64,000 bases of DNA, from positions 331,462 to 395,461 of the forward strand of contig JAAEZT010000001.1 in NCBI GenBank assembly GCA_018222765.1, written 5' to 3'. A model generated the notes under the pieces. It made no database searches and had not been told where the DNA came from. It saw nothing but the letters and a program-made list of their open reading frames with translations. Positions 1 to 64,000 of the stretch are shown in pieces (the first letter of the stretch is position 1; the number at the start of each line of letters is the position of its first letter). Source of the DNA: a bacterium (GTDB lineage: Bacteria > Verrucomicrobiota > Verrucomicrobiia > Verrucomicrobiales > Akkermansiaceae). A program made the translations under genes and the position numbers.

Positions 1-184
1 TCTTGGAGACTTCCTGGACAGCGTCTTCAACGGCAGCCTTTCGCTCGTTGGCGTAGTGACCAACATGACTGTTGACCGAGATTTTCTCGAGGCGCGGGAC
101 CTCATTAACGTTTTTGAAGCCGAGTTCTTCCTGGAGAGCTTTTGCAAGCGTCTCCTCGTAACGGCTTTGGAGTGTTGGTTTCAT
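1..184 (-). CDS. rplE: 50S ribosomal protein L5, N-terminal part (cut by window edge)
   Basis: Only the first 61 codons are in the window. The protein begins MKPTLQSRYEETL and continues with a stretch matching the L5 N-terminus (PRLEKISVNSHVG). L5 binds 5S rRNA in the large-subunit central protuberance. It follows rplX after about 80 nt, the normal L24-L5 order of the spc part of the ribosomal cluster. The ATG at 184 is the only sensible start. Confidence 0.93.
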   Translation of the reverse strand, partial: MKPTLQSRYEETLAKALQEELGFKNVNEVPRLEKISVNSHVGHYANERKAAVEDAVQEVSK

Positions 185-266
185 TGTTTTTGGCGGGTCA
201 GCGTTTGATTAAACGTGCTTAAGCGCGCGGGTTGGTCGGGTTCCTGACATAGTCGGGAAGTCTGAC

Positions 267-494
267 CTAGATTTTTTTAACATTGGAAATGTGAATGGGG
301 CCGTCCAGCTCCTCGATTCCCCCATCCTGGTTCTCTTCGGTGCGACGCATGGCCTTCTTGATCTTGCGGACACCTTCGACGATGACCTGCTCTTTGGCGG
401 CATTCACGGAGGTAACAGTCCCCTGTTTTCCTTTGTGGTTACCAGAGATGACGACGACTTCGTCATCTTTTTTTACGTGAGTCTTGATTTTCAT
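267..494 (-). CDS. rplX: 50S ribosomal protein L24
   Basis: This is a 75-residue KOW-domain protein ([20 protein letters not shown] near the N-terminus), the rRNA-binding L24 that starts 50S assembly. It is short but complete: bacterial L24 is usually 75-105 residues and here the C-terminal zinc/extension part is absent. It sits between rplN and rplE in the standard order on the minus strand. Confidence 0.95.
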
Positions 495-521
495 GTCTCG
501 AAAAATTGAGGGTTGGTGGAA

Positions 522-887
522 CTAGAGCACCTCGGGAGCGAGGGATACGATCTTCATGAAGTTCTTTTCGCGAAGCTCACGGGCAACGGGTCCGAAGATA
601 CGGGTTCCCTTTGGATTGCCGTCCTTGTCGATGATGACCACTGCATTCGAATCAAATCGAAGAACAGAGCCATCAGCACGACGAACGGGATAAGCGGTGC
701 GAACGACAACCGCCTTGACGACGCTGCCCTTCTTCACAGAAGCGGTGGGTATGGACTCACGAATGTGAGCAGTGATGATGTCGCCGACGCGAGCAGACTT
801 GGTCCGCTTGCCGATAACACCGATCATCTTGGCCTGACGGGCACCGGTATTATCGGCAACCTCGATTTTTGATTCCATCTGGATCAT
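522..887 (-). CDS. rplN: 50S ribosomal protein L14
   Basis: 121 residues, the usual length. The start [20 protein letters not shown] and the end [16 protein letters not shown] are diagnostic for L14, which lies at the subunit interface and contacts 16S rRNA and L19. The gene is 27 nt upstream of rplX and 57 nt downstream of rpsQ, in one minus-strand operon. Confidence 0.97.
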
Positions 888-944
888 GGCTGAATAGGTA
901 TCGTGGGATTAAAGTTAATGATTACGGGGCATTCCGCAGTTCGA

Positions 945-1271
945 TTAATGAACGAGAACTTCAACGAGTTCCCAACGCTTGAGTTTTGAAATTGGCTTGG
1001 TCTCCTGAATGCGGACCTTGTCTCCGACGGCAGCTTCGCTCTTCTCATCGTGTGCGTAGAATTTCTTCGACTGCTTGATGATCTTCTTGAACTTGGGGTG
1101 CGGGACACGGTTGACGTATTCGACAACGATTGTCTTGTTCATGCTGGTAGATTTGACGATGCCCACACGGACCTTCTGGTTTTTCCCATCTTTGGCCTCA
1201 GAAGGCACAAAGTCGGTTTTAGCAGCAGGAGCGGCTTCGGCAGCGGCGGTATTTTCCTGATCTTCGTTCAT
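945..1271 (-). CDS. rpsQ: 30S ribosomal protein S17 with N-terminal extension
   Basis: The S17 OB-fold core (RVGIVKSTSMNKTIVVEYVNR through RIQETKPISKLKRWELVEVL) is clear. The protein is 108 residues where S17 is usually 80-90. The extra roughly 25 residues are an Ala/Glu/Lys-rich N-terminal tail (MNEDQENTAAAEAAPAAK). No internal Met lies near the core start, so the tail is probably really translated. S17 binds 16S rRNA early in 30S assembly. Confidence 0.95.
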   Translation of the reverse strand: MNEDQENTAAAEAAPAAKTDFVPSEAKDGKNQKVRVGIVKSTSMNKTIVVEYVNRVPHPKFKKIIKQSKKFYAHDEKSEAAVGDKVRIQETKPISKLKRWELVEVLVH

Positions 1272-1307
1272 TTTGGAAATTAGTTAAATGGTTGGATAGC
1301 TCAGGAA

Positions 1308-1508
1308 CTAAGCAGACTTGCGTTGATTGAGAGTGGTCATGACACGAGCAATTTCGCGGCGGACCATACGACGACGGGCGGTGTTTTCAAGCTGGCCGGT
1401 GGCCTGCTGAATACGGAGAGTAAGGGCCTCCTGCTTAAGTTCTTGCAGGCGGGACTGAAGTTCATCAGAGCTGAGCTCTGCGATTTCTTTAAATTTTGAC
1501 TGTGGCAT
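1308..1508 (-). CDS. rpmC: 50S ribosomal protein L29
   Basis: 66 residues, normal for L29, with the typical helical pattern (KEIAELSSDELQSRLQELK) and a C-terminal RRMVRREIARVMTTL segment. L29 lies at the polypeptide exit tunnel beside L23 and helps dock trigger factor and SRP. An AAAGGAA-like ribosome binding site precedes the ATG. The gene lies between rplP and rpsQ as usual. Confidence 0.95.
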   Translation of the reverse strand: MPQSKFKEIAELSSDELQSRLQELKQEALTLRIQQATGQLENTARRRMVRREIARVMTTLNQRKSA

Positions 1509-1535
1509 GACAGAATTCCTTTCGATTGGTTAGGA

Positions 1536-1952
1536 TCAGTGCTTGCTGCGGGAAACAAAGCGGGTTTCAAATCCAAGCTTATAGGAAGCAAGGCGCATGG
1601 CCTCACGAGCTTGGGACTCAGGGACACCACCTACTTCGAAAAGCATGGCGCCAGGACGGATCACGGCGACCCAGGCATCAACAGAACCTTTACCCTTACC
1701 CATACGAGTTTCGGGTGGACGACGAGTAATTGACTTGTGAGGGAAAACCCTAATCCATGTCTTACCTTTACGTTTGAGAAAACGGTTAATGGTGACACGA
1801 CAAGCCTCGATCTGGCGGTTGGTCATCCATGCGCGACCGACGGCCTGAAGACCGAAGTCCCCGAAGCTTACGTTAGTTCCGCGTTGTGCGTTGCCACTCC
1901 GGCTCCCACGATGGGACTTCCGGAACTTTGTTCTTTTGGGCATTAAAGGCAT
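1536..1952 (-). CDS. rplP: 50S ribosomal protein L16
   Basis: 138 residues, the usual size. The start [16 protein letters not shown] and the core [19 protein letters not shown] are typical of L16, which organises the A-site region of 23S rRNA. A good Shine-Dalgarno sequence (AGGAGG) lies just upstream of the ATG at 1952, which supports the first Met rather than the fourth residue as start. Confidence 0.97.
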
Positions 1953-1995
1953 GATTCTATCCTCCTAAAATTTTGTGTTTAAATAAGGTGCCGGA

Positions 1996-2799
1996 CTAGG
2001 AAGCGGGTGTCGCTGGAGCGTCGGCGGGCTTGTTAGAATTATTATCGGGACGACCTTGGCCACCGCCGCCTCCACGACGATCTCCACCACCACCTCCGCG
2101 GCGGTCACCACCGGGGCCTCCGGGGCCGCGGCGACGAGGACGATCATGACCCGGAGGGCGTGAACCCTTGTCAGAATCTTCGTTCTTATTGATCCAGCAC
2201 TTCACACCAATGATTCCGTATACGGTCTTGGCTTCGGCGAATCCATAATCAATGGGAACGCGGAGGGTCTGAAGAGGGACTTTACCCTCGCGATACCACT
2301 CGGCGCGAGCAATATCAGCTCCACCGAGGCGACCTGCGCAGCGGATACGGATGCCGTTGGCACCGAAATCCATGGCAGTCTGGATGGAACGCTTCATCGC
2401 GCGTCGGAAAGCGATACGACGCTCAAGCTGAATGCAGACCTGCTCGGCAACGTGCTGGGCATCAAGCTCAGGCTTACGAATCTCGATGATGTCGATTTTC
2501 ACCTGCGATCCGTTACAGATTTTACTAATGTCATTGGTCATTTTCTCGATCTCGGATCCCTTGCGTCCAATGACGAGTCCGGGGCGTGAGGTGTGAAGAG
2601 TGATCCGGACACTGTTCCAGGCACGTTCGATAACGATCTTGGAGAGAGCTGCGGTCTGAAGACGACCAGCAATATACTTACGGATCTTCAAATCTTCGTG
2701 AAGCTTAGTGGTGTAGTCCTTGCCTTCGGCATACCACTTGGAGCGCCAGTCTTTGTTGACTGCGAGGCGAAACCCGATTGGATTAACTTTTTGTCCCAT
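1996..2799 (-). CDS. rpsC: 30S ribosomal protein S3 with glycine/arginine-rich C-terminal tail
   Basis: Residues 1 to about 212 are a normal S3 (MGQKVNPIGFRLAVNKDWRSKW, the KH-domain GRKGSEIEK motif, and the C-terminal domain ending around VYGIIGVKCWI). S3 forms part of the mRNA entry channel and ribosomal helicase site. The protein runs on to 267 residues with a tail of RRRGPGGPGGDRRGGGGG-type repeats followed by a Pro/Ala end. The tail resembles eukaryotic RGG boxes and is likely to bind RNA without a fixed fold (inference). The reading frame is intact to the stop. Confidence 0.96.
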   Translation of the reverse strand: MGQKVNPIGFRLAVNKDWRSKWYAEGKDYTTKLHEDLKIRKYIAGRLQTAALSKIVIERAWNSVRITLHTSRPGLVIGRKGSEIEKMTNDISKICNGSQVKIDIIEIRKPELDAQHVAEQVCIQLERRIAFRRAMKRSIQTAMDFGANGIRIRCAGRLGGADIARAEWYREGKVPLQTLRVPIDYGFAEAKTVYGIIGVKCWINKNEDSDKGSRPPGHDRPRRRGPGGPGGDRRGGGGGDRRGGGGGQGRPDNNSNKPADAPATPAS

Positions 2800-2829
2800 G
2801 ATTCTTAAGGTGTAAAATGATTAATTGGC

Positions 2830-3348
2830 TTACTCGGCGGCAGGCTCGGTTGATTCTTCAGTGGCTTCCACTTCTTCAGCGGCTTCTTCTTCGACAACTG
2901 CCTCTTCGGCGGCGGACTCTTCCTTGGCTGGAGCGGCCTTGGCCTGTCCAAACATGGGCTTCACGGTGTCACGTTTTTTGGCCTTGCCGGAACGCTTCTT
3001 CTCCTCGGGAGCTTCGAACTCATCGGTGAGAGTAATGAAAATATGGCTGGTGCGCTTGCGAATGGCTCCTGCGGATCCTCGGGCACGCGGCTTAAAACGC
3101 TTGAGGGTTGGCCCTTCGCCAATGACGGCTTCTCCGACGATCAATTCATCAGCGGAAAGCTCGTGATTGTTCTCGGCGTTTGCGATCGCGCTTTTGAGAG
3201 TTTTTCCGATCAGGTGTGCAGCCTTACGGGGAGTATAGGTCAGAGCATCTAGAGCTTCGGAGACAGCGAGTCCCTGAATTTCACGAGCGACGTCGCGCAT
3301 CTTTTTCGGAGAAATCCGAGCGTATTTGGTGGTCGAGCGAACTTGCAT
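2830..3348 (-). CDS. rplV: 50S ribosomal protein L22 with long acidic C-terminal extension
   Basis: Residues 1-115 are the L22 core (RSTTKYARISPKKMRDVAREI, then KRFKPRARGSAGAIRKRTSHI). L22 lines the peptide exit tunnel. Normal L22 is about 110 residues; this one is 172. The extra part is first basic (KKRSGKAKKRD) and then strongly acidic and Ala-rich (AAEEAVVEEEAAEEVEATEE), so it is probably disordered. The gene starts 12 nt after the stop of the inserted secreted-protein gene. Confidence 0.96.
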   Translation of the reverse strand: MQVRSTTKYARISPKKMRDVAREIQGLAVSEALDALTYTPRKAAHLIGKTLKSAIANAENNHELSADELIVGEAVIGEGPTLKRFKPRARGSAGAIRKRTSHIFITLTDEFEAPEEKKRSGKAKKRDTVKPMFGQAKAAPAKEESAAEEAVVEEEAAEEVEATEESTEPAAE

Positions 3349-3360
3349 CAGTTTTGCGGT

Positions 3361-4083
3361 TCAGTTGTTGAGAATAAGTTTAGCGGTGTCGCCTGGGCGC
3401 ACCTGATTGTCTTGATTTGTCAGTGACTGCATCAGCAATCCGCTGACATCAGGTCGGGTGGCGGCGACGATGGCGTCACCAAGATGAGTTCCGGAACGTT
3501 CGACACGAAAACGCATCCCTACGTTGAGGTCCGCATCGTGACCGGCATTCACTACGACGAGTCCGGTGTTGGAGTCAATAGTTACTATGCGTGCCTCTCG
3601 AGCGGTCCCCTGCTCAATTTTGCGCTTGGGCTGCTGGCGCTGACCCAGAGCAACTTCGAGCTCGCGGATTTTCACCTCGACATCGGCGCGGGCATCGGGA
3701 TCCGAGGCAACGGCGGTGCGAAGGTAGTTTCTAATAGCTGGAATCAGGTTGAAGGTAGCATTCTCAAGTTCAGTGAGATTCTCCCGGGCAACCTGATAGT
3801 CGGAAACGGCGTGGCGCAACTTAGTGTCGGCATCTTCAAAGAAATCCTTGCCGAAAAGAGCGAGCCGTTGCTTGACGTCTTTGAGCGAGGCGGTCTTGGT
3901 CCCCTCACGAGCCAAAGCGGCACCGAGGCTCACCGAGAGATTATCGACCTGAAGCTTCAGGAGGCGGTTTTCGCGCTCAAGTTCAACAATCCCCTTCACC
4001 TCATCCTGGGCAACAGCGGTGCCGCCGAATACTCCGAGAAGGAGCAATCCGCTGGCAAGAGCGCTGTTAAATGAGAGAGGCAT
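3361..4083 (-). CDS. Secreted coiled-coil protein of unknown function inside the ribosomal operon
   Basis: I do not recognise this 240-residue protein. Residues 1-25 are a clear signal peptide (ASGLLLLGVFGGTAVA, predicted cut before QDE). Residues about 30-65 form a heptad-like helix (VELERENRLLKLQVDNLSVS), followed by a helical middle part. A C-terminal domain of about 75 residues (ARIVTIDSNTGLVVVNAG, then NVGMRFRVERSG) resembles the small beta domains that follow coiled coils in exported PVC-group proteins. It lies between rpsS (33 nt) and rplV (12 nt) on the same strand, where these two genes are normally adjacent, so it must be co-transcribed with ribosomal genes. Its role is unknown. Confidence 0.85.
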   Translation of the reverse strand: MPLSFNSALASGLLLLGVFGGTAVAQDEVKGIVELERENRLLKLQVDNLSVSLGAALAREGTKTASLKDVKQRLALFGKDFFEDADTKLRHAVSDYQVARENLTELENATFNLIPAIRNYLRTAVASDPDARADVEVKIRELEVALGQRQQPKRKIEQGTAREARIVTIDSNTGLVVVNAGHDADLNVGMRFRVERSGTHLGDAIVAATRPDVSGLLMQSLTNQDNQVRPGDTAKLILNN

Positions 4084-4116
4084 AAGAAGAGAGATCTTGG
4101 GAATTACTTAAGGAGA

Positions 4117-4386
4117 TTACTTCTTACCAATACCGCCGTGGGCCTTGAAGATGCGGGTAGGAGAAAACTCACCCAGCTTGTGGCCTACCATGTTTTCAGA
4201 GACGAAAACAGGGACGAAAGTTTTGCCGTTGTGAACAGCGAAGGTCTGACCGACGAAGTCAGGAGTAATCATGGAGCGACGGCTCCAGGTTTTGATGGGC
4301 TTCTTGTTGCCGGATTCGACAGAGGCATCAATCTTGGCGAGAAGCTTTTGATCAACGTATGGGCCTTTTTTCAGTGAACGTGCCAT
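4117..4386 (-). CDS. rpsS: 30S ribosomal protein S19
   Basis: 89 residues, normal length. [19 protein letters not shown], then [22 protein letters not shown] and [11 protein letters not shown] are signature S19 stretches. S19 sits in the 30S head beside S13. It follows rplB by 36 nt. Its usual downstream neighbour rplV is displaced by one inserted gene. Confidence 0.97.
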
Positions 4387-4422
4387 AATGGTAAATGGTT
4401 AATGATTGGTTAGGAAAGAGTT

Positions 4423-5268
4423 CTACTTCCGCTTGTTCTTGCGACGATCTTCAATGATGAAGGAGTCGGTAGGATTGTGCTTCTTACGAGTCTTCTGACC
4501 CTTGACGTGTCCCCAAGGAGACTTGAGGTGCTGACGACCACCACCGGACTTGGACTTACCCTCACCACCACCGTTCGGGTGATCGACGGGGTTCATACAC
4601 ATTCCGCGAACGCTTGGGCGCTTGCCCTGCCAACGTGTGCGACCGGCCTTACCGGAAATTTCCTTCATGTGGTCACGGTTTCCAACGGTTCCGATGGTCG
4701 CGTAACTTTCTTCGTGGAACTTGCGCAGTTCGCCGGAGGGCATCTTGATGAAGGCGTATCCTCCTTCACGGGACTGGAGAATGGCTTGCTGTCCAGCAGA
4801 ACGGGCAACCTTCCCACCCGATCCGGGACGGAGTTCGATGTTGTGAATAGCGGTTCCGAGAGGAACGTTCTTCAGAGGCATGGCGTTACCAACCTTGGGC
4901 TCGACAGATTCACCGGAGACGACCTTATCACCATCGGTAAGACCGGATGGAGCGAGGATGTAACTCTTGGTTCCGTCTTCATATTTCAGAAGAGCGATAC
5001 GACAAGTCCGGTTGGGATCGTATTCGATACCGACAACTTCGGCAACTTGGTCACGCTTGGTGCGCTTGAAGTCGACGAGACGATACTTCTTCTTGTGTCC
5101 CCCACCAATGTGGCGACAGGTAATACGACCCTGATTATTGCGGCCCCCGGAGCGCTTTTTGACTTCGAGGAGGCTTTTTTCAGGCTTGGACTTGGTGATT
5201 TCGTCGAACCCCGGAAGCATCTTATAACGATTCGCGGGAGTAACGGGTTTAAAGCTTTTCAGTGGCAT
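4423..5268 (-). CDS. rplB: 50S ribosomal protein L2
   Basis: 281 residues, the usual size. L2 is close to the peptidyl transferase centre and is needed for subunit joining. The C-terminal motif [20 protein letters not shown] contains the conserved histidine region, and the middle has the expected [20 protein letters not shown] basic block. The gene lies between rplW and rpsS in the standard S10-operon order. Confidence 0.98.
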
Positions 5269-5317
5269 TGGAATGATCCTTTCTGACTGAGATTCCTAAA
5301 TAAGAGAGAATTGAAAA

Positions 5318-5602
5318 TTAGATGAGGTCGAGGGAGTCGCCATCCTTGAGACGGACGATTGCTTTCTTCCAGCTTGCGGTGCGTCCAGCGTCGGCACGAC
5401 GGCGGCGCTTGGCCTTTCCTGCATAGTTGCTGGTGCGAACGTCCAGAACCTTGACCTTGAAGAGCTTTTCAACTGCTTGCTTGATCTCGATCTTATTGGC
5501 GCCCTGGGCAACCTTGAAGGTGTAAGTGTTATCGTTCTCCTGGAGAAGAGCAGCCTTCTCGGACATGCGAACGGTATCAATGACTTGGTAAATGTCTCTC
5601 AT
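5318..5602 (-). CDS. rplW: 50S ribosomal protein L23
   Basis: 94 residues, normal for L23, which surrounds the tunnel exit and is the docking site for trigger factor. Motifs: RMSEKAALLQENDNTYTF, NKIEIKQAVEKLFKVKVLDV and GKAKRRRRADAGRTASWKKA. It begins 12 nt after the rplD stop and precedes rplB. A longer overlapping frame at 5296-5580 has no L23 similarity and was not used. Confidence 0.95.
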   Translation of the reverse strand: MRDIYQVIDTVRMSEKAALLQENDNTYTFKVAQGANKIEIKQAVEKLFKVKVLDVRTSNYAGKAKRRRRADAGRTASWKKAIVRLKDGDSLDLI

Positions 5603-5614
5603 GACTGTGTCAGG

Positions 5615-6220
5615 TTAGGCGGTGCGGTTAGCGAGGGTTTCAAGAGCGTCATCAAGGATAATGACCGCATTACTATGAAGGATCTGCTCGACGTTGACGG
5701 ACTCGGCGGTTTGCAAAAGAGCGGACTGAACGTTGCGGGCTGCATAGTAGGTCCGATCATTGAATTCTCCACCGATGACGAGGACTTTCTTGGCGTCGGT
5801 TACGGCCTTGAGCGCGGCGACGAAATCCTTGGTCTTGCCGGACTCTATATCGAGAGAAGCAGCGCGAAAGATCGCTCCTTCATTGACCTTGTCACCAAGA
5901 ACACGCTGTAGAGCGAGAGTGCGGACTTTCTTGGGAACGGTCTTGGCGTAGGAGCGATTACGAGGGCCGAAGGCGACACCACCACCAACAAAGATCGGGG
6001 CTTTCCGATCACCGTGACGGGCGTTACCGGTCCCTTTCTGGCGATACATCTTCTTGCCGGTTCCGTTGACTTCTCCACGGGTCTTGGCTTGAGCGGTTCC
6101 AGAGCGGCGGTTGGCCTGGTAGGCAACGACGAGATCGTGCACAGCCTGACTTCCCTTGGACTCGTCCGAGACCAGTTGAATATTGGCGCTTTGAGCGTCT
6201 TGGATTGTGAATGCTGACAT
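5615..6220 (-). CDS. rplD: 50S ribosomal protein L4
   Basis: 201 residues, usual length. The tunnel-loop region is recognisable (RRSGTAQAKTRGEVNGTGKK, then RQKGTGNARHGDRKAPIFVGG). L4 lines the exit tunnel with L22 and in some bacteria autoregulates the S10 operon; nothing here shows whether it does so. It follows rplC by about 31 nt. Confidence 0.97.
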   Translation of the reverse strand: MSAFTIQDAQSANIQLVSDESKGSQAVHDLVVAYQANRRSGTAQAKTRGEVNGTGKKMYRQKGTGNARHGDRKAPIFVGGGVAFGPRNRSYAKTVPKKVRTLALQRVLGDKVNEGAIFRAASLDIESGKTKDFVAALKAVTDAKKVLVIGGEFNDRTYYAARNVQSALLQTAESVNVEQILHSNAVIILDDALETLANRTA

Positions 6221-6251
6221 GGATCAGGTTTTTTCTATCAATCTAAATGGT

Positions 6252-6905
6252 TTACTTGGCGGCCGGCTTTTTGAGGGCAGGACGAACGGTGACATAGCCA
6301 GTCGTTGGTCCGGGGATGGCGCCGGAGATGAGGATGACTCCGTCTTCAGGACGGACTTGTACGATTTTGAGATTCTGCGTGGTGCGCTGACGAACACCGT
6401 CGTGTCCTGGCATCTTTTGGTTTTTCCAAACACGAGCGGGAGTCGAGCCAGCACCAATGGCGCCGGTTCTCCGGTGCATCATGTGACCGTGACCGTCGGG
6501 CTGACCATTGTGACCATGACGCTTCACGTTACCCTGAAAGCCCTTACCTTTGGTGGTGCCGATGACATCGACCCACTGTCCGGCTTCGAAGATGTTAGCA
6601 CCGGGATGCCCGTCTTCTTTGCTAGGGATATCTGCGTCGCTGTCGAAGCGAAACTCTTTGACGAGCTTCTTGGCAACGGTAGCGCCGTTCTTGGCCTGGT
6701 GGGTACGCTCAGGAAGGTTGAGCCGCTTCTCCTTCTGATCGTCATAGGCGACCTGAATGGCGGAGTAGCCGTCCTTCTCTGAGGTCTTAACCTGGAGAAA
6801 TTCGTTTCCGTTCACGTCGACGACAGTGACGGGGATCATGCAGCCTGCCTCTGCGTCAAAAACGCGAGTCATACCGACTTTTTTACCGAGGATTCCGAGT
6901 GACAT
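6252..6905 (-). CDS. rplC: 50S ribosomal protein L3
   Basis: 217 residues. The start SLGILGKKVGMTRVFDAEAG, the central GTTKGKGFQGNVKRHGHNG with its glutamine-containing loop, and GSTPARVWKNQKMPGHDG are typical L3. L3 binds near the 3' end of 23S rRNA and starts 50S assembly. It is placed between rpsJ and rplD. Confidence 0.97.
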   Translation of the reverse strand: MSLGILGKKVGMTRVFDAEAGCMIPVTVVDVNGNEFLQVKTSEKDGYSAIQVAYDDQKEKRLNLPERTHQAKNGATVAKKLVKEFRFDSDADIPSKEDGHPGANIFEAGQWVDVIGTTKGKGFQGNVKRHGHNGQPDGHGHMMHRRTGAIGAGSTPARVWKNQKMPGHDGVRQRTTQNLKIVQVRPEDGVILISGAIPGPTTGYVTVRPALKKPAAK

Positions 6906-6939
6906 GGGTCTGGTTCCGTTTGGAAGTTAAAGTGAAAAA

Positions 6940-7245
6940 TTAAATGTGAATCTGAATATCTACACCGGCGGGAAGATTGAGCTTCTTGAGCTCGTCCACG
7001 GTGCGGGCGGTTGGATCGACGATGTCGAGAAGGCGCTTGTGAGTACGAACTTCGAACTGGTCGGCAGCTTTCTTGCTGACGTGAACCGAGCTATTGACTG
7101 AGAACTTCTCAATCCGAGTGGGCAGAGGGACAGGGCCAGCGACTTTGGCTCCAGTGCGCTTGGCGGTCTCGACAATCTCGACGGTGGAGCGATCGATGGC
7201 CCGGTGGTCGAATGCGCGGAGGCGGATGCGGATTTTCTGATTCAT
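6940..7245 (-). CDS. rpsJ: 30S ribosomal protein S10
   Basis: 101 residues, normal. [40 protein letters not shown] and [19 protein letters not shown] are characteristic. S10 is in the 30S head and is also NusE, a partner of NusG/NusB in transcription antitermination. It starts only 32 nt after the fusA stop, so the S10 operon appears continuous with the str operon here and no tuf gene stands between them. Confidence 0.97.
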
Positions 7246-7277
7246 GATGGAAAGGTATCTTGGTTGATGATTTTTTC

Positions 7278-9437
7278 TTAGTAACCGCCTCCGCGTTCGG
7301 CGACGAGTTTCTCAACGATGTTGCGAGGAACTTCCTCAAAACTGCTCGGCTCCATGGTGTAGGAGGCACGACCGGATGAAAGGGTGCGAACGTCCGTGGA
7401 ATAGCCGAACATTTCGGCAAGTGGGACATTTGCGGAGACGTTGGCGACAGGGCCTTTGGTGACAATCTCCTGAATCTGGCCACGACGGCGATTCAGGTCA
7501 CCCATGATGTCTCCTTGGAACTCGTCAGGTGTCGCAATTTCGACATCCATGATGGGCTCGAGAAGAATTGGCGAGGCCTTTTCGAAGGCATCTTTAATTG
7601 CGAAGATGGCCGCAATCTTAAAGGAGTTGTCATTGGAATCGACTTCATGGAAGGAGCCGTTTTGAACATTCACATGAACGTCAACAACCGGGAAACCGGC
7701 GACTTGGCCATTTGTCATTGCTTCGGAAACTCCACTCATCACTGAGTCGATATACTCTTTTGGAATGGCCCCAGCGGTTACCGAGTTTTCAGTGGTAATC
7801 CCCTTCCCTGAATCGTTGGGAGTCACTTCGAGAATCACATGGCCATACATACTCTTGCCGCCAGTGGCCGCATCGCGAATGAATTTCCCTTCGCCGGCAG
7901 CTTTGGAAGTGATGGTTTCGCGGTAAGCGATCTGAGGCTTACCAACATTGGCTTGCACTCCGAACTCACGCTTGAGGCGATCGATGATGACTTCGAGGTG
8001 AAGCTCACCCATGCCCGCGATGATGGTTTGTCCGGTATCCTCGTCCTTGTGAACGACGAAAGTGGGATCTTCATCAGAGAGGCGGTCAAGCCCGACGACC
8101 ATCTTGTCCGAGTCCGCCTTGGTTCGTGGCTCAACAGCCATCGAAATGACGGGCTCGGGGAAACTTGGTGGCTCAAGAAGAATACCAGCCTGCTGATGCG
8201 AAAGAGTGTCTCCGGTCTGGACATTCTTGAGACCAACGAGAGCGGCGATATCACCAGCAAAGCAGGTTTCGATCTCTTCGTGCTTATCGGCTTGGACTTG
8301 AATCAAACGACCCACGCGCTCCTTTTGTTGAGTGCGTGGGTTGTAGATCATGTCCCCCTTAGAGACGGTGCCAGAGTAGACACGGAAGAAGACAAGTTTG
8401 CCGAAATATTTGTCTCCCCATAGTTTAAAAGCGAGAGCACAAAACTTTTCAGAGTCGGAGGTTCTCACCTCAACGGATTTCTCTTCGTTTTTGGGATCCA
8501 TTCCGGTGGCTGCCGAAATTTCGAGCGGACTTGGAAGGTAATCAACGACGGCATCGAGGAGGTATTGGACGCCTTTATTTTTAAAAGCAGAACCTCCCGC
8601 GATAGGCACGAGGTCGTTGGCGATCGTTGCACGGCGAAGGCCGGCTTTGAGATCAGCAACCGTGATGGGCTCCTCCATGAGGAACTGCTCCCCCACTTGC
8701 TCATCAACATCAGCGACTGCTTCGAGAATTTCGGAATAGGCGTCCTCGGCAATCAAAAGCTGATCTTCGGTGAGATCGGCGAGAGTGTAGGTCGAACCGA
8801 GAACATCATCGTCGGTGTAGAGAACAGCTTTCTTGTTAAGAACGTCGATCTGGCCCTGGAGATTCTCTTCGGAACCGATTGGGATTAGAATGCGAACCGT
8901 TCTTACGCCGAGTTTCTTCTGCACTTCTTCCACAACATTGCCAAAGTCGGCTCCGACACGGTCCATCTTATTGACGAACACGATCCGTGGAACGTTGTAT
9001 TTGGTTGCTTGTCTCCAAACAGTTTCAGATTGCGGCTGCACTCCGGCGACCCCACAGAAAACAACAATCGCTCCGTCTAAAACACGGAGCGAACGTTCAA
9101 CTTCAGCAGTGAAATCAACATGACCAGGAGTGTCGATGATATTAATGCGCTGGCTGGATTCCGGGAAGAGTTTGGAAATACCCTCTTCAGTGCGCTGGTT
9201 CCAGGTGCAAGTCACGGCAGCGGAGGTGATTGTAATCCCCCGCTCGCGCTCCTGCTCCATGTGATCAGTAGTGGTGGCACCATCGTGCACCTCACCGATC
9301 CGGTGGATCATACCGGTGTAGAAAAGAATCCGCTCGGTCAAGGTGGTCTTCCCGGCATCGATGTGCGCCGCAATCCCAATGTTCCGTGTCCGCTCAAGCG
9401 GGACGGGACGAGGTGGAATGGATGCGACTTTAGACAT
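7278..9437 (-). CDS. fusA: Translation elongation factor G
   Basis: 719-residue translocation GTPase. The P-loop AHIDAGKTT is at about residues 24-32, the G3 motif DTPGHVDF at about 102-109, and a NKMD motif follows at about 155. Domains II-V follow, including [16 protein letters not shown] of domain IV and the C-terminal [10 protein letters not shown]. It catalyses movement of tRNA and mRNA after peptide bond formation. It lies between rpsG (47 nt) and rpsJ (32 nt), the str-operon position. The length is slightly above the usual 690-705 because of a short insertion after the switch I region ([13 protein letters not shown]). Confidence 0.98.
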
Positions 9438-9484
9438 GATAAGCGACTCTTTCAGGCTGTGAGGAGTTTCCCTATGAAATCAAC

Positions 9485-9958
9485 TTAGAAGCGGAAATGG
9501 GCGAAGGCTCGGTTGGCCTGGGCCATCTTGTGAACGTCGTCACGCTTACGAACGGAGTTGCCAGTATTGTTGGCGGCGTCCTTGATCTCATTAGCGAGGG
9601 CGACATGCATCGGAGTGCCTTTCTTGGCACGGGCAAAATTGATGATCCAACGCATTCCAAGTGACTCGGAACGAGCAGCATCCACTTCGAGAGGCACCTG
9701 ATAGGTGGCCCCACCGACGCGGCGGCTCTTCACCTCGACGCGAGGCTTCGCATTCTCAATCGCACGAGTGAGGATTTCGAGTGGATCGATGGTGTCGGTG
9801 CCTTCGTTAGCGCGATCGATCGCGGCATAAACGATACGCTCCGAGAGGGAACGCTTTCCATCCTTCATGACCTTACTAATGAGACGGCCAACAACCGGGC
9901 TGTCAAATTTTGGATCACGCTTCTCAGGCTTGGTGTAAACTCTTTTTCTGCGAGCCAT
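9485..9958 (-). CDS. rpsG: 30S ribosomal protein S7
   Basis: 157 residues. MARRKRVYTKPEKRDPKFDS, the IENAKPRVEVKSRRVGGATY motif and the C-terminal KRDDVHKMAQANRAFAHFRF are typical of S7, the primary organiser of the 30S head. It lies 35 nt after rpsL and 47 nt before fusA. Confidence 0.98.
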   Translation of the reverse strand: MARRKRVYTKPEKRDPKFDSPVVGRLISKVMKDGKRSLSERIVYAAIDRANEGTDTIDPLEILTRAIENAKPRVEVKSRRVGGATYQVPLEVDAARSESLGMRWIINFARAKKGTPMHVALANEIKDAANNTGNSVRKRDDVHKMAQANRAFAHFRF

Positions 9959-9993
9959 GGGTTCGTTAGTTTAAAATTAGTAAAATGATGAAA

Positions 9994-10371
9994 TTAACCC
10001 TTCTTAGGACGCTTGGCGCCATACTTGGAACGACCTTGCATCCGGCCGGTGACCCCGAGGGTATCGAGTGACCCACGAACGATGTGGTAACGAACACCTG
10101 GCAAATCCTTCACACGACCACCGCGAATCAACACGATTGAGTGCTCTTGGAGGTTGTGACCTTCACCGCCGATGTAGGCGATCACTTCGTATCCATTGGT
10201 AAGACGAACCTTGGCCACCTTACGGAGAGCGGAGTTTGGCTTCTTTGGTGTGCGAGTATAGACTTGCAGACAAACCCCACGACGCTGTGGGCAGTTGTTC
10301 AGAGCCGGTGACTTCGACTTGGTGACTGCTTTTTTCCGACCTTTGCGGACGAGTTGGTTAATTGTAGGCAT
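9994..10371 (-). CDS. rpsL: 30S ribosomal protein S12
   Basis: 125 residues. The conserved decoding-centre loops are present ([19 protein letters not shown] and [20 protein letters not shown]). The lysines at the positions where streptomycin resistance mutations arise look wild type, so S12 itself would not confer resistance. It is the first gene of the fused str-S10 transcription unit. The transcript leader upstream is about 220 nt. Confidence 0.98.
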
Positions 10372-10598
10372 AATGCGATCGTTTTGGGATGGCGGTTAAG
10401 CGGGTTTGTTTAAATGAAGTTTTCTGAGGAAAGAGAGTGTGTTGCTGATTCTCAACCGGAGGGTCGCCGGGAAACTCAGCGAGATTCCTCGCAAGAGCCA
10501 TTTTTCCGGTGTGCACCCGATAGTTGAAAACCTGATAAAGGACCTGAATCATTGATTCTTATAGGAATTTTTGTCTCCAGGCCCGATTTGGGGGCGCG

Positions 10599-10626
10599 AC
10601 TCTAGGAATAAAAGAGCATCTGGCAA
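10599..10626 (-). promoter_or_regulatory. Predicted sigma-70-type promoter of the str-S10 ribosomal unit
   Basis: On the minus strand the sequence reads TTGCCA, a 16-nt spacer, then TAGAGT. Transcription would begin near 10592, giving a leader of about 220 nt before rpsL. The two boxes and the 16-nt spacing match the promoters found before blaI, the Nudix gene and the SMP-30 gene in this window. The long leader leaves room for autoregulation or attenuation, but I could not identify a specific structure in it. Confidence 0.6.
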
Positions 10627-11072
10627 GGCGTTTTTACAAAATTAGGTGAAAATTTTTCACAGTTACTATCAACACCCCCCTCCGTCATGCTCAACCCACA
10701 GGTAATGAATCGATTAGGGGGAATTCACCGACACTGCCAGCAACAATCGTCCTCATTTCATTTATTTAAGGTGTCCTAACGAAATTCCTCCCAGCCCTGA
10801 TTTTTCGTTCGCGAGCTCCTCTTTGACATCCTAAACTCGCTTTTTGATCTCGAAAAAGTCCCCTCTCGCCATTTTTCCCGCGCTATTCACCTTAGTCCTC
10901 CTTATCCCGGGACCTTCAGGCAAAAGCCCCCGAAATCCCGCAAATCCATATCCGGGCTCGAAAAAGCAGCCGAGGGAACCTATTCCCCCGTCGCCAGAGG
11001 CTTCAGCTTCAAGGTGGTCGACTAAAAAGAGAGCCCCAACTCCGGAGAACGGAATTGAGGCTTTCAAAATAA
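10627..11072. other. Intergenic region without recognised genes
   Basis: This stretch lies between the ribosomal promoter and the tRNA gene. Short open frames on both strands (for example 10844-11116 plus and 10831-11067 minus) show no recognisable motif, signal sequence or ribosome binding site. The part at 10640-10780 is AT-rich. I see no reliable feature in it. Confidence 0.5.
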
Positions 11073-11147
11073 TGGTAGCAGCGGGCGGATTTGAACCGCC
11101 GACAAAAGGCTTATGAGTCCTCTGCTCTACCCCTGAGCTACGCTGCC
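11073..11147 (-). tRNA. tRNA-Met (anticodon CAT)
   Basis: A complete cloverleaf is visible on the minus strand: 7-bp acceptor stem GGCAGCG/CGCTGCT (first pair G-T), D-arm GCTC...GAGC, anticodon loop CTCATAA, T-arm GGCGG-TTCAAAT-CCGCC, and an encoded CCA end. The CAT anticodon could be elongator Met or lysidine-modified Ile2; the loop and body favour elongator Met but do not settle it. It does not look like initiator tRNA, because the three G-C pairs at the base of the anticodon stem are missing. Confidence 0.9.
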
Positions 11148-11471
11148 ATAAATTTATGGGGATACGCTTGCGCGCGGGCGGGGATTATCTCCCATCAACG
11201 GTTCTGTCCAATAAAAAAAGAGTCTGGGCGGAATTCCCACTCAATTTTTTCCTATCCAGATCCCGTTACCCGCTCAGTCGTCAATTTTTCAATGGGAAAT
11301 CACTGATCGCTCGGGTAGCAAAAAACTAACCAAGCAACTTATCCCCATAGAAGTTGCTCTGCTCCAACAAGCCATTCAAAAAGCTCCACTCCAAAATTGG
11401 GCTCAATTTTGGCTGAAGCGATAAGCTTGATAACCAAAAACTACACTATCTCACAAGAGGGATGGAGAATG
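11148..11471. other. Intergenic region, nothing recognised
   Basis: Between the tRNA and the gapA terminator, about 320 nt hold no convincing reading frame, repeat or RNA. The promoter of the tRNA should lie near its left side (plus-strand coordinates 11150-11200), but no box pair stands out. Confidence 0.5.
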
Positions 11472-11502
11472 AAAAAAACCCGACTGATTACTCAGCCGGG
11501 TT
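11472..11502 (-). terminator. Rho-independent terminator of gapA
   Basis: On the minus strand AACCCGGCTGA, a GTAA loop and TCAGTCGGGTT form an 11-bp stem (one G-U pair) followed by a run of seven T (the first two overlap the stem end). It starts about 28 nt after the gapA stop codon, so it ends that transcript. Confidence 0.9.
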
Positions 11503-11530
11503 CCTTGAAATTTTGGAATCTCGAAAAATC

Positions 11531-12541
<1,011 letters not shown>

Positions 12542-12563
12542 CTAGTAATTAGGTTGTGAGTGA

Positions 12564-12589
12564 TTTCCCAAGCCAGCTTGGCTGGGAAA
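12564..12589. repeat. Inverted repeat upstream of gapA
   Basis: TTTCCC-A-AGCCA, a GCT centre, then TGGCT-GGGAAA. This is an 11-bp palindrome with one bulged A, 32 nt before the gapA start and 84 nt after the stop of the gene at 12673. It lacks a T-run in the minus direction, so it is not a standard terminator. It could be an operator or mRNA 5' hairpin for gapA, or a weak end for the upstream transcript. Confidence 0.5.
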
Positions 12590-12672
12590 ACGGGCGCATT
12601 ATGCAGGGAAGCTGTCCCCCGTCAAGGATGGCAGGGATTGTTTCCGCATCCCACACGATTTCATGGAACTAC

Positions 12673-13446
12673 CTAGCCTCCAGCCACGGCAGCATCCTTT
12701 TTGAGCTTGGGTGGTGGCACGTAAAACTCCCCTCGGTGGAAAAATTTGACCGCTTTCCGCGGATTCTTCCCCCGCGCCTGATAGAAAAATGCCTGAATCC
12801 GTTGTTTCGGCTTCATCATCAGCTCATTCTGAAAGATCACTTCCCGGGCATTGTTTTTGCTGGGAGCAAGATACCCCACAAGAACAGGATGATTCCCCTG
12901 TTTCAATTTCTTCAGCAACACTTTTCCAGGGGCAATAACATCCGCCTTTTCATTTCCGAACCTCACCAGAGCGGAGCAATGTGAGACGTTCACAAAACGA
13001 ATAGACCCGGGAGGAAATGTCGACAAATCATCCGGAACCAACATCATCTTAGGATTAAACCAATTCTTATTTTGGTGATCCGCATACAGGACTCCTAGGC
13101 TTTGTGATTTCGATGAAAAGCTTGAAGAAATCCATGCCTTTCCACCGATCTGTTTTCCCTGAAAAATCCTCACTCCTCCTGCCGTGGGATTAATGGATGA
13201 CCACTCGGTGAATTCCTTGAGCCGGAGAGGGACATCCCGACCTTCCTTGGGATCAATGGCCAGAGTAGTCGGCTTGGGAGGAACGGTTCCCGGGGCCGGA
13301 GGAAATTGAATTCGCACTCCATTTTTAATCGTTTCCCTGTGAGGAGGCAAATCACCCAGAGGAATAAAGCGCATGTGCTTGTGCGATGCTTCCTGCGCAA
13401 AAACCGACAAGCACAGACTGAGCGAAATTAGGACCACTGGTTTCAT
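12673..13446 (-). CDS. Exported protein of unknown function
   Basis: This 257-residue protein is not recognised. It starts with a signal peptide (MKPVVLISLSLCLSVFAQEAS), then has a Pro-rich linker, a central part (KAWISSSFSSKSQSLGVLYAD) and a basic C-terminal third (KPKQRIQAFFYQARGKNPRK). I chose the ATG at 13446 over the TTG at 13458 because it opens the signal peptide. It begins 21 nt after the stop of the prepilin-type protein at 13468, so the two are likely one transcript and may work together at the cell surface. Confidence 0.75.
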   Translation of the reverse strand: MKPVVLISLSLCLSVFAQEASHKHMRFIPLGDLPPHRETIKNGVRIQFPPAPGTVPPKPTTLAIDPKEGRDVPLRLKEFTEWSSINPTAGGVRIFQGKQIGGKAWISSSFSSKSQSLGVLYADHQNKNWFNPKMMLVPDDLSTFPPGSIRFVNVSHCSALVRFGNEKADVIAPGKVLLKKLKQGNHPVLVGYLAPSKNNAREVIFQNELMMKPKQRIQAFFYQARGKNPRKAVKFFHRGEFYVPPPKLKKDAAVAGG

Positions 13447-13467
13447 CGGATATTTCAAAATTGATTC

Positions 13468-16400
13468 TTAAATTTCTTGAGGAGAGAGCCAACGGAAGCT
13501 TTGCACAATGAATCTTCTCCCAAAATTTGGGAGCCCTGATTCTTTCTCCGGATTAATTCCCGAGGCGTCGGGACGGACCGGCACGGGCATACGCTGCACC
13601 ACAGCTTCGCACCAGGCCCTTGCCTGCACCTTGCCATTCATGGCGACCGACTCTCCATAGGTCCGAATCACAAAGGTATCCGACCGAGCTGACAAGCTGG
13701 ATCCGATTGCCTGGAGAACATCAGCCTGCGTGAGATAATTCGCGGAACCCCACGCCTTGCTTTGAGGCTTAAGGCTCTGCTCCATCCGCGTGGAATCCTC
13801 GATATTGTCAGGGTGGTCGTAATCAGCCAGAGACGTTTGGTTCTTCAGAGAATATAACGAATCGGTATCGAGCACTCCGTTGATGCCAGCATTTTCAATG
13901 GCGGCCTCAAGAGCTCCTTTTCTGCCCTGCACTCCAGAGGTCAGCCTTCGATTCACAAAGTCCGACATCGAGAGGAAAGGGCCTCTCTGCCTGACCTGCT
14001 GAACGATAGCCTCGGCGAGGGTCGCAATTTCTCTATCATCCAAAACCCGCAAACTGGCCCAGATCAAATCCTGATCAGAATTACTCGCGTAGGACTCTTC
14101 TTGGTTCCCTCCAAGAACACGCGGGAAAGGAGTGATTCCTTCTTCACGACGGTTTGCCGAGAGCACCGCTTTCCAAGCTTCCACGCTGGTGGAATTCACA
14201 TTAAAAGCACCATCTAACATCAATCTGCTGGCGGCGCGATGGAAGTCCGCCAACTCATCACCCTTGGATCCCGCGAGAGCCAGCATTCGCGCATTGGGGA
14301 GACGACACTCGTCCGAATCACTGGCCATCTGGCGTAAATCTTCCTCCGTACCAGAACTCAAAAAATAGCGATCCCACAGTGTATGATTCAGTTCATAAGA
14401 CAGGTCATAAACCACATGATCCTCTTCTGGAGTTTCCAGAAAAAAGCCCCTTCCATGTTCGGCCCAGATTTCCTTACCCTGTCCGCGCTCGTTGTTCTCG
14501 GACCAACCAATTGCCTTCCCAATAAATCCACCTAGCTGCCCCTCCTCTTCTTCCATTTTTGGAACGGTTCCACTCATTCCCTCCAAACTCAATCGAGGGT
14601 CGACGAGAGAATTACCCATTGGGTAGGAAGGGTGCCAGACAAACTCAGAAAGTTTGGCATGCTGGAATTGAGCCAAGGAAATCACGCCCAAATCCCGTCG
14701 CGGAACGTCAAAGAGGACATACTGGTCGGCACCTTCGTTGGGCGGACCAAATGGATTCCCAAAATTTTCACCACTTTTCCGGATCGGTGTCTGGTCCTGC
14801 CAGCCGACCGCCTCGTCATAAAGATCCTTGGAATAGAGACCGAAAAACCATGGCCCGCTTGCGGTGCTATCCCCTAGATTTCCAGCGAGATTGTCGAATG
14901 GTGAGCGGGCGGCATAAGCAGCTCTTACATTCCACGATCCAATGGGCGACTCCTCCCAAAACTCCGGCTGCTGTCCGAGAGGATTACCCAAAATTGAAAG
15001 ATGGGAATCATGCTCCCGGAACCAGCGCATCCGATACCCCTGCCTGGTCCGCCGGTCCGGCGGGATGGTAATGACTGGGTTTACCCGATCAAGAAACTCC
15101 ATGCGAACTCCCTGCGCGGGGGCGAAGTCATGACTCCAGGCCTCTGCCGGCTCCTTTCCAGCCCCGTATTGCAAAGAACAGGAAACCGCGGCCACCTGCT
15201 CCAGGACATCGAAATCCTCCGGAGTAACAGTTGATGAGGTTCCCAGTTTTTTCAAAATCATCTGGGAATCGTCACCCTGCACGGTCTGTCCTTCCCCATC
15301 AAAAAAAGCGTCTGATGGGGCATACCAAAAATACTTGGGATACCAGTCCATCCCGCCCCCGTATTCGGACGATGATTGATAATAATTAAGCGCCTGATCG
15401 TAATTGGCGGATGACGACAGAGTATTATTGGTAAGATCTTCACTATCGTATTCAGCCGCATGATCGGGTAGAAAAACGAGGCACTTCCCGGCTCCAATTG
15501 TCGTTTCCTTCAATTTAAAATAGTAGCTCCCGGTATAGGCATCATTGTAGGACGAACTCGTGGTAATCTCACCCTCCACCACCGGATTCCGCCCTCCCCA
15601 AGAAAGCCAGGATGCATATCCCACTTGGACTTCTCTTCCCTGTGACGTCCGCATCCAGGCATCCGTTCGAAACCCCCTGCGTCCATTCACTTGAATCATC
15701 GCCATGCTGTCACCCAAAGTCAGTGGGACATTATAAGGATTCCAGAGAACAACCCTCGGAAAGGTATGTGAGCGGATATTATATTTGAACTCACTCCCCG
15801 GTGGATTCAGGTGAATACTATGAGTGACGAACATCGAGCCCTCCACTAATACCGGCGCCAGATTCGCTTGATCATAGGAACTTAAGGTCGCGGGATTTAG
15901 GTTCTGAGAGCTCCCGACCAAGACATCCGGAGTCGAAAAATCCGGCTCACTTTTGGGAACGCGCACAGTCACCGGAGGGGACTCCAAAGTGATTTCCCTC
16001 CCCAGACGCGCCCAATCCCGAAGAAGGCCGAACTTCGGCGAGGTCTTTTTGAAACGGCTTGAATCCCAATCGCCACCCCGCCGCCCGGCGTCCTCTTCAT
16101 TGGCGTATCCCACCAGATTATCACCAACGGCCAATCCCGGAACATATTCATTCTCGCCGGTTCCCAGAGAGGCGAGGTCACGATCCTCATTCAAAAAAGT
16201 CGTTAAATTGGCCTTCAGCCCTCCGTCTCTTACGTCAGCAAGCACTCCTTGGGAGTGGATTGTCGAAGAGTGAAACTGATCTTTCCTCCACTGCTCGCCA
16301 TTTTTACCCACAAGGTCGAGGGAACGGTCTGTAATTAGCTTCTTCTTAGTATCTTCATCTAGTTCCAGCCTTATTCCGCTCTCCCCCTCCATCACCTCAA

Positions 16401-17133
16401 CCGAGACATTCATGCCTGAAAGCAAGGGGAGATTTCTCGTCTGCCCCAGGGAATTTTTATGGGGATTTAGAGAGCGCACATTGGCCCGGATTCCTAAATC
16501 ACCCACCCAATATCCATAGCTCCCCGTTTTCTTTCTCTCTCTGAAAACCCCAATCTTGGGAACAGAAACGTGTGCTCTTTCATTGCTCCCCGCCGATCCA
16601 TTTCCAACAATTTTCACATCTTGGCCCTGAATGACGTCTTCTGCCTCGTGTTTTAGCCCTGTCCTTGATCTCAAACCTTGCTCGTTCCCACTAACCAAGT
16701 AACTGATGCGAGTTTCCGAGGGGATCGAATTGGGGTCCCGGGTGTCGGCAAGGCCCCCAGTCACCTCGTCTCGAACGATTACCGGTCGACCGTCTTTTTG
16801 GACGGTTCTCCAAACTCCGGTCCAATGAGGATTCGCCACAAAGCCCTCTTTTCCCGAGAGAATATCTGCAGAAGCCGAAATCCGCTGATCAGGACCCAAC
16901 TCCCGCTGAAGCTGCCCCATGGCAATCATTAAGGCCATCCGGGCATTCGCCCGGGCCTCCTCCTGCGCCCGATCTTGATTCGACGTTCTCACGGTCACGG
17001 TCGCCAGACTGAGAAAAGCAATTGCCAGGAGTCCCAGCAAAATCATCACGGTCAACGTCGCAACTAACGCAAATCCACGCCTTCTATCCAATTGGCAGAA
17101 AACAGTGGAAACAGGCCCAATCTGTCGAATCAC
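13468..17133 (-). CDS. Verru_Chthon cassette protein A-like, prepilin-type N-terminus
   Basis: This 1221-residue protein begins with a short basic leader and a PilX/GspK-like segment starting at about residue 20 (RRRGFALVATLTVMILLGLL), followed by TVRTSNQDRAQEEARANARM. That is typical of Verru_Chthon cassette protein A, a very large surface protein known from Verrucomicrobia. The rest is long and beta-rich with no catalytic motif I can see. A prepilin peptidase is expected to process it after the Gly. The start is a GTG at 17133, with TTGCAA-17 nt-TATTCT ending 8 nt before it. Cassette members B, C and D are not beside it; only the 257-residue exported protein follows. Confidence 0.8.
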   Translation of the reverse strand: MIRQIGPVSTVFCQLDRRRGFALVATLTVMILLGLLAIAFLSLATVTVRTSNQDRAQEEARANARMALMIAMGQLQRELGPDQRISASADILSGKEGFVANPHWTGVWRTVQKDGRPVIVRDEVTGGLADTRDPNSIPSETRISYLVSGNEQGLRSRTGLKHEAEDVIQGQDVKIVGNGSAGSNERAHVSVPKIGVFRERKKTGSYGYWVGDLGIRANVRSLNPHKNSLGQTRNLPLLSGMNVSVEVMEGESGIRLELDEDTKKKLITDRSLDLVGKNGEQWRKDQFHSSTIHSQGVLADVRDGGLKANLTTFLNEDRDLASLGTGENEYVPGLAVGDNLVGYANEEDAGRRGGDWDSSRFKKTSPKFGLLRDWARLGREITLESPPVTVRVPKSEPDFSTPDVLVGSSQNLNPATLSSYDQANLAPVLVEGSMFVTHSIHLNPPGSEFKYNIRSHTFPRVVLWNPYNVPLTLGDSMAMIQVNGRRGFRTDAWMRTSQGREVQVGYASWLSWGGRNPVVEGEITTSSSYNDAYTGSYYFKLKETTIGAGKCLVFLPDHAAEYDSEDLTNNTLSSSANYDQALNYYQSSSEYGGGMDWYPKYFWYAPSDAFFDGEGQTVQGDDSQMILKKLGTSSTVTPEDFDVLEQVAAVSCSLQYGAGKEPAEAWSHDFAPAQGVRMEFLDRVNPVITIPPDRRTRQGYRMRWFREHDSHLSILGNPLGQQPEFWEESPIGSWNVRAAYAARSPFDNLAGNLGDSTASGPWFFGLYSKDLYDEAVGWQDQTPIRKSGENFGNPFGPPNEGADQYVLFDVPRRDLGVISLAQFQHAKLSEFVWHPSYPMGNSLVDPRLSLEGMSGTVPKMEEEEGQLGGFIGKAIGWSENNERGQGKEIWAEHGRGFFLETPEEDHVVYDLSYELNHTLWDRYFLSSGTEEDLRQMASDSDECRLPNARMLALAGSKGDELADFHRAASRLMLDGAFNVNSTSVEAWKAVLSANRREEGITPFPRVLGGNQEESYASNSDQDLIWASLRVLDDREIATLAEAIVQQVRQRGPFLSMSDFVNRRLTSGVQGRKGALEAAIENAGINGVLDTDSLYSLKNQTSLADYDHPDNIEDSTRMEQSLKPQSKAWGSANYLTQADVLQAIGSSLSARSDTFVIRTYGESVAMNGKVQARAWCEAVVQRMPVPVRPDASGINPEKESGLPNFGRRFIVQSFRWLSPQEI

Positions 17134-17141
17134 AACACATC

Positions 17142-17170
17142 AGAATACATAGCATATACAAGGATTGCAA
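17142..17170 (-). promoter_or_regulatory. Predicted promoter of the Verru_Chthon A-like gene
   Basis: Minus-strand TTGCAA, 17-nt spacer, TATTCT, then 8 nt to the GTG start. It follows the leaderless layout seen elsewhere in the window and supports the GTG start at 17133. Confidence 0.5.
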
Positions 17171-17205
17171 ATGAGAAGCTCTCATTTGATCAATTACTGC
17201 GTATG

Positions 17206-17243
17206 AAAAGAAACCCCGGACAGCGAGATACGCCGCCCGGGGT
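17206..17243 (-). terminator. Rho-independent terminator of gyrBA
   Basis: On the minus strand ACCCCGG-GCGGCG pairs with CGCTGT-CCGGGGT across a TATCT loop (13 bp, with G-U pairs), followed by a T-rich stretch TTTCTTTTC. It lies 20 nt after the gyrA stop. Confidence 0.85.
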
Positions 17244-17262
17244 GAAATCTCAGCTGAAATTC

Positions 17263-19899
17263 CTACGATTCTTCGGCTTCTGAACTTGGCCCGTCATTTT
17301 CGGCACCTCCCTCTTCATCAGAATCTTCCTCATCGTCAGGCATTACTCTCGCAATCGCCTGAAGTTTTTCCCCTTTCGTCAGAGTGACCAATTTCACGCC
17401 CTGGGTATTTCGTCCGCACTCCCGCACATCGGAAACTCGAATCCGAATACTCTGACCTCCATCAGTCATCAGCATCAATTCATCTTCCTCTTCTACCGAG
17501 AGACTACCAATGACCTGCCCCGTCTTTTCGGTGCACTTCATGGTAATCATGCCAAGGCCTCCACGGTTTTTGGCGGAGTAATCGTCGAAGGGAGTGCGCT
17601 TGCCGATACCATTTTCCGATGCCACCAACAGGCGGGCTTCATCATTAACGACGGCCAAGCCAACCACAAAGTCGCCTTCTCGTGGCTTGATGCCCCGAAC
17701 TCCAGCGGAATTTCGGCCCATCACACGAGCTTGTTCCTCGTTGAATCGAGTACTCATTCCACGATGAGTCACCAGCATCACGTCGTCCTTGCCGGAAGTA
17801 ATCCGCACGCCGATCAGCTCGTTGCCCTCATCCAGCTTGATCGCAATCGTTCCGGCTTTCCGGTAATTGCGAAAATCGTTAAGGCTGGTCTTCTTGACCT
17901 TACCTGAACGGGTCGCAAAGAAGACGTTTCCACCATCCTCCCTGAAGGTAATATCCTCACCATCGTCGTTCGTGCAATACTCCAGTCGTAGCACGGCCGC
18001 AATTGATTCATCCGGCTGTAAATCGAGAACGTTCTTAATGCTCCGCCCCTTCGAGGCACGGGATCCTTCGGGCAGGCCAAAAACCCGCTCGACATACACG
18101 CGTCCTGTATTGGTAAAGAACATGAGGTAATCGTGAGCCTGCGCAGTGAAGAGATGTTCGACGAAGTCGTTCTCATCCTCATCTCCGGCAACCCGGGTTT
18201 CCATTCCCCGAACGCCTTTTCCTCCACGCCCCTGAACACGATATTCATTGGCGGCAGTTCGCTTGATATACCCTCGATTGCTCAAGGTTACGATCATGCC
18301 GTCATTGGAGATCAAATCCTCAATAGCGATCTCACCTTCATCGGGAAGAATCGGGCATCGCCGTGGCGTGGCGTATTTTTCTTTGATCTCGAGAAGTTCG
18401 TCCTTGATGATCGTAAGCACCCGCTCTTCGCGAGCAAGAATATCAAGCAGATCTTTGATCTCCGCGATGATTGTGTCGTATTCCCCCTTAATCTTATCCT
18501 GCTCCATCGCAGTAAGCTGGTAGAGACGCAGCTCAAGAATGGCATTCACCTGACGGTCGGTGAAAATATATTTATCACCAACGACACTTGCCTGACCTCG
18601 AATCAAGATTCCTAATATTTCGGCAGCAGGCAACTCGAAGTGGTAGGCCTTCAGTTTCTGCCTGGCTTCGTCGCGATTCTTGGAATCTCGAATCATCTTG
18701 ATGAAGTCATCGAGATGACCCAGCGCGAGGAGGTATGCTTCCAAATTCTCAGCCCTTTCCTCAGCCTTCCGAAGAAGATAGCGCGTGCGTCGAATAATCA
18801 CTTCGCGACGATGCTCAATAAAGGCATCCAGGGCATCGAGCAGCCCCAATTGCTTGGGACGACGCTCGTGAATCGCCAACATGTTGACTCCAAACGAGGT
18901 CTCCATGGCGGTAAGCTTAAAAAGCTGGCTCACCACTACTTGCGGACGAGCGTCACGCTTCAGCGTAATTTCGATGCAGGTATCATCCGCTGAGAGGTCC
19001 CGCATTCCCGAAATATCGAGAAGGACTTTTTCACGAACCAATTCCGCAATACGCACCTGTAATGTCGCCCGGTTCACTCCGTGAGGAACCTGGCGGATGA
19101 TGATTTGGGAAGCGCCGGTCTTGCTCTCGGTGACTTCCATAACCCCGCGCATCTTGATGCTGCCTCGACCCGTTCGGAAATAACTGTCTATCCCTTTGTA
19201 TCCTCGAATCTCACAAGCAGAGGCAAAATCAGGCCCCTTGATGTATTCCTTCATCTCGTCAACCGTGATGTAAGGATTATCAATTCGAGCACAGACGCCA
19301 TCGATCACCTCTCCCATGTTGTGAGAAGGAATATTGGTGGCCATACCAACCGCGATACCGGTTCCTCCGTTCACGAGAAGGTTCGGTATGGCCGCAGGAA
19401 GCACCACCGGCTCGCTGGAATTTTCATCATACGTTGTCTGATGATCGACCGTCTCTTTTTCAAGGTCAGTCATCATCGCCGAGCCCATATGAGTCAAGCG
19501 GGCCTCGGTATATCGCATCGCCGCCGGAGCATCACCCTCAACAGATCCGAAGTTCCCCTGACCATCAACGAGCGTTTCTCGCATCGTCCACGGTTGGGCC
19601 ATATTGACCAAAGTGGGATAAATCGCCCCATCACCATGTGGGTGATACTTACCCATGGTCTCACCCACAATACGGGCGCACTTCAAGTGCGCCTTAGACG
19701 CAGATAAAGAAAGGTCGTGGTGCATCGCGTAGAGCAAACGACGTTGGGACGGCTTCAATCCATCACGGGCATCCGGCAGAGCGCGGGAAACAATGACGGA
19801 CATCGAGTAATCCAAAAAGGATTTCGACATTTCGTCAGCGACATTGATCGATTCAATAAAATCGCGCGGTGCTTCAGGTTCTTGATTGTCGTCGGACAT
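17263..19899 (-). CDS. gyrA: DNA gyrase subunit A
   Basis: 878 residues. GyrA cuts and rejoins DNA in ATP-driven negative supercoiling. The active-site Tyr is residue 130 (AAMRYTEARL). The GyrA-box/C-terminal beta-pinwheel repeats follow (YRVQGRGGKGVRGMETR and similar) and the tail is acidic. In the quinolone-binding segment HPHGDGAIYPTLV, residue 91 (E. coli Ser83) is Gly and residue 95 (E. coli Asp87) is Pro. Both water-metal-bridge residues are therefore absent, which predicts low quinolone sensitivity. It lies 37 nt after gyrB in one operon and ends at a strong terminator. Confidence 0.97.
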   Translation of the reverse strand: MSDDNQEPEAPRDFIESINVADEMSKSFLDYSMSVIVSRALPDARDGLKPSQRRLLYAMHHDLSLSASKAHLKCARIVGETMGKYHPHGDGAIYPTLVNMAQPWTMRETLVDGQGNFGSVEGDAPAAMRYTEARLTHMGSAMMTDLEKETVDHQTTYDENSSEPVVLPAAIPNLLVNGGTGIAVGMATNIPSHNMGEVIDGVCARIDNPYITVDEMKEYIKGPDFASACEIRGYKGIDSYFRTGRGSIKMRGVMEVTESKTGASQIIIRQVPHGVNRATLQVRIAELVREKVLLDISGMRDLSADDTCIEITLKRDARPQVVVSQLFKLTAMETSFGVNMLAIHERRPKQLGLLDALDAFIEHRREVIIRRTRYLLRKAEERAENLEAYLLALGHLDDFIKMIRDSKNRDEARQKLKAYHFELPAAEILGILIRGQASVVGDKYIFTDRQVNAILELRLYQLTAMEQDKIKGEYDTIIAEIKDLLDILAREERVLTIIKDELLEIKEKYATPRRCPILPDEGEIAIEDLISNDGMIVTLSNRGYIKRTAANEYRVQGRGGKGVRGMETRVAGDEDENDFVEHLFTAQAHDYLMFFTNTGRVYVERVFGLPEGSRASKGRSIKNVLDLQPDESIAAVLRLEYCTNDDGEDITFREDGGNVFFATRSGKVKKTSLNDFRNYRKAGTIAIKLDEGNELIGVRITSGKDDVMLVTHRGMSTRFNEEQARVMGRNSAGVRGIKPREGDFVVGLAVVNDEARLLVASENGIGKRTPFDDYSAKNRGGLGMITMKCTEKTGQVIGSLSVEEEDELMLMTDGGQSIRIRVSDVRECGRNTQGVKLVTLTKGEKLQAIARVMPDDEEDSDEEGGAENDGPSSEAEES

Positions 19900-19936
19900 G
19901 AAAAATTATTGGAAGGAAGTTTACACGGTGCGGGTG

Positions 19937-22534
<2,598 letters not shown>

Positions 22535-22657
22535 TTACCGCAAGATTGTTTCGCGATATTTAAACATTTTTTTCGCCCTTCGTCGCCCTGAGGATAAACC
22601 ACGAAGATATCTCACTCAAATCAGGCTCAATTCAATAAAATCGCTACCCAATTTGAC

Positions 22658-23713
22658 CTAATATCCCAGCAACCCAGCCTGCCACTGTAGCAAGATTTCC
22701 TTTGGCTGAACTCTCTCGCCCACGATCTGCTCCAGCACCGGGCGAGAGGCAATTACCGAGGGATCAATTTTAAGTTTTTCAGCGATCCCATTCCTCTTCG
22801 ACATCAACCTCTTCAGCTTCTCCTCGAAAGCGTCATCCTTTTGATGTCGCTCCCTCTTTACCCTCAGAGGCCATTGCTCTTCAGGCACACCTTGAGCCAA
22901 CTCAATCGCTTGCAGCAGTCGCCTCCGTCGGTCGGGGCGCATCTTGGGAGATAAATCAATCTCGCCTTCATTCGATAGAACATCGGACCAAGCGATCAAT
23001 TGCTTGTTCGTGGCGACCATGAAACTGGGACGATTCCAAGAAGCGGCCTCCCCATCCCGCCATTCCCATAAACTCTTCAAAAACACCATCCCTCGGGGGC
23101 GAAGTTTCCCGGAGCCATTAATTCGCCAGGACTCCTTCTCCTCACCCTCCCTGGCAAGAACGCGATCCCGCGAGGCATGGCAGGACTCAACGAACCATTC
23201 GTAGCGCCCCAACTCATTCAGTTTCTCTTCTACCCTGGACGCCAAGGGCAAGAGATACCGGACATCATTCCGGGCATACTCCAACATCGTCTCACTGAGT
23301 GGCCGCTTACCCCAATCGGCTTTTTGCGAACTTTTGGAAAGCTCGACTCCAAAAAACTGTTCCACGAGACTGGCATACCCAAACCGCTCATATCCCAGCA
23401 ACTGGGCTGCGATTTGGGTATCATAGAGGACAGGGGGGACCATTCCCCACTCTCGAATCATCAAGGACATATCGTAATCTGCACCATGCATCCAGATCCG
23501 GGCTGTTTTCAGCCACTCAACCAAGGGGCTAACACTTTCCCCGTTCAGTGGATCAACCAGATCAACACTCTCTCCGTAACAAACCTGCACCAAGCAAATC
23601 CTCTCGGCATACCGATATAAACTATCAGCTTCCAAATCGAGCCCCACCACGCCGTCTCCATCCGGAAGAGAGCCCATCATCGATTGAACCAAAGTGTATT
23701 GATCTTCAGACAT
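22658..23713 (-). CDS. rnd: Ribonuclease D-like 3'-5' exoribonuclease
   Basis: 351 residues from the ATG at 23713. The DEDDy exonuclease motifs are present: GLDLEADSL (Asp and Glu), MHGADYDMSL (Asp) and YARNDVRYLL (Tyr and Asp). An HRDC domain follows at about residues 205-290 (SLWEWRDGEAASWNRPSFMV). RNase D trims 3' ends of tRNA precursors. A start further upstream at 23737 would read through a terminator hairpin and is rejected. Only one HRDC domain is evident where E. coli has two. Confidence 0.9.
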   Translation of the reverse strand: MSEDQYTLVQSMMGSLPDGDGVVGLDLEADSLYRYAERICLVQVCYGESVDLVDPLNGESVSPLVEWLKTARIWMHGADYDMSLMIREWGMVPPVLYDTQIAAQLLGYERFGYASLVEQFFGVELSKSSQKADWGKRPLSETMLEYARNDVRYLLPLASRVEEKLNELGRYEWFVESCHASRDRVLAREGEEKESWRINGSGKLRPRGMVFLKSLWEWRDGEAASWNRPSFMVATNKQLIAWSDVLSNEGEIDLSPKMRPDRRRRLLQAIELAQGVPEEQWPLRVKRERHQKDDAFEEKLKRLMSKRNGIAEKLKIDPSVIASRPVLEQIVGERVQPKEILLQWQAGLLGY

Positions 23714-23715
23714 TA

Positions 23716-23749
23716 TAAAAAAAGGAGCAGGGACCAATCCCTACTCCTT
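23716..23749 (-). terminator. Rho-independent terminator of the subtilase gene
   Basis: On the minus strand AAGGAGTAGGGA, a TTGG loop and TCCCTGCTCCTT form a 12-bp stem (one G-U pair) running into a T-run just before the rnd start codon. It lies about 54 nt after the protease stop codon. Confidence 0.9.
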
Positions 23750-23802
23750 GGAATTCTATTAGACCTGAGTGAAGATCAAGCCAACAATCGATTAAATCTC
23801 AA

Positions 23803-26800
23803 TTACGACCGAGGTTTGGCGATCACACGATAATACAAGTGATTAACTGCCGCCGAAGGCTCAACCGCAATCCGGTAGAACTCCATGTTCCCTTCCCTGC
23901 GGTCCATCACAGCATTGTCAGCGTCTTCCCAGCTCTCCAGATCTGGAGAATGCTGCGCCGTAATAGTCACATCACCCAATTCAAGGTTAACCCCAAACTC
24001 CAAGAATGAACCTGATCCGTCTTTGACAAACTTGGGAAGGTTAGACGGAACATCTCTGACATTCGGGTCACCACCAAAGACCATTTCCTCGTGGGTGGTG
24101 TAGCCATCTCCGTCATAATCCTTATCCATGTCTGAAGGATTCAATCCAAATCGGGCAGCCATGGAAGCCGCAGTTCCAGTAGGAGTGAATATGACATCAT
24201 CGAGAAGTGCAAAGTCTTGCCCGCCATCGACAGTGAAGTCCTTACGGTATCTGAATTCAATGTAGTGCAAACCCTCGGGAAGGTCATAGCTAACTGAACC
24301 TTCCGGGGAACCCAGGGCAACAGTGCCTGAAAGCGTGCGCCGTGGAGCGCCATCCACCAAAAATTCGAAGACGTCATTCACTTCAGAACTAACTGCAACC
24401 CGGAAATCAATTGTCCCCGGACCTTCGAGCCATGCCGACATGGAGACCGTCTGGCCATTTCCAACTGAGGATGTCCTGATCAATTCCGCCGGACCCGTTG
24501 AACCATCGGTGGGCTGACTACCCAGAGGGAACGCAAAGGGGAGCCACATGGTCTTACCCCCGAATTCAACATCGAAGTTCAAATTCCCTGCACGTCGGAC
24601 ATCGTCCACGAATGATTTGGTATCAACGAACTGAACCTGGTCCAGATACGCAGCGTCTTGGCCACCAGAAAAGGCATTATCTTTTCGATAAGTCCACCGA
24701 GGGTTATTTGAACTTGCCGGCATTGGAACCGCAACGGCGCCCCGCGGGAAAAACGAAGAACCAAACGGACGTTCACCATCGATGAAGGCTGCCCAACTTT
24801 GCGGGATATTCCCTCCAAAATTAAACCATAAACGATCATTCGGACTGACAGGCAGACCCGTCGTAAGGTCGATGTTCGAATCACTAAAGGACTGGGAGGA
24901 CACGGCCCAGTTGAAGATGACCACGCCCTCCGGAATGCCATTAAATCCAAACACAGAATCCTGACCATCACCCAATCCAATACCGCTTCGAACGGCGTCC
25001 TGCTGATCCAAAGTCACCCCTGTCTCCAAACTCCACGGGATGTCACCACCCGCAAAAGTGGGAAGATCCACCTCAACAGCTCCTCCAAGAGCACCTGCAA
25101 TGGGGCGGACAACAACCGTTATGTTAACAATCGACTGCCCGGTCGGTCCCGTCAGAGTAATTGGGAAGGAGAAAATTCCCGCATCCTGCGGGACTCCTGT
25201 GATTGAGCGTTCTGCCTCGTTATATACCAGAGCAGACGGTAACGCCCCAACAGTGACGCTTGTCGCATTAATCGTCTCGATAGCGTAATCGACCGATTCC
25301 CCCAAATCAGCCAAAATTGTCCGTCCTCCAATCAGAACGGGGCCGGGAGTGACCGGAGCGCTGGCATCCTGCACCCCGTGCACCGTCAAGGTCGCGTCAT
25401 TATATGTGGCTTCAATCCCGTTGACATATTTGTCAGCAATATTCAGCGTCCATTCGCCTGCACTACCCTCCCCCCAATTACGGGTAGTCATGAAGACATA
25501 GTTCACAATACTTTGCTCGTCGTCGTTGTTCTCTTGAGATGGAGAAAGAACACTCCGCGTTCCGCTCGGAGAGACCAGAACCACTTCCAAATCTCCCTTT
25601 CGGTCGGTAAAGACTCTTAACCGCAACTCAACATGCTCAACCTTCATGTTAGGATCACCGGACAAATCGAAAACCCGCTGAATACTCTCCCCTTCAGGAA
25701 TATCCTGCTGCCCTGTGAACGAAAGAGTGCTCACTGGAGCATCTCTAGGTGGAAGGTTGTTAATCCGTGCTGCGGCAGCTTGGACTGCGGCCTCCGCATT
25801 CACGAGACCCGCTCCATACTTGTGATGAAAGTTCAAGCCGCCTGCGTTGGTATACCACTCCGTACTGTCCGCATCATTTTTTGTGGCGGTTCGAATCAAA
25901 ATATCCTGAACATCCCGCCAACCCAAATTGGGATTGGCCTCCAGCATCAGCGCAACAACACCACTCACAAGAGAGGCTGAGGCCGAAGTCCCGGTATACG
26001 AATCAAAGTGAGTTGGAATTCTGACAATGTTTCCATCGACATCAAACCCCACTTCATAGGTTGTAGTAAGAATTGACTGGGTTCCCCCACCACTTGGCGC
26101 ACTCACAACCAGATTTGCACCTGGCTCCGAGTAGGGAGCCGAGGCCCCGGTGTTGGTGACTGCTCCCACCGCAATTGTGAATTGCGAGGATGTTAGGCTA
26201 CTGAAGTTGGAATTATCCTCGATTTCGGCATCGTTACCTGCCGAGAACACATAGATCGCTCCCGCACCTCCACGCCCCTCGGTAACACCCCTTTCAAGGG
26301 CATCCAGAACAACATCAGATTCCTGAACCAATACAGCCTCCAACTCACCAGGACCCCAACTATTATTGTAAACATCGATCTGATCCAGTCCCGAAATTAG
26401 GGCTGAAGCAGTTTGCACATCGTCAGTGAGTTGACCTTCGCCAACCAAGCGAATCGAGGCAAAATTAGCACCAGGGGCCGCACCAGCCATCCCGAATGCA
26501 TCCTGGAAAGCCGCACAAGCCAAGCCCGCTACCGCGGTTCCATGGGTATCGTTAAAACTCGCCCCAAGAGTTGCGCCTCCCGCGCCATCATTAAAATTCT
26601 CATGCGGTCCTGACGCATTTGGATCCAGATCCGGGGACCCGGCAACGACCCCATCGCCAACGAGAACTCCATCATCCACGATCCCAATAACAATTCCGGC
26701 ACCTGTTACCTGATCCCAAGCGCCTTCAACGTTAATATCAACATCGGCGATTCCACCATTCGTCCCTTCATTCTTAAGATACCACTGATAACTATCTTCG

Positions 26801-27396
26801 ACCAACAGATCATTTGGATCGAAAGGAATTCCTCCTTCTTCAAAGAATGGATCGTTTGGAATCAAGTGCTTCTTACGCAGACTGGCCAACAAGGGCTCTA
26901 CTCGCTCTACACCGTGATCGTTGGCAACGATATCCAGTTGCTTGAGGACTTTTCCGGAGCTTTCCTCTTCGCAAACAAGAAATTTTGATCCTGGCGCGAC
27001 AGGCTCCATTTTGTAAATCCCACATCGCTCTCTGACCTCATCAAGACTTGCACCTGGTTTTAATTCAACCAAGTAACGCTTGCGCAGGATGCGACGGGCA
27101 CTCTCATCCCCCTCTTTTCCCGGGGGATAAAATACCATATAATTCTCAGCGTCGGCATCCGAGGCCAAAGCAATAGCGCCCTGGACAGTGACGACAGACG
27201 TTCTCTGTGTTACATGGGCCCCTTCTGACGTCAGCTGGCACATTTCATAGGTGCACAACTTGTATTCGCGAAGTTGGTCACTTTGCGCAAACTGATAAAC
27301 CCCCTGTTGGATGGGGCTGGCGACAGCAGTCGGTTCAGCGCACACCACACCGGTGCAGGTGAGGAGCGCCAAGAGGGTCATTGAGGACTTTTTCAT
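23803..27396 (-). CDS. Secreted subtilisin-like serine protease with P domain and C-terminal modules
   Basis: 1197 residues from the ATG at 27396, which opens a signal peptide (MKKSSMTLLALLTCTGVVCA). A propeptide is followed by an S8 domain with the full triad: Asp in GIVIGIVDDGV, His in NDTHGTAVAGLAC, Ser in SYTGTSASASLVSGV. After it come a proprotein-convertase P domain (EHVELRLRVFTDRKGDLEVV), an Ig-like putative domain (YAIETINATSVTV), two beta-rich repeats, a calcium-type DKDYDGDGYTTHEEM repeat and a C-terminal QHSPDLESWEDAD module shared with other exported proteins here. It should degrade proteins outside the cell or at the surface. It is followed by a terminator. Confidence 0.93.
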   Translation of the reverse strand: MKKSSMTLLALLTCTGVVCAEPTAVASPIQQGVYQFAQSDQLREYKLCTYEMCQLTSEGAHVTQRTSVVTVQGAIALASDADAENYMVFYPPGKEGDESARRILRKRYLVELKPGASLDEVRERCGIYKMEPVAPGSKFLVCEEESSGKVLKQLDIVANDHGVERVEPLLASLRKKHLIPNDPFFEEGGIPFDPNDLLVEDSYQWYLKNEGTNGGIADVDINVEGAWDQVTGAGIVIGIVDDGVLVGDGVVAGSPDLDPNASGPHENFNDGAGGATLGASFNDTHGTAVAGLACAAFQDAFGMAGAAPGANFASIRLVGEGQLTDDVQTASALISGLDQIDVYNNSWGPGELEAVLVQESDVVLDALERGVTEGRGGAGAIYVFSAGNDAEIEDNSNFSSLTSSQFTIAVGAVTNTGASAPYSEPGANLVVSAPSGGGTQSILTTTYEVGFDVDGNIVRIPTHFDSYTGTSASASLVSGVVALMLEANPNLGWRDVQDILIRTATKNDADSTEWYTNAGGLNFHHKYGAGLVNAEAAVQAAAARINNLPPRDAPVSTLSFTGQQDIPEGESIQRVFDLSGDPNMKVEHVELRLRVFTDRKGDLEVVLVSPSGTRSVLSPSQENNDDEQSIVNYVFMTTRNWGEGSAGEWTLNIADKYVNGIEATYNDATLTVHGVQDASAPVTPGPVLIGGRTILADLGESVDYAIETINATSVTVGALPSALVYNEAERSITGVPQDAGIFSFPITLTGPTGQSIVNITVVVRPIAGALGGAVEVDLPTFAGGDIPWSLETGVTLDQQDAVRSGIGLGDGQDSVFGFNGIPEGVVIFNWAVSSQSFSDSNIDLTTGLPVSPNDRLWFNFGGNIPQSWAAFIDGERPFGSSFFPRGAVAVPMPASSNNPRWTYRKDNAFSGGQDAAYLDQVQFVDTKSFVDDVRRAGNLNFDVEFGGKTMWLPFAFPLGSQPTDGSTGPAELIRTSSVGNGQTVSMSAWLEGPGTIDFRVAVSSEVNDVFEFLVDGAPRRTLSGTVALGSPEGSVSYDLPEGLHYIEFRYRKDFTVDGGQDFALLDDVIFTPTGTAASMAARFGLNPSDMDKDYDGDGYTTHEEMVFGGDPNVRDVPSNLPKFVKDGSGSFLEFGVNLELGDVTITAQHSPDLESWEDADNAVMDRREGNMEFYRIAVEPSAAVNHLYYRVIAKPRS

Positions 27397-27431
27397 ATCA
27401 AGCGTAGGCGTTAAAGGTGGTAAAATTAAGT

Positions 27432-28934
27432 TTAGTTCGTGGTAATCAACACCCGAGTGATGCAATTAGCCGGGGGGCTGTTTAGATTACTGATGACAGT
27501 GTATTCATCGTCGTTTTCGGTCGCAGTCCAGAGTGGATCACCGGGGGTAATCGTCGTCCAATTCACGAGATCAGATGAATATTGAACACGGTAAGTAAGA
27601 GAATTTCCAATGTTAGGACGCTTTGGAATCGTCAGCACACACTGACCTGTGAATTGATCAATCACCGGGGTGGGAGTGGAAACCGAGGCGGGATCTGCAG
27701 GATCGGTTTGGAGGGCAAATTCCTCCAAGTTGGTCATTCCGTCACCATCAAAATCGCTATCGGCTGCGGTAAACTCATCAGGAGTCCTCGGGGGGAAGTT
27801 GTCCGAAACACGAAAGCCCTCGTATGTGTCGACAGTCCTGAGGTCCCATCGGAAAAAACGCTGCGACCGATCAATAGTAAGAGCCGTGCCCTGAAAATTT
27901 CTTTGAAATTCAACTTCAGCGTAAAGCTGCTCACCCGGGGCGAAGAAATATGGCCCTAGTGTGAGGGTATTGGTCAATGGCGGGACTTCTTGAGGAAAGC
28001 GCTGGCTTTCCGGCACCAAAGGCAGTCCAGTGAATGGATCAATCCCCCTAAAGTACGGGGGAAATACTGTAAAGTCAGTTCCCTGCTCCTTGATGGAGAA
28101 CAAAGTCGTATCAGAGCCCAGGACAGTTTGCCCATTGAATCCCTCCCAAAGGAAGTCGAACGACAAGCGGGGATCAAATTCGACCGCGCCATCGCGCCAA
28201 CGGTCATCCATTGTGACCCTAAATTCATTTCCAACCGGCACAAAACTGAGCCCAGGGTAGGCTTCGAGCATCTCGAGATGGGTATGACTCACAAACACAT
28301 ACTTGTTTTCCGAGGGATCGTTGAAATCAACTCCCTGACGGGGTAATCGAAATTGGTAGACTCCCGGAACAATCTCTTCCACCTGCTGATTGAACTCGCT
28401 GGGAGCATACTCTCGACTGGAAACATAATTTGTAATCTCATAGCGATCTAGTGACTGGGGAGCGTTAATGTAATCGTAAAACAAGACAATACTGTCATCG
28501 CGGAAATTAGTCCCTCCGATGGGACGGGGCAACTTGGAGGGGGGGGCGGCCTCTAGGCTGAACAAATCCGACCGAAAAGGGGCAAAGATCGAGGCGGGAA
28601 AGATGCTACTAATCGACCAAAATGTTCCACCGTCTCTCACTCCGTCAAAATCCAAATCACCGGCATCGATCAACGCAGTTGTTCCCAATGGACAGAGATC
28701 AAACGGGAATGTTGGGGAAGGAGCTCCATTCCCGATACAAGCAACGTAAAACGCCGCCCCATCCAACACCTGGATATTCCACTCCCCACCTTCAAAATCA
28801 AAATCCTCAGGTCCAACTTGCTTATATCTCTTAACATCCGAGAAGCTAAGGAAGGAAACCAATTGCCCTTGGACAACAGAAGCTGAGAGAGAGAATGCCC
28901 CCATCAGGGCCGCGGTGTATTTTGCGAGATTCAT
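27432..28934 (-). CDS. Large exported protein, function unknown, with thrombospondin-3-like repeat
   Basis: 500 residues from the ATG at 28934. An upstream TTG at 28952 adds six residues but is less likely. The signal peptide is MNLAKYTAALMGAFSLSASVVQG. The body has no catalytic motif I recognise. Near the C-terminus is a calcium-type repeat DSDFDGDGMTNLEEFALQ followed by the YRVQYSSDLVNWTTI module. It precedes the subtilase by 35 nt on the same strand, so the two are probably co-expressed. Confidence 0.8.
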   Translation of the reverse strand: MNLAKYTAALMGAFSLSASVVQGQLVSFLSFSDVKRYKQVGPEDFDFEGGEWNIQVLDGAAFYVACIGNGAPSPTFPFDLCPLGTTALIDAGDLDFDGVRDGGTFWSISSIFPASIFAPFRSDLFSLEAAPPSKLPRPIGGTNFRDDSIVLFYDYINAPQSLDRYEITNYVSSREYAPSEFNQQVEEIVPGVYQFRLPRQGVDFNDPSENKYVFVSHTHLEMLEAYPGLSFVPVGNEFRVTMDDRWRDGAVEFDPRLSFDFLWEGFNGQTVLGSDTTLFSIKEQGTDFTVFPPYFRGIDPFTGLPLVPESQRFPQEVPPLTNTLTLGPYFFAPGEQLYAEVEFQRNFQGTALTIDRSQRFFRWDLRTVDTYEGFRVSDNFPPRTPDEFTAADSDFDGDGMTNLEEFALQTDPADPASVSTPTPVIDQFTGQCVLTIPKRPNIGNSLTYRVQYSSDLVNWTTITPGDPLWTATENDDEYTVISNLNSPPANCITRVLITTN

Positions 28935-29091
28935 ATTCGAAGGTGTTTGCAATGCATTTACATGGTAATCGCTTTCAAAGCAATAAAAAACTCACCATCT
29001 CACGATGGAAGCCCAACCAAAATAATTGTGAACGTGTGTTTTAACGGTGAGACAGACTAGCGGGGCGACAATCGAAGCGACAAGCGTAAAA

Positions 29092-30780
29092 TCACCGCAT
29101 TCCCTGTAAAAGAAGCTCCGTATTTGTCTTGGTTCGGGCTAAATTGCGCAAAAGAGTGTCTATCGCCTCTCCAACGGGCAAACTTGCCAAATGTCGCCGG
29201 ATTTCGAGCACTCTGGGAAGCTCTTCGGCATGATAAAGACGGTCATCATTTCTTGTCCCACTTTGGGGAATATGAATCGCCGGATAAATCCGCTGCTCGG
29301 CCAATTGCTGGTCCAATCTCACTTCCATATTCCCAGTCCCTTTTAGCTCCTCGAAAATCACATCATCCATCCGGCTTTCAGTTTCAATCAGACAGGTCGC
29401 CAAAATCGTCAAACTCCCCCCTTCTTCCAGATTCCTCGCCGCTCCAAAAAACTTTCGACATTCAGTAATCGCCTTAGGACTAATCCCTCCCGAACCAATC
29501 GGCCCTCCACTGATGGCATTATTATAGCCACGGGCGAGGCGGGTCAAACTATCGAGCAAGATGACGACATCCTTCCCCTGCTCCACCAGTCGTCTCGATC
29601 GTTCGAGCACAAGATTAGCAACCTCGGCATGACGTTTCGAAGGCTCGTCGAATGTTGAAGCGAAGACATTTCGACCAACCATCTCCTCGAAATCCGTTAC
29701 CTCTTCCGGGCGTTCGTCCAAAAGTAAGACTACAAGCTCTGATTCCGGGTGATTTTCCTGAATCGCTTTCGCAATCTGCTTCAGAAGAATCGTTTTTCCT
29801 CCGCGAGGAGGAGCCACAATAAGACCCCGCTGCCCTTTCCCGAGGGGGGCTACCAAATCTACCACTCGAACCGAAAGAGCCGAGTCATCCTCACTTTCAA
29901 GAACATACCGCTCTTCCGGAAACAAAGAGGTAAGGGAATCGAAATGGGCCCGGGGAGTATGTTCAGCAACTGCTGTCCCATCTATCTCGAGCACCTCACT
30001 GACTGACATAAATTTATCCCTCCCCCGCGGAGCACCCACCACCACTTTGAGACTTTGTCCTTCCCGCAGGTCATGATCCCGCAGAAAATCTGCTCCAAGA
30101 TAAAGATCGTCAGCCGAACCTCTAAAACTCCGGTTTTCATCACGGATCATTCCAAAATTCCCTTTTGCCAAATCAAGAATTCCTTGGGCCACAATCCGAG
30201 TGCCATGGGTCGCATAGCACGACAAGATGGTGTAAACTAGCTGTGCTCTCGTAGGCTGGTTGGGAATCCGAACCGGAAGGCGGGCCAACTCATCGTAAAG
30301 ATCAGCCAAAGACTCATCTCGAAATTCGTTCAAATCAACCTCATCAGGAACTTCAGGTGGCGGGGGCGGGGGCGCCTTTTCCTTCTTTGGCTCTCGCTTC
30401 GATTCGGGGACTTCAGCCTGTTCCAGACTTCCCTCATCAACTACCGTGATTTGCTCCTCGGGAGCTTCCGCTGCCTCTCCTGCCCCAGAGATAACAACTT
30501 CCTTGGTAACCTTTTCAACTGATTCGATCTCCTTCAACGAATCCCCCTCCAATGGATGCTCAGGCTCATCTTCCCCAACGACTTCTTTTTCCACCACCTT
30601 TTTCACGGCTTTCTTGGCAGCCTTTTTGCCAACCTTCTTAGCCGCTTTTTTGGACACTTTCCTTGCAGCCTTCTTCGCGGCTTTTTTGGTGGCCTTTTTG
30701 GCAGCTTTTTTGGCCTTGGGGGCCTGGGATTCGGGGGACTCCTCGGGAGAGGACTCGCTGGGCTCTTGCTCGTCAGTCAT
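29092..30780 (-). CDS. rho: Transcription termination factor Rho with histone-like N-terminal tail
   Basis: 562 residues from the ATG at 30780. Residues about 17-65 are a Lys/Ala repeat (KKAAKKATKKAAKKAARKV) like histone H1 tails, followed by an acidic and Pro-rich linker. The Rho N domain (ADLYDELARLPVRIPNQPTR), the RNA-binding cold-shock-like domain (LAKGNFGMIRDENRSFRG) and the RecA-type ATPase (APPRGGKTILLKQIAK, then LLLDERPEEVTDF) follow. Rho stops transcription of untranslated RNA. The usual Rho is about 420 residues, so about 140 are extra. Its ATG overlaps the coaE stop as ATGA, which indicates translational coupling. Confidence 0.96.
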   Translation of the reverse strand: MTDEQEPSESSPEESPESQAPKAKKAAKKATKKAAKKAARKVSKKAAKKVGKKAAKKAVKKVVEKEVVGEDEPEHPLEGDSLKEIESVEKVTKEVVISGAGEAAEAPEEQITVVDEGSLEQAEVPESKREPKKEKAPPPPPPEVPDEVDLNEFRDESLADLYDELARLPVRIPNQPTRAQLVYTILSCYATHGTRIVAQGILDLAKGNFGMIRDENRSFRGSADDLYLGADFLRDHDLREGQSLKVVVGAPRGRDKFMSVSEVLEIDGTAVAEHTPRAHFDSLTSLFPEERYVLESEDDSALSVRVVDLVAPLGKGQRGLIVAPPRGGKTILLKQIAKAIQENHPESELVVLLLDERPEEVTDFEEMVGRNVFASTFDEPSKRHAEVANLVLERSRRLVEQGKDVVILLDSLTRLARGYNNAISGGPIGSGGISPKAITECRKFFGAARNLEEGGSLTILATCLIETESRMDDVIFEELKGTGNMEVRLDQQLAEQRIYPAIHIPQSGTRNDDRLYHAEELPRVLEIRRHLASLPVGEAIDTLLRNLARTKTNTELLLQGMR

Positions 30781-31379
30781 GAATTCAATGTAAAATCGAG
30801 GAACCGGCACACCTGTCGCTGAAGCGCAACCCGCCTGCCTTCGTTCCAAAAAACGACGTCCGCCCTGGCAACTTTTTCCATGATGGGAAGCTGCGCCGAG
30901 AGGATCGATGAAATCATCCTGTCATCGAAGTGACTTCGGACCTTGAGGCGGGCACGTTGCGTGACCTCCGAAGTGGCCACGACCAGATTAAACTTCTGGC
31001 CAAAGTCAAATCCACTCTCAAAAAGAAGCGGAACATCAGCGACAAACAGCGTCGTGGACTGATTTTTACGGCATTCTGCAACTTTCTCAAGACATTCCTT
31101 TCGAAGCTTGGGGTGAATTACTCCTTCCAATTTTCGACGAAAGTCAGGATTTTCAAAAACCAAGGCCCGTAGCTTGACCCGATCAAGACTTCCTCCCTTG
31201 CTCAAAATAGAAACTTCCAGTATTTGCTCAATCTCAGCGAGAGTATCCCGATCATTGAGATATCGCTGAACTCCTTCATCACAATCGTAGATTCCGAGAT
31301 CTGAAAGCTCCTCCGCCATCATTGCAAGAAGAGTCGATTTCCCCGTCGCAATTCCCCCGCTTAACGCCATCACCTTCAT
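30777..31379 (-). CDS. coaE: Dephospho-CoA kinase
   Basis: 200 residues from the ATG at 31379, the family length. The P-loop GGIATGKST lies at residues 8-16. Also seen are the CoaE-type VIHPKLRKECLE and VADVPLLFESGFDFGQKFNLVV stretches. It phosphorylates dephospho-CoA, the last step of coenzyme A synthesis. An in-frame ATG at 31394 is preceded by GAGGAG but at too short a spacing, so the shorter start was chosen. coaE overlaps rho by 4 nt. Confidence 0.93.
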   Translation of the reverse strand: MKVMALSGGIATGKSTLLAMMAEELSDLGIYDCDEGVQRYLNDRDTLAEIEQILEVSILSKGGSLDRVKLRALVFENPDFRRKLEGVIHPKLRKECLEKVAECRKNQSTTLFVADVPLLFESGFDFGQKFNLVVATSEVTQRARLKVRSHFDDRMISSILSAQLPIMEKVARADVVFWNEGRRVALQRQVCRFLDFTLNS

Positions 31380-31444
31380 CGGAAAGATCATGCTCCTCTT
31401 TAGGCAAAGCTCAACGATAGATCTTCCACCCATTCCATATTGGC

Positions 31445-31477
31445 ACAAAAAAGCGGGACCTCTTTCGAAGTCCCGCT
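31445..31477 (-). terminator. Rho-independent terminator of the pilus-like operon
   Basis: Minus-strand AGCGGGAC and GTCCCGCT form an 8-bp stem around a TTCGAAAGAG loop, followed by TTTTTT. It lies about 32 nt after the secretin stop and closes the locus 31509-38783. Confidence 0.88.
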
Positions 31478-31508
31478 CTTAAAAAGCATCAATCTTAAGA
31501 GGCCCCGA

Positions 31509-34073
31509 TTAGTTACCGGGAGCACCGACTGGTGGGAGCATCGTTGCATCCACTGGAGCACTACCAACAGATGCACTCGTTGCAGTGTTGATACGACGTC
31601 CGGTGGCATCGATAATCTCGGCAGTCACAAAGATGATCAGGTTACTTTTGATGTGATTGTCAGCCTTACTCTGGAAAAGGCGTCCCACGAAGGGCAGGTC
31701 ACCAAGAATGGGCACCTTGTCCTCAATACTTTGCACATCTTCACGCATCAAACCACCAACAGCGACAGTATATCCGTCATAAATGGTGAGTCCGGTAGTG
31801 ACTCGACGGACGGAGAAGACAGGCATCTCAATCCGGTTTTCGGTAATGACAATCTGAACGGGGTTACCAAGAGCATCGGATGCTGGAGAGGTAATTGGTG
31901 AGCCGTAGTTCACGAATCCCTCAAACTCGACAACGCTCGGTGAGAAACGGAGATCGATGACATTGTCATTGGCTCCAACCTGAGGCTCAACCTCAAGAGT
32001 CACACCAGTCTTCTTAGTATCGAAACTAGTCGGAGTTGCCGGAGTCACGGGGAACCCTCCACCGCTTGATCCAAGACCTACACCAGCTTGTCCACCACCG
32101 ATGTTGCCACCAACTTGGTTGGGCAATTCGGGTGGTTCGTATTCGGTTGGGTAAATAAACTCACGAATAATCTCGATGGTAGCATTCTGACCAGGACGGG
32201 CGACCACACTTGGGGCGGTCATGATATCCGCTCCCTTCTTTTGGGCCAATCCACGCATAATCATCTGAACCTGACCACTGTTAAACAGTCCGGTCATCGA
32301 AAGAATACCCGGAGCAACACGACTCGACTGAGCAGTCCGCTGTGGATTGTTCAGAATCGCGTCGATGCTGTTGCGGTTCACCGCAGTGGCTCCACTACGA
32401 AGACCAGCAGTTGCGATTCCAGACACTTCCTGGTTCTGCGAGGCAGGAATTCCAGGGATACTTGTTCGGGCAACAGGGTTGATGAAGTCAGCATTAGTGC
32501 GGGCAGCGCCACTCCCAACGGTGCCTCCACCGAGGAAATAATCGCTTCCCACTCCGAATGGAGTCGCAATCCAGTCAAAACCGAGTTCGTCGGAGTTCTC
32601 CTGGGAGACTTCCACAAATTTGGTCAGAACGCGGATCTGGCGAGGAGTCTCCTTGCCGGAGGCTTCGACAATAGCGTCGATCAATTCAAGCTGGGTCGGA
32701 GTATTCCGAACCACGAGAGTTCCGGATCCAGTCAGCAAGCTGGCCGAGGTGCCGTCGATAAAGACTACACCCTGCTCCCTGAGAAGCTCCTGAATGGGCT
32801 TGCGGGGCTTAATACCCTTTCCACCACCTGTATCTTCAGTTGCAAATGGATCGGCGTCTGCGGCTCCTCCATCGCTTCCACCGCCACTATCGAGGAAGTT
32901 CTCAAAGGTGGGAGGAACACTCCAACGACGGGTGACAATGTCATCAGTCTCGTCGCTGGTCAGCGGAAGCAAGGTCACAGCGTATTCGTCAACCTTGTAG
33001 CGAAGCTTCGCCTTGTCGCAGATATACTGCAAGGCAACCTGAAGTGGCACATTTGTTAGATAAAGTTTGTCGATGGTAACAGCACTTGGATCGACCGCAT
33101 CACCCAGAAGACCACCTTCGGCATCAAGTGAATCGTCAGCAACGTCCACCACCTTGGGCTTGCGAACCACGAAGTTCACACCCTTCTCTTTCTCATCGAG
33201 AGTTCCAAGATCCAATTCGATGGAGCGAATGCGGAGGAAATCAATGGCCTCTTCCACGGTGGTATTACTGAAGTCAACGACTGGAATCACGATCTGCTGC
33301 AGCTTGGCAGCAATAGATACTGAGCGGGATACTTCACCCGGCCCATCAATGGTTATATTGTTGTCGTCATTCACCGGAGGAACAGCGAGCTCCCATGCCT
33401 GGTCGACTTCCATGAGCATGCGAGCACGAGTCTGGTCGAAGGCGGCGCGGTAGTAGTCAGACTTGATGGCGGAACATTTCTCCAACCACCGGCGGGCAGC
33501 CTTGTTGTATGGGTCAATGCGAATCGCGTTCTTGAACTCTTCCTCGGCTTTGTCGTAAAGACCGAGATCGTAATATCCATTCCCCTTGTAGAGATAGCGG
33601 CGAACCTTATCAATGTTCTGGCTGTGCTCATCGCTGAGGCTCGGATTGGTGCGAATCGGGTCGTCGAGATACTCGAGTCCCTTCTGGGCCGCAGCGTTTC
33701 CGGGATCGGCGGCATCCACATCCTCAAGAAGATTGCGGGCTTCGTCATATTTTCCAGTGCGACGATACTGTTGCGAAAGAGCAACGGAGCCATCCTGAAG
33801 ATGCTGCTTCGCCACGGCACGGCGATCAGATGTCGCGGAGCCGAATGGCAGGGTGTCAAGGGCGGCCTTGTATTTCTGGACTGCGGTTTCGTAGTCTGCT
33901 TCCTCGTAGGCCTTACGGCCTTCTAGAAGAAGAGCGTCAGCACTTCTCACTGCCTCTTGGCGGCGAACAAGTTCCTGACCTACCAAGTCCTGCCCATGGG
34001 CCATGGGTGAGACGACGAGAGCCGCGAGGGCAAACATCGTGCGATTGGTAAGAGGTGTGTGTCTTTTCTGCAT
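31509..34073 (-). CDS. Secretin (PilQ/GspD family), Amuc_1098-like, with TPR N-terminus
   Basis: 854 residues. Residues 1-27 are a signal peptide (TMFALAALVVSPMAHGQ). A TPR region (EGRKAYEEADYETAVQKYKA, then YYDLGLYDKAEEEFKNAIRI) comes before the STN/N domains and the C-terminal secretin domain (PRQIRVLTKFVEVSQENSDE and VPILGDLPFVGRLFQSKADN). Secretins form the outer-membrane pore for type IV pili or type II secretion. The domain order with TPRs and the neighbours match Amuc_1098 of Akkermansia muciniphila. It is the last gene of the operon. Confidence 0.92.
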   Translation of the reverse strand: MQKRHTPLTNRTMFALAALVVSPMAHGQDLVGQELVRRQEAVRSADALLLEGRKAYEEADYETAVQKYKAALDTLPFGSATSDRRAVAKQHLQDGSVALSQQYRRTGKYDEARNLLEDVDAADPGNAAAQKGLEYLDDPIRTNPSLSDEHSQNIDKVRRYLYKGNGYYDLGLYDKAEEEFKNAIRIDPYNKAARRWLEKCSAIKSDYYRAAFDQTRARMLMEVDQAWELAVPPVNDDNNITIDGPGEVSRSVSIAAKLQQIVIPVVDFSNTTVEEAIDFLRIRSIELDLGTLDEKEKGVNFVVRKPKVVDVADDSLDAEGGLLGDAVDPSAVTIDKLYLTNVPLQVALQYICDKAKLRYKVDEYAVTLLPLTSDETDDIVTRRWSVPPTFENFLDSGGGSDGGAADADPFATEDTGGGKGIKPRKPIQELLREQGVVFIDGTSASLLTGSGTLVVRNTPTQLELIDAIVEASGKETPRQIRVLTKFVEVSQENSDELGFDWIATPFGVGSDYFLGGGTVGSGAARTNADFINPVARTSIPGIPASQNQEVSGIATAGLRSGATAVNRNSIDAILNNPQRTAQSSRVAPGILSMTGLFNSGQVQMIMRGLAQKKGADIMTAPSVVARPGQNATIEIIREFIYPTEYEPPELPNQVGGNIGGGQAGVGLGSSGGGFPVTPATPTSFDTKKTGVTLEVEPQVGANDNVIDLRFSPSVVEFEGFVNYGSPITSPASDALGNPVQIVITENRIEMPVFSVRRVTTGLTIYDGYTVAVGGLMREDVQSIEDKVPILGDLPFVGRLFQSKADNHIKSNLIIFVTAEIIDATGRRINTATSASVGSAPVDATMLPPVGAPGN

Positions 34074-34174
34074 GATCTGGTTGAATATTTGTTGATTTAG
34101 GTGGGGTCTGGGAAGCTTTTTTTCGAAAACCTGTAAGATTTTTTTCAGATTCCCACAGTTCTTAGGTTTTTTTC

Positions 34175-35236
34175 TCAGTTGACGTTAATTTCGATAGGGG
34201 TTGCGGCTCCGTAATCGACCTTCACCGACGTCACAACGACTTTCCCTCTCTTGAGTTCGTCGTTGTCTACTTTCACCGCGACGAGCTTACACTGAATCTT
34301 TTTATCCCCTTGGGGGATCTCAAAAGTGCCGTTCTCTTCAATGTCGAAGATGTCACTCGATTTCCCGATGGCATTGAGTCGGAAGGACACGGTGTGGTCA
34401 AAACGAGTGTTTTCTAATTTTTCGTCTTTCGTAATGCGGTAAGGAATAATGTAAACCTGCCCGGTTTTGTTGGGACGCTGATCCTCGACATGAGCAAAAT
34501 CTCTCTTTCTCAGACCGAATTTCCCCTGAACTTCCCTCGTTTCTACCTTCAACAGCTTGAAACGGCGCATTCCGGGCTCTTCCGGATAGAAGAATTCACC
34601 AATTTTCAGCTCCTTGGAGGCTGGGATTCTGTTTTCAGACACCGCTCCTCCGTCGGGCTTGAATTGAAACTTAAACTGAGTCCCTGTTCCAATCACCCCG
34701 CTGAAATCGAGGAACCAAAGGTCCGATTTCACTGAAACAACTTCGAGCTTACTAATGAGATCCCCGTGACTGGTGGAATCGGAAGGATCGGTCTTCGCCC
34801 GATATTCCTCTCCATTAAAGAAGCCGTCGCCATCCTTGTCCTCCATGGGCGCGTCGGACCAACTGGGATCAACGCGATTTGTTACCCACCACTTGTTGGG
34901 AATTGGTGGATGCACATCGGGCTCCTGAAGAAGATCGATCACTTTGGAAGCGTCGCCATCTTTCATGAAGAGATCGACACTCGTAAAAAGATCCACCTCG
35001 CGCTCGGCAGGCGTAGATTTGGGAGTAAGGGGGTTGGGACTACTGAGAGACTTGGTAACTTCCGCGACTTCTTCAACTCCAACCACAGTAGTCGTTTCTT
35101 GCTTCTTACCGCCGATTTGGGCAAAACCCTCTTCAACTTCTTTGGCACTGCTTTGCGCCATGTAGCCCAGTCCACCGAGGGCCAGGACACCACCTGCGAG
35201 TGAGGCGATATGATAATTTTGAGACATCCAGGACAT
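34175..35236 (-). CDS. Amuc_1099-like pilus-locus protein
   Basis: 353 residues with one N-terminal membrane helix (IASLAGGVLALGGLGYMA, about residues 10-28), then a long periplasmic part. It contains DPSWSDAPMEDKDGDGFFNG, a short calcium-type loop. It has no enzyme motif. By position, between the PilO-like protein and the secretin, it may act like PilP, linking the inner-membrane complex to the secretin (inference). The same position is held by Amuc_1099 in Akkermansia. An ATG nine bases downstream is an alternative start. Confidence 0.78.
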   Translation of the reverse strand: MSWMSQNYHIASLAGGVLALGGLGYMAQSSAKEVEEGFAQIGGKKQETTTVVGVEEVAEVTKSLSSPNPLTPKSTPAEREVDLFTSVDLFMKDGDASKVIDLLQEPDVHPPIPNKWWVTNRVDPSWSDAPMEDKDGDGFFNGEEYRAKTDPSDSTSHGDLISKLEVVSVKSDLWFLDFSGVIGTGTQFKFQFKPDGGAVSENRIPASKELKIGEFFYPEEPGMRRFKLLKVETREVQGKFGLRKRDFAHVEDQRPNKTGQVYIIPYRITKDEKLENTRFDHTVSFRLNAIGKSSDIFDIEENGTFEIPQGDKKIQCKLVAVKVDNDELKRGKVVVTSVKVDYGAATPIEINVN

Positions 35237-35251
35237 GATAATAAGAGGTGT

Positions 35252-36244
35252 TTATTTGATTGCTGGAAATTGCTGACCATCAGTGAAGAGGAGCAGATCA
35301 GCACGGAGATAGGCCGTGATATCGTCACCGCCTGCGATACGATCGAGAATTTTTGTCCGAGCGGCAGCCGGGGCTTCCTCCTCAGCTTCTTCGCCATCCA
35401 GATTTCCAAATCCTTCATCGCTTTTCGGAGCGTCGGCAGCAGTTGCAACCGCGGCTCTTGGCCTAGTTGGAATTGGAGATTCATTTTTGATTCGAGCGAT
35501 CCGAAGATCGAAAAAGTATTGATCAGAGTCAGCCATCGCGGTCAGAACACCACGCAGAGCGGACTCCGGCCCCTTGAAGACCAGTTCTAGCGGCATGCGA
35601 TTGGCGACCTTGGGGAGAGACGGCCCGCGTCTCACGCCGGCACTCCGACCTCTGGAAGCTCTCCCTCCACGGGCAGGAGCAGCTGCACCATCCCAGGACT
35701 CTCCCTTTTCGGAGGGTATCTTGTGCCGCACAATACCGCCAACATCCGTTGCATTGGCGGCTGCCAACTGCCCCATCAGCCATTCAATGGCTCCAAGTTC
35801 GTAGGCCAGCTCTCCGGTGGCCTCTGGTCTAGGTAACTCCGACTTGTAGTCTTCGAAACCAAGGTAAAAGGACTCGGGAAGAGTGATTTTCCCCTCGAAG
35901 AGTTCCCGAACCCTCGCGTCAGTGTCTTTCAGCAGAGCGGAGAATTCGTTCACCGGAATCGGCGCAGTGCTCTCGGGCTTAAATGTCAGAAACTTGGCCT
36001 GCATCTTGTTGGCATCGTCGATCAACGCCCTCAGGCTCTCGGTTTTCGCCTTGGCGCTCTCGGGAGTCGGATAGGGATTCAGGCCCTTCATATCTTTAAG
36101 GGCGCTCTCCTCGGTTTCCACTTCGGAGATCTTCTCATCGAGAGTCCCCTGAAGTTTCATCCCCAGGAAGATGATGCCTCCTGCGAGAATCACCGTAATG
36201 ACGATCAAACCGCCGAGGAATTTGTTTTCTTTGAACCAGGTCAT
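35252..36244 (-). CDS. Amuc_1100-like (PilO-like) inner-membrane protein
   Basis: 330 residues; Amuc_1100 of Akkermansia is 317. One membrane helix at residues 8-30, a coiled-coil stretch at about 33-85, then a periplasmic alpha/beta domain with MPLELVFKGPESALRGVL at about 217-234 and DQYFFDLRIARIKNESPIP just after, which align by eye with the corresponding part of Amuc_1100. Residues 190-208 are an Arg/Gly-rich insertion (ARGGRASRGRSAGVRRG). The gene lies between the PilM-PilN fusion and the 1099-like gene. It is likely a structural part of a type IV pilus-like machine. Confidence 0.85.
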   Translation of the reverse strand: MTWFKENKFLGGLIVITVILAGGIIFLGMKLQGTLDEKISEVETEESALKDMKGLNPYPTPESAKAKTESLRALIDDANKMQAKFLTFKPESTAPIPVNEFSALLKDTDARVRELFEGKITLPESFYLGFEDYKSELPRPEATGELAYELGAIEWLMGQLAAANATDVGGIVRHKIPSEKGESWDGAAAPARGGRASRGRSAGVRRGPSLPKVANRMPLELVFKGPESALRGVLTAMADSDQYFFDLRIARIKNESPIPTRPRAAVATAADAPKSDEGFGNLDGEEAEEEAPAAARTKILDRIAGGDDITAYLRADLLLFTDGQQFPAIK

Positions 36245-36267
36245 GATTGGTAATCGTTAAAGTAAAA

Positions 36268-38040
36268 TTATTTGACTGAAATTGGAGTTTTGAGAGGGAT
36301 CAACATCTCGAATGGCGCGGCATATTTCCCTTCAGCATCGTCGATCGCCGCTTCGATCTTCATGATCTGGTCATCAGTCAGGTTAACTTCCTTCGGGCGT
36401 CTCCCGCCTTCGGTCCAAGTGAACTTGAGATGCTCCGAATTGCGAAGCCTCTTCAGTAGCGCGTAGACGTCCTGCGCATCCTTGCGATAGAGCCCCTTAA
36501 TGAGGACGCAGTCGGCATTCGCTGCATCTTTTTTCAGGGGCGACTTGCGATTCACGAGGGAAGCGAAGCTCTCATCAATAATTCCTTTGCTTCGTTCGTC
36601 TCCGCTCGGATTGTATCCCGAGCGCGGCTCGAGCTCGGTTAACCAAACCTGGTCACTGGCAAAGTGACTGGAGATATCATTGAGCAAATTGACCAAACTG
36701 AGGCGGCCATTTTCGGCAGCAGCGTAGGAATCGATTAGCTGTTTGCTCTCAAGCTCCTTTTTGAGAACTGTCTTGATTTTGGCGGCCGGTGCTTGCAACT
36801 CAACCGCTTCCGACTCAAGCCCCTTGAGGTGCTTGTTGGCAGCAGCAATGGAAGACTGCTTGAAGAATGCCCAGGCTCCTAATCCAGCTAGGAAAAGGGC
36901 TGCAGCCGCAATCAAGGCCGGCTTCCGGCGGGTGATATCCCGCTGGGCCTGAACGGCCTCGGGAACGAGGTCGATGGAGACTGCTGCCTTCTCTGCGGCA
37001 CGAATGCCCAGCCCCACCAGCTCACCCAGAGTGTGGGCTTCCGACGCGAGCGCTTCAACATCAACGCCTTTTCCGGCGGAGATCCGCTGAAGGGGATTGA
37101 AGAACTCCACGGGAAGGTTGAGCTTTTCCTCAAGGAATTCCTTGAGATACGGAAGATTTGCGGATCCGCCGGCAAGCATAACGCGGGCCGGGGCCGATCC
37201 CCCATGCTGACTACGGAACAGAGTGTTAGTGCGCTGAATTTCCGCTGTCAGGCGGGTCAGGCTATTGCGAATAACCGTTCCAAGTGCGGCGGCCGACTCG
37301 TCGAGCTGTGCGGCATGCCCCCCTCCGAGAGTGACCAACCCGCTGGTTAGCTTGGAATTTTCCGCTTCGGCAAAGGACACGTTGTATTCCTTGGCAATGG
37401 CAGAGGTCAGAACGGCTCCTCCAATCGCAACGCTGCGGGTAAAGAACTTGGAGCCTTCCGCATAAATCAGGTTGGAGGTCTTGGCTCCTACGTCGATCAG
37501 GAGGGTGCTTTCCTCAAGATCAGGGTAATTGTAGCGCAGCGCATTATAAAGCGCAGTGGGCGCGGAGTCCACCAAACGCGTTCCCAGACCTGTTTCGGAA
37601 ACCACGGCATTCAAGTCATTGAGCGACTCGGACTTGATGGCCACCAGAATGACTTCGGTGTCGATTCCGCCGGTTTCCAGCTTTTCCCAGTCCCAAACAA
37701 CCTCATCGATGGGGAAGGGAACGTTTTGTTGGGCTTCGAATTTCACCAACTCGTCCATTCCTTCGTCCTCGAGAGGCGGGAGCTTAACGAAGCGGATAAA
37801 GACCGACTGACCAGCAAGGGCGTATGCCGCCTTCTGGCTGCCGAGCTTCAGGCTCTTGGCGAGTTCTTTGATTGCCAACTGGACCTGCGGAATGCGAGCC
37901 GCCTCGGTCGCCGGATCGGCGAGGATACTTGTTGCTTCGTAGGATTTCAGAACCAAAGTATTTTTGGCGGTGGTGAAGACACCCATGGAAATCCGTTGCG
38001 AGCCAATGTTCAGTGCGATGATCGACTGTGTGTCAGCCAT
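36268..38040 (-). CDS. PilM-PilN fusion protein, Amuc_1101-like
   Basis: 590 residues. The first about 350 are an actin-like PilM/FtsA-type ATPase (IIALNIGSQRISMGVF, ESTLLIDVGAKTSNLIYAEG, ARVMLAGGSANLPYLKEFL). A membrane helix follows at about 378-398 (ALIAAAALFLAGLGAWAFF), then a coiled-coil and a PilN-like periplasmic domain (VNLLNDISSHFASDQVWLTE). PilM and PilN, normally separate and interacting, are thus one chain. The protein should build the inner-membrane platform of the pilus with the PilO-like partner 23 nt downstream. Confidence 0.88.
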   Translation of the reverse strand: MADTQSIIALNIGSQRISMGVFTTAKNTLVLKSYEATSILADPATEAARIPQVQLAIKELAKSLKLGSQKAAYALAGQSVFIRFVKLPPLEDEGMDELVKFEAQQNVPFPIDEVVWDWEKLETGGIDTEVILVAIKSESLNDLNAVVSETGLGTRLVDSAPTALYNALRYNYPDLEESTLLIDVGAKTSNLIYAEGSKFFTRSVAIGGAVLTSAIAKEYNVSFAEAENSKLTSGLVTLGGGHAAQLDESAAALGTVIRNSLTRLTAEIQRTNTLFRSQHGGSAPARVMLAGGSANLPYLKEFLEEKLNLPVEFFNPLQRISAGKGVDVEALASEAHTLGELVGLGIRAAEKAAVSIDLVPEAVQAQRDITRRKPALIAAAALFLAGLGAWAFFKQSSIAAANKHLKGLESEAVELQAPAAKIKTVLKKELESKQLIDSYAAAENGRLSLVNLLNDISSHFASDQVWLTELEPRSGYNPSGDERSKGIIDESFASLVNRKSPLKKDAANADCVLIKGLYRKDAQDVYALLKRLRNSEHLKFTWTEGGRRPKEVNLTDDQIMKIEAAIDDAEGKYAAPFEMLIPLKTPISVK

Positions 38041-38156
38041 AATATTAGTTTTTCAGTATGTGGAAAATTGATTTAAGGTCCCGAGGTCCGGGGTTTGTTG
38101 GGATTTGAGTCAGCCTCCCGGGCTGTGCTGGTCGTAATCAAGCGCCGCTCAGTCCA

Positions 38157-38783
38157 TTACTGGTCTTTTTGCCTAATCTCCGCATAGCGGTCATACCAGA
38201 AGAGTTTGAAGGGAGTTTGGTCCTTACTCAGAAGAGGAAACTTCTGGGTCACCGTGACTGTTTTGGGAGCATCCGCAGTCCACCAACCAGCCTTAAACTT
38301 GCCGGCTTTGAAGAATCCCGCACGGGCTCCGTTGATGCTGATGTCGCCACCGACAGCCTCGAGGTCATTCTTTCCGCCCCGATCTTTCCCAGTGATCCGC
38401 TTGATGGTATTGGGAGACAAGTAGACCGAGAAGAAGATCTCCTCGTCCGCAGGAACGTTGACATGCTCAACCGTTTTTTTGACCCAATAGGTCTTTCGAT
38501 CCTGTCCCTTGAGAATAATGTTCCAAGAAACGGTGACGCTATCGTGAAAAGGCTCGTTCCTATTTGCAGGTTGAACATTGTCCAGTTTTGCTGAAAATTC
38601 AATTTCCAGCCAGTCTTTGGGCTTGAATCCCTTTCCCTTGGCAATGTTGACCTGCGGGGATTGCAGATCATCAAAATTCAACGAGCTCGAAAAATCCTCG
38701 ACTTTTTGAGCCAATGCGCATCCCGTCAAGCCCGCAAAGCAAGCGAGGGACCGAAAAAATTTGAAAGAACGAAGTGTGATCAT
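38157..38783 (-). CDS. Amuc_1102-like exported protein
   Basis: 208 residues with a lipoprotein or Sec signal (SLACFAGLTGCALAQ). Cys19 sits in a lipobox-like FAGLTGC. The mature part is beta-rich (LEIEFSAKLDNVQPANRNEP, FFSVYLSPNTIKRI, GKFKAGWWTADAPKTVTVT) and of the size and position of Amuc_1102 in Akkermansia. It is the first gene of the locus, 116 nt upstream of the PilM-PilN fusion. Its function is unknown beyond association with the pilus-like machine. Confidence 0.75.
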   Translation of the reverse strand: MITLRSFKFFRSLACFAGLTGCALAQKVEDFSSSLNFDDLQSPQVNIAKGKGFKPKDWLEIEFSAKLDNVQPANRNEPFHDSVTVSWNIILKGQDRKTYWVKKTVEHVNVPADEEIFFSVYLSPNTIKRITGKDRGGKNDLEAVGGDISINGARAGFFKAGKFKAGWWTADAPKTVTVTQKFPLLSKDQTPFKLFWYDRYAEIRQKDQ

Positions 38784-38940
38784 GGTGTCCGTGTCGAAAC
38801 TTCGAACAAGCTAGGAAAAGCAGGCGGGGCACGGCTAGCAAAAAGAAGGCGATTGGCGTTATTTTTTATCGATTGACACACACTTGAAATTTTGCCGAAG
38901 CCTTTTGACAAAGGTAAACACTTCAACGCAAGCTGCCTGC

Positions 38941-39606
38941 ATGACCTTGCCAACGTCCTCGGACACCCATCCCCTCCCCTCTCAAGCCATGGTGGTAGGA
39001 GCGATTGCCGACACCTCAGCCCTCGAATTGCATAATTTTGAATGCGATCTGATTGAGCTGAGACTCGACTCTTTGGGCCTTGGCGAGAAAGTCCTCGAAT
39101 TTGCCAAAATCACCCCCTTGCCCCTTCTCATCACGGCCCGCGGAGCCAATGAGGGGGGGACTTCTGACTGGTCGGTGGAAGATCGCCTCGCCGCATACGA
39201 GCAATTTTTCCCCTACGCCTCGGCCATCGACATTGAACTGCGCGATTTCGACCATTTTTCGGGGATTATCGAAAGTGCCAAGGCCGGAAACGTCCTCGTT
39301 GTGGGCTCATGCCACGATTTTGAGAAAACCCCCTCGTTCGACACCCTCAGGTCAAAAATCGGTCCAACCGCCGATATTCACAAATTCGCCACCCGAATTC
39401 AAGAAAGAGCAGACCTTCAAACTCATCTGGATCTGCTCGACGAAAAAACGCCCCTCTCCGTGATGGGAATGGGCCCACTGGGAGCAGCCGCGCGTCCCCT
39501 CATGGCCAAATCCGGGTCACTTCTCAACTACGGCTACCTCGGAGCCACTCCCACTGCACCAGACCAGTGGCCCGCCGGACTGCTGAAGCAAACGCTTTCG
39601 CTCTAG
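38941..39606 (+). CDS. aroD: Type I 3-dehydroquinate dehydratase
   Basis: 221 residues from the ATG at 38941. Catalytic residues of the class I (Schiff base) enzyme are visible: His125 in GSCHDFEKTPS and Lys148 in DIHKFATRI, with IELRLDSL binding the substrate. It dehydrates 3-dehydroquinate in the shikimate pathway. An upstream ATG at 38884 would add 19 residues without family similarity. A TTGACA box lies at 38905. The stop codon overlaps that of the opposite helicase gene in the four bases CTAG. Confidence 0.92.
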   Translation: MTLPTSSDTHPLPSQAMVVGAIADTSALELHNFECDLIELRLDSLGLGEKVLEFAKITPLPLLITARGANEGGTSDWSVEDRLAAYEQFFPYASAIDIELRDFDHFSGIIESAKAGNVLVVGSCHDFEKTPSFDTLRSKIGPTADIHKFATRIQERADLQTHLDLLDEKTPLSVMGMGPLGAAARPLMAKSGSLLNYGYLGATPTAPDQWPAGLLKQTLSL

Positions 39607-41585
39607 GATACGATCTTCACCGGTGCAGGAGGCAGAGCCGCCAGAAAGGTCTTCCCGTAGCGCTTCGTGACGATGCGATTATCGAGAATAACCACCATGC
39701 CTTCGTCCTTCTTGGAACGGATTAATCGCCCCACTCCCTGTCGCAATTTCAGAATCGCTTCCGGCACTGAATAGCTCATGAAGGGATTGCCTCCTTCGGC
39801 TTCGATTTCCTCCAAGCGCGCTGCTGTTAAGGGATGGTCGGGAACGGCAAAAGGAAGGCGTGTGATGATGACATTGCTCAGCGCCTCTCCCGGCACATCA
39901 ACCCCGGCCCAGAAACTCTCCGTTCCGAAAAGCACGCTGTTCACGTCCTCGCGAAATGCCTCCACCATTTTCTGGCGCTGCATTCCCATCCCCTGCGCCA
40001 AAAGCCTCCATCCCCGTTCATCAAAGAAGTCCTCCATCGCTTCAGCCACCGAACGCAAAAGCCGATGACTCGTGAAGAGCACAAAAGCCTTTCCTTCCGT
40101 CTTGATCAAGACCCGTTCGATCCAGTGAGCGAGCATTTTTTCGTAATCATCATCGCGCGGATCAGGCATCGACTTAATAACGTAGATCGCCATTTGTTTT
40201 TCGTAATCGAAAGGACTTCCAATTTTGATGGCCGGCACATGTTGGGCCCCCACTCTTTCCCGAAAATAACTCAACTGCGCATCACCGGTCCCCAAAGTTG
40301 CGCTCGTGGCGATACAGGATTTATCCGGCCCGAACAACAAAGTCCGCAAACGCTCCGCAACATTAATCGGCGCGGCATTCAAACTCAGTGAGGTCCCTTC
40401 CGAACCCGATTTTTCCACCCAGTAAACACTCCCGCCATCTTCCTGATCGAGAAACATTTTTAGTCCACCATGAATCTCCCGCAATCGCCGGGCTCCGTCC
40501 ATCAATTCATTCCGCTTCGTCTCATCCTCAGTATCTTCTGCGACCAACTCGATCGCACTCCAACACTCACGAAGCGGGGCCGCGAGGGTATTCTCAACCA
40601 ACTCCGGATTCCTGACGCGGCACTCTCTGCCCCAATCGTTGAAAGTCACCGCTCCACCCACCTCATCGAAAAATACATCGGCTTCCTCGATGACCTTGCG
40701 AGCGCATTCCATCGCCTCACTCGCCCGCGCCGACTTCAACAATCCCTTCCCGGTTTTTGGGTGATACAAACGCTGCAAATCAAAACGCAACCCGGCCTGG
40801 GTCACCCGCAATCCCAACGCCTTCGCCGCCACTGATTCAAGCATGTGCGCTTCGTCAAAAATCACGAAATCATTGGGTACTAAAAAACCTTTCTCCCCCT
40901 CCAATAACTCATCCTCAGGATTCAGTAGCGAGAAAAACAAACTGTGATTCACCACCAAGACCGTGGCCTTCATCGCGCGCTTTTTAGCCTCCTGATAAAA
41001 ACAATTCCCACGCGGCCCGCAGGTTCGCTGGGTGCAGATATGAGACTCACTGCACACCTGCAACCATACTTTAAGCGCCGGCTCAAAATCCAAATCACTG
41101 CGCGTTCCATCACGCGTCGCTTCCGCCCACTTCCAGATTTCCGTGAGCTCCTCCCGCTCACTCGTAGTGAAGAGATCACCCACCTGATCCATCGCACGAC
41201 GCAAGCGTAACGGACACACGTAATTCTGTCGCCCCTTCAACAAGGCCGCGTCAAATTCACTCGCCAATAATTGCCTCACAATCGGCAGATCTTTCCCCAT
41301 CAATTGCTCCTGCAAATTGATGGTGTGCGTCGAGATGACCGCCTTCCTCCCCTCCCTAATCGCAAACTCCACCGCCGGAATCAAATAGGCCAATGACTTC
41401 CCCACACCAGTGCCCGCCTCCACTACCAACGACCGCTCTTCTTCAAGCGCCACCGCGACCTCCCCAGCCATTTCCTGCTGCTCGGCTCGAAACTCAAAAT
41501 CAGGCGACTTCGAAAGCAAACCCGAGCTGGAAAACACCGCCCGCATCTCCTCTCCAAACGAAGCACCTCCACCGAGCGTAATCAC
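39603..41585 (-). CDS. dinG: DinG/XPD-family ATP-dependent DNA helicase
   Basis: 660 residues from a GTG at 41585. Walker A is VEAGTGVGKSLAYLIPA, the DEAH box is FDEAHMLESVAAK, and the four Cys of a 4Fe-4S cluster are visible in YVCPLR, VCSESHICTQRTC and GPRGNCFY. C-terminal motifs GVDVPGEALSNVII and RQGVGRLIRSKKDEG follow. It unwinds damaged or R-loop DNA. It lacks the N-terminal exonuclease domain of some Gram-positive DinG. TTGTCA-17 nt-TAGTTA lies 6 nt before the GTG, so the mRNA is probably leaderless. Confidence 0.93.
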   Translation of the reverse strand: MITLGGGASFGEEMRAVFSSSGLLSKSPDFEFRAEQQEMAGEVAVALEEERSLVVEAGTGVGKSLAYLIPAVEFAIREGRKAVISTHTINLQEQLMGKDLPIVRQLLASEFDAALLKGRQNYVCPLRLRRAMDQVGDLFTTSEREELTEIWKWAEATRDGTRSDLDFEPALKVWLQVCSESHICTQRTCGPRGNCFYQEAKKRAMKATVLVVNHSLFFSLLNPEDELLEGEKGFLVPNDFVIFDEAHMLESVAAKALGLRVTQAGLRFDLQRLYHPKTGKGLLKSARASEAMECARKVIEEADVFFDEVGGAVTFNDWGRECRVRNPELVENTLAAPLRECWSAIELVAEDTEDETKRNELMDGARRLREIHGGLKMFLDQEDGGSVYWVEKSGSEGTSLSLNAAPINVAERLRTLLFGPDKSCIATSATLGTGDAQLSYFRERVGAQHVPAIKIGSPFDYEKQMAIYVIKSMPDPRDDDYEKMLAHWIERVLIKTEGKAFVLFTSHRLLRSVAEAMEDFFDERGWRLLAQGMGMQRQKMVEAFREDVNSVLFGTESFWAGVDVPGEALSNVIITRLPFAVPDHPLTAARLEEIEAEGGNPFMSYSVPEAILKLRQGVGRLIRSKKDEGMVVILDNRIVTKRYGKTFLAALPPAPVKIVS

Positions 41586-41591
41586 CCGTGT

Positions 41592-41620
41592 TAACTACCC
41601 TCTTCCGACCACCTTGACAA
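41592..41620 (-). promoter_or_regulatory. Predicted leaderless promoter of dinG
   Basis: Minus-strand TTGTCA, 17-nt spacer, TAGTTA, then 6 nt to the GTG start at 41585. Confidence 0.6.
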
Positions 41621-41656
41621 CCGCCATCGACGAATGCTGATTTTCCAACATTTATA

Positions 41657-41684
41657 TTGCGGGTTTTTCAGCATCTACTAGAGT
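41657..41684 (+). promoter_or_regulatory. Predicted leaderless promoter of the blaI-M56 pair
   Basis: TTGCGG, 16-nt spacer, TAGAGT, then 6 nt to the ATG at 41691. The -10 box is identical to that before rpsL. A BlaI operator would be expected here, but no clear TACA/TGTA palindrome was found. Confidence 0.6.
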
Positions 41685-41690
41685 CCCATC

Positions 41691-42059
41691 ATGAATCGAT
41701 TGGAAAAAGGCGCGCTCTCCCGCCGGGAACGGCAAATCTTGGATATCCTCTACCGGCTTGGTGAAGCCACCGCCAAGGGCGTGCAGGAAGAACTCCCCGA
41801 TCCTCCCTCCTATTCCGCCGTCCGCGCCCTCCTCGCCACCCTAGAAAACAAGGAAATGGTAAAACATTCCAAGGAAGGGCGACGCTATCTCTACCGACCG
41901 GCCATTACCGAAAGAAAAGCCAAGCGCACCGCCCTCAAGAGCTTGCTGGGCACCTTCTTTCAGGGAAAACCGGAGAACCTCGTTGCAGCCTTGCTCGATC
42001 CCGAAGATCAACAACTCACTAAAAACGAGATCGACGAAATCCGTAATCTCATCAAATAA
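41691..42059 (+). CDS. BlaI/MecI-family transcriptional repressor
   Basis: 122 residues, the family size. The winged helix-turn-helix (LSRRERQILDILYRLGEATA, then YSAVRALLATLENKEMVKHS and GRRYLYRP) is typical of BlaI. The C-terminal dimerisation part is helical. It probably represses its own operon until cleaved or inactivated. Cleavage of the usual kind would involve the M56 protease encoded 11 nt downstream. There is no beta-lactamase gene nearby, so the target regulon is unknown. Confidence 0.92.
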   Translation: MNRLEKGALSRRERQILDILYRLGEATAKGVQEELPDPPSYSAVRALLATLENKEMVKHSKEGRRYLYRPAITERKAKRTALKSLLGTFFQGKPENLVAALLDPEDQQLTKNEIDEIRNLIK

Positions 42060-42070
42060 CATCCGCCGCC

Positions 42071-43003
42071 GTGCTCCTCCCCTCGCTCGTTTTCTCCCTC
42101 GTCGCCGCCTGCGCCTTGTGGGTCACCTTACGTAAAAACCCTGCTGGGAGCTCCCGCGCCTCCGGCCTCGTCCTGAGCCTGCTCCTCATCCTCCCCCTCC
42201 TCGGATTCGTCCCTAAATATTCCGTCACAGTTTCCGATTCCGTTTCTCAAGACCCTCCTTCACTCCTTATCCCCTATCTCTGGCTCGCTGGTTTCGCGCT
42301 CTTCTCGCTCAAAGGACTCCGCGACCTCCTCGCCATTCAAAAATGGCGACGTCAATCCTTACCTGCCCCTGACCTCATTCTTTTCCACGAAACTCTGGAG
42401 CAACTCAAGGTCCGGCAAAAAGTCTCTCTTCAACTCCATCCAAGGCTGAATTCTCCCGTGGTTGCGGGGATTCTCCGACCCACCATTTACCTGCCCAAAA
42501 ACTCCTCCCAATGGTCGCCTGAAACCCTTCGCATGGCCCTTCTTCACGAACTCGGTCACATCCAGCGCCGCGATCTTTGGATGGCTTCTCTGGCCCATCT
42601 CGCCTGCCTGCTTCACTGGTTTAATCCCGCAGTCTGGTGGCTTCGCCGGACTTTCCTTGCACAATGCGAATTCGCCTGTGACGCCCACCTGGTACAACAC
42701 GGAGCCGACCCTAAAATATACGCACACGCGCTGTGCGATGTCGCCCAATCCGCTGCCGCCCCGCCGCTCTCACTGGCCATGGCCGGGCATGTCCCCCTTC
42801 GCGAACGCATCATCTGCCTCTCCGAACGTCAAAAGCGTGGCTCCGTTCTCCTAAGCTCTCTGCTGCTCCTTACCGCCTCCAGTGCCATCGCCGCCAGTTT
42901 GGTGCGCTTCGTTCCCCAACTCAATATCGCTCCCCCTCTCCCCGAAGAGGTCCTTGAGGAAAACCAACTTCGCTTTCAGGCCAATCCCTTCCCTGCGGAT
43001 TGA
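42071..43003 (+). CDS. BlaR1-type M56 membrane metallopeptidase without sensor domain
   Basis: 310 residues from a GTG. Membrane helices lie at about 3-20, 31-48 and 66-85. The zinc motif HELGH is at 159-163 in RMALLHELGHIQRRDLW, with the FAC-DAHLVQ glutamate-region equivalent afterwards, and a last helix is at about 262-283. BlaR1 has a penicillin-binding C-terminal domain; here the chain ends about 25 residues after the last helix, so the sensor is missing or supplied by another protein. It likely processes the adjacent BlaI-type repressor. Confidence 0.88.
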   Translation: MLLPSLVFSLVAACALWVTLRKNPAGSSRASGLVLSLLLILPLLGFVPKYSVTVSDSVSQDPPSLLIPYLWLAGFALFSLKGLRDLLAIQKWRRQSLPAPDLILFHETLEQLKVRQKVSLQLHPRLNSPVVAGILRPTIYLPKNSSQWSPETLRMALLHELGHIQRRDLWMASLAHLACLLHWFNPAVWWLRRTFLAQCEFACDAHLVQHGADPKIYAHALCDVAQSAAAPPLSLAMAGHVPLRERIICLSERQKRGSVLLSSLLLLTASSAIAASLVRFVPQLNIAPPLPEEVLEENQLRFQANPFPAD

Positions 43004-43026
43004 TTCAAGCTTGCCCCTTTCTTAAT

Positions 43027-43044
43027 CTTTGTCCTAAGACAAAG
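43027..43044. repeat. Short perfect inverted repeat after the M56 gene
   Basis: CTTTGTC-CTAA-GACAAAG, a 7-bp stem with a 4-nt loop, lies between the converging M56 and sulfatase genes. It may help end both transcripts, but neither strand has a proper T-run. Confidence 0.4.
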
Positions 43045-43159
43045 TCGGTGAGACTCGTTCCCCTCACAGCGATGAGCCTGCACGCCGCCCTCTCCGCAGA
43101 AGCCACAGAAAGACTGGCCGCCCAAAAGCGACTCTCCAGTATTACCAGGCTCATCATCG

Positions 43160-44560
43160 CTACTTTGGCTCTTCCCCCGGGGGATACTTTTCGTAATTCT
43201 TGGCCGACTCGCGCGACCAAAACGGCGACGACCCCCAAAGCGGAACCGTCGCAAGCGAAGACTCCCAAAAGCCCAGCTTTGTGAAGAGCTCGTTGAGTGT
43301 TTCGACCTCTTCACCAGCAAGGTCGGCCTGTTCCCCGGGATCTGTCGACGGAGCAAAAAGCTGTGCCGGACGATGTGATAACTTAATCAATTTCCGCTCC
43401 CCGAAGAGGATCGCTGACTGCCCCTGCAATCGCCAAAATAACTCACGTGGCTCGGCCACTTCTTTTTCGTTCAATACCGGCAGCAAATTAATCCCGTCAT
43501 ACGCCACCGCTTTCCGGTTTCGCTTGTCCTCATACTTCGGCGCGGGCTTCAAAGGGAGAGGCTCCCCACCAGCCGCAGCCAAAAACGTCGGCAACAAGTC
43601 CAAAGCCGATACCGGCTTTTTGTAGACCTTTCCTTTCGGCAATCCTGCAGGCCAAGACATCAAAAACGGCACTCTCACCCCACCTTCCAACAAAGTCCCT
43701 TTCCGACCAGACAGCGGCCCGTTCCACGAAGCGTTATTGGTCGCCCCTCCGTTATCGGAAAAAAATACAATTAGCGTGTTTTCATACTGCCCCGACTCCT
43801 TCAAATAATCAATCACCCGACCCACTCCGCGATCCAAGGCATGCATCATCGCCGAGTAGGTCTGACGCTTCTTGTCCTTGATGTGGCGATACACCGCGAG
43901 ATCCTCCTCAGTCGCCTGCATCGGTGTGTGCGGTGCATTGTAGGAAAGGAACACAAAGAAGGGCTCATCATCTTTCCGTCCCTTCATCCAAGCGAGAGAT
44001 TCGTCGGTAAAGTAGTCGGTAACATAGTCCGAGGAAAACTTCGTGACCGGAGAACCATTGCGCTCCAACTGATGACGATCAGACTTTAGAAAATAACTAT
44101 GCGACCCTCTCAACATTCCCACGAAATGATCAAAGCCCCGCACATTGGGATGAAACACCTCGTGTGTTCCCTGATGCCATTTCCCGATTAAAGCCGTGTC
44201 ATACCCTACGGCTTTCAAATGATCGCCCAAGGTGTGCTCGGTCGGTGGCAGCCCCTGCAATTCCGGGCGCGTCGCGTATGCGTCAGCCCCTTTATTCAAA
44301 TTGCCTTCATAACCAAATCTCCGTGGATCTCTTCCCGTCAAAATCCCCGCTCGCGATGGTGAACATACCGACGAAGGGACATAGCCCTGCGTGCAAAGGA
44401 CCCCGTTGCTCGCGATGGAATCAAGATGCGGCGTCTTGATCGTCGTCGACCCGGTGCAACCCAAATCGCCATAACCCATATCATCCGCCAAAATCATGAC
44501 GATGTTCGGAGCCTTCCCGAAAGAGAGCGCCGCACTCAGAAAAAGTAGTAAAAATTTCAC
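43160..44560 (-). CDS. Secreted arylsulfatase-type sulfatase
   Basis: 466 residues from a GTG at 44560 that opens a signal peptide (VKFLLLFLSAALSFGKAPN). Starting at an ATG at 44719 would add 53 residues with no role and would overlap the previous gene. Cys66 in VCSPSRAGILTGR is the C-x-P-S-R residue turned into formylglycine. Metal ligands lie in ILADDMGYGDLG and FFSDNGGATNN. It hydrolyses sulfate esters outside the cytoplasm, perhaps of algal or animal polysaccharides. It follows the EboF-like gene by 43 nt on the same strand. A formylglycine-generating enzyme is needed but not found here. Confidence 0.92.
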   Translation of the reverse strand: MKFLLLFLSAALSFGKAPNIVMILADDMGYGDLGCTGSTTIKTPHLDSIASNGVLCTQGYVPSSVCSPSRAGILTGRDPRRFGYEGNLNKGADAYATRPELQGLPPTEHTLGDHLKAVGYDTALIGKWHQGTHEVFHPNVRGFDHFVGMLRGSHSYFLKSDRHQLERNGSPVTKFSSDYVTDYFTDESLAWMKGRKDDEPFFVFLSYNAPHTPMQATEEDLAVYRHIKDKKRQTYSAMMHALDRGVGRVIDYLKESGQYENTLIVFFSDNGGATNNASWNGPLSGRKGTLLEGGVRVPFLMSWPAGLPKGKVYKKPVSALDLLPTFLAAAGGEPLPLKPAPKYEDKRNRKAVAYDGINLLPVLNEKEVAEPRELFWRLQGQSAILFGERKLIKLSHRPAQLFAPSTDPGEQADLAGEEVETLNELFTKLGFWESSLATVPLWGSSPFWSRESAKNYEKYPPGEEPK

Positions 44561-44603
44561 CCCGCTATTCAGGGCGCCAAGGCGGCTCAGGTCACGGACA
44601 AAA

Positions 44604-45947
44604 TCACGAACGACACCGCCCTTGAATCCACCCGAAAACACTCTCTGCCGAATCAACATTCTCCGCCCCAACTCCAATCGCCAACGGTTGTTCCTCTTCC
44701 TCAACGGTATCCCGTCCATGCGACCCCTTTACCAAATCAGCGTCGAGCGGAATCACATCCATCAGAGCACGAAAGCCCAACTTCTTCTTCGCCAAAAACC
44801 CGGCAATTTTCAGCATGGGAAACTTAATCTCCGGGTCGAGAAACAACTCCACCGGGTCGTATCCCGGTTTGCGATGAATATCAATACAGCGCGCAAAGTC
44901 CGGCGCCTTGGCATCATCCATCCAATAATAATAGGTAAACCAAGCCTCACTCTCCGACACCGCAACAAAGTCTCCTCCCCGCTCACGCCCCACTCCATTA
45001 CCCCAAAGCTCTGCCCCTTCACGAATTTCCTCCACTCCATCCGCCTCCAAGACAACTTTGCGAACTTCCTCCGCAATCGATTCGTCGTTCACATAAACAT
45101 GTGCCACCTGATGATCCGCCACCGCAAATGCCTGGCACCCCCCGCAATCAAGAGTCTCCAGACCAATTTCATCCTTCACCTGAATCCATCCCTTCTCCCG
45201 AAAGATTCGGTTGAGATGAATCGCTTTCGAAACTTTGGAAATTCCATATTCGGAAAGAAGCAAAACTTCCACGCCACTCCCTTCAAGTTCATCGATGAGA
45301 TCACAAGTCACTTCGTCAATTGCCGAGTATTCCGCATCCATCTCCGGCGTATCTGGACCGAATTTTTGCAGCCCATAATCAAGATGAGGTAGATAAACCA
45401 AATTCAATCCGGGGCGCTCTTTCTTCTCAATCCACCTCGCACTATCAGCGATCCACTGCGACGAAGAAATCCCCGCTTTTGGACCCCAAAATGAGGGGAA
45501 GGGAAAGGGTCCCAAATCACCTTTGATCTCCTCCCGCATTCCCATCGGTTCGGTGTGAATATCAAAAACCTTTCGCCCGTCGGCCGGATACAACGGCCTT
45601 GGTGTCGCCGAAAAGTTAGTCGAAGAATACATGTTATACCACCAGAACATCTTCGCGCAGGAATGCTCCAGATTTTCCCACACTTTCTCACCCTTCACGA
45701 GATGATTGCTTTGCTTCCAAAACTTTACCTGTGCCTCTTCGCGATCATACCAACCATTCCCCACAATGCCATGCTCCCCCACCGGTTTCCCCGTAAGATA
45801 AGAACTCTGAGCCGTACACGTCACCGCCGGAAAGGCCGGCTTGAATGAGACCACCTCGCGCGACTCCGCCCACCTCTGCAACCGCGGCATGTGCTTCAGC
45901 ACGGCTTTGGTCAAACCGACAATATTGAGAACGGCAACCCGGTTCAT
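44604..45947 (-). CDS. Alkaline phosphatase-superfamily protein, EboF-like nucleotide pyrophosphatase/phosphodiesterase
   Basis: 447 residues, no signal peptide. The nucleophile Thr lies in PAFPAVTCTAQSSYLTGKPV, with metal-binding DHQ (AVADHQVAHVYV) and late HGRD residues, as in type I phosphodiesterase/nucleotide pyrophosphatases. Its ATG overlaps the eboD stop (ATGA). In ebo clusters a protein of this family accompanies EboD, which is the basis for the name. The substrate is unknown. Confidence 0.78.
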   Translation of the reverse strand: MNRVAVLNIVGLTKAVLKHMPRLQRWAESREVVSFKPAFPAVTCTAQSSYLTGKPVGEHGIVGNGWYDREEAQVKFWKQSNHLVKGEKVWENLEHSCAKMFWWYNMYSSTNFSATPRPLYPADGRKVFDIHTEPMGMREEIKGDLGPFPFPSFWGPKAGISSSQWIADSARWIEKKERPGLNLVYLPHLDYGLQKFGPDTPEMDAEYSAIDEVTCDLIDELEGSGVEVLLLSEYGISKVSKAIHLNRIFREKGWIQVKDEIGLETLDCGGCQAFAVADHQVAHVYVNDESIAEEVRKVVLEADGVEEIREGAELWGNGVGRERGGDFVAVSESEAWFTYYYWMDDAKAPDFARCIDIHRKPGYDPVELFLDPEIKFPMLKIAGFLAKKKLGFRALMDVIPLDADLVKGSHGRDTVEEEEQPLAIGVGAENVDSAESVFGWIQGRCRS

Positions 45948-47101
45948 GATCTCACCGCCAAAACACGGGATTTAAGTTCCTCGGCGCAGTCATCCCAAAT
46001 TTTCTCTTCGATCTCATGCACATCGATTCCCTTGCCCAAACCCGCCAACAAGAGAACGGTCAATTCCCCACCAAGGTGCTCGCGGAATTCCTCCAGTCCG
46101 TTGAAAACCCGGCGACGGCCTTTGGAATCGAGCAACTCAAGAGCTTCATGCCAAAGCGGAAGATTCAATTGTTCAATAACACATAAAACCCTCTCCGCAT
46201 CGTCGACCGAGAGAAGCCCCACCTTGGCCGCATAAAGCGTATCAAGAGCCACACCAACGGAAACCGCTTCGCCGTGACTCAATTCAAAGTCGGTCAGTTG
46301 CTCCAGCTTATGCGCCGCCCAATGGCCGTAATCCAGCGGACGGCTGCTCCCTAATTCAAAGGGATCTCCGCCCAAGGCAATGTGACGCGCATGATGAATC
46401 GCGGAACGCTCCACCGCTTCTTCCAAAGTGGCCTCATCGAGGGCGCACAAAGACGCGGCATTCGCCTCCAACCACTCAAAAAACTCACCGTCTTTCACCA
46501 AGGAAACTTTCACCGCCTCGATCAGTCCCGCCCTACGGGTTAGCTCGGGTTGGGTGTGGAGGAATTGAAAGTCATTCACCACTGCATACGGCACCGCAAA
46601 GGCTCCGATGAAATTCTTCTTTCCGAAGGCATTAAGGCCATTCTTGACGCCAACCCCACTGTCGTCCTGGGAAAGGGTCGTCGTTGGAAACCTCACCAGG
46701 CGCACACCGCGGTGCCCGGTCGCCGCAGCATAACCCACGACGTCCAAAAACGCTCCGCCGCCAATCACCATGATGTAGGAATGTCGGTCAATGTGGTGTT
46801 TTTCGATCGCCGCCATCGCGCTTTGGTAGACCGAATCGTCACGCTTCGCCTCTTCGCCTCCCACCAGCCATTCCACGCCGGTCAGACGAATTCCCGCCAC
46901 TTCCCCAAAATAATCCTGAATTTGCGCCTCTAGCTCGGGAAAAAACTCTTTTAGCCCAGTCTCTACAAAAACGAGAACCTTGCTGTGACCCCTCGTTTCC
47001 AACAGGTCGGACAGAAGCCTATTCCCCGGAGAAAAAGCTCCACGGGTAAATCGAATGCGGTGACGAAAGCTCACCTGTATGTCAAAATCTTCGCCGGTCA
47101 T
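45944..47101 (-). CDS. eboD: EboD-like 3-dehydroquinate synthase homolog
   Basis: 385 residues from the ATG at 47101; one at 47116 adds five. The dehydroquinate synthase fold is clear: VIGGGAFLDVVGYAAATGHRG, RFPTTTLSQDDSGVGVKNGL, and the metal ligands Glu in RRAGLIEAVKVS and His in DYGHWAAHKLE and LSHGEAVSVGVALDTLYAAK. That last segment is closer to EboD than to housekeeping AroB. EboD belongs to a cluster linked to export of metabolites such as scytonemin precursors in cyanobacteria. No eboA, B, C or E is in this window. Confidence 0.82.
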   Translation of the reverse strand: MTGEDFDIQVSFRHRIRFTRGAFSPGNRLLSDLLETRGHSKVLVFVETGLKEFFPELEAQIQDYFGEVAGIRLTGVEWLVGGEEAKRDDSVYQSAMAAIEKHHIDRHSYIMVIGGGAFLDVVGYAAATGHRGVRLVRFPTTTLSQDDSGVGVKNGLNAFGKKNFIGAFAVPYAVVNDFQFLHTQPELTRRAGLIEAVKVSLVKDGEFFEWLEANAASLCALDEATLEEAVERSAIHHARHIALGGDPFELGSSRPLDYGHWAAHKLEQLTDFELSHGEAVSVGVALDTLYAAKVGLLSVDDAERVLCVIEQLNLPLWHEALELLDSKGRRRVFNGLEEFREHLGGELTVLLLAGLGKGIDVHEIEEKIWDDCAEELKSRVLAVRS

Positions 47102-47138
47102 TGCTGCGCGGGGCATTGGTAATGGTTTCTACGCGGAA

Positions 47139-47166
47139 TTGCCACAGATTCTTAGAAGAGTATTCT
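47139..47166 (+). promoter_or_regulatory. Predicted leaderless promoter of the Nudix gene
   Basis: TTGCCA, 16-nt spacer, TATTCT, then 6 nt to the ATG at 47173. This fixes the Nudix start codon and excludes the upstream in-frame ATG at 47101. Confidence 0.65.
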
Positions 47167-47172
47167 GAATTT

Positions 47173-47694
47173 ATGCCAGACACCATTTCCCACTTCGAAG
47201 GCCGCTACCTTTCCCTCCGTGAAATCGACGACTGGCAATACGCCACCAGGCCCAATTCCACCGCTGTCGTGGGGATTCTCGCCATGACGCCCGAAAATGA
47301 AGTCATCCTCGTCGAGCAATTCCGCCGCCCGGTCCAAGCCCGGGTTTTGGAAATGTGTGCCGGATTAGTCGGAGACGAACCCGAATTCGCCGGAGAATCC
47401 CTCGCTGACACCGCCCGCCGCGAGCTCCTCGAGGAAACCGGCTATACCTCCGAGTCAATCACGCCCCTCCTCTCATCGCCGACCTCCGCCGGTATGACCG
47501 ACGAAATAACCCACCTCTTCTTCGCAGAAAACGCCACCAAATCCGGCCCTGGTGGCGGAGTTGACGGTGAGGACATCACGACCCACCTCGTTCCCTTCAG
47601 TGACCTTGCAAGCTTTCTAAAAACATCCCAACGAAACGGCCTCTTGATCGATTTTAAAATCTACGCCGCATTGGCTGCCCTGAATCTCATCTAG
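47173..47694 (+). CDS. Nudix hydrolase, probably ADP-ribose pyrophosphatase
   Basis: 173 residues from the ATG at 47173. The Nudix core ESLADTARRELLEETGYTSE is intact, with the AGLVGDE segment and the QFRRPVQARVLEMCAG substrate part typical of ADP-ribose pyrophosphatases of the NudF kind. It hydrolyses ADP-ribose or related nucleoside diphosphates to AMP and ribose-5-phosphate. It is divergent from eboD. Confidence 0.9.
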   Translation: MPDTISHFEGRYLSLREIDDWQYATRPNSTAVVGILAMTPENEVILVEQFRRPVQARVLEMCAGLVGDEPEFAGESLADTARRELLEETGYTSESITPLLSSPTSAGMTDEITHLFFAENATKSGPGGGVDGEDITTHLVPFSDLASFLKTSQRNGLLIDFKIYAALAALNLI

Positions 47695-47748
47695 CAATCG
47701 ATCCAAATTCGGATGAAAGCCTTTCTTGAGTGTAAATCACCCCAACCA

Positions 47749-47889
47749 ATGAAACGCCTTCTCGCTCAGGCCACCGCTGCCGAGCTGCCTGAAATTTTCG
47801 ATCTCAACGACCACGTTTAGCCCATTCTCTGCGAGAATTACTATCACGGTCACGGCCCCAACAAGCACAATCTTGAACCCAAAAAGAAC
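47749..47889 (+). pseudogene. Possible decayed short gene with in-frame TAG
   Basis: A frame opens MKRLLAQATAAELPEIFDLN, reaches TAG at 47818-47820 after 23 residues, and would continue PILCENYYHGHGPNKHNLEP after it. The composition looks protein-like on both sides of the stop. It could be a remnant or chance; there is no family match I can name and no promoter. Confidence 0.25.
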
Positions 47890-47913
47890 CCTCTTAGAAA
47901 TCCACCTGCGCTC

Positions 47914-47941
47914 TTGCCCTCCTGTGAGGAGTCACTAGGTT
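47914..47941 (+). promoter_or_regulatory. Predicted leaderless promoter of the SMP-30 gene
   Basis: TTGCCC, 16-nt spacer, TAGGTT, then 6 nt to the ATG at 47948. It probably drives the SMP-30, GntR and NhaC genes together. A CCTGTGAGGAG stretch inside the spacer has weak dyad symmetry and may be part of an operator. Confidence 0.6.
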
Positions 47942-47947
47942 CGAACC

Positions 47948-48970
47948 ATGCGCTCTGTAGTTCTTTCTCTCGCTTTTGCTTCCACCTCCTTTGCCCAGCT
48001 TGCTCCTCCTGCTCCGGATGGCACGATCCGTCCCACCATCGGCTCCGTCGAGCGTCTCGACCCAGCCATCAACAAACTGATCCCGGAAGACGCCAAGATC
48101 GAGGTCATCGCGATGGGCTTCGAGTGGTCCGAAGGCCCGGTCTGGGACAAGGCTGAAAACCGCCTCCTTTTCTCGGACGTTCCCACCAACAAAGTCTACC
48201 AGTGGTCCGAAAAAGAAGGCCTGAGTGTCTTCCTCAAAGCCTCCGGCTACACCGGTCCATCGGGATACGGCAACGAACCCGGCTCCAATGGTCTCACCTT
48301 TGATAATGAGGGACGCCTCCTCTCCTGCGAACACGGTGACCGCCGCGTCTCTGTTCTTACCACCAACGGCGGTGGCAAAATGACCGTCGCCGATCGTTAC
48401 AAAGGCAAGCGCTTTAACTCGCCGAACGACGTCTGCGTCCACCCAAACGACACCATCTTCTTCACTGATCCTCCCTACGGACTTCCAAAAAAAGAAAAAG
48501 ATCCGCGCCGTGAGTCGTCGATCTTTGGCGTCTATTCAATCTCTCCCAAAGGGGTGGTTTCCGTGGTTGACGGCACCATGGAACGCCCAAATGGCATCAC
48601 GCTCTCGCCCGACAGTAAGACCCTCTACGTCGCACAATCACAGGGTGGAAAAGCCTGGCTGGTCTCCTACCCCCTCGATGCCTCCGGCAAAGTGGCGGGA
48701 GATCGCAAGCTCCTCTACGATGCCACGCCACTCACTGAAAAAGACCCTGGCATGCCCGACGGCCTCAAGACCGACCAACAAGGCAACATCTGGTGCACCG
48801 GCCCGGGAGGCGTGATGGTCATCAGCCCCGATGGAAAACTCCTCGGCCGCATCCTCACCGGACATCGTACCGCCAACTGTGCCTTCGGTGATGATGGATC
48901 GACACTTTACATGACCGCCGACTATTACATCGTCCGCATCAAAACCTCCGTCAAAGGAACCGGCTTTTAA
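47948..48970 (+). CDS. Exported SMP-30/gluconolactonase-family protein
   Basis: 340 residues with a signal peptide (MRSVVLSLAFASTSFAQ). The six-bladed beta-propeller has the metal-binding elements of SMP-30 lactonases: Glu in FEWSEGPVWDKAEN, Asn in FNSPNDVCVHP, and Asp in DPGMPDGLKTDQQGN. It likely opens a sugar lactone outside the cytoplasm. It is followed 18 nt later by a GntR-type regulator and then an antiporter, which suggests a catabolic unit for a sugar acid. Confidence 0.9.
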   Translation: MRSVVLSLAFASTSFAQLAPPAPDGTIRPTIGSVERLDPAINKLIPEDAKIEVIAMGFEWSEGPVWDKAENRLLFSDVPTNKVYQWSEKEGLSVFLKASGYTGPSGYGNEPGSNGLTFDNEGRLLSCEHGDRRVSVLTTNGGGKMTVADRYKGKRFNSPNDVCVHPNDTIFFTDPPYGLPKKEKDPRRESSIFGVYSISPKGVVSVVDGTMERPNGITLSPDSKTLYVAQSQGGKAWLVSYPLDASGKVAGDRKLLYDATPLTEKDPGMPDGLKTDQQGNIWCTGPGGVMVISPDGKLLGRILTGHRTANCAFGDDGSTLYMTADYYIVRIKTSVKGTGF

Positions 48971-48988
48971 GTTCAAAACCACCTGATC

Positions 48989-49669
48989 ATGGCCCAGCGA
49001 AGCTCCACAATCATCCAAGCCCTCGAAAGCGAAATCATGGACGGCAGTCTGACCCCCGGTCAGCGCCTCCCCTCCGAGGAAAAACTCTGCGCCCGCTTTA
49101 CTGCCAGCCGCACCGTCATTCGCGAAGCCATTCAGCAGCTCCGTGGAAAAGGCCTGCTCCGCACTTTGAAGGGCTCGGGCTCATACATCGCCGACCCCAG
49201 CCTCGAAAACCTCGCTGGGGCGATCGAAACTTATTCGGTCCTTACAAATGACGATTCCTATCTCGAGCTGATGGACTTCCGCATCCTCCTCGAAACCGAA
49301 TGCGCCCGTCTTGCCGCCATCAATGCCGGTGAAAAAATCATCGAGATCATGCAACGCGCCATCGACAAAATGGAAAGTGCCCGTGGTGACCGCAAGCGCT
49401 TCAGCGAAGCCGACATCGCCTTCCACCTCGCTATCGCAGCAGGGTCAAAGCACAATCTCTACGCCACAGTTCTGAGTGCCTTGGAAAAACGATCCATCGA
49501 ATATGCCAACCTCAACCGGGGCAACAGTGAATGGTACGACAGTGTCATCAACACCCATGCTGAGATTTTCAAAGCTATTTGCGACAGCAAGCCTGAAGAG
49601 GCAGCAGACGCGATGAAACGTCACCTCATTCTCTCCCGTCGACACTACGTCGATCTGGAAGTCTCATAG
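48989..49669 (+). CDS. GntR-family transcriptional regulator, FadR/FCD subgroup
   Basis: 226 residues. The N-terminal winged helix is clear (SLTPGQRLPSEEKLCARFTA and SRTVIREAIQQLRGKGLLRT). The C-terminal FCD domain has the acidic and His residues (LLETECARLAAINAGE, SEADIAFHLAIAAGSKHN, INTHAEIFKAI) that bind a metal and a carboxylate ligand. It probably controls the SMP-30 and antiporter genes around it in response to a sugar acid (inference). It lies 18 nt after the lactonase stop. Confidence 0.92.
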   Translation: MAQRSSTIIQALESEIMDGSLTPGQRLPSEEKLCARFTASRTVIREAIQQLRGKGLLRTLKGSGSYIADPSLENLAGAIETYSVLTNDDSYLELMDFRILLETECARLAAINAGEKIIEIMQRAIDKMESARGDRKRFSEADIAFHLAIAAGSKHNLYATVLSALEKRSIEYANLNRGNSEWYDSVINTHAEIFKAICDSKPEEAADAMKRHLILSRRHYVDLEVS

Positions 49670-49711
49670 ATCTCGCTCGGCATCGTCTCTGAAATCCGCT
49701 ATTCCTCACCA

Positions 49712-51190
49712 GTGGCTGATTTCACTCCTCTCCTTCCCGCGTTTGTCGCGCTGGTCCTCATCCTGATCACGCGCCGCGCGGCTCTCTCGCTCTTCGCCGC
49801 CGTTCTGACCGGCTCATTTCTCCTCGCCGGACCCTGGCCCATCCCGGCCATCCGTAATCTCTTCGAAGATCACTACTTCCCCGTTCTCAAGAGCGACTGG
49901 AATCTCAGCGCGATCATTTTCACCTTCGCCCTCGGCGCCTTCGCTACTCTGCTCGAAAAAGGTGGCGGATTCACTGCGATCCTCAATCGCATGCTCGCCC
50001 GAAAATCCGGCGACCCACAAAAGAAACTCCTTTTCGGCATTTACGGGCTCGGACTCCTTTGCTTTTTCGACGGACTCGCAAATTCCGTCCTCCTCGGCCG
50101 CGTCGGCCGCCCCCTCGCCGACGCCCTTCGTATCTCCCGCCAATTCCTCGCTTATCTGATCGACTCCACCGCCGCTCCCGTCGCCTGTGTCGCCTTCATC
50201 TCCACCTGGATCGCCACCCAGCTCAGCCTGATCAAAGAAGGTCTTCAAGGTGCGCCTTTCGATGTCAATCCGGCGGCCCTTTTCTTCAATTCCATTCCCG
50301 CCAACCCCTACTGTCTTCTCAGCCTCCTGCTCATTCCCTTGGTGATCTTCCGCTCATGGCACATTGGACCGATGAAAAATGCCCGGCCCGTTGACCTCGA
50401 TTCCGACATCAACAACCAACCCAAAGCGGGTGACCCCAAAGCCGCCCTCATTCCCCTCTTCGTTCTCGTCACAACTCTCCCCGGGTTCATTTACCTCTGG
50501 CAGGATGGCGATAACTGGTCCTGGCGAAACGCCTTCTCATCCGCCGGTGTCCCATACGCCATGGTCGCTTCCAGTTTCGTTGCCCTAGTCTCAGCTTTCC
50601 TTTGCTTTCCAAAAGACCGGCGCAAAGAGACCGGACAACACATGCTCAATGGTGCCGCCTCACTCGTTCCCGCCCTCATCATCCTCATGCTAGCCTGGAC
50701 CCTGGGAAGCATTTTCAAAGCACTCGAAGTTGCCGAACTCCTCAAGAGCCTCCTCGGCGACCAACTCCAGCCCTCATTCCTCCCGCTCTCCATCTTTCTG
50801 CTGGGAACAATGATGTCCTTCCTCACCGGAACCTCATGGGGAACGATGGGCCTCCTCATGCCCCTCTCACTCCCACTTGGTCTGGAACTCGGAAGCGAAC
50901 TCCCTCCGGACGAGCTCATGGCTCTCATCTCCATGACCATCGGCGCGGTCTTTGGCGGGGCTGTCTTCGGGGATCATTGTAGTCCATTTTCAGATACCAC
51001 CATTGTCTCCTCGCTCGCCGCCGGATGCTCGCCCACTTCCCACATCGCGACGCAGCTTCCCTACGCCCTCATCGCCGCCACCGGAGCGGCCCTGGCATAC
51101 ACCCTGATGGCTATTGGACTCGCCCCCTGGCTCGCCACCCTGCTCCTCGCCAGCGCCCTCGCGGCAACCGTGTTGCTCAAGAAAGCTTAG
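49712..51190 (+). CDS. NhaC-family Na+/H+ antiporter or related carboxylate exchanger
   Basis: 492 residues from a GTG at 49712, with about 12 membrane helices. The family signature FGGAVFGDHCSPFSDTTIVS is at about residue 415, and DGLANSVLLGRVGRPLADAL is typical of the NhaC/ArcD-like group. It follows the GntR gene by 42 nt. In this setting it may import a degradation product with sodium or keep sodium balance; the substrate cannot be read from the sequence. Confidence 0.88.
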   Translation: MADFTPLLPAFVALVLILITRRAALSLFAAVLTGSFLLAGPWPIPAIRNLFEDHYFPVLKSDWNLSAIIFTFALGAFATLLEKGGGFTAILNRMLARKSGDPQKKLLFGIYGLGLLCFFDGLANSVLLGRVGRPLADALRISRQFLAYLIDSTAAPVACVAFISTWIATQLSLIKEGLQGAPFDVNPAALFFNSIPANPYCLLSLLLIPLVIFRSWHIGPMKNARPVDLDSDINNQPKAGDPKAALIPLFVLVTTLPGFIYLWQDGDNWSWRNAFSSAGVPYAMVASSFVALVSAFLCFPKDRRKETGQHMLNGAASLVPALIILMLAWTLGSIFKALEVAELLKSLLGDQLQPSFLPLSIFLLGTMMSFLTGTSWGTMGLLMPLSLPLGLELGSELPPDELMALISMTIGAVFGGAVFGDHCSPFSDTTIVSSLAAGCSPTSHIATQLPYALIAATGAALAYTLMAIGLAPWLATLLLASALAATVLLKKA

Positions 51191-51376
51191 CGCCCGACTT
51201 CATCAAGCGATCGCCGTCCTTGTCCCTGGTAGCAAGGTTTACTCCATCCTGAACCACTGGGTTTCCGGGGAAGCCATCCTTCCCAGCAAAAGCGGAGGCA
51301 GAGCACTCATCGCCTTCGTCGCCCTCATCTCGGGCCTCATCTTTTCCAACGCCCTCGATCCTGCAAAGAAAACTCT

Positions 51377-51405
51377 GTAGTGGCAAGATTCTCGATTTCC
51401 ACTAC
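51377..51405. repeat. Inverted repeat before the second sulfatase gene
   Basis: GTAGTGG and CCACTAC, a perfect 7-bp inverted repeat separated by 15 nt, end 11 nt before the sulfatase ATG. It could be a repressor operator or an mRNA hairpin. A weak TGGCAA-16 nt-TACACA promoter overlaps it, which favours an operator. Confidence 0.4.
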
Positions 51406-51416
51406 ACACATTCCCT

Positions 51417-52838
51417 ATGAAATTCACCTTGCTGATCCTCTCTCTTTTTGCGTCCAGTGCGTTGGCAAAAGAAAAAATGAACGTCCTCTTCATCATTTCC
51501 GATGACCTCACCGCGACCGCGCTTTCCTGTTACGGAAATACTGTCTGTAAGACACCCAACATCGACCGCCTCGCCGCGCAGGGAACGCGCTTCACCAAGG
51601 CTTACTGCCAGGGAACATATTGCGGACCATCGCGAGCCTCTTTTATGAGTGGTTACTATCCCCACGCCATCAAGATGCTCGGATACGGTTCTCCACGACC
51701 CAACATCGGAGACCGCGCGACTTGGGCTCAGCATTTCAAAAACTCAGGATACTACTCGGCCCGCGTCTCCAAGATCTTCCACATGGGGGTGCCCATCGGA
51801 ATCGAAAAAGGAACAGACGGCCCCGACGATCCTGCCTCATGGACCGAGCGCTTCAACTCCCAAGGGCCCGAGTGGCGCGCACCTGGCGATGGCGAAACAT
51901 TGGAGAACAACCCCGATGGCAAAAAGCCCGGACCAGTCGGCGGTAACACCTTCGTAGTCGTCGAAGCCGACGGCGATGACCTTGCTCATTCAGATGGTAA
52001 AACGGCAAAAAAAGCGGCCGAGCTCATTCAAACCCACAAAGACGAGCCCTTCTTCCTTGGGGTGGGATTTGTTCGCCCCCACGTCCCCTTCGTGGCCCCG
52101 CGCAAGGACTACAAAGACTTTCTCCCCTACAGCAAAATGATCTTGCCCGAAAAAGTCGACGGCGATTGGGACGACATCCCCAAACAGGGCATCAACTACA
52201 AGACGAGCAAGAACATGAAGATGGACGTTCGCCGCCAGAAGAAAGCCGTCGGAGGATACTACGCCTCGGTCGTTTACATGGACCGCATGGTCGGACAGGT
52301 TCTCGATTCGCTGACCAAAGCCGGACTCGACGATAAGACCATCGTCATCTTCACCAGCGACCACGGCTACCATTTGGGCGAGCACGACTTCTGGGCCAAG
52401 GTCAGCCTCCACGATGAATCAGCCGCCATTCCGCTCATCATCCGTATTCCGGGCAAGAAACCCGCCGTGTGCCATTCTCTCGTCGAGCTGTTAGACCTCT
52501 ACCCAACGCTATCGAACCTCTGCGGCCTCGAAGTTCCTTCACGCCTGCAGGGCAAAGACATCTCCCCCGTTTTCGACAATCCCAAACACGAAGTTCGAGA
52601 CGCCGCCTTCAGCGTGAACGGAAAGGGGTTTCTCCTCCGCGAACATGACTGGGCCTACATTCAATACGGCGAAGATGGCAACAACGGCATCGAACTTTTC
52701 GACATGAAGAAAGATCCCAAGCAATACACCAACCTCGCCACCGACCCGAAGCATGCCGAGACCGTGACACGCTTTCGTGAAAAGATGACCGCGAAGCTCA
52801 AGGAAATCAGAACCAACGACCTGGGATTGAAATATTGA
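51417..52838 (+). CDS. Secreted sulfatase, iduronate-2-sulfatase-like
   Basis: 473 residues with a signal peptide (MKFTLLILSLFASSALAKE). The formylglycine Cys69 is in TYCGPSRASFMSGYYPH. Metal ligands are in FIISDDLTATALSCYGN and FTSDHGYHLGEHDFWAKVSL, the latter a pattern of iduronate-2-sulfatase-type enzymes. It removes sulfate from polysaccharides or glycosaminoglycan-like material outside the cell. It stands 226 nt after the antiporter gene, with its own putative operator. Confidence 0.92.
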   Translation: MKFTLLILSLFASSALAKEKMNVLFIISDDLTATALSCYGNTVCKTPNIDRLAAQGTRFTKAYCQGTYCGPSRASFMSGYYPHAIKMLGYGSPRPNIGDRATWAQHFKNSGYYSARVSKIFHMGVPIGIEKGTDGPDDPASWTERFNSQGPEWRAPGDGETLENNPDGKKPGPVGGNTFVVVEADGDDLAHSDGKTAKKAAELIQTHKDEPFFLGVGFVRPHVPFVAPRKDYKDFLPYSKMILPEKVDGDWDDIPKQGINYKTSKNMKMDVRRQKKAVGGYYASVVYMDRMVGQVLDSLTKAGLDDKTIVIFTSDHGYHLGEHDFWAKVSLHDESAAIPLIIRIPGKKPAVCHSLVELLDLYPTLSNLCGLEVPSRLQGKDISPVFDNPKHEVRDAAFSVNGKGFLLREHDWAYIQYGEDGNNGIELFDMKKDPKQYTNLATDPKHAETVTRFREKMTAKLKEIRTNDLGLKY

Positions 52839-53004
52839 TCTACTCCCCCTCGCGATCCTTCTCGGAGCACTTCCGCTCGTAGACGCAGTAATAGTCGATG
52901 AAGAGTTCGGCGTATCGTTTCAACGTCAACTCCATCAGCTACACTCACGAATTCCTCAAAATTCCCGAGCGCATCTTTTATCGGATTCAGATTAATTAAT
53001 CGCC

Positions 53005-54282
53005 TCACCGCGCGCAGGTTCGGAAACCGGTGTAGGCGTCCGTCCGCGATGGATAGTAGGCTTGGCGATAAGTATTGCGGATCAAACTTGAGCAAGTCGC
53101 ACACGAACCACCCTTCGTGACGCGATGGTCTCCAAATTGAAGTACCGACATATAATGATACATATCGATCTTAAATCCATCGAAGGGTAAAAACTGACTG
53201 GAGGTCCATTCCCAAGCCGTCCCCAGCATTTGCAAACACCCTGACGAACTCGCCCCCTCCGCAAAAGCCATTGCCGATGCTATCCCGTAAAATCCCCCAT
53301 CCATGTCTACTCTCCCAGCATCCATGTCATCGCCCCACGGAAAGCTCTGTCCCTCCGCTCCTCTCGCCGCAGCTTCCCACTCGGGCTCCGTCGGCAATCG
53401 CCGTCCCGCCCACTTACAATAGGCCTCCGCTTCCCAAACACTCAGATGCAAGGCTGGTGCGTCCAACGGCAACTCGATCCATTCATCGAATTTTCGCACT
53501 TGAATCTCATTACCTTCCCAACGCCAGTAATTCGGAAACTCGCGCTCCGACTCCGCCAACCAGCACTTCCCTCCAAAACCCCAAAGGGCTTCCTTTTCAT
53601 AGCCTCCATCTTGCACGAACTCGAGGAACTCTCGATTGCTCACCAGCGTTTTCGAAATCGCAAACGGCTCCAACTCCACCCGAAATCCCGGGCGTTCATT
53701 ATCAAAACTAAAGGGCACGCCTTTCTCACCCTGAACTCCCTCCGGCATTCCCATGAAGTATTCCCCGCCATCGATGAAAGCATCTCCCGCTTCCCCGATC
53801 GCTCCACACTCCCTTGATGCCTGATCCGAAAAACTTGGTGCTGGATACCCCAACGTTTGCCGGGCCCAAATCAACGACTCGATGTGCATTTGCTGGTGAT
53901 GGATACAATAGCGAAAGAGATAGCTCTCATGGGGATCAGCAAGCTTCTCCAAGCGTTCCCGGCTTTCATCCATCACCCGGGAGTAGTAATCCAACATCGT
54001 TGCCTTACCTGGAACCACACCCGGAGCCCATCGATGCTTGTGCATGATTTCAAAGGAGTCCCACACCTCATCGTATCCCGGCATCCTCGCAGCCTTCCCT
54101 CCCAGCTCCCGGAGCAAAAAATACTCATAGAAAAATGCCGCATGGCCCAACTCCCAAATCGGAGGATTGATCCCCCTCTCGTAGGGAACCCGAAGTTGCT
54201 CATCACTGAGGTCCTCCAGCAACTCGCGAGACCGTCGGTCTACAATCTCCAATTCCTGAGCGATCTCCTCTTTGGTGTTCAT
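53005..54282 (-). CDS. senA: SenA-like selenoneine synthase (EgtB/FGE-domain family)
   Basis: 425 residues. An N-terminal DinB-type four-helix domain carries iron ligands His47 (WELGHAAF) and His129/His133/Glu135 (IHHQQMHIESLIW). The C-terminal half is an FGE/EgtB-type domain (FIDGGEYFMGMPEGVQGEKG, AEAYCKWAGRRLPTEPEWEA, VTKGGSCATCSSLIRNTYRQ). EgtB joins cysteine to hercynine; SenA does the same with a selenosugar and makes selenoneine. SenA is chosen over EgtB because the overlapping upstream gene (ATGA junction) is SenB-like. Alone it could be called EgtB. Confidence 0.8.
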   Translation of the reverse strand: MNTKEEIAQELEIVDRRSRELLEDLSDEQLRVPYERGINPPIWELGHAAFFYEYFLLRELGGKAARMPGYDEVWDSFEIMHKHRWAPGVVPGKATMLDYYSRVMDESRERLEKLADPHESYLFRYCIHHQQMHIESLIWARQTLGYPAPSFSDQASRECGAIGEAGDAFIDGGEYFMGMPEGVQGEKGVPFSFDNERPGFRVELEPFAISKTLVSNREFLEFVQDGGYEKEALWGFGGKCWLAESEREFPNYWRWEGNEIQVRKFDEWIELPLDAPALHLSVWEAEAYCKWAGRRLPTEPEWEAAARGAEGQSFPWGDDMDAGRVDMDGGFYGIASAMAFAEGASSSGCLQMLGTAWEWTSSQFLPFDGFKIDMYHYMSVLQFGDHRVTKGGSCATCSSLIRNTYRQAYYPSRTDAYTGFRTCAR

Positions 54283-55238
54283 GAGCTTTGCTCCTCTGTA
54301 AGCTCATCCAGCATCTTTTGCCATGCCTTTTGTTCAGCCTCCGGTGAAAACAAAGAAGCGACTGCCGCAGAAACAGTCTTTAATTCCTGATAGAAATTAT
54401 CATCACTCTCCGCTCTCCCGATCAATCCTGCCAGAGCTTCGGTATCCCCCACCGGAAAATACCCCGGATAGTCCTCGCCAAGCAAACCCATCACCCCATC
54501 GATCCGCGTTGACAAGACCGGGGTCCCGCAAGCAATTGCCTCGCCAATGACCCGCCCCGCTCCTTCCGAATGCGAACTCAACACCAACAAATGGGATCCC
54601 GCTATCAATTCACATGCTTCTTTGGACATCACCTCCCCCAAGCACTCATAGCGACCATTCTCCGCCACCTCTTCCCGAATCAAAACTTCATACCGCTCCT
54701 CTAAAATCCCCCCGGCGTGTCGAACCCGCACTTTCGATGCAGGCGGCAACAGGCGCACCGCCTTAGCTGTCCGGAGAGGATCTTTCACTTCCCGAAAATG
54801 CCCTACCACGGCGACCTCAAAAAAATCGCTCTCTCGACTCATCTCAATCGGGCTCGCGCTTTGAACAATCACGCTCGTTTTCTCCAGCATCTCATCCGGC
54901 ATCTGCTCGAGAGCTTTCGATTGCAAGGCAACCAAGCGATCAGCCGAGCGCATCGTCACCAGGGCCTGATCTCCCACTTCTGGATAAATATCCGTTCCCG
55001 TCAAAACCACCACGACCCGGCCTTCTGGATTCTCGTCCTTAAACTCCTCAATCACACCGGGGATGAGTCTCGCGTTCAAGGCAACCAAAACATCAGATCC
55101 CTCTCTCATCCTATCGCCAACCCCCTTCACCTCTACTTCGTGTCCCAAATCGCGAAACACCTTCACCCACTGTTCCGCCGAGCAACGATTGCCGGTGGCT
55201 ATCTGACCTACTTTCGGGGTAACGATAAGAATCCGCAC
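54279..55238 (-). CDS. senB: SenB-like selenosugar synthase (glycosyltransferase family)
   Basis: 319 residues from a GTG at 55238 (VRILIVTPKVGQIATGNRCS). It is a GT-B glycosyltransferase with the stretches LVALNARLIPGVIEEF, VLTGTDIYPEVG, VVGHFREVKDPLRTAKAVRL and LGEDYPGYFPVGDTEALAGL, which match the family found beside senA. SenB makes a selenosugar from UDP-GlcNAc and selenophosphate. The longer frame to 55319 is unlikely because TATAGA lies 7 nt before the GTG. The third gene, senC (selenophosphate synthetase), is not in the window. Confidence 0.82.
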   Translation of the reverse strand: MRILIVTPKVGQIATGNRCSAEQWVKVFRDLGHEVEVKGVGDRMREGSDVLVALNARLIPGVIEEFKDENPEGRVVVVLTGTDIYPEVGDQALVTMRSADRLVALQSKALEQMPDEMLEKTSVIVQSASPIEMSRESDFFEVAVVGHFREVKDPLRTAKAVRLLPPASKVRVRHAGGILEERYEVLIREEVAENGRYECLGEVMSKEACELIAGSHLLVLSSHSEGAGRVIGEAIACGTPVLSTRIDGVMGLLGEDYPGYFPVGDTEALAGLIGRAESDDNFYQELKTVSAAVASLFSPEAEQKAWQKMLDELTEEQSS

Positions 55239-55245
55239 TTCCTGA

Positions 55246-55273
55246 TCTATAGCAGAGACCACCTCAGTGGCGA
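55246..55273 (-). promoter_or_regulatory. Predicted leaderless promoter of senB-senA
   Basis: Minus-strand TCGCCA, 16-nt spacer, TATAGA, then 7 nt to the GTG start of senB. Confidence 0.5.
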
Positions 55274-55309
55274 CTGCAAAGCAATCAGATCCCCCTCCAT
55301 AATTCCTCT

Positions 55310-55338
55310 TTCCCTTCAAAAAAAGAAATCGCTAGGGT
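55310..55338 (+). promoter_or_regulatory. Predicted leaderless promoter of the beta-helix gene
   Basis: TTCCCT, 17-nt spacer, TAGGGT, then 6 nt to the ATG at 55345. The -35 box is weak. It is back to back with the senB promoter. Confidence 0.45.
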
Positions 55339-55344
55339 CTCCCC

Positions 55345-56691
55345 ATGAGCAACGTCAAAAACTTTGGTGCGACAGGCGATGGAAAAACTGATGACACCGA
55401 GGCCATCAATCACGCCATCAAGGACGGAGACGGACTCCTCGTTTTCCCAAAGGGCAGCTACCGCATCACTAAGCCTCTTGAAATAACCCTGGCCAAAACA
55501 GGCTCTTATGGAATCGCCGGCTCACTGGGAACCGCCACTATCTTCATGGACGGTCCCGGCCCCGCCTTTCGCCTCATCGGCAATCACGGAGGCACCGGCG
55601 ATCCCGGCTCCGTAAAACCCGGAGTATGGAAAAACGAACGCATGCCCCAGATTCGCGAGATCGCCATCGAGGGAGTTCATCCCGAAGCCAACGGCATTGA
55701 GCTCACCGAAACCATGCAAGCCATCATCGATGGCGTTATGATTAGAAATGCCGGGCATGGAATTCATCTCGTTAGACGCAATCGCAACGTGCTCATCGTG
55801 AATTGCCACATCTATCATAATCGCGGTGCTGGTGTTTTTCTCGATGGCGTGAACCTTCATCAAATCAATATCGCCACCTCCCACATTAGCTACAACCGAC
55901 TCGGGGGAATCCGCATCGAACGTTCGGAGGTCCGTAATCTTCAGATCACCGGAAACGACATCGAATACAACAACGCGCCCCGCTCATTCCCCAAACTCAC
56001 CGCCGAACCAACTGCGGAAATTTGGATCGATACCACCGCCGACAGAGCAAGCGTCAACGAGGTCACCATCGCCTCCAACACCATTCAGGCCACCGAGTCC
56101 AAAGGCGGCTGCAATATTCGCATCGCGGAAAAGCGTGACGGCTCCCGTCCACCCGGACTCATTGCCATCACCGGCAACATCATCGGCTCCCAGGAGAATA
56201 ACGTCCACCTCACTAATTGCTACGGCGTCACCATCACCGGAAACTCCATCTACTCCTGCGGGAAACGCAACCTCCTTATCGAAGACTCCAGCATGATCAC
56301 CATCGGCAGCAACCACTTCCGGCGTCATACCGAAAAATACGGCACCGGTGTTCGTTTCATCAACAGCCGGGACTGCACCATCACAGGCTGCGGCTTCCTG
56401 GAAGAAGCCCCCAAACCACAGAAAAGCGGAGCCTCTCTTCTGGAGCTCGAAAACTGCCAGCGAATCGCCATCACCGGGTGCACCTTCACCAACGGCCTTC
56501 CCCACGGAATCAACGCCAAGGATTGTCACAACGTCCTCATCACCGGCTGCACCCTCGCCGAGACTCGTGAGGAACCATTGGGAAAAGCAGCCATCAACTT
56601 CGCCGGCCAAGGATCAGGCAACTCCATCACCTCCTCATCTGTCCAGGGAAAGACCAACGCTGAACGATCCGCCGGCCTTACGATAAAATAG
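55345..56691 (+). CDS. Right-handed beta-helix protein (pectate lyase superfamily)
   Basis: 448 residues. The start MSNVKNFGATGDGKTDDTEA and FPKGSYRI are the classic opening of pectate-lyase-3/GH28-type beta helices, followed by about ten coil repeats with asparagine ladders (ITGNDIEYNN, IASNTIQ, ITGNIIGS, ITGNSIYS, ITGCGF, ITGCTF, ITGCTL). No signal peptide is present, which is unusual for polysaccharide lyases; it may act in the cytoplasm or be exported by another route. No catalytic residues could be assigned. It is divergent from senB and converges on the protease gene. Confidence 0.85.
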   Translation: MSNVKNFGATGDGKTDDTEAINHAIKDGDGLLVFPKGSYRITKPLEITLAKTGSYGIAGSLGTATIFMDGPGPAFRLIGNHGGTGDPGSVKPGVWKNERMPQIREIAIEGVHPEANGIELTETMQAIIDGVMIRNAGHGIHLVRRNRNVLIVNCHIYHNRGAGVFLDGVNLHQINIATSHISYNRLGGIRIERSEVRNLQITGNDIEYNNAPRSFPKLTAEPTAEIWIDTTADRASVNEVTIASNTIQATESKGGCNIRIAEKRDGSRPPGLIAITGNIIGSQENNVHLTNCYGVTITGNSIYSCGKRNLLIEDSSMITIGSNHFRRHTEKYGTGVRFINSRDCTITGCGFLEEAPKPQKSGASLLELENCQRIAITGCTFTNGLPHGINAKDCHNVLITGCTLAETREEPLGKAAINFAGQGSGNSITSSSVQGKTNAERSAGLTIK

Positions 56692-56697
56692 CGACGT

Positions 56698-57537
56698 TTA
56701 CTGCTTTAACATCTTATGCAAGGCAGACACCGGAATGGTGTTTTTCAAGACCATCTGGAGATTGGTGGCGGCGCCGTCCTTATCCCGATTGTAGTAGATA
56801 CTATTGGTGGATGCCACGATCCCAACGACCTCCCCCTTGGCATTCATCACCGGCCCCCCGGAAGAGCCCTTGGCATAATCTGCCGTGATCCCCATGCGCA
56901 CCGGTCCGGCTTTACCTCTCCGAGGCTCATTAAAATAGCGGGAAACCTCCCCGGTGGTTTGCATGTAAAGGTTGCGGTTTGGATGGCTAATCACCCGAAC
57001 GTCCTCACCTACCTCGGCAGGATTCCCAAGACGAAGAGCTTTCATTCCTTTTCCATTCACGCGAAACACCACGAGGTCATTCTCTTTGCTGGCCGCAAGC
57101 ACTTCGACCACTTCAAAAACTTCTCCCTTCCGGGAACAAACAGCCCAAGCCTCGCCCTTGTCATTATCAAGAACGTGATAATTGGTCACCATCAGCCCAT
57201 CGCTCCGCAAGCACCATGCGGTGGCCACCCCTCCAAGGTGCCACTTGTCGCACTTCCCACAATCGTAGGTGTGGGAGATCAGATACACCGAACCGGACAA
57301 TTCATCGTATCCTCCCCCCTGACATAATTTCCCCTTCTCCTCCCAATCCATCGATTTTTCAGCCTTCTCCAAACCCTCGACAAGCCCCTTCCCCTTCAAC
57401 ACAAGATCAACCTCCATCCATTGAGACATCTTCTTCTCCATTGATCTCAAAATCGCGCCATCGTTGATGACAACCTGCCCCATTGCCACCCCCAAAAGAA
57501 AAGGCAGCGCAACAAGGATTCCTGCTAATTTAGTCAT
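56698..57537 (-). CDS. Exported trypsin-like serine protease
   Basis: 279 residues from the ATG at 57537, which opens a signal peptide (MTKLAGILVALPFLLGVAMGQ). The triad is visible: His in MVTNYHVLDNDKG, Asp in SKENDLVVFRVN, Ser in YAKGSSGGPVMNAKGEVVG, so it is an S1C/DegP-type protease domain. No PDZ domain follows, unlike DegP. A DCGKCDKWH segment may form a disulfide or bind metal. It should act in the periplasm or outside. Confidence 0.85.
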   Translation of the reverse strand: MTKLAGILVALPFLLGVAMGQVVINDGAILRSMEKKMSQWMEVDLVLKGKGLVEGLEKAEKSMDWEEKGKLCQGGGYDELSGSVYLISHTYDCGKCDKWHLGGVATAWCLRSDGLMVTNYHVLDNDKGEAWAVCSRKGEVFEVVEVLAASKENDLVVFRVNGKGMKALRLGNPAEVGEDVRVISHPNRNLYMQTTGEVSRYFNEPRRGKAGPVRMGITADYAKGSSGGPVMNAKGEVVGIVASTNSIYYNRDKDGAATNLQMVLKNTIPVSALHKMLKQ

Positions 57538-57635
57538 GGTGAACGAACGCCAGCGGAAACCAACATGTTTCAAATTTCTCCAGTTCAGACCAAAGAAGTT
57601 GGCCAAAAAGGGGCAAGCTCTCAAAAAACAATCAC

Positions 57636-57663
57636 TTGGCTCTGCCGACTGCGATGTCATTAT
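57636..57663 (+). promoter_or_regulatory. Predicted leaderless promoter of the gene at 57670
   Basis: TTGGCT, 16-nt spacer, CATTAT, then 6 nt to the ATG at 57670. It supports that start over the in-frame ATG at 57565. Confidence 0.55.
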
Positions 57664-57669
57664 CTCCCC

Positions 57670-58680
57670 ATGCCCCCCCTGAACGGTATAAGATCTGCAA
57701 CATTCATTGGCGTCATTACCATCATCTCAGCATCCGTGTTCGCGGATCCTATCGAAGTCCCCAATGCCGGCTTTGAGGATCGCGAGACCTTCGACCCCTT
57801 CCCGGAAAGCACCGACAAGTATCCGCAATGGTTGAAGGAAACCTGGCGTCAATTTGATATCTCCTCGAATGGAGGTCCTTTGAGAATCTGGAACCCCGGG
57901 GCGCCGGGAGTCGATGACACGAGCCAGGGCTCTCTGGATGTCGCCTTTGATGGTATTGCTCCCGAAGGCAAATACGTCATGCTGGTCAGAAGCCGTTACA
58001 ACGATCCGGCGCGAGACTTTGAAGCGGTGACTCAAATTCTCGCCGAACCATTCGATTCGACCAAGGCCTATACTCTCACTGCCCAGGTTGGAAAACTTCC
58101 CACCGAAGATTCAGGAGGAAGCTTCAACTACAATCCTGACTGGCATGGCTACGCTGTTCAATTCGTAGTGGGTGGCACAACTATCGATGGCGCGACTTAT
58201 GCTGGCCAAGTCACCGGCGGAACCGTCCTGGCTGAAGACGACAACTCCCTGGATATCATAGCCAATGAGTTCGTCACTTCGACTGTAATCTATTATCCCA
58301 ACCCGGAAGATTCCGTTCACGATGGAGAGCCCATCCAAATCCGGTTGTGCGCCCTCGAAAACCGCGAAGACAGAGCACTCGCCGGATGGGTCGCTTTCGA
58401 CGATGTCACCTTGCAAACCGGTGCCGTTCAAGCTCCGGAGAACTCGATAAAAATCACCTCGTTCGACTACAATAAAGACACCGAACGAATTTCTCTGAGC
58501 TGGGCCTCCCGGGAAGGTCGAAACTACCTCGTTTCCTATTCAACTGATCTGGTTGACTGGGAAGCCGACCTCGATGATTCGGTAAGCGCCGACCCCGGGG
58601 ACACAACAACCAGGTCCTTCAGTGTCCAAAATCTTGCAGATGCAACCGGTCAGATTTTCTTTCGCGTCCAACGAAACTAA
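57670..58680 (+). CDS. Exported protein with carbohydrate-binding-like fold and C-terminal YSTDL module
   Basis: 336 residues from the ATG at 57670. The signal peptide is MPPLNGIRSATFIGVITIIS with the cut near FADP. The main part (VPNAGFEDRETFDPFPEST, GIAPEGKYVMLVRSRYND, TYAGQVTGGTVLAEDDN) resembles the 'hepatocyst/PEP-CTERM-like' beta sandwiches of secreted planctomycete and verrucomicrobial proteins. At about residues 275-336 it has the SLSWASREGRNYLVSYSTDL module. There is no PEP-CTERM end. It has no enzyme motif, so binding or adhesion is the best guess. Confidence 0.75.
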   Translation: MPPLNGIRSATFIGVITIISASVFADPIEVPNAGFEDRETFDPFPESTDKYPQWLKETWRQFDISSNGGPLRIWNPGAPGVDDTSQGSLDVAFDGIAPEGKYVMLVRSRYNDPARDFEAVTQILAEPFDSTKAYTLTAQVGKLPTEDSGGSFNYNPDWHGYAVQFVVGGTTIDGATYAGQVTGGTVLAEDDNSLDIIANEFVTSTVIYYPNPEDSVHDGEPIQIRLCALENREDRALAGWVAFDDVTLQTGAVQAPENSIKITSFDYNKDTERISLSWASREGRNYLVSYSTDLVDWEADLDDSVSADPGDTTTRSFSVQNLADATGQIFFRVQRN

Positions 58681-58886
58681 GAGTTCACCACTCCCTAGTC
58701 TTTCAGCCGCACCTCACAAGGGCTAAGCTCTCAGCGAAGAGAGGGCAAAGGAATACGATCGCGATCAATTCTTATAGGCCAAAACCACGAAGGTTCAGGC
58801 CCCGTGATCGCCACCTCACCCCTCGACGGCTTTGGTCTTTTCCATGGAAAAATCCGTCCCGAAAATCCCGGCGAAAACCAATTGAT

Positions 58887-59375
58887 CTACCCTCGATATT
58901 TCTTCGTCAGGCGTTTGGCACACTGGACCTGTGCGCCGGTCTCCAGACAACACTTCCGGCGGGCGCGAATCCATTCCACGGGATCACTTCCTTTGGGAAT
59001 AAATCCCGCCTTGGCACACCAGGCGATGATAAACTGCCCAGTCCGTCCACAGCCCGCAACACAATGAATGACCGCGGGCTCTTTGGCGGCGTGATGCCGG
59101 TCCATCAACTTGATAAATCGCTCGATTTGCTCGTCGGTCGGCACCCCGTAGTCCGGGACGTGGATGAAATGATAGGCGAACTGCTTCGGCACATCCTGCC
59201 GGTTATCGAACTCACAAACATTCACGACTGATTTAATCCCCTTCTCCTTGAAGAGCTCAAAAACCTCCGGATCCGGCCACCAAGACGCAGCAATCACGCC
59301 GTCAACTATCCAGGTGAAAGGTTCCGTCCGTTCAGGCTGTCCTTGCTTTGGCCAATACCAGGGGCGAATGGGCAT
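58887..59375 (-). CDS. Protein tyrosine/dual-specificity phosphatase-like protein
   Basis: 162 residues, cytoplasmic. The active-site loop HCVAGCGRTGQF contains Cys105 and Arg111 (CX5R). A general-acid Asp is likely in HVPDYGVPTDEQ. The fold follows the small DSP/Cdc14-like pattern. It removes phosphate from tyrosine or another phosphoester; the target is unknown. The C-terminal RRKCCLETGAQVQCAK has several Cys that may be redox sensitive. It is divergent from the VWA gene. Confidence 0.88.
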   Translation of the reverse strand: MPIRPWYWPKQGQPERTEPFTWIVDGVIAASWWPDPEVFELFKEKGIKSVVNVCEFDNRQDVPKQFAYHFIHVPDYGVPTDEQIERFIKLMDRHHAAKEPAVIHCVAGCGRTGQFIIAWCAKAGFIPKGSDPVEWIRARRKCCLETGAQVQCAKRLTKKYRG

Positions 59376-59380
59376 TCCCC

Positions 59381-59408
59381 TTTATGACAGCACCTCAGGA
59401 CCTTGCAA
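59381..59408 (-). promoter_or_regulatory. Predicted promoter of the phosphatase gene
   Basis: Minus-strand TTGCAA, 16-nt spacer, CATAAA, then 5 nt to the ATG at 59375, in line with the leaderless layout. Confidence 0.45.
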
Positions 59409-59478
59409 CGGCCATGCCCCTCGAAATGATTTTCTTTCTGCTTCGTGCCGCCTCCCGTTGCATGCTAGCATACTCACT

Positions 59479-60603
59479 ATGAGGTTCTTAGCCCCCTTTA
59501 TACTTGCTCTCACTACCCCCGTCTGGGCCAAGACCGATCCGGCCGTACTTTTGACGTCGTTGGAGAAATCCTATACCGAGCGCGTTGCCGAAATCCCCGC
59601 TGCCGACGACAAAGGACTGCAGGCCGGCGACCGACTCTCCGCACTTCTCGACCTCCGCTACCTTACCGTTCTGGAGTCAATTCTGGCCGGGCTCAATACC
59701 ACGGAAGAGAACCTGAAAAAGCAAATCGATATCGACGAACTGACCGGGTCGGAAAAGAGGCGTACGTTGGAACTCCGCATGGACGCTCTCGAATATCGCG
59801 TCGCCTCCTTGGCCTCCCCGGACTTCCAGGAGCCACGAACCAGCCCCATCGAAAAAATCCAAAAGGCCTATGAACGGAAAGCCCGAAAACCCACGATGGA
59901 GCTCGCCAAAGCGCAGAAAGCCCGTGACCAGGAATACGAACGCAGCTCCCTCAACGAGCGGAAAGTCGACGAGCTCTCCGAACAAATTAAAGAGCACAAA
60001 AAAAGCCTGACTGCCCTCAAAGCAGCATTCTTTGGAGCAAACGTGGGTAAAGCCTTTGAGCTTCCCATCGACCAATACGCCAACGGACCCGCCTCAGCCC
60101 TCCTTGCAAAAGTCATCACTACCCGGGATCAACTCCTCGTCACCCTTAGAATCGATCCCCTGGCTGTTGCTGATAACGCCGACGCCAAACAGGGCGAAGT
60201 TGGTGGCATCAATTTTAAAGCAACCAATCTGGGTGTAATTCTTGATAACTCCTCCAGCATGCAGCCCTACATTCCCGCTCTTAAAAAAGAGATCGATAAA
60301 AACTTCCCTGGTTCACACTACCGCGAGATCTACGGTTGCGCCCTCACCTGGCATGCTGCACCAAAAACACTCGGCCGACGTGAACAGGTCATCCTTTCCA
60401 TGGAGGATCTCATTATCGTCAAAAAGACCGACGCCGTCTATTGGTTTAGTGACCTCCGTGATGCCCAAACCCCTGCCGGACTGGCGCGAGTCTCGGAACT
60501 CTTCGATCGCTCAGGCGCGGCCTTCTACGCCTCCTCCGTCGATCAAAAACCAAAAGATGAGCTCGAACCGCTCATCACAAAGTTTAGTAAATTTAAAAAG
60601 TAG
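59479..60603 (+). CDS. Exported protein with coiled coil and VWA-like domain
   Basis: 374 residues from the ATG at 59479, which opens a signal peptide (MRFLAPFILALTTPVWAKT). The frame is open to 59248, but that part overlaps the opposite phosphatase gene. The middle is helical (ELRMDALEYRVASL and NERKVDELSEQIKEHKKSL). The C-terminal third starts NLGVILDNSSSMQPYIPALK, whose Asp-x-Ser-x-Ser is a metal-binding MIDAS motif. No enzyme motif is seen. It may be a periplasmic adhesion or assembly factor. Confidence 0.78.
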   Translation: MRFLAPFILALTTPVWAKTDPAVLLTSLEKSYTERVAEIPAADDKGLQAGDRLSALLDLRYLTVLESILAGLNTTEENLKKQIDIDELTGSEKRRTLELRMDALEYRVASLASPDFQEPRTSPIEKIQKAYERKARKPTMELAKAQKARDQEYERSSLNERKVDELSEQIKEHKKSLTALKAAFFGANVGKAFELPIDQYANGPASALLAKVITTRDQLLVTLRIDPLAVADNADAKQGEVGGINFKATNLGVILDNSSSMQPYIPALKKEIDKNFPGSHYREIYGCALTWHAAPKTLGRREQVILSMEDLIIVKKTDAVYWFSDLRDAQTPAGLARVSELFDRSGAAFYASSVDQKPKDELEPLITKFSKFKK

Positions 60604-60607
60604 TTCC

Positions 60608-61330
60608 CTACTGGTTTGTAAAGACCGGCGCCTGGTGTTGCGTGAAGAAATTCTGTGTCAACGCCATCATGTCATCCGGATTCCCGGGAAAGCCCGTGGA
60701 GTCCGGAGGTCGCGGAATATTTTGTCCAATGGTAGCGTCTTCAGACTGAGTATAGGAAATCGAAACGGGTGTTCCCACTCTCACCAAACGATAGAATTTG
60801 GGCGCGACATTCTTATGCATCCGCAGGCATCCACCCGATGCCGGAGAGTTTTTCATCCAGCCGGTATGGAATCCGTATGCCGATTTGAATTCACACCAAT
60901 ACGGCATCGGCGTCCCTTTAAAGCGCCATCCCGACGGCCGGTTCCGCAAGTAACATCCACGAATCACATTCCCTTTGATGGCATATCCGTGAGTGTTGGC
61001 GCGGTAGTAATGGTTCTTCAAGCGAATCCGAAAGCTGCCGCGGGGCGTCGGCGCACTTGATCGCCCAACTGTCACCGGCATGACGAGAAGCGGCTTGCTC
61101 CCCTCCATGACATAGGCCATCTGGTTATTTAGGGAAACTTTCACGCGAACCTTGGAAGGATCTGTCGGTAAAGTGGCAGGCCGATTATAACTCTCATAGG
61201 CTTGCATCGCCGCACTTTTCAAAGCTGTCGCCGATTGGGGAATCGGACCACATGAGCTAAACAAGAAAGCTCCGACAAACGCCGCGAACATGAAGGGGCG
61301 CAACGCGCAGAATTCAAACATTTTAACCAT
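60608..61330 (-). CDS. L,D-transpeptidase (YkuD domain), probable lipoprotein
   Basis: 240 residues. A signal peptide ends at a lipobox-like FSSC (Cys27). The YkuD domain runs from VRVKVSLNNQMAYVMEGSKP through VTVGRSSAPTPRGSFRI to the active site YGFHTGWMKNSPASGGCLRM, with the catalytic Cys and His visible. It makes 3-3 cross-links in peptidoglycan or attaches proteins to it. The gene converges with the VWA gene, with stop codons 4 nt apart. Confidence 0.9.
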   Translation of the reverse strand: MVKMFEFCALRPFMFAAFVGAFLFSSCGPIPQSATALKSAAMQAYESYNRPATLPTDPSKVRVKVSLNNQMAYVMEGSKPLLVMPVTVGRSSAPTPRGSFRIRLKNHYYRANTHGYAIKGNVIRGCYLRNRPSGWRFKGTPMPYWCEFKSAYGFHTGWMKNSPASGGCLRMHKNVAPKFYRLVRVGTPVSISYTQSEDATIGQNIPRPPDSTGFPGNPDDMMALTQNFFTQHQAPVFTNQ

Positions 61331-61528
61331 GATCTCGGGACTCTGGAACTAACGAAGAGAGTATGGAACCTATCTCTCGAAAGCGTCAAGGGAACAAGAC
61401 CCCAGGCGAGAATTCCAAAGCAGACTCCGGAAGCACGGGGATTTCCACACCATGATCCCGTATCTCCAACATCCTAAAGGAGCTGAAGAAGCGCCTCATC
61501 CAACCGGAACACCAAGCGCCCGACCTTT

Positions 61529-63439
61529 TTACTTATCTCCCTCTTTAAAGGGATGTCGGGGAAGTCGAACTCCCAAGGAGCGCCCCGGAGTTCCTCCCAC
61601 GGGACCAGCGCGCCAGTTGAGGGGATCAACTCCAAAAGCGCTCGTGTTAATCCGTTCGAGCCCTTGGCCCCCTCCGCCTGCTCCTACGTCCCAAGGCAAT
61701 CGATTCTGATAGATCGCCTCATCGACCGTAACGTATCGGATTTTTTCCCCCTTGGATGCCAAGGGGCGATGAATACGAAGAACACCTTGTTTTGTTGAAA
61801 TGAGGGCATCAGGAATCCGAAAAACCTGAGCGTGATCAGGAACCACCACCGACCCGGAAGACTCAGGAACACAAATGAGGTAGGCATCAGGGAGAACAGT
61901 CGTGCCCTCGGGAAACAAGAATTGAGGCACCTTTTGACCCACGGTTCCTCCACTCAGACCCCATGTTCGAGTAGGAGTATCAGAAAGCCAGAGGGAAAGC
62001 GGATCCTTGGACTGATTGTGGAGCTCGATGTATTGAAATCCCTCAGTATCCGGATGATACATCACTTCGGAAATGAGCAAGGGAATGAAACTTGATCCAA
62101 AATTTTTTAGACCAAAACTCTCGGAGAATTCGGGTTGAAAATAATCAACACCCTCGGAGGTTCGAGACCGGCCGAAGGACACGTTTTCATCACTCCCCTC
62201 AAAGCGTACCCCATGGGAATAACCAGTAAGCTCTCCCTCGGGAGTCGCGGAAAAGAGATAACAACGATCACCTTTTGAGCTGAGTGCCATCTCGCTGCCT
62301 GCCGCACAAAAATCAACCTCGTCTACGACCAGGTATCCTTTTGCCGGGACAACTGTATTTTCGGGGAACTTATGTTTATATGGTCGGCTTCTTTTATAAC
62401 TGAGCCACCAACCGGTAATGCTTACCGCAGCTGAGGTTGGGTTGTAGATCTCAACGCGGTCTACCAACTGCCCGGCAGACCGGGACCGAAATTCGCTGAT
62501 AACGAGTGGTGGAATTTTAGGATCAACCTCTTCCCTACCGGGTGACCCAAGTCTCGCGGCGCTTGCTCGCCACGTGCTGAAATGCTCTGGATCCGCTCCG
62601 GGTGCGAGGGACCTTCGGGTAAGCGAAAACCCCACCTTGGGTTTTCGCTTTTTAAAATAGCCATGATTATCCGGAACCGCAGGCCAAGGGTAGTGCGTTT
62701 CGTAGCGCATCTGGGTCGCAATGCCACCGTCGGGGCCAATCAGTGCGATTCGACCTATTTGATTGTTAAATCTAGAAGCCATCTCACCGTGGAACGGAAC
62801 CTCGGGATACAGACTTTGAAACTTTTTCGCGTCAGCAGCAACAACAACAAATCCTCCCGGCGATACGACAACGCCTTCAGGAAAAGTAAACTTGTTATAA
62901 GCATCAGTCCCCTCTTCGGTGAAATCTACAATTCGCAAGCCAGAGAGATTCAAGCCAACTTCTCCGGTATTCTTAAACTCAATGAATTCTTCATACTCGG
63001 ACTCGGGAGGACCATTCGTAGGATGAAACATGATTTCAGTGACCAGCAGTTTCGAAAAATCCTGGTCGGCAATAAAAGTCGCGGTTTTCAGTTCACTCCA
63101 ATCCTCTCCTGATTTCACCCGGCACTGAACCACCATGGATCGGTTGGCCGAGAGAGGACCACCAAAGTCGTGAGATTCAAATGAGTCTGAGTATACTTGG
63201 ACACCTGAACGAACGCTCCCATCCTCCCCCCGTGGATCAGTCCCGTCAGTAGTGTAAAAAATTGCCCCGGTAGGGTTTTGGTTCCTCAACTTCACCAGAG
63301 TTGGGGCCACAAGCTCACCGGATTCAGGAAAAACCCCTGGTGGTTCGAGAGCGGGTGAATGAATCGTGAACGCGACAAAGCAGAGATTGAACAGAAAAAG
63401 GGAAGTCCAAGAGACTGCGGCTTTCCTGAAGCGAACCAT
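61529..63439 (-). CDS. Exported protein with CHB_HEX-like domain and three lamin-tail domains
   Basis: 636 residues from the ATG at 63439, chosen because TTGACA-16 nt-TAATAT ends 6 nt before it; the ATG at 63445 is too close to the -10 box. After the signal peptide (SLFLFNLCFVAFTIHS) comes a domain with GAIFYTTDGTDPRGEDG, typical of chitobiase C-terminal-like modules. Three lamin-tail domains follow, starting near VTEIMFHPTNGPPESEYEEF, VISEFRSRSAGQLVDRVEIY and ISEVMYHPDTEGFQYIELHN. Such proteins are surface or secreted in Verrucomicrobia. The CotH kinase domain often found with them is absent. Confidence 0.85.
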   Translation of the reverse strand: MVRFRKAAVSWTSLFLFNLCFVAFTIHSPALEPPGVFPESGELVAPTLVKLRNQNPTGAIFYTTDGTDPRGEDGSVRSGVQVYSDSFESHDFGGPLSANRSMVVQCRVKSGEDWSELKTATFIADQDFSKLLVTEIMFHPTNGPPESEYEEFIEFKNTGEVGLNLSGLRIVDFTEEGTDAYNKFTFPEGVVVSPGGFVVVAADAKKFQSLYPEVPFHGEMASRFNNQIGRIALIGPDGGIATQMRYETHYPWPAVPDNHGYFKKRKPKVGFSLTRRSLAPGADPEHFSTWRASAARLGSPGREEVDPKIPPLVISEFRSRSAGQLVDRVEIYNPTSAAVSITGWWLSYKRSRPYKHKFPENTVVPAKGYLVVDEVDFCAAGSEMALSSKGDRCYLFSATPEGELTGYSHGVRFEGSDENVSFGRSRTSEGVDYFQPEFSESFGLKNFGSSFIPLLISEVMYHPDTEGFQYIELHNQSKDPLSLWLSDTPTRTWGLSGGTVGQKVPQFLFPEGTTVLPDAYLICVPESSGSVVVPDHAQVFRIPDALISTKQGVLRIHRPLASKGEKIRYVTVDEAIYQNRLPWDVGAGGGGQGLERINTSAFGVDPLNWRAGPVGGTPGRSLGVRLPRHPFKEGDK

Positions 63440-63445
63440 CCTCAA

Positions 63446-63473
63446 ATATTAGAGTCCGACCGACAACTGTCAA
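63446..63473 (-). promoter_or_regulatory. Predicted leaderless promoter of the lamin-tail gene
   Basis: Minus-strand TTGACA, 16-nt spacer, TAATAT, then 6 nt to the ATG at 63439. It is the closest to consensus of all promoters in the window. Confidence 0.7.
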
Positions 63474-63525
63474 GGTGGGCTGAATGCCCGCGATCACAAG
63501 CTACGCACACTTCCCCGCCTTCGTC

Positions 63526-63999
63526 TCACTTCCTCTCTCCAAGCTCCGCCTTGGCTTCCTTGATCAGCTTGGTTAACGCCATATCCAGATCTCCCTTCAC
63601 TTGGCTCACATGTCTGATCACTCCTTTGTGATCGATGATGTAGATTGTCGGCCAACCGGCGATGTCCCACTTGCTGGAGATCGGGCCACCCACTTTTTCG
63701 TCCCGGAAATTACGCCAAGTAATCGTGCCATTCTTGACATACTTCGAGAGCGTTTTCGGAGGATCGGTGTTTACCCCAACCAAGGCGAAGGGCTCGCCTT
63801 TCCACTTCTCAACGAGCGACCGCTCGAATGGCAGCATGCCACGGCATGGGCCTCACCACATTCCCCAAAAGGGCAGAAGCACGACCTTGCCCCTGTATTC
63901 ACTTAGGGTGATTTTCTTCCCTTCAGAATCGACCCCCTCAATTTCGGGGGCTTCACACCCCACCACTAAATGAGTGATCTTATACTTCAAGTCCGCGAC
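63526..63999 (-). CDS. TlpA/redoxin-like thiol oxidoreductase, probable selenoprotein (5' end beyond window)
   Basis: The frame enters from the window edge and reads APEIEGVDSEGKKITLSEYR, then GKVVLLPFWGMW, an in-frame TGA, then GPCRGMLPFERSLVEKW. The normal motif is W-C-G-P-C, so TGA replaces exactly the first catalytic Cys and would be read as selenocysteine. The rest is a normal redoxin (VGVNTDPPKTLSKYVKNG, KWDIAGWPTIYIIDHKGVIR), with a cis-Pro after the Trp. The product should reduce or isomerise disulfides or peroxides, perhaps in the periplasm. Starting at the ATG at 63837 would lose half of the fold. Confidence 0.82.
63813..63826 (-). promoter_or_regulatory. Candidate bacterial SECIS element
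   Basis: On the minus strand CGAGC, loop GGUC, GCUCG form a 5-bp hairpin whose loop begins 31 nt after the UGA. Bacterial SECIS elements place a small loop with G and U at the start 16-37 nt after the UGA, and the E. coli fdhF loop also holds GGUC. A second hairpin (CAUGC/GCAUG) lies closer but out of range. SelB would bind the loop and deliver Sec-tRNA. Confidence 0.6.
63853..63855 (-). other. In-frame TGA, proposed selenocysteine codon
   Basis: This TGA is flanked by TGG (Trp) and GGC-CCA-TGC (Gly-Pro-Cys), so it takes the place of the first Cys in the CxxC redox motif. The frame stays open for 109 codons after it, with a conserved redoxin sequence on both sides. Confidence 0.78.
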
Positions 64000-64000
64000 C

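Follow-up and report, generated by a model that had tools for sequence, protein, structure and literature searches.

A single in-frame UGA at positions 63853-63855 of the window (the whole 64,000-nucleotide stretch that we analysed) is, we infer from sequence, almost certainly the codon for a catalytic selenocysteine (Sec) in a thioredoxin-like protein. Taken together, the data make us highly confident in a predicted TlpA/ResA-like thiol-disulfide oxidoreductase, probably exported, with a W-U-G-P-C active site in which UGA would be read as Sec by way of SelB, tRNA-Sec and a GGUC hairpin. On the minus strand, the TGA is the only interruption of a redoxin frame that otherwise runs unbroken between the edge of the window and 63526, and it lies exactly at the first cysteine of W-C-G-P-C. 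Translation from the first base, 63999, gave VADLKYKITHLVVGCEAPEIEGVDSEGKKITLSEYRGKVVLLPFWGMW-[TGA]-GPCRGMLPFERSLVEKW...GERK and then a stop TGA at 63526-63528, which bears out the continuity across the active site that the earlier note had described. The features of this Sec-TlpA gene and its neighbour are as follows.

63526..64000, minus strand: 3' portion of the Sec-TlpA gene, comprising codons 171-327 and the stop TGA 63526-63528, from the frame and the Pfam AhpC-TSA/Redoxin match at residues 183-306
63853..63855, minus strand: in-frame UGA, predicted Sec219, first catalytic position of U-G-P-C (TGA in 39 Sec-type genes, TGC/TGT in 33 Cys homologues)
63844..63846, minus strand: codon for Cys222 of U-G-P-C, predicted to be the resolving residue (38 of 39 Sec-type genes have Cys here, and L038 has Ser)
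63813..63826, minus strand: core hairpin CGAGC-GGUC-GCUCG of a predicted bacterial SECIS, from folding, pair counts and codon conservation
63818..63821, minus strand: apical loop GGUC of the predicted SECIS, located 31 nt downstream of the UGA (present there in all 39 Sec genes and in none of the 33 Cys genes)
61529..63445, minus strand: lamin-tail-domain protein, the downstream neighbour; only the three nearest genomes were seen to have it next to the Sec-TlpA gene

The longer contig places the start codon, an ATG, beyond the window (L002:2971, equivalent to window position 64509); the gene ends at 63526 and specifies 327 amino acids with Sec at 219. A truncated call of 103 residues from the ATG at 63837 had been predicted for standard annotation, and that open reading frame is in the ORF list, but the gene proved longer than the note had allowed; because its ATG lies outside the window, gene calling on the complete contig would probably yield a 218-residue upstream piece as well.

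Residues 183-306 matched AhpC-TSA (PF00578; 69.2 bits against a gathering score of 26, E 4.1e-19) and Redoxin (PF08534; 51.6 against 26.6), as expected of a TlpA/ResA-like redoxin domain. The homology runs across the TGA both in Pfam and in a comparison of the family profile with solved structures, in which the best relatives were thiol-disulfide oxidoreductases, ResA and TlpA among them. No Pfam family matched the residues before 183 at E 0.05, and a low-confidence AlphaFold2 model (4-row alignment, mean pLDDT 61.2) showed the N-terminal ~165 residues as mostly helical. A hydrophobic N terminus, judged by eye, suggests that the protein is probably exported. A functional link with the lamin-tail gene was not supported: the neighbour is found at 93-94% in L024-L026 (the same DNA as L053-L055) and is absent from the available flanks of L027-L031, some of which are short. 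The lamin-tail protein (61529-63445, minus strand) has a weak chitobiase C-terminal-like match.

We then compared homologues. The family search gave a match at 0.001 in 136 of 145 genomes, among the matches listed; 44 of 386 genomes matched at 1e-30 in the order search, and 42 of 387 at 1e-15 in the phylum search. With duplicates dropped from the counts (L053-L055 of L024-L026, L117 of L036), a TGA at the active-site column together with the same hairpin was found in 39 genes, which come from 29 genomes and belong to two of the order's families (f1, one tally of which had 24 loci plus the gene's own paralogue L058, and f81), and the TGA was conserved down to 31% protein identity. Near relatives with names, 95-97% identical, were Verrucomicrobiaceae TMED86, Akkermansiaceae cluster3_bin.90 and Verrucomicrobiales NP53; their DNA is the same as that of G130, G031 and G138, three of the 29, so they do not raise the number of genomes. 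One Sec-type gene, L038 (G072:C1), has serine in place of the resolving cysteine (U-G-P-S) and an intact hairpin. TGC or TGT occupied the column in 33 homologues, namely a first 18 (L040 and L121 in f1, L059 in f5 and 15 in f2) and 15 more, with L056 (Paenibacillus, TGC) left out of the count; beyond the order, the highest-ranking match was L059 (50%), which has the Cys form. Sec and Cys homologues share one alignment column, so that the in-frame UGA faces a conserved cysteine, the pairing that the earlier note had proposed to look for. GGTC lies exactly 31 nt downstream in 39 of 39 of these TGA genes, as against 0 of the 33 Cys genes read.

Several other loci were kept outside the 39. L122 (G086:C14) and L123 (G086:C18), TlpA-like genes of a same-genus genome, have TGA at the same column within U-R-G-C and U-G-G-C, lack GGTC at +31 and are separate from the 39 on the tree; with both counted in, the hairpin rule holds for 39 of 41. 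Also outside are 11 of the 27 loci of one homologue set, which have no Cys at the column, and L048-L052, L115 (G000:C3) and L141-L144. These last three groups have lost the first active-site cysteine (for example, FWNSNISEANR and FWHTRMREAER) and are apparently non-catalytic redoxins on sequence grounds; L141-L144, in which a TGA had been flagged in the family search, have GTC, GGG, ATG and ATG at the column.

If the TGA were instead a real stop, the locus would be a pseudogene or two separate genes. TGA does serve as a stop here, at 7 of the 30 long ORFs of the window and at the end of the Sec-TlpA gene itself, and paralogues without an active-site cysteine at the column exist (L048-L052, L115, L141-L144). 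However, the same TGA is conserved in 39 genes at protein identities as low as 31%, the codons on either side of it vary mostly synonymously at conserved residues, and a decayed gene would be unlikely to retain one stop yet acquire none besides. We therefore consider a real stop very improbable and a selenocysteine codon the far better reading.

The second line of evidence is the hairpin. GGTC starts 31 nt after the TGA (63821-63818) and is flanked by CGAGC and GCTCG. Published limits for bacterial SECIS elements are a loop of 3-9 nt, an upper stem of 4-16 bp, a G in the first two loop positions, a distance of 16-37 nt from the UGA and an MFE of -7.5 or below (PMC13188914). The GGUC loop, 5-bp stem, 31-nt spacing and folding energies of -10.0 kcal/mol (38 nt) and -9.2 kcal/mol (33 nt) lie within these limits (PMC13188914), as had been anticipated from the window, although the isolated 18-nt hairpin reaches only -6.9 kcal/mol against the limit of -7.5. 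Codon choice beneath the hairpin is near-invariant across the 39 genes: Glu is GAG in 37 of 37, Arg is CGG and Ser is TCG in 39 of 39, and Leu is CTC in 36 and CTT in 3. Conserved residues outside the hairpin in the same genes are spelled freely, with six codons for Arg at +4 (seven codons earlier than the hairpin Arg), five for Ser at -16 and four for Gly at -12. Of all that points to an RNA element, we give these frozen codons the most weight, because the alignment columns share one history. Pair counts were taken from 25 of the 39 genes, 22 of them distinct. The upper 6 pairs were 97.7% paired, compared with 19-49% in slid versions; the number of paired cells in the upper stem was equalled in 23 of 500 shuffles, and in two upper-stem pairs both partners had changed (C-G to U-A, G-C to A-U), a modest signal that was as high in 15 of 500. 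For the full 13-pair hairpin, the pairing of 80.8% did not exceed that of column shuffles (mean 81.3%; 402 of 500 shuffles were as high), which limits the support to the upper 6 pairs.

Third, the machinery that bacteria require for selenoproteins is present in the source genome, a 4.33-Mb draft of 87 contigs that is 97.76% complete. Profile searches there placed selA (488 bits, cut-off 268), selB (272, cut-off 242, spanning 2-362 of 581 profile positions), selD (374, cut-off 125) and tRNA-Sec (54, cut-off 47) above their cut-offs, and ARAGORN gave the tRNA the anticodon TCA; the check for selA, selB, selC and selD that the note had called for thus came out in favour of Sec. Among 14 control genomes, 1 passed for selA, 2 for selB, 2 for selD and 5 for tRNA-Sec; the point about tRNA-Sec rests on ARAGORN, because an RNA family score that also passes in 5 of 14 controls is alone not specific. 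The selD gene itself has an in-frame TGA (...SSCGG-[TGA]-ASK...) and a hairpin with GGTC 32 nt after it. The source genome has two genes of the Sec-TlpA group, on contigs C26 and C65, and their common 12-mer GAGCGGTCGCTC occurs twice in the 4.33 Mb, both times in these Sec redoxin genes and nowhere else there (a reversed control pattern occurred 2+2 times).

Besides selD, 6 of the 16 AhpC-TSA matches of the genome contain an in-frame TGA. Four of them are further AhpC-TSA-family genes: L126 (G000:C37:55380-55733), L127 (G000:C18:1717-2082), L134 (G000:C60:18635-18982) and L138 (G000:C75:3711-3992). In each the TGA is at a probable catalytic site (two of the four are peroxiredoxin-like, with NTFW-U and LTGG-U, one has SASW-U-PPC and one WGIG-U-GPC), and these four, the two Sec-TlpA genes and selD make seven candidate selenoproteins.

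Reassignment of TGA to another amino acid such as Trp or Gly, or non-specific read-through, would likewise yield a full-length product. This is more improbable still than a real stop: TGA ends 7 of the 30 long ORFs in the window, Sec machinery is present in the genome, homologues have Cys at this position, and among the Cys forms read, no GGTC hairpin stands at +31. A change of TGC or TGT to TGA by sequencing or assembly error, for which the draft state of the genome (87 contigs) is the one argument, is in practice excluded because the same codon recurs in 29 genomes with a frozen hairpin. The judgement that chance or error would rarely produce such a codon has held up on the 39 of 39 Sec-type genes that combine TGA and hairpin, and the selenocysteine reading as a whole has gained support from the machinery, the frozen codons and the Cys/Sec column.

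Across the order sample, 26 of the 28 genomes that carry the Sec form have a selA match (1e-60); the two without one, G109 and G634, are 86% and 90% complete. Only 1 of 16 genomes whose 1e-30 matches are Cys forms had selA (G012, the genome of L040), and among all 358 other genomes, 91 did. For 26 of 28 versus 1 of 16, Fisher's test gave p 9e-9, which is only a guide because the genomes are related. On a tree of 49 rows (the 39 Sec genes, 8 of the first 18 Cys genes and L122/L123), the Sec label required 2 changes, compared with a shuffled mean of 9.3 (0 of 500 as low). The tree does not firmly place L032, L040, L059 and the f2 Cys group relative to one another and hence shows no direction of Sec/Cys change. 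L040 retains GAGC...GCTC with GCAA instead of GGTC, which fits a change from Sec to Cys with SECIS decay, although its stem could be a matter of chance.

The domain database entry cd02966 is the TlpA-like family. The UxxC TlpA/Prx-like kind of selenoprotein is already known, having been predicted in 2005 and catalogued in 2026: a Sargasso Sea survey (PMC1088965) describes Prx-like selenoproteins (22 sequences, 21 of them with UXXC) and thiol-disulfide isomerase-like ones (4 sequences, UXXC), and a review (PMC13188914, Table 1) includes both, along with a UGC-type TlpA and a redoxin family that has UxxC. Compared by description, the thiol-disulfide isomerase-like selenoprotein (cd02966, MGB1650493.1; PMC1088965, PMC13188914) is likewise a redoxin with Sec first in UxxC, and its source was a marine survey. 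The Prx-like thiol:disulfide oxidoreductase selenoprotein (PF00578, UxxC; PMC1088965, PMC13188914), compared in the same way, has the same Pfam domain as the present protein and UxxC where peroxiredoxin has TxxU; the Sec-TlpA family, in contrast, has its best solved relatives among thiol-disulfide oxidoreductases of the ResA/TlpA type. No word beginning Verrucomicrob or Planctomycet occurs in the main text of PMC13188914, and a term search of PMC12013277 gave no hit for TlpA, thiol-disulfide, thioredoxin, Planctomycet or PVC. The Sec-TlpA gene is a well-supported member of this known kind, and its subfamily is set beside the catalogued ones by description only.

None of the 10 NCBIfam matches listed for the protein reached its cut-off. 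NF041054 (ResA-like WAxxUGC motif protein, WAxxUGC_long) is ResA-like and has U in its name motif, as the Sec-TlpA protein has at its active site, but it matched only weakly (residues 179-250, 35.9 bits against a cut-off of 300) and the site here is WUGPC; at E <= 0.001 it matched 23 of 23 members of protein alignment A2, which holds 22 Sec genes and L040. The scores for ResA (NF002854; 68.9 of 170 bits) and TlpA (55.6 of 230) were also under the cut-offs. The family profile matched the redoxin domains of the solved ResA/TlpA forms 4nmu, 1st9 and 1jfu (E 8e-21, 2e-17 and 7e-15), which have Cys rather than Sec and whose chains are 143-186 residues long, compared with 327 here.

In the mechanism that we propose, SelB and tRNA-Sec, recruited by the GGUC hairpin 31 nt downstream, would decode the UGA at 63853-63855 as Sec. 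Sec219 would be the nucleophile that attacks a disulfide (or peroxide), Cys222 would serve as the resolving residue, and the resulting Se-S bond may be reset by a membrane electron carrier of the DsbD/CcdA type; DsbD_TM (PF02683) has one match in the source genome. By analogy with the family, the substrate reaction is most likely disulfide reduction of exported proteins, and peroxide reduction is a possible alternative. Recoding at UGA-SECIS in vivo was put at 30-40% in the abstract of PMC4513850, so a truncated 218-residue product would be expected beside the full-length one.

It is possible, although we lean against it, that these genes form an uncatalogued selenoprotein subfamily of one order (Verrucomicrobiales): exported, with an N-terminal helical region of its own, Sec as the rule in two families and Cys outside them, two Sec paralogues in several genomes, a near-invariant hairpin and a Sec-to-Cys change at L040. 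If so, L040 would catch SECIS decay in the act. The strict hairpin offers a natural series for the study of SECIS reading by SelB. Because a standard gene call ends at the active-site codon, such proteins are easily overlooked or mislabelled in annotation, and the source genome seems to employ selenium in several of its redoxins.
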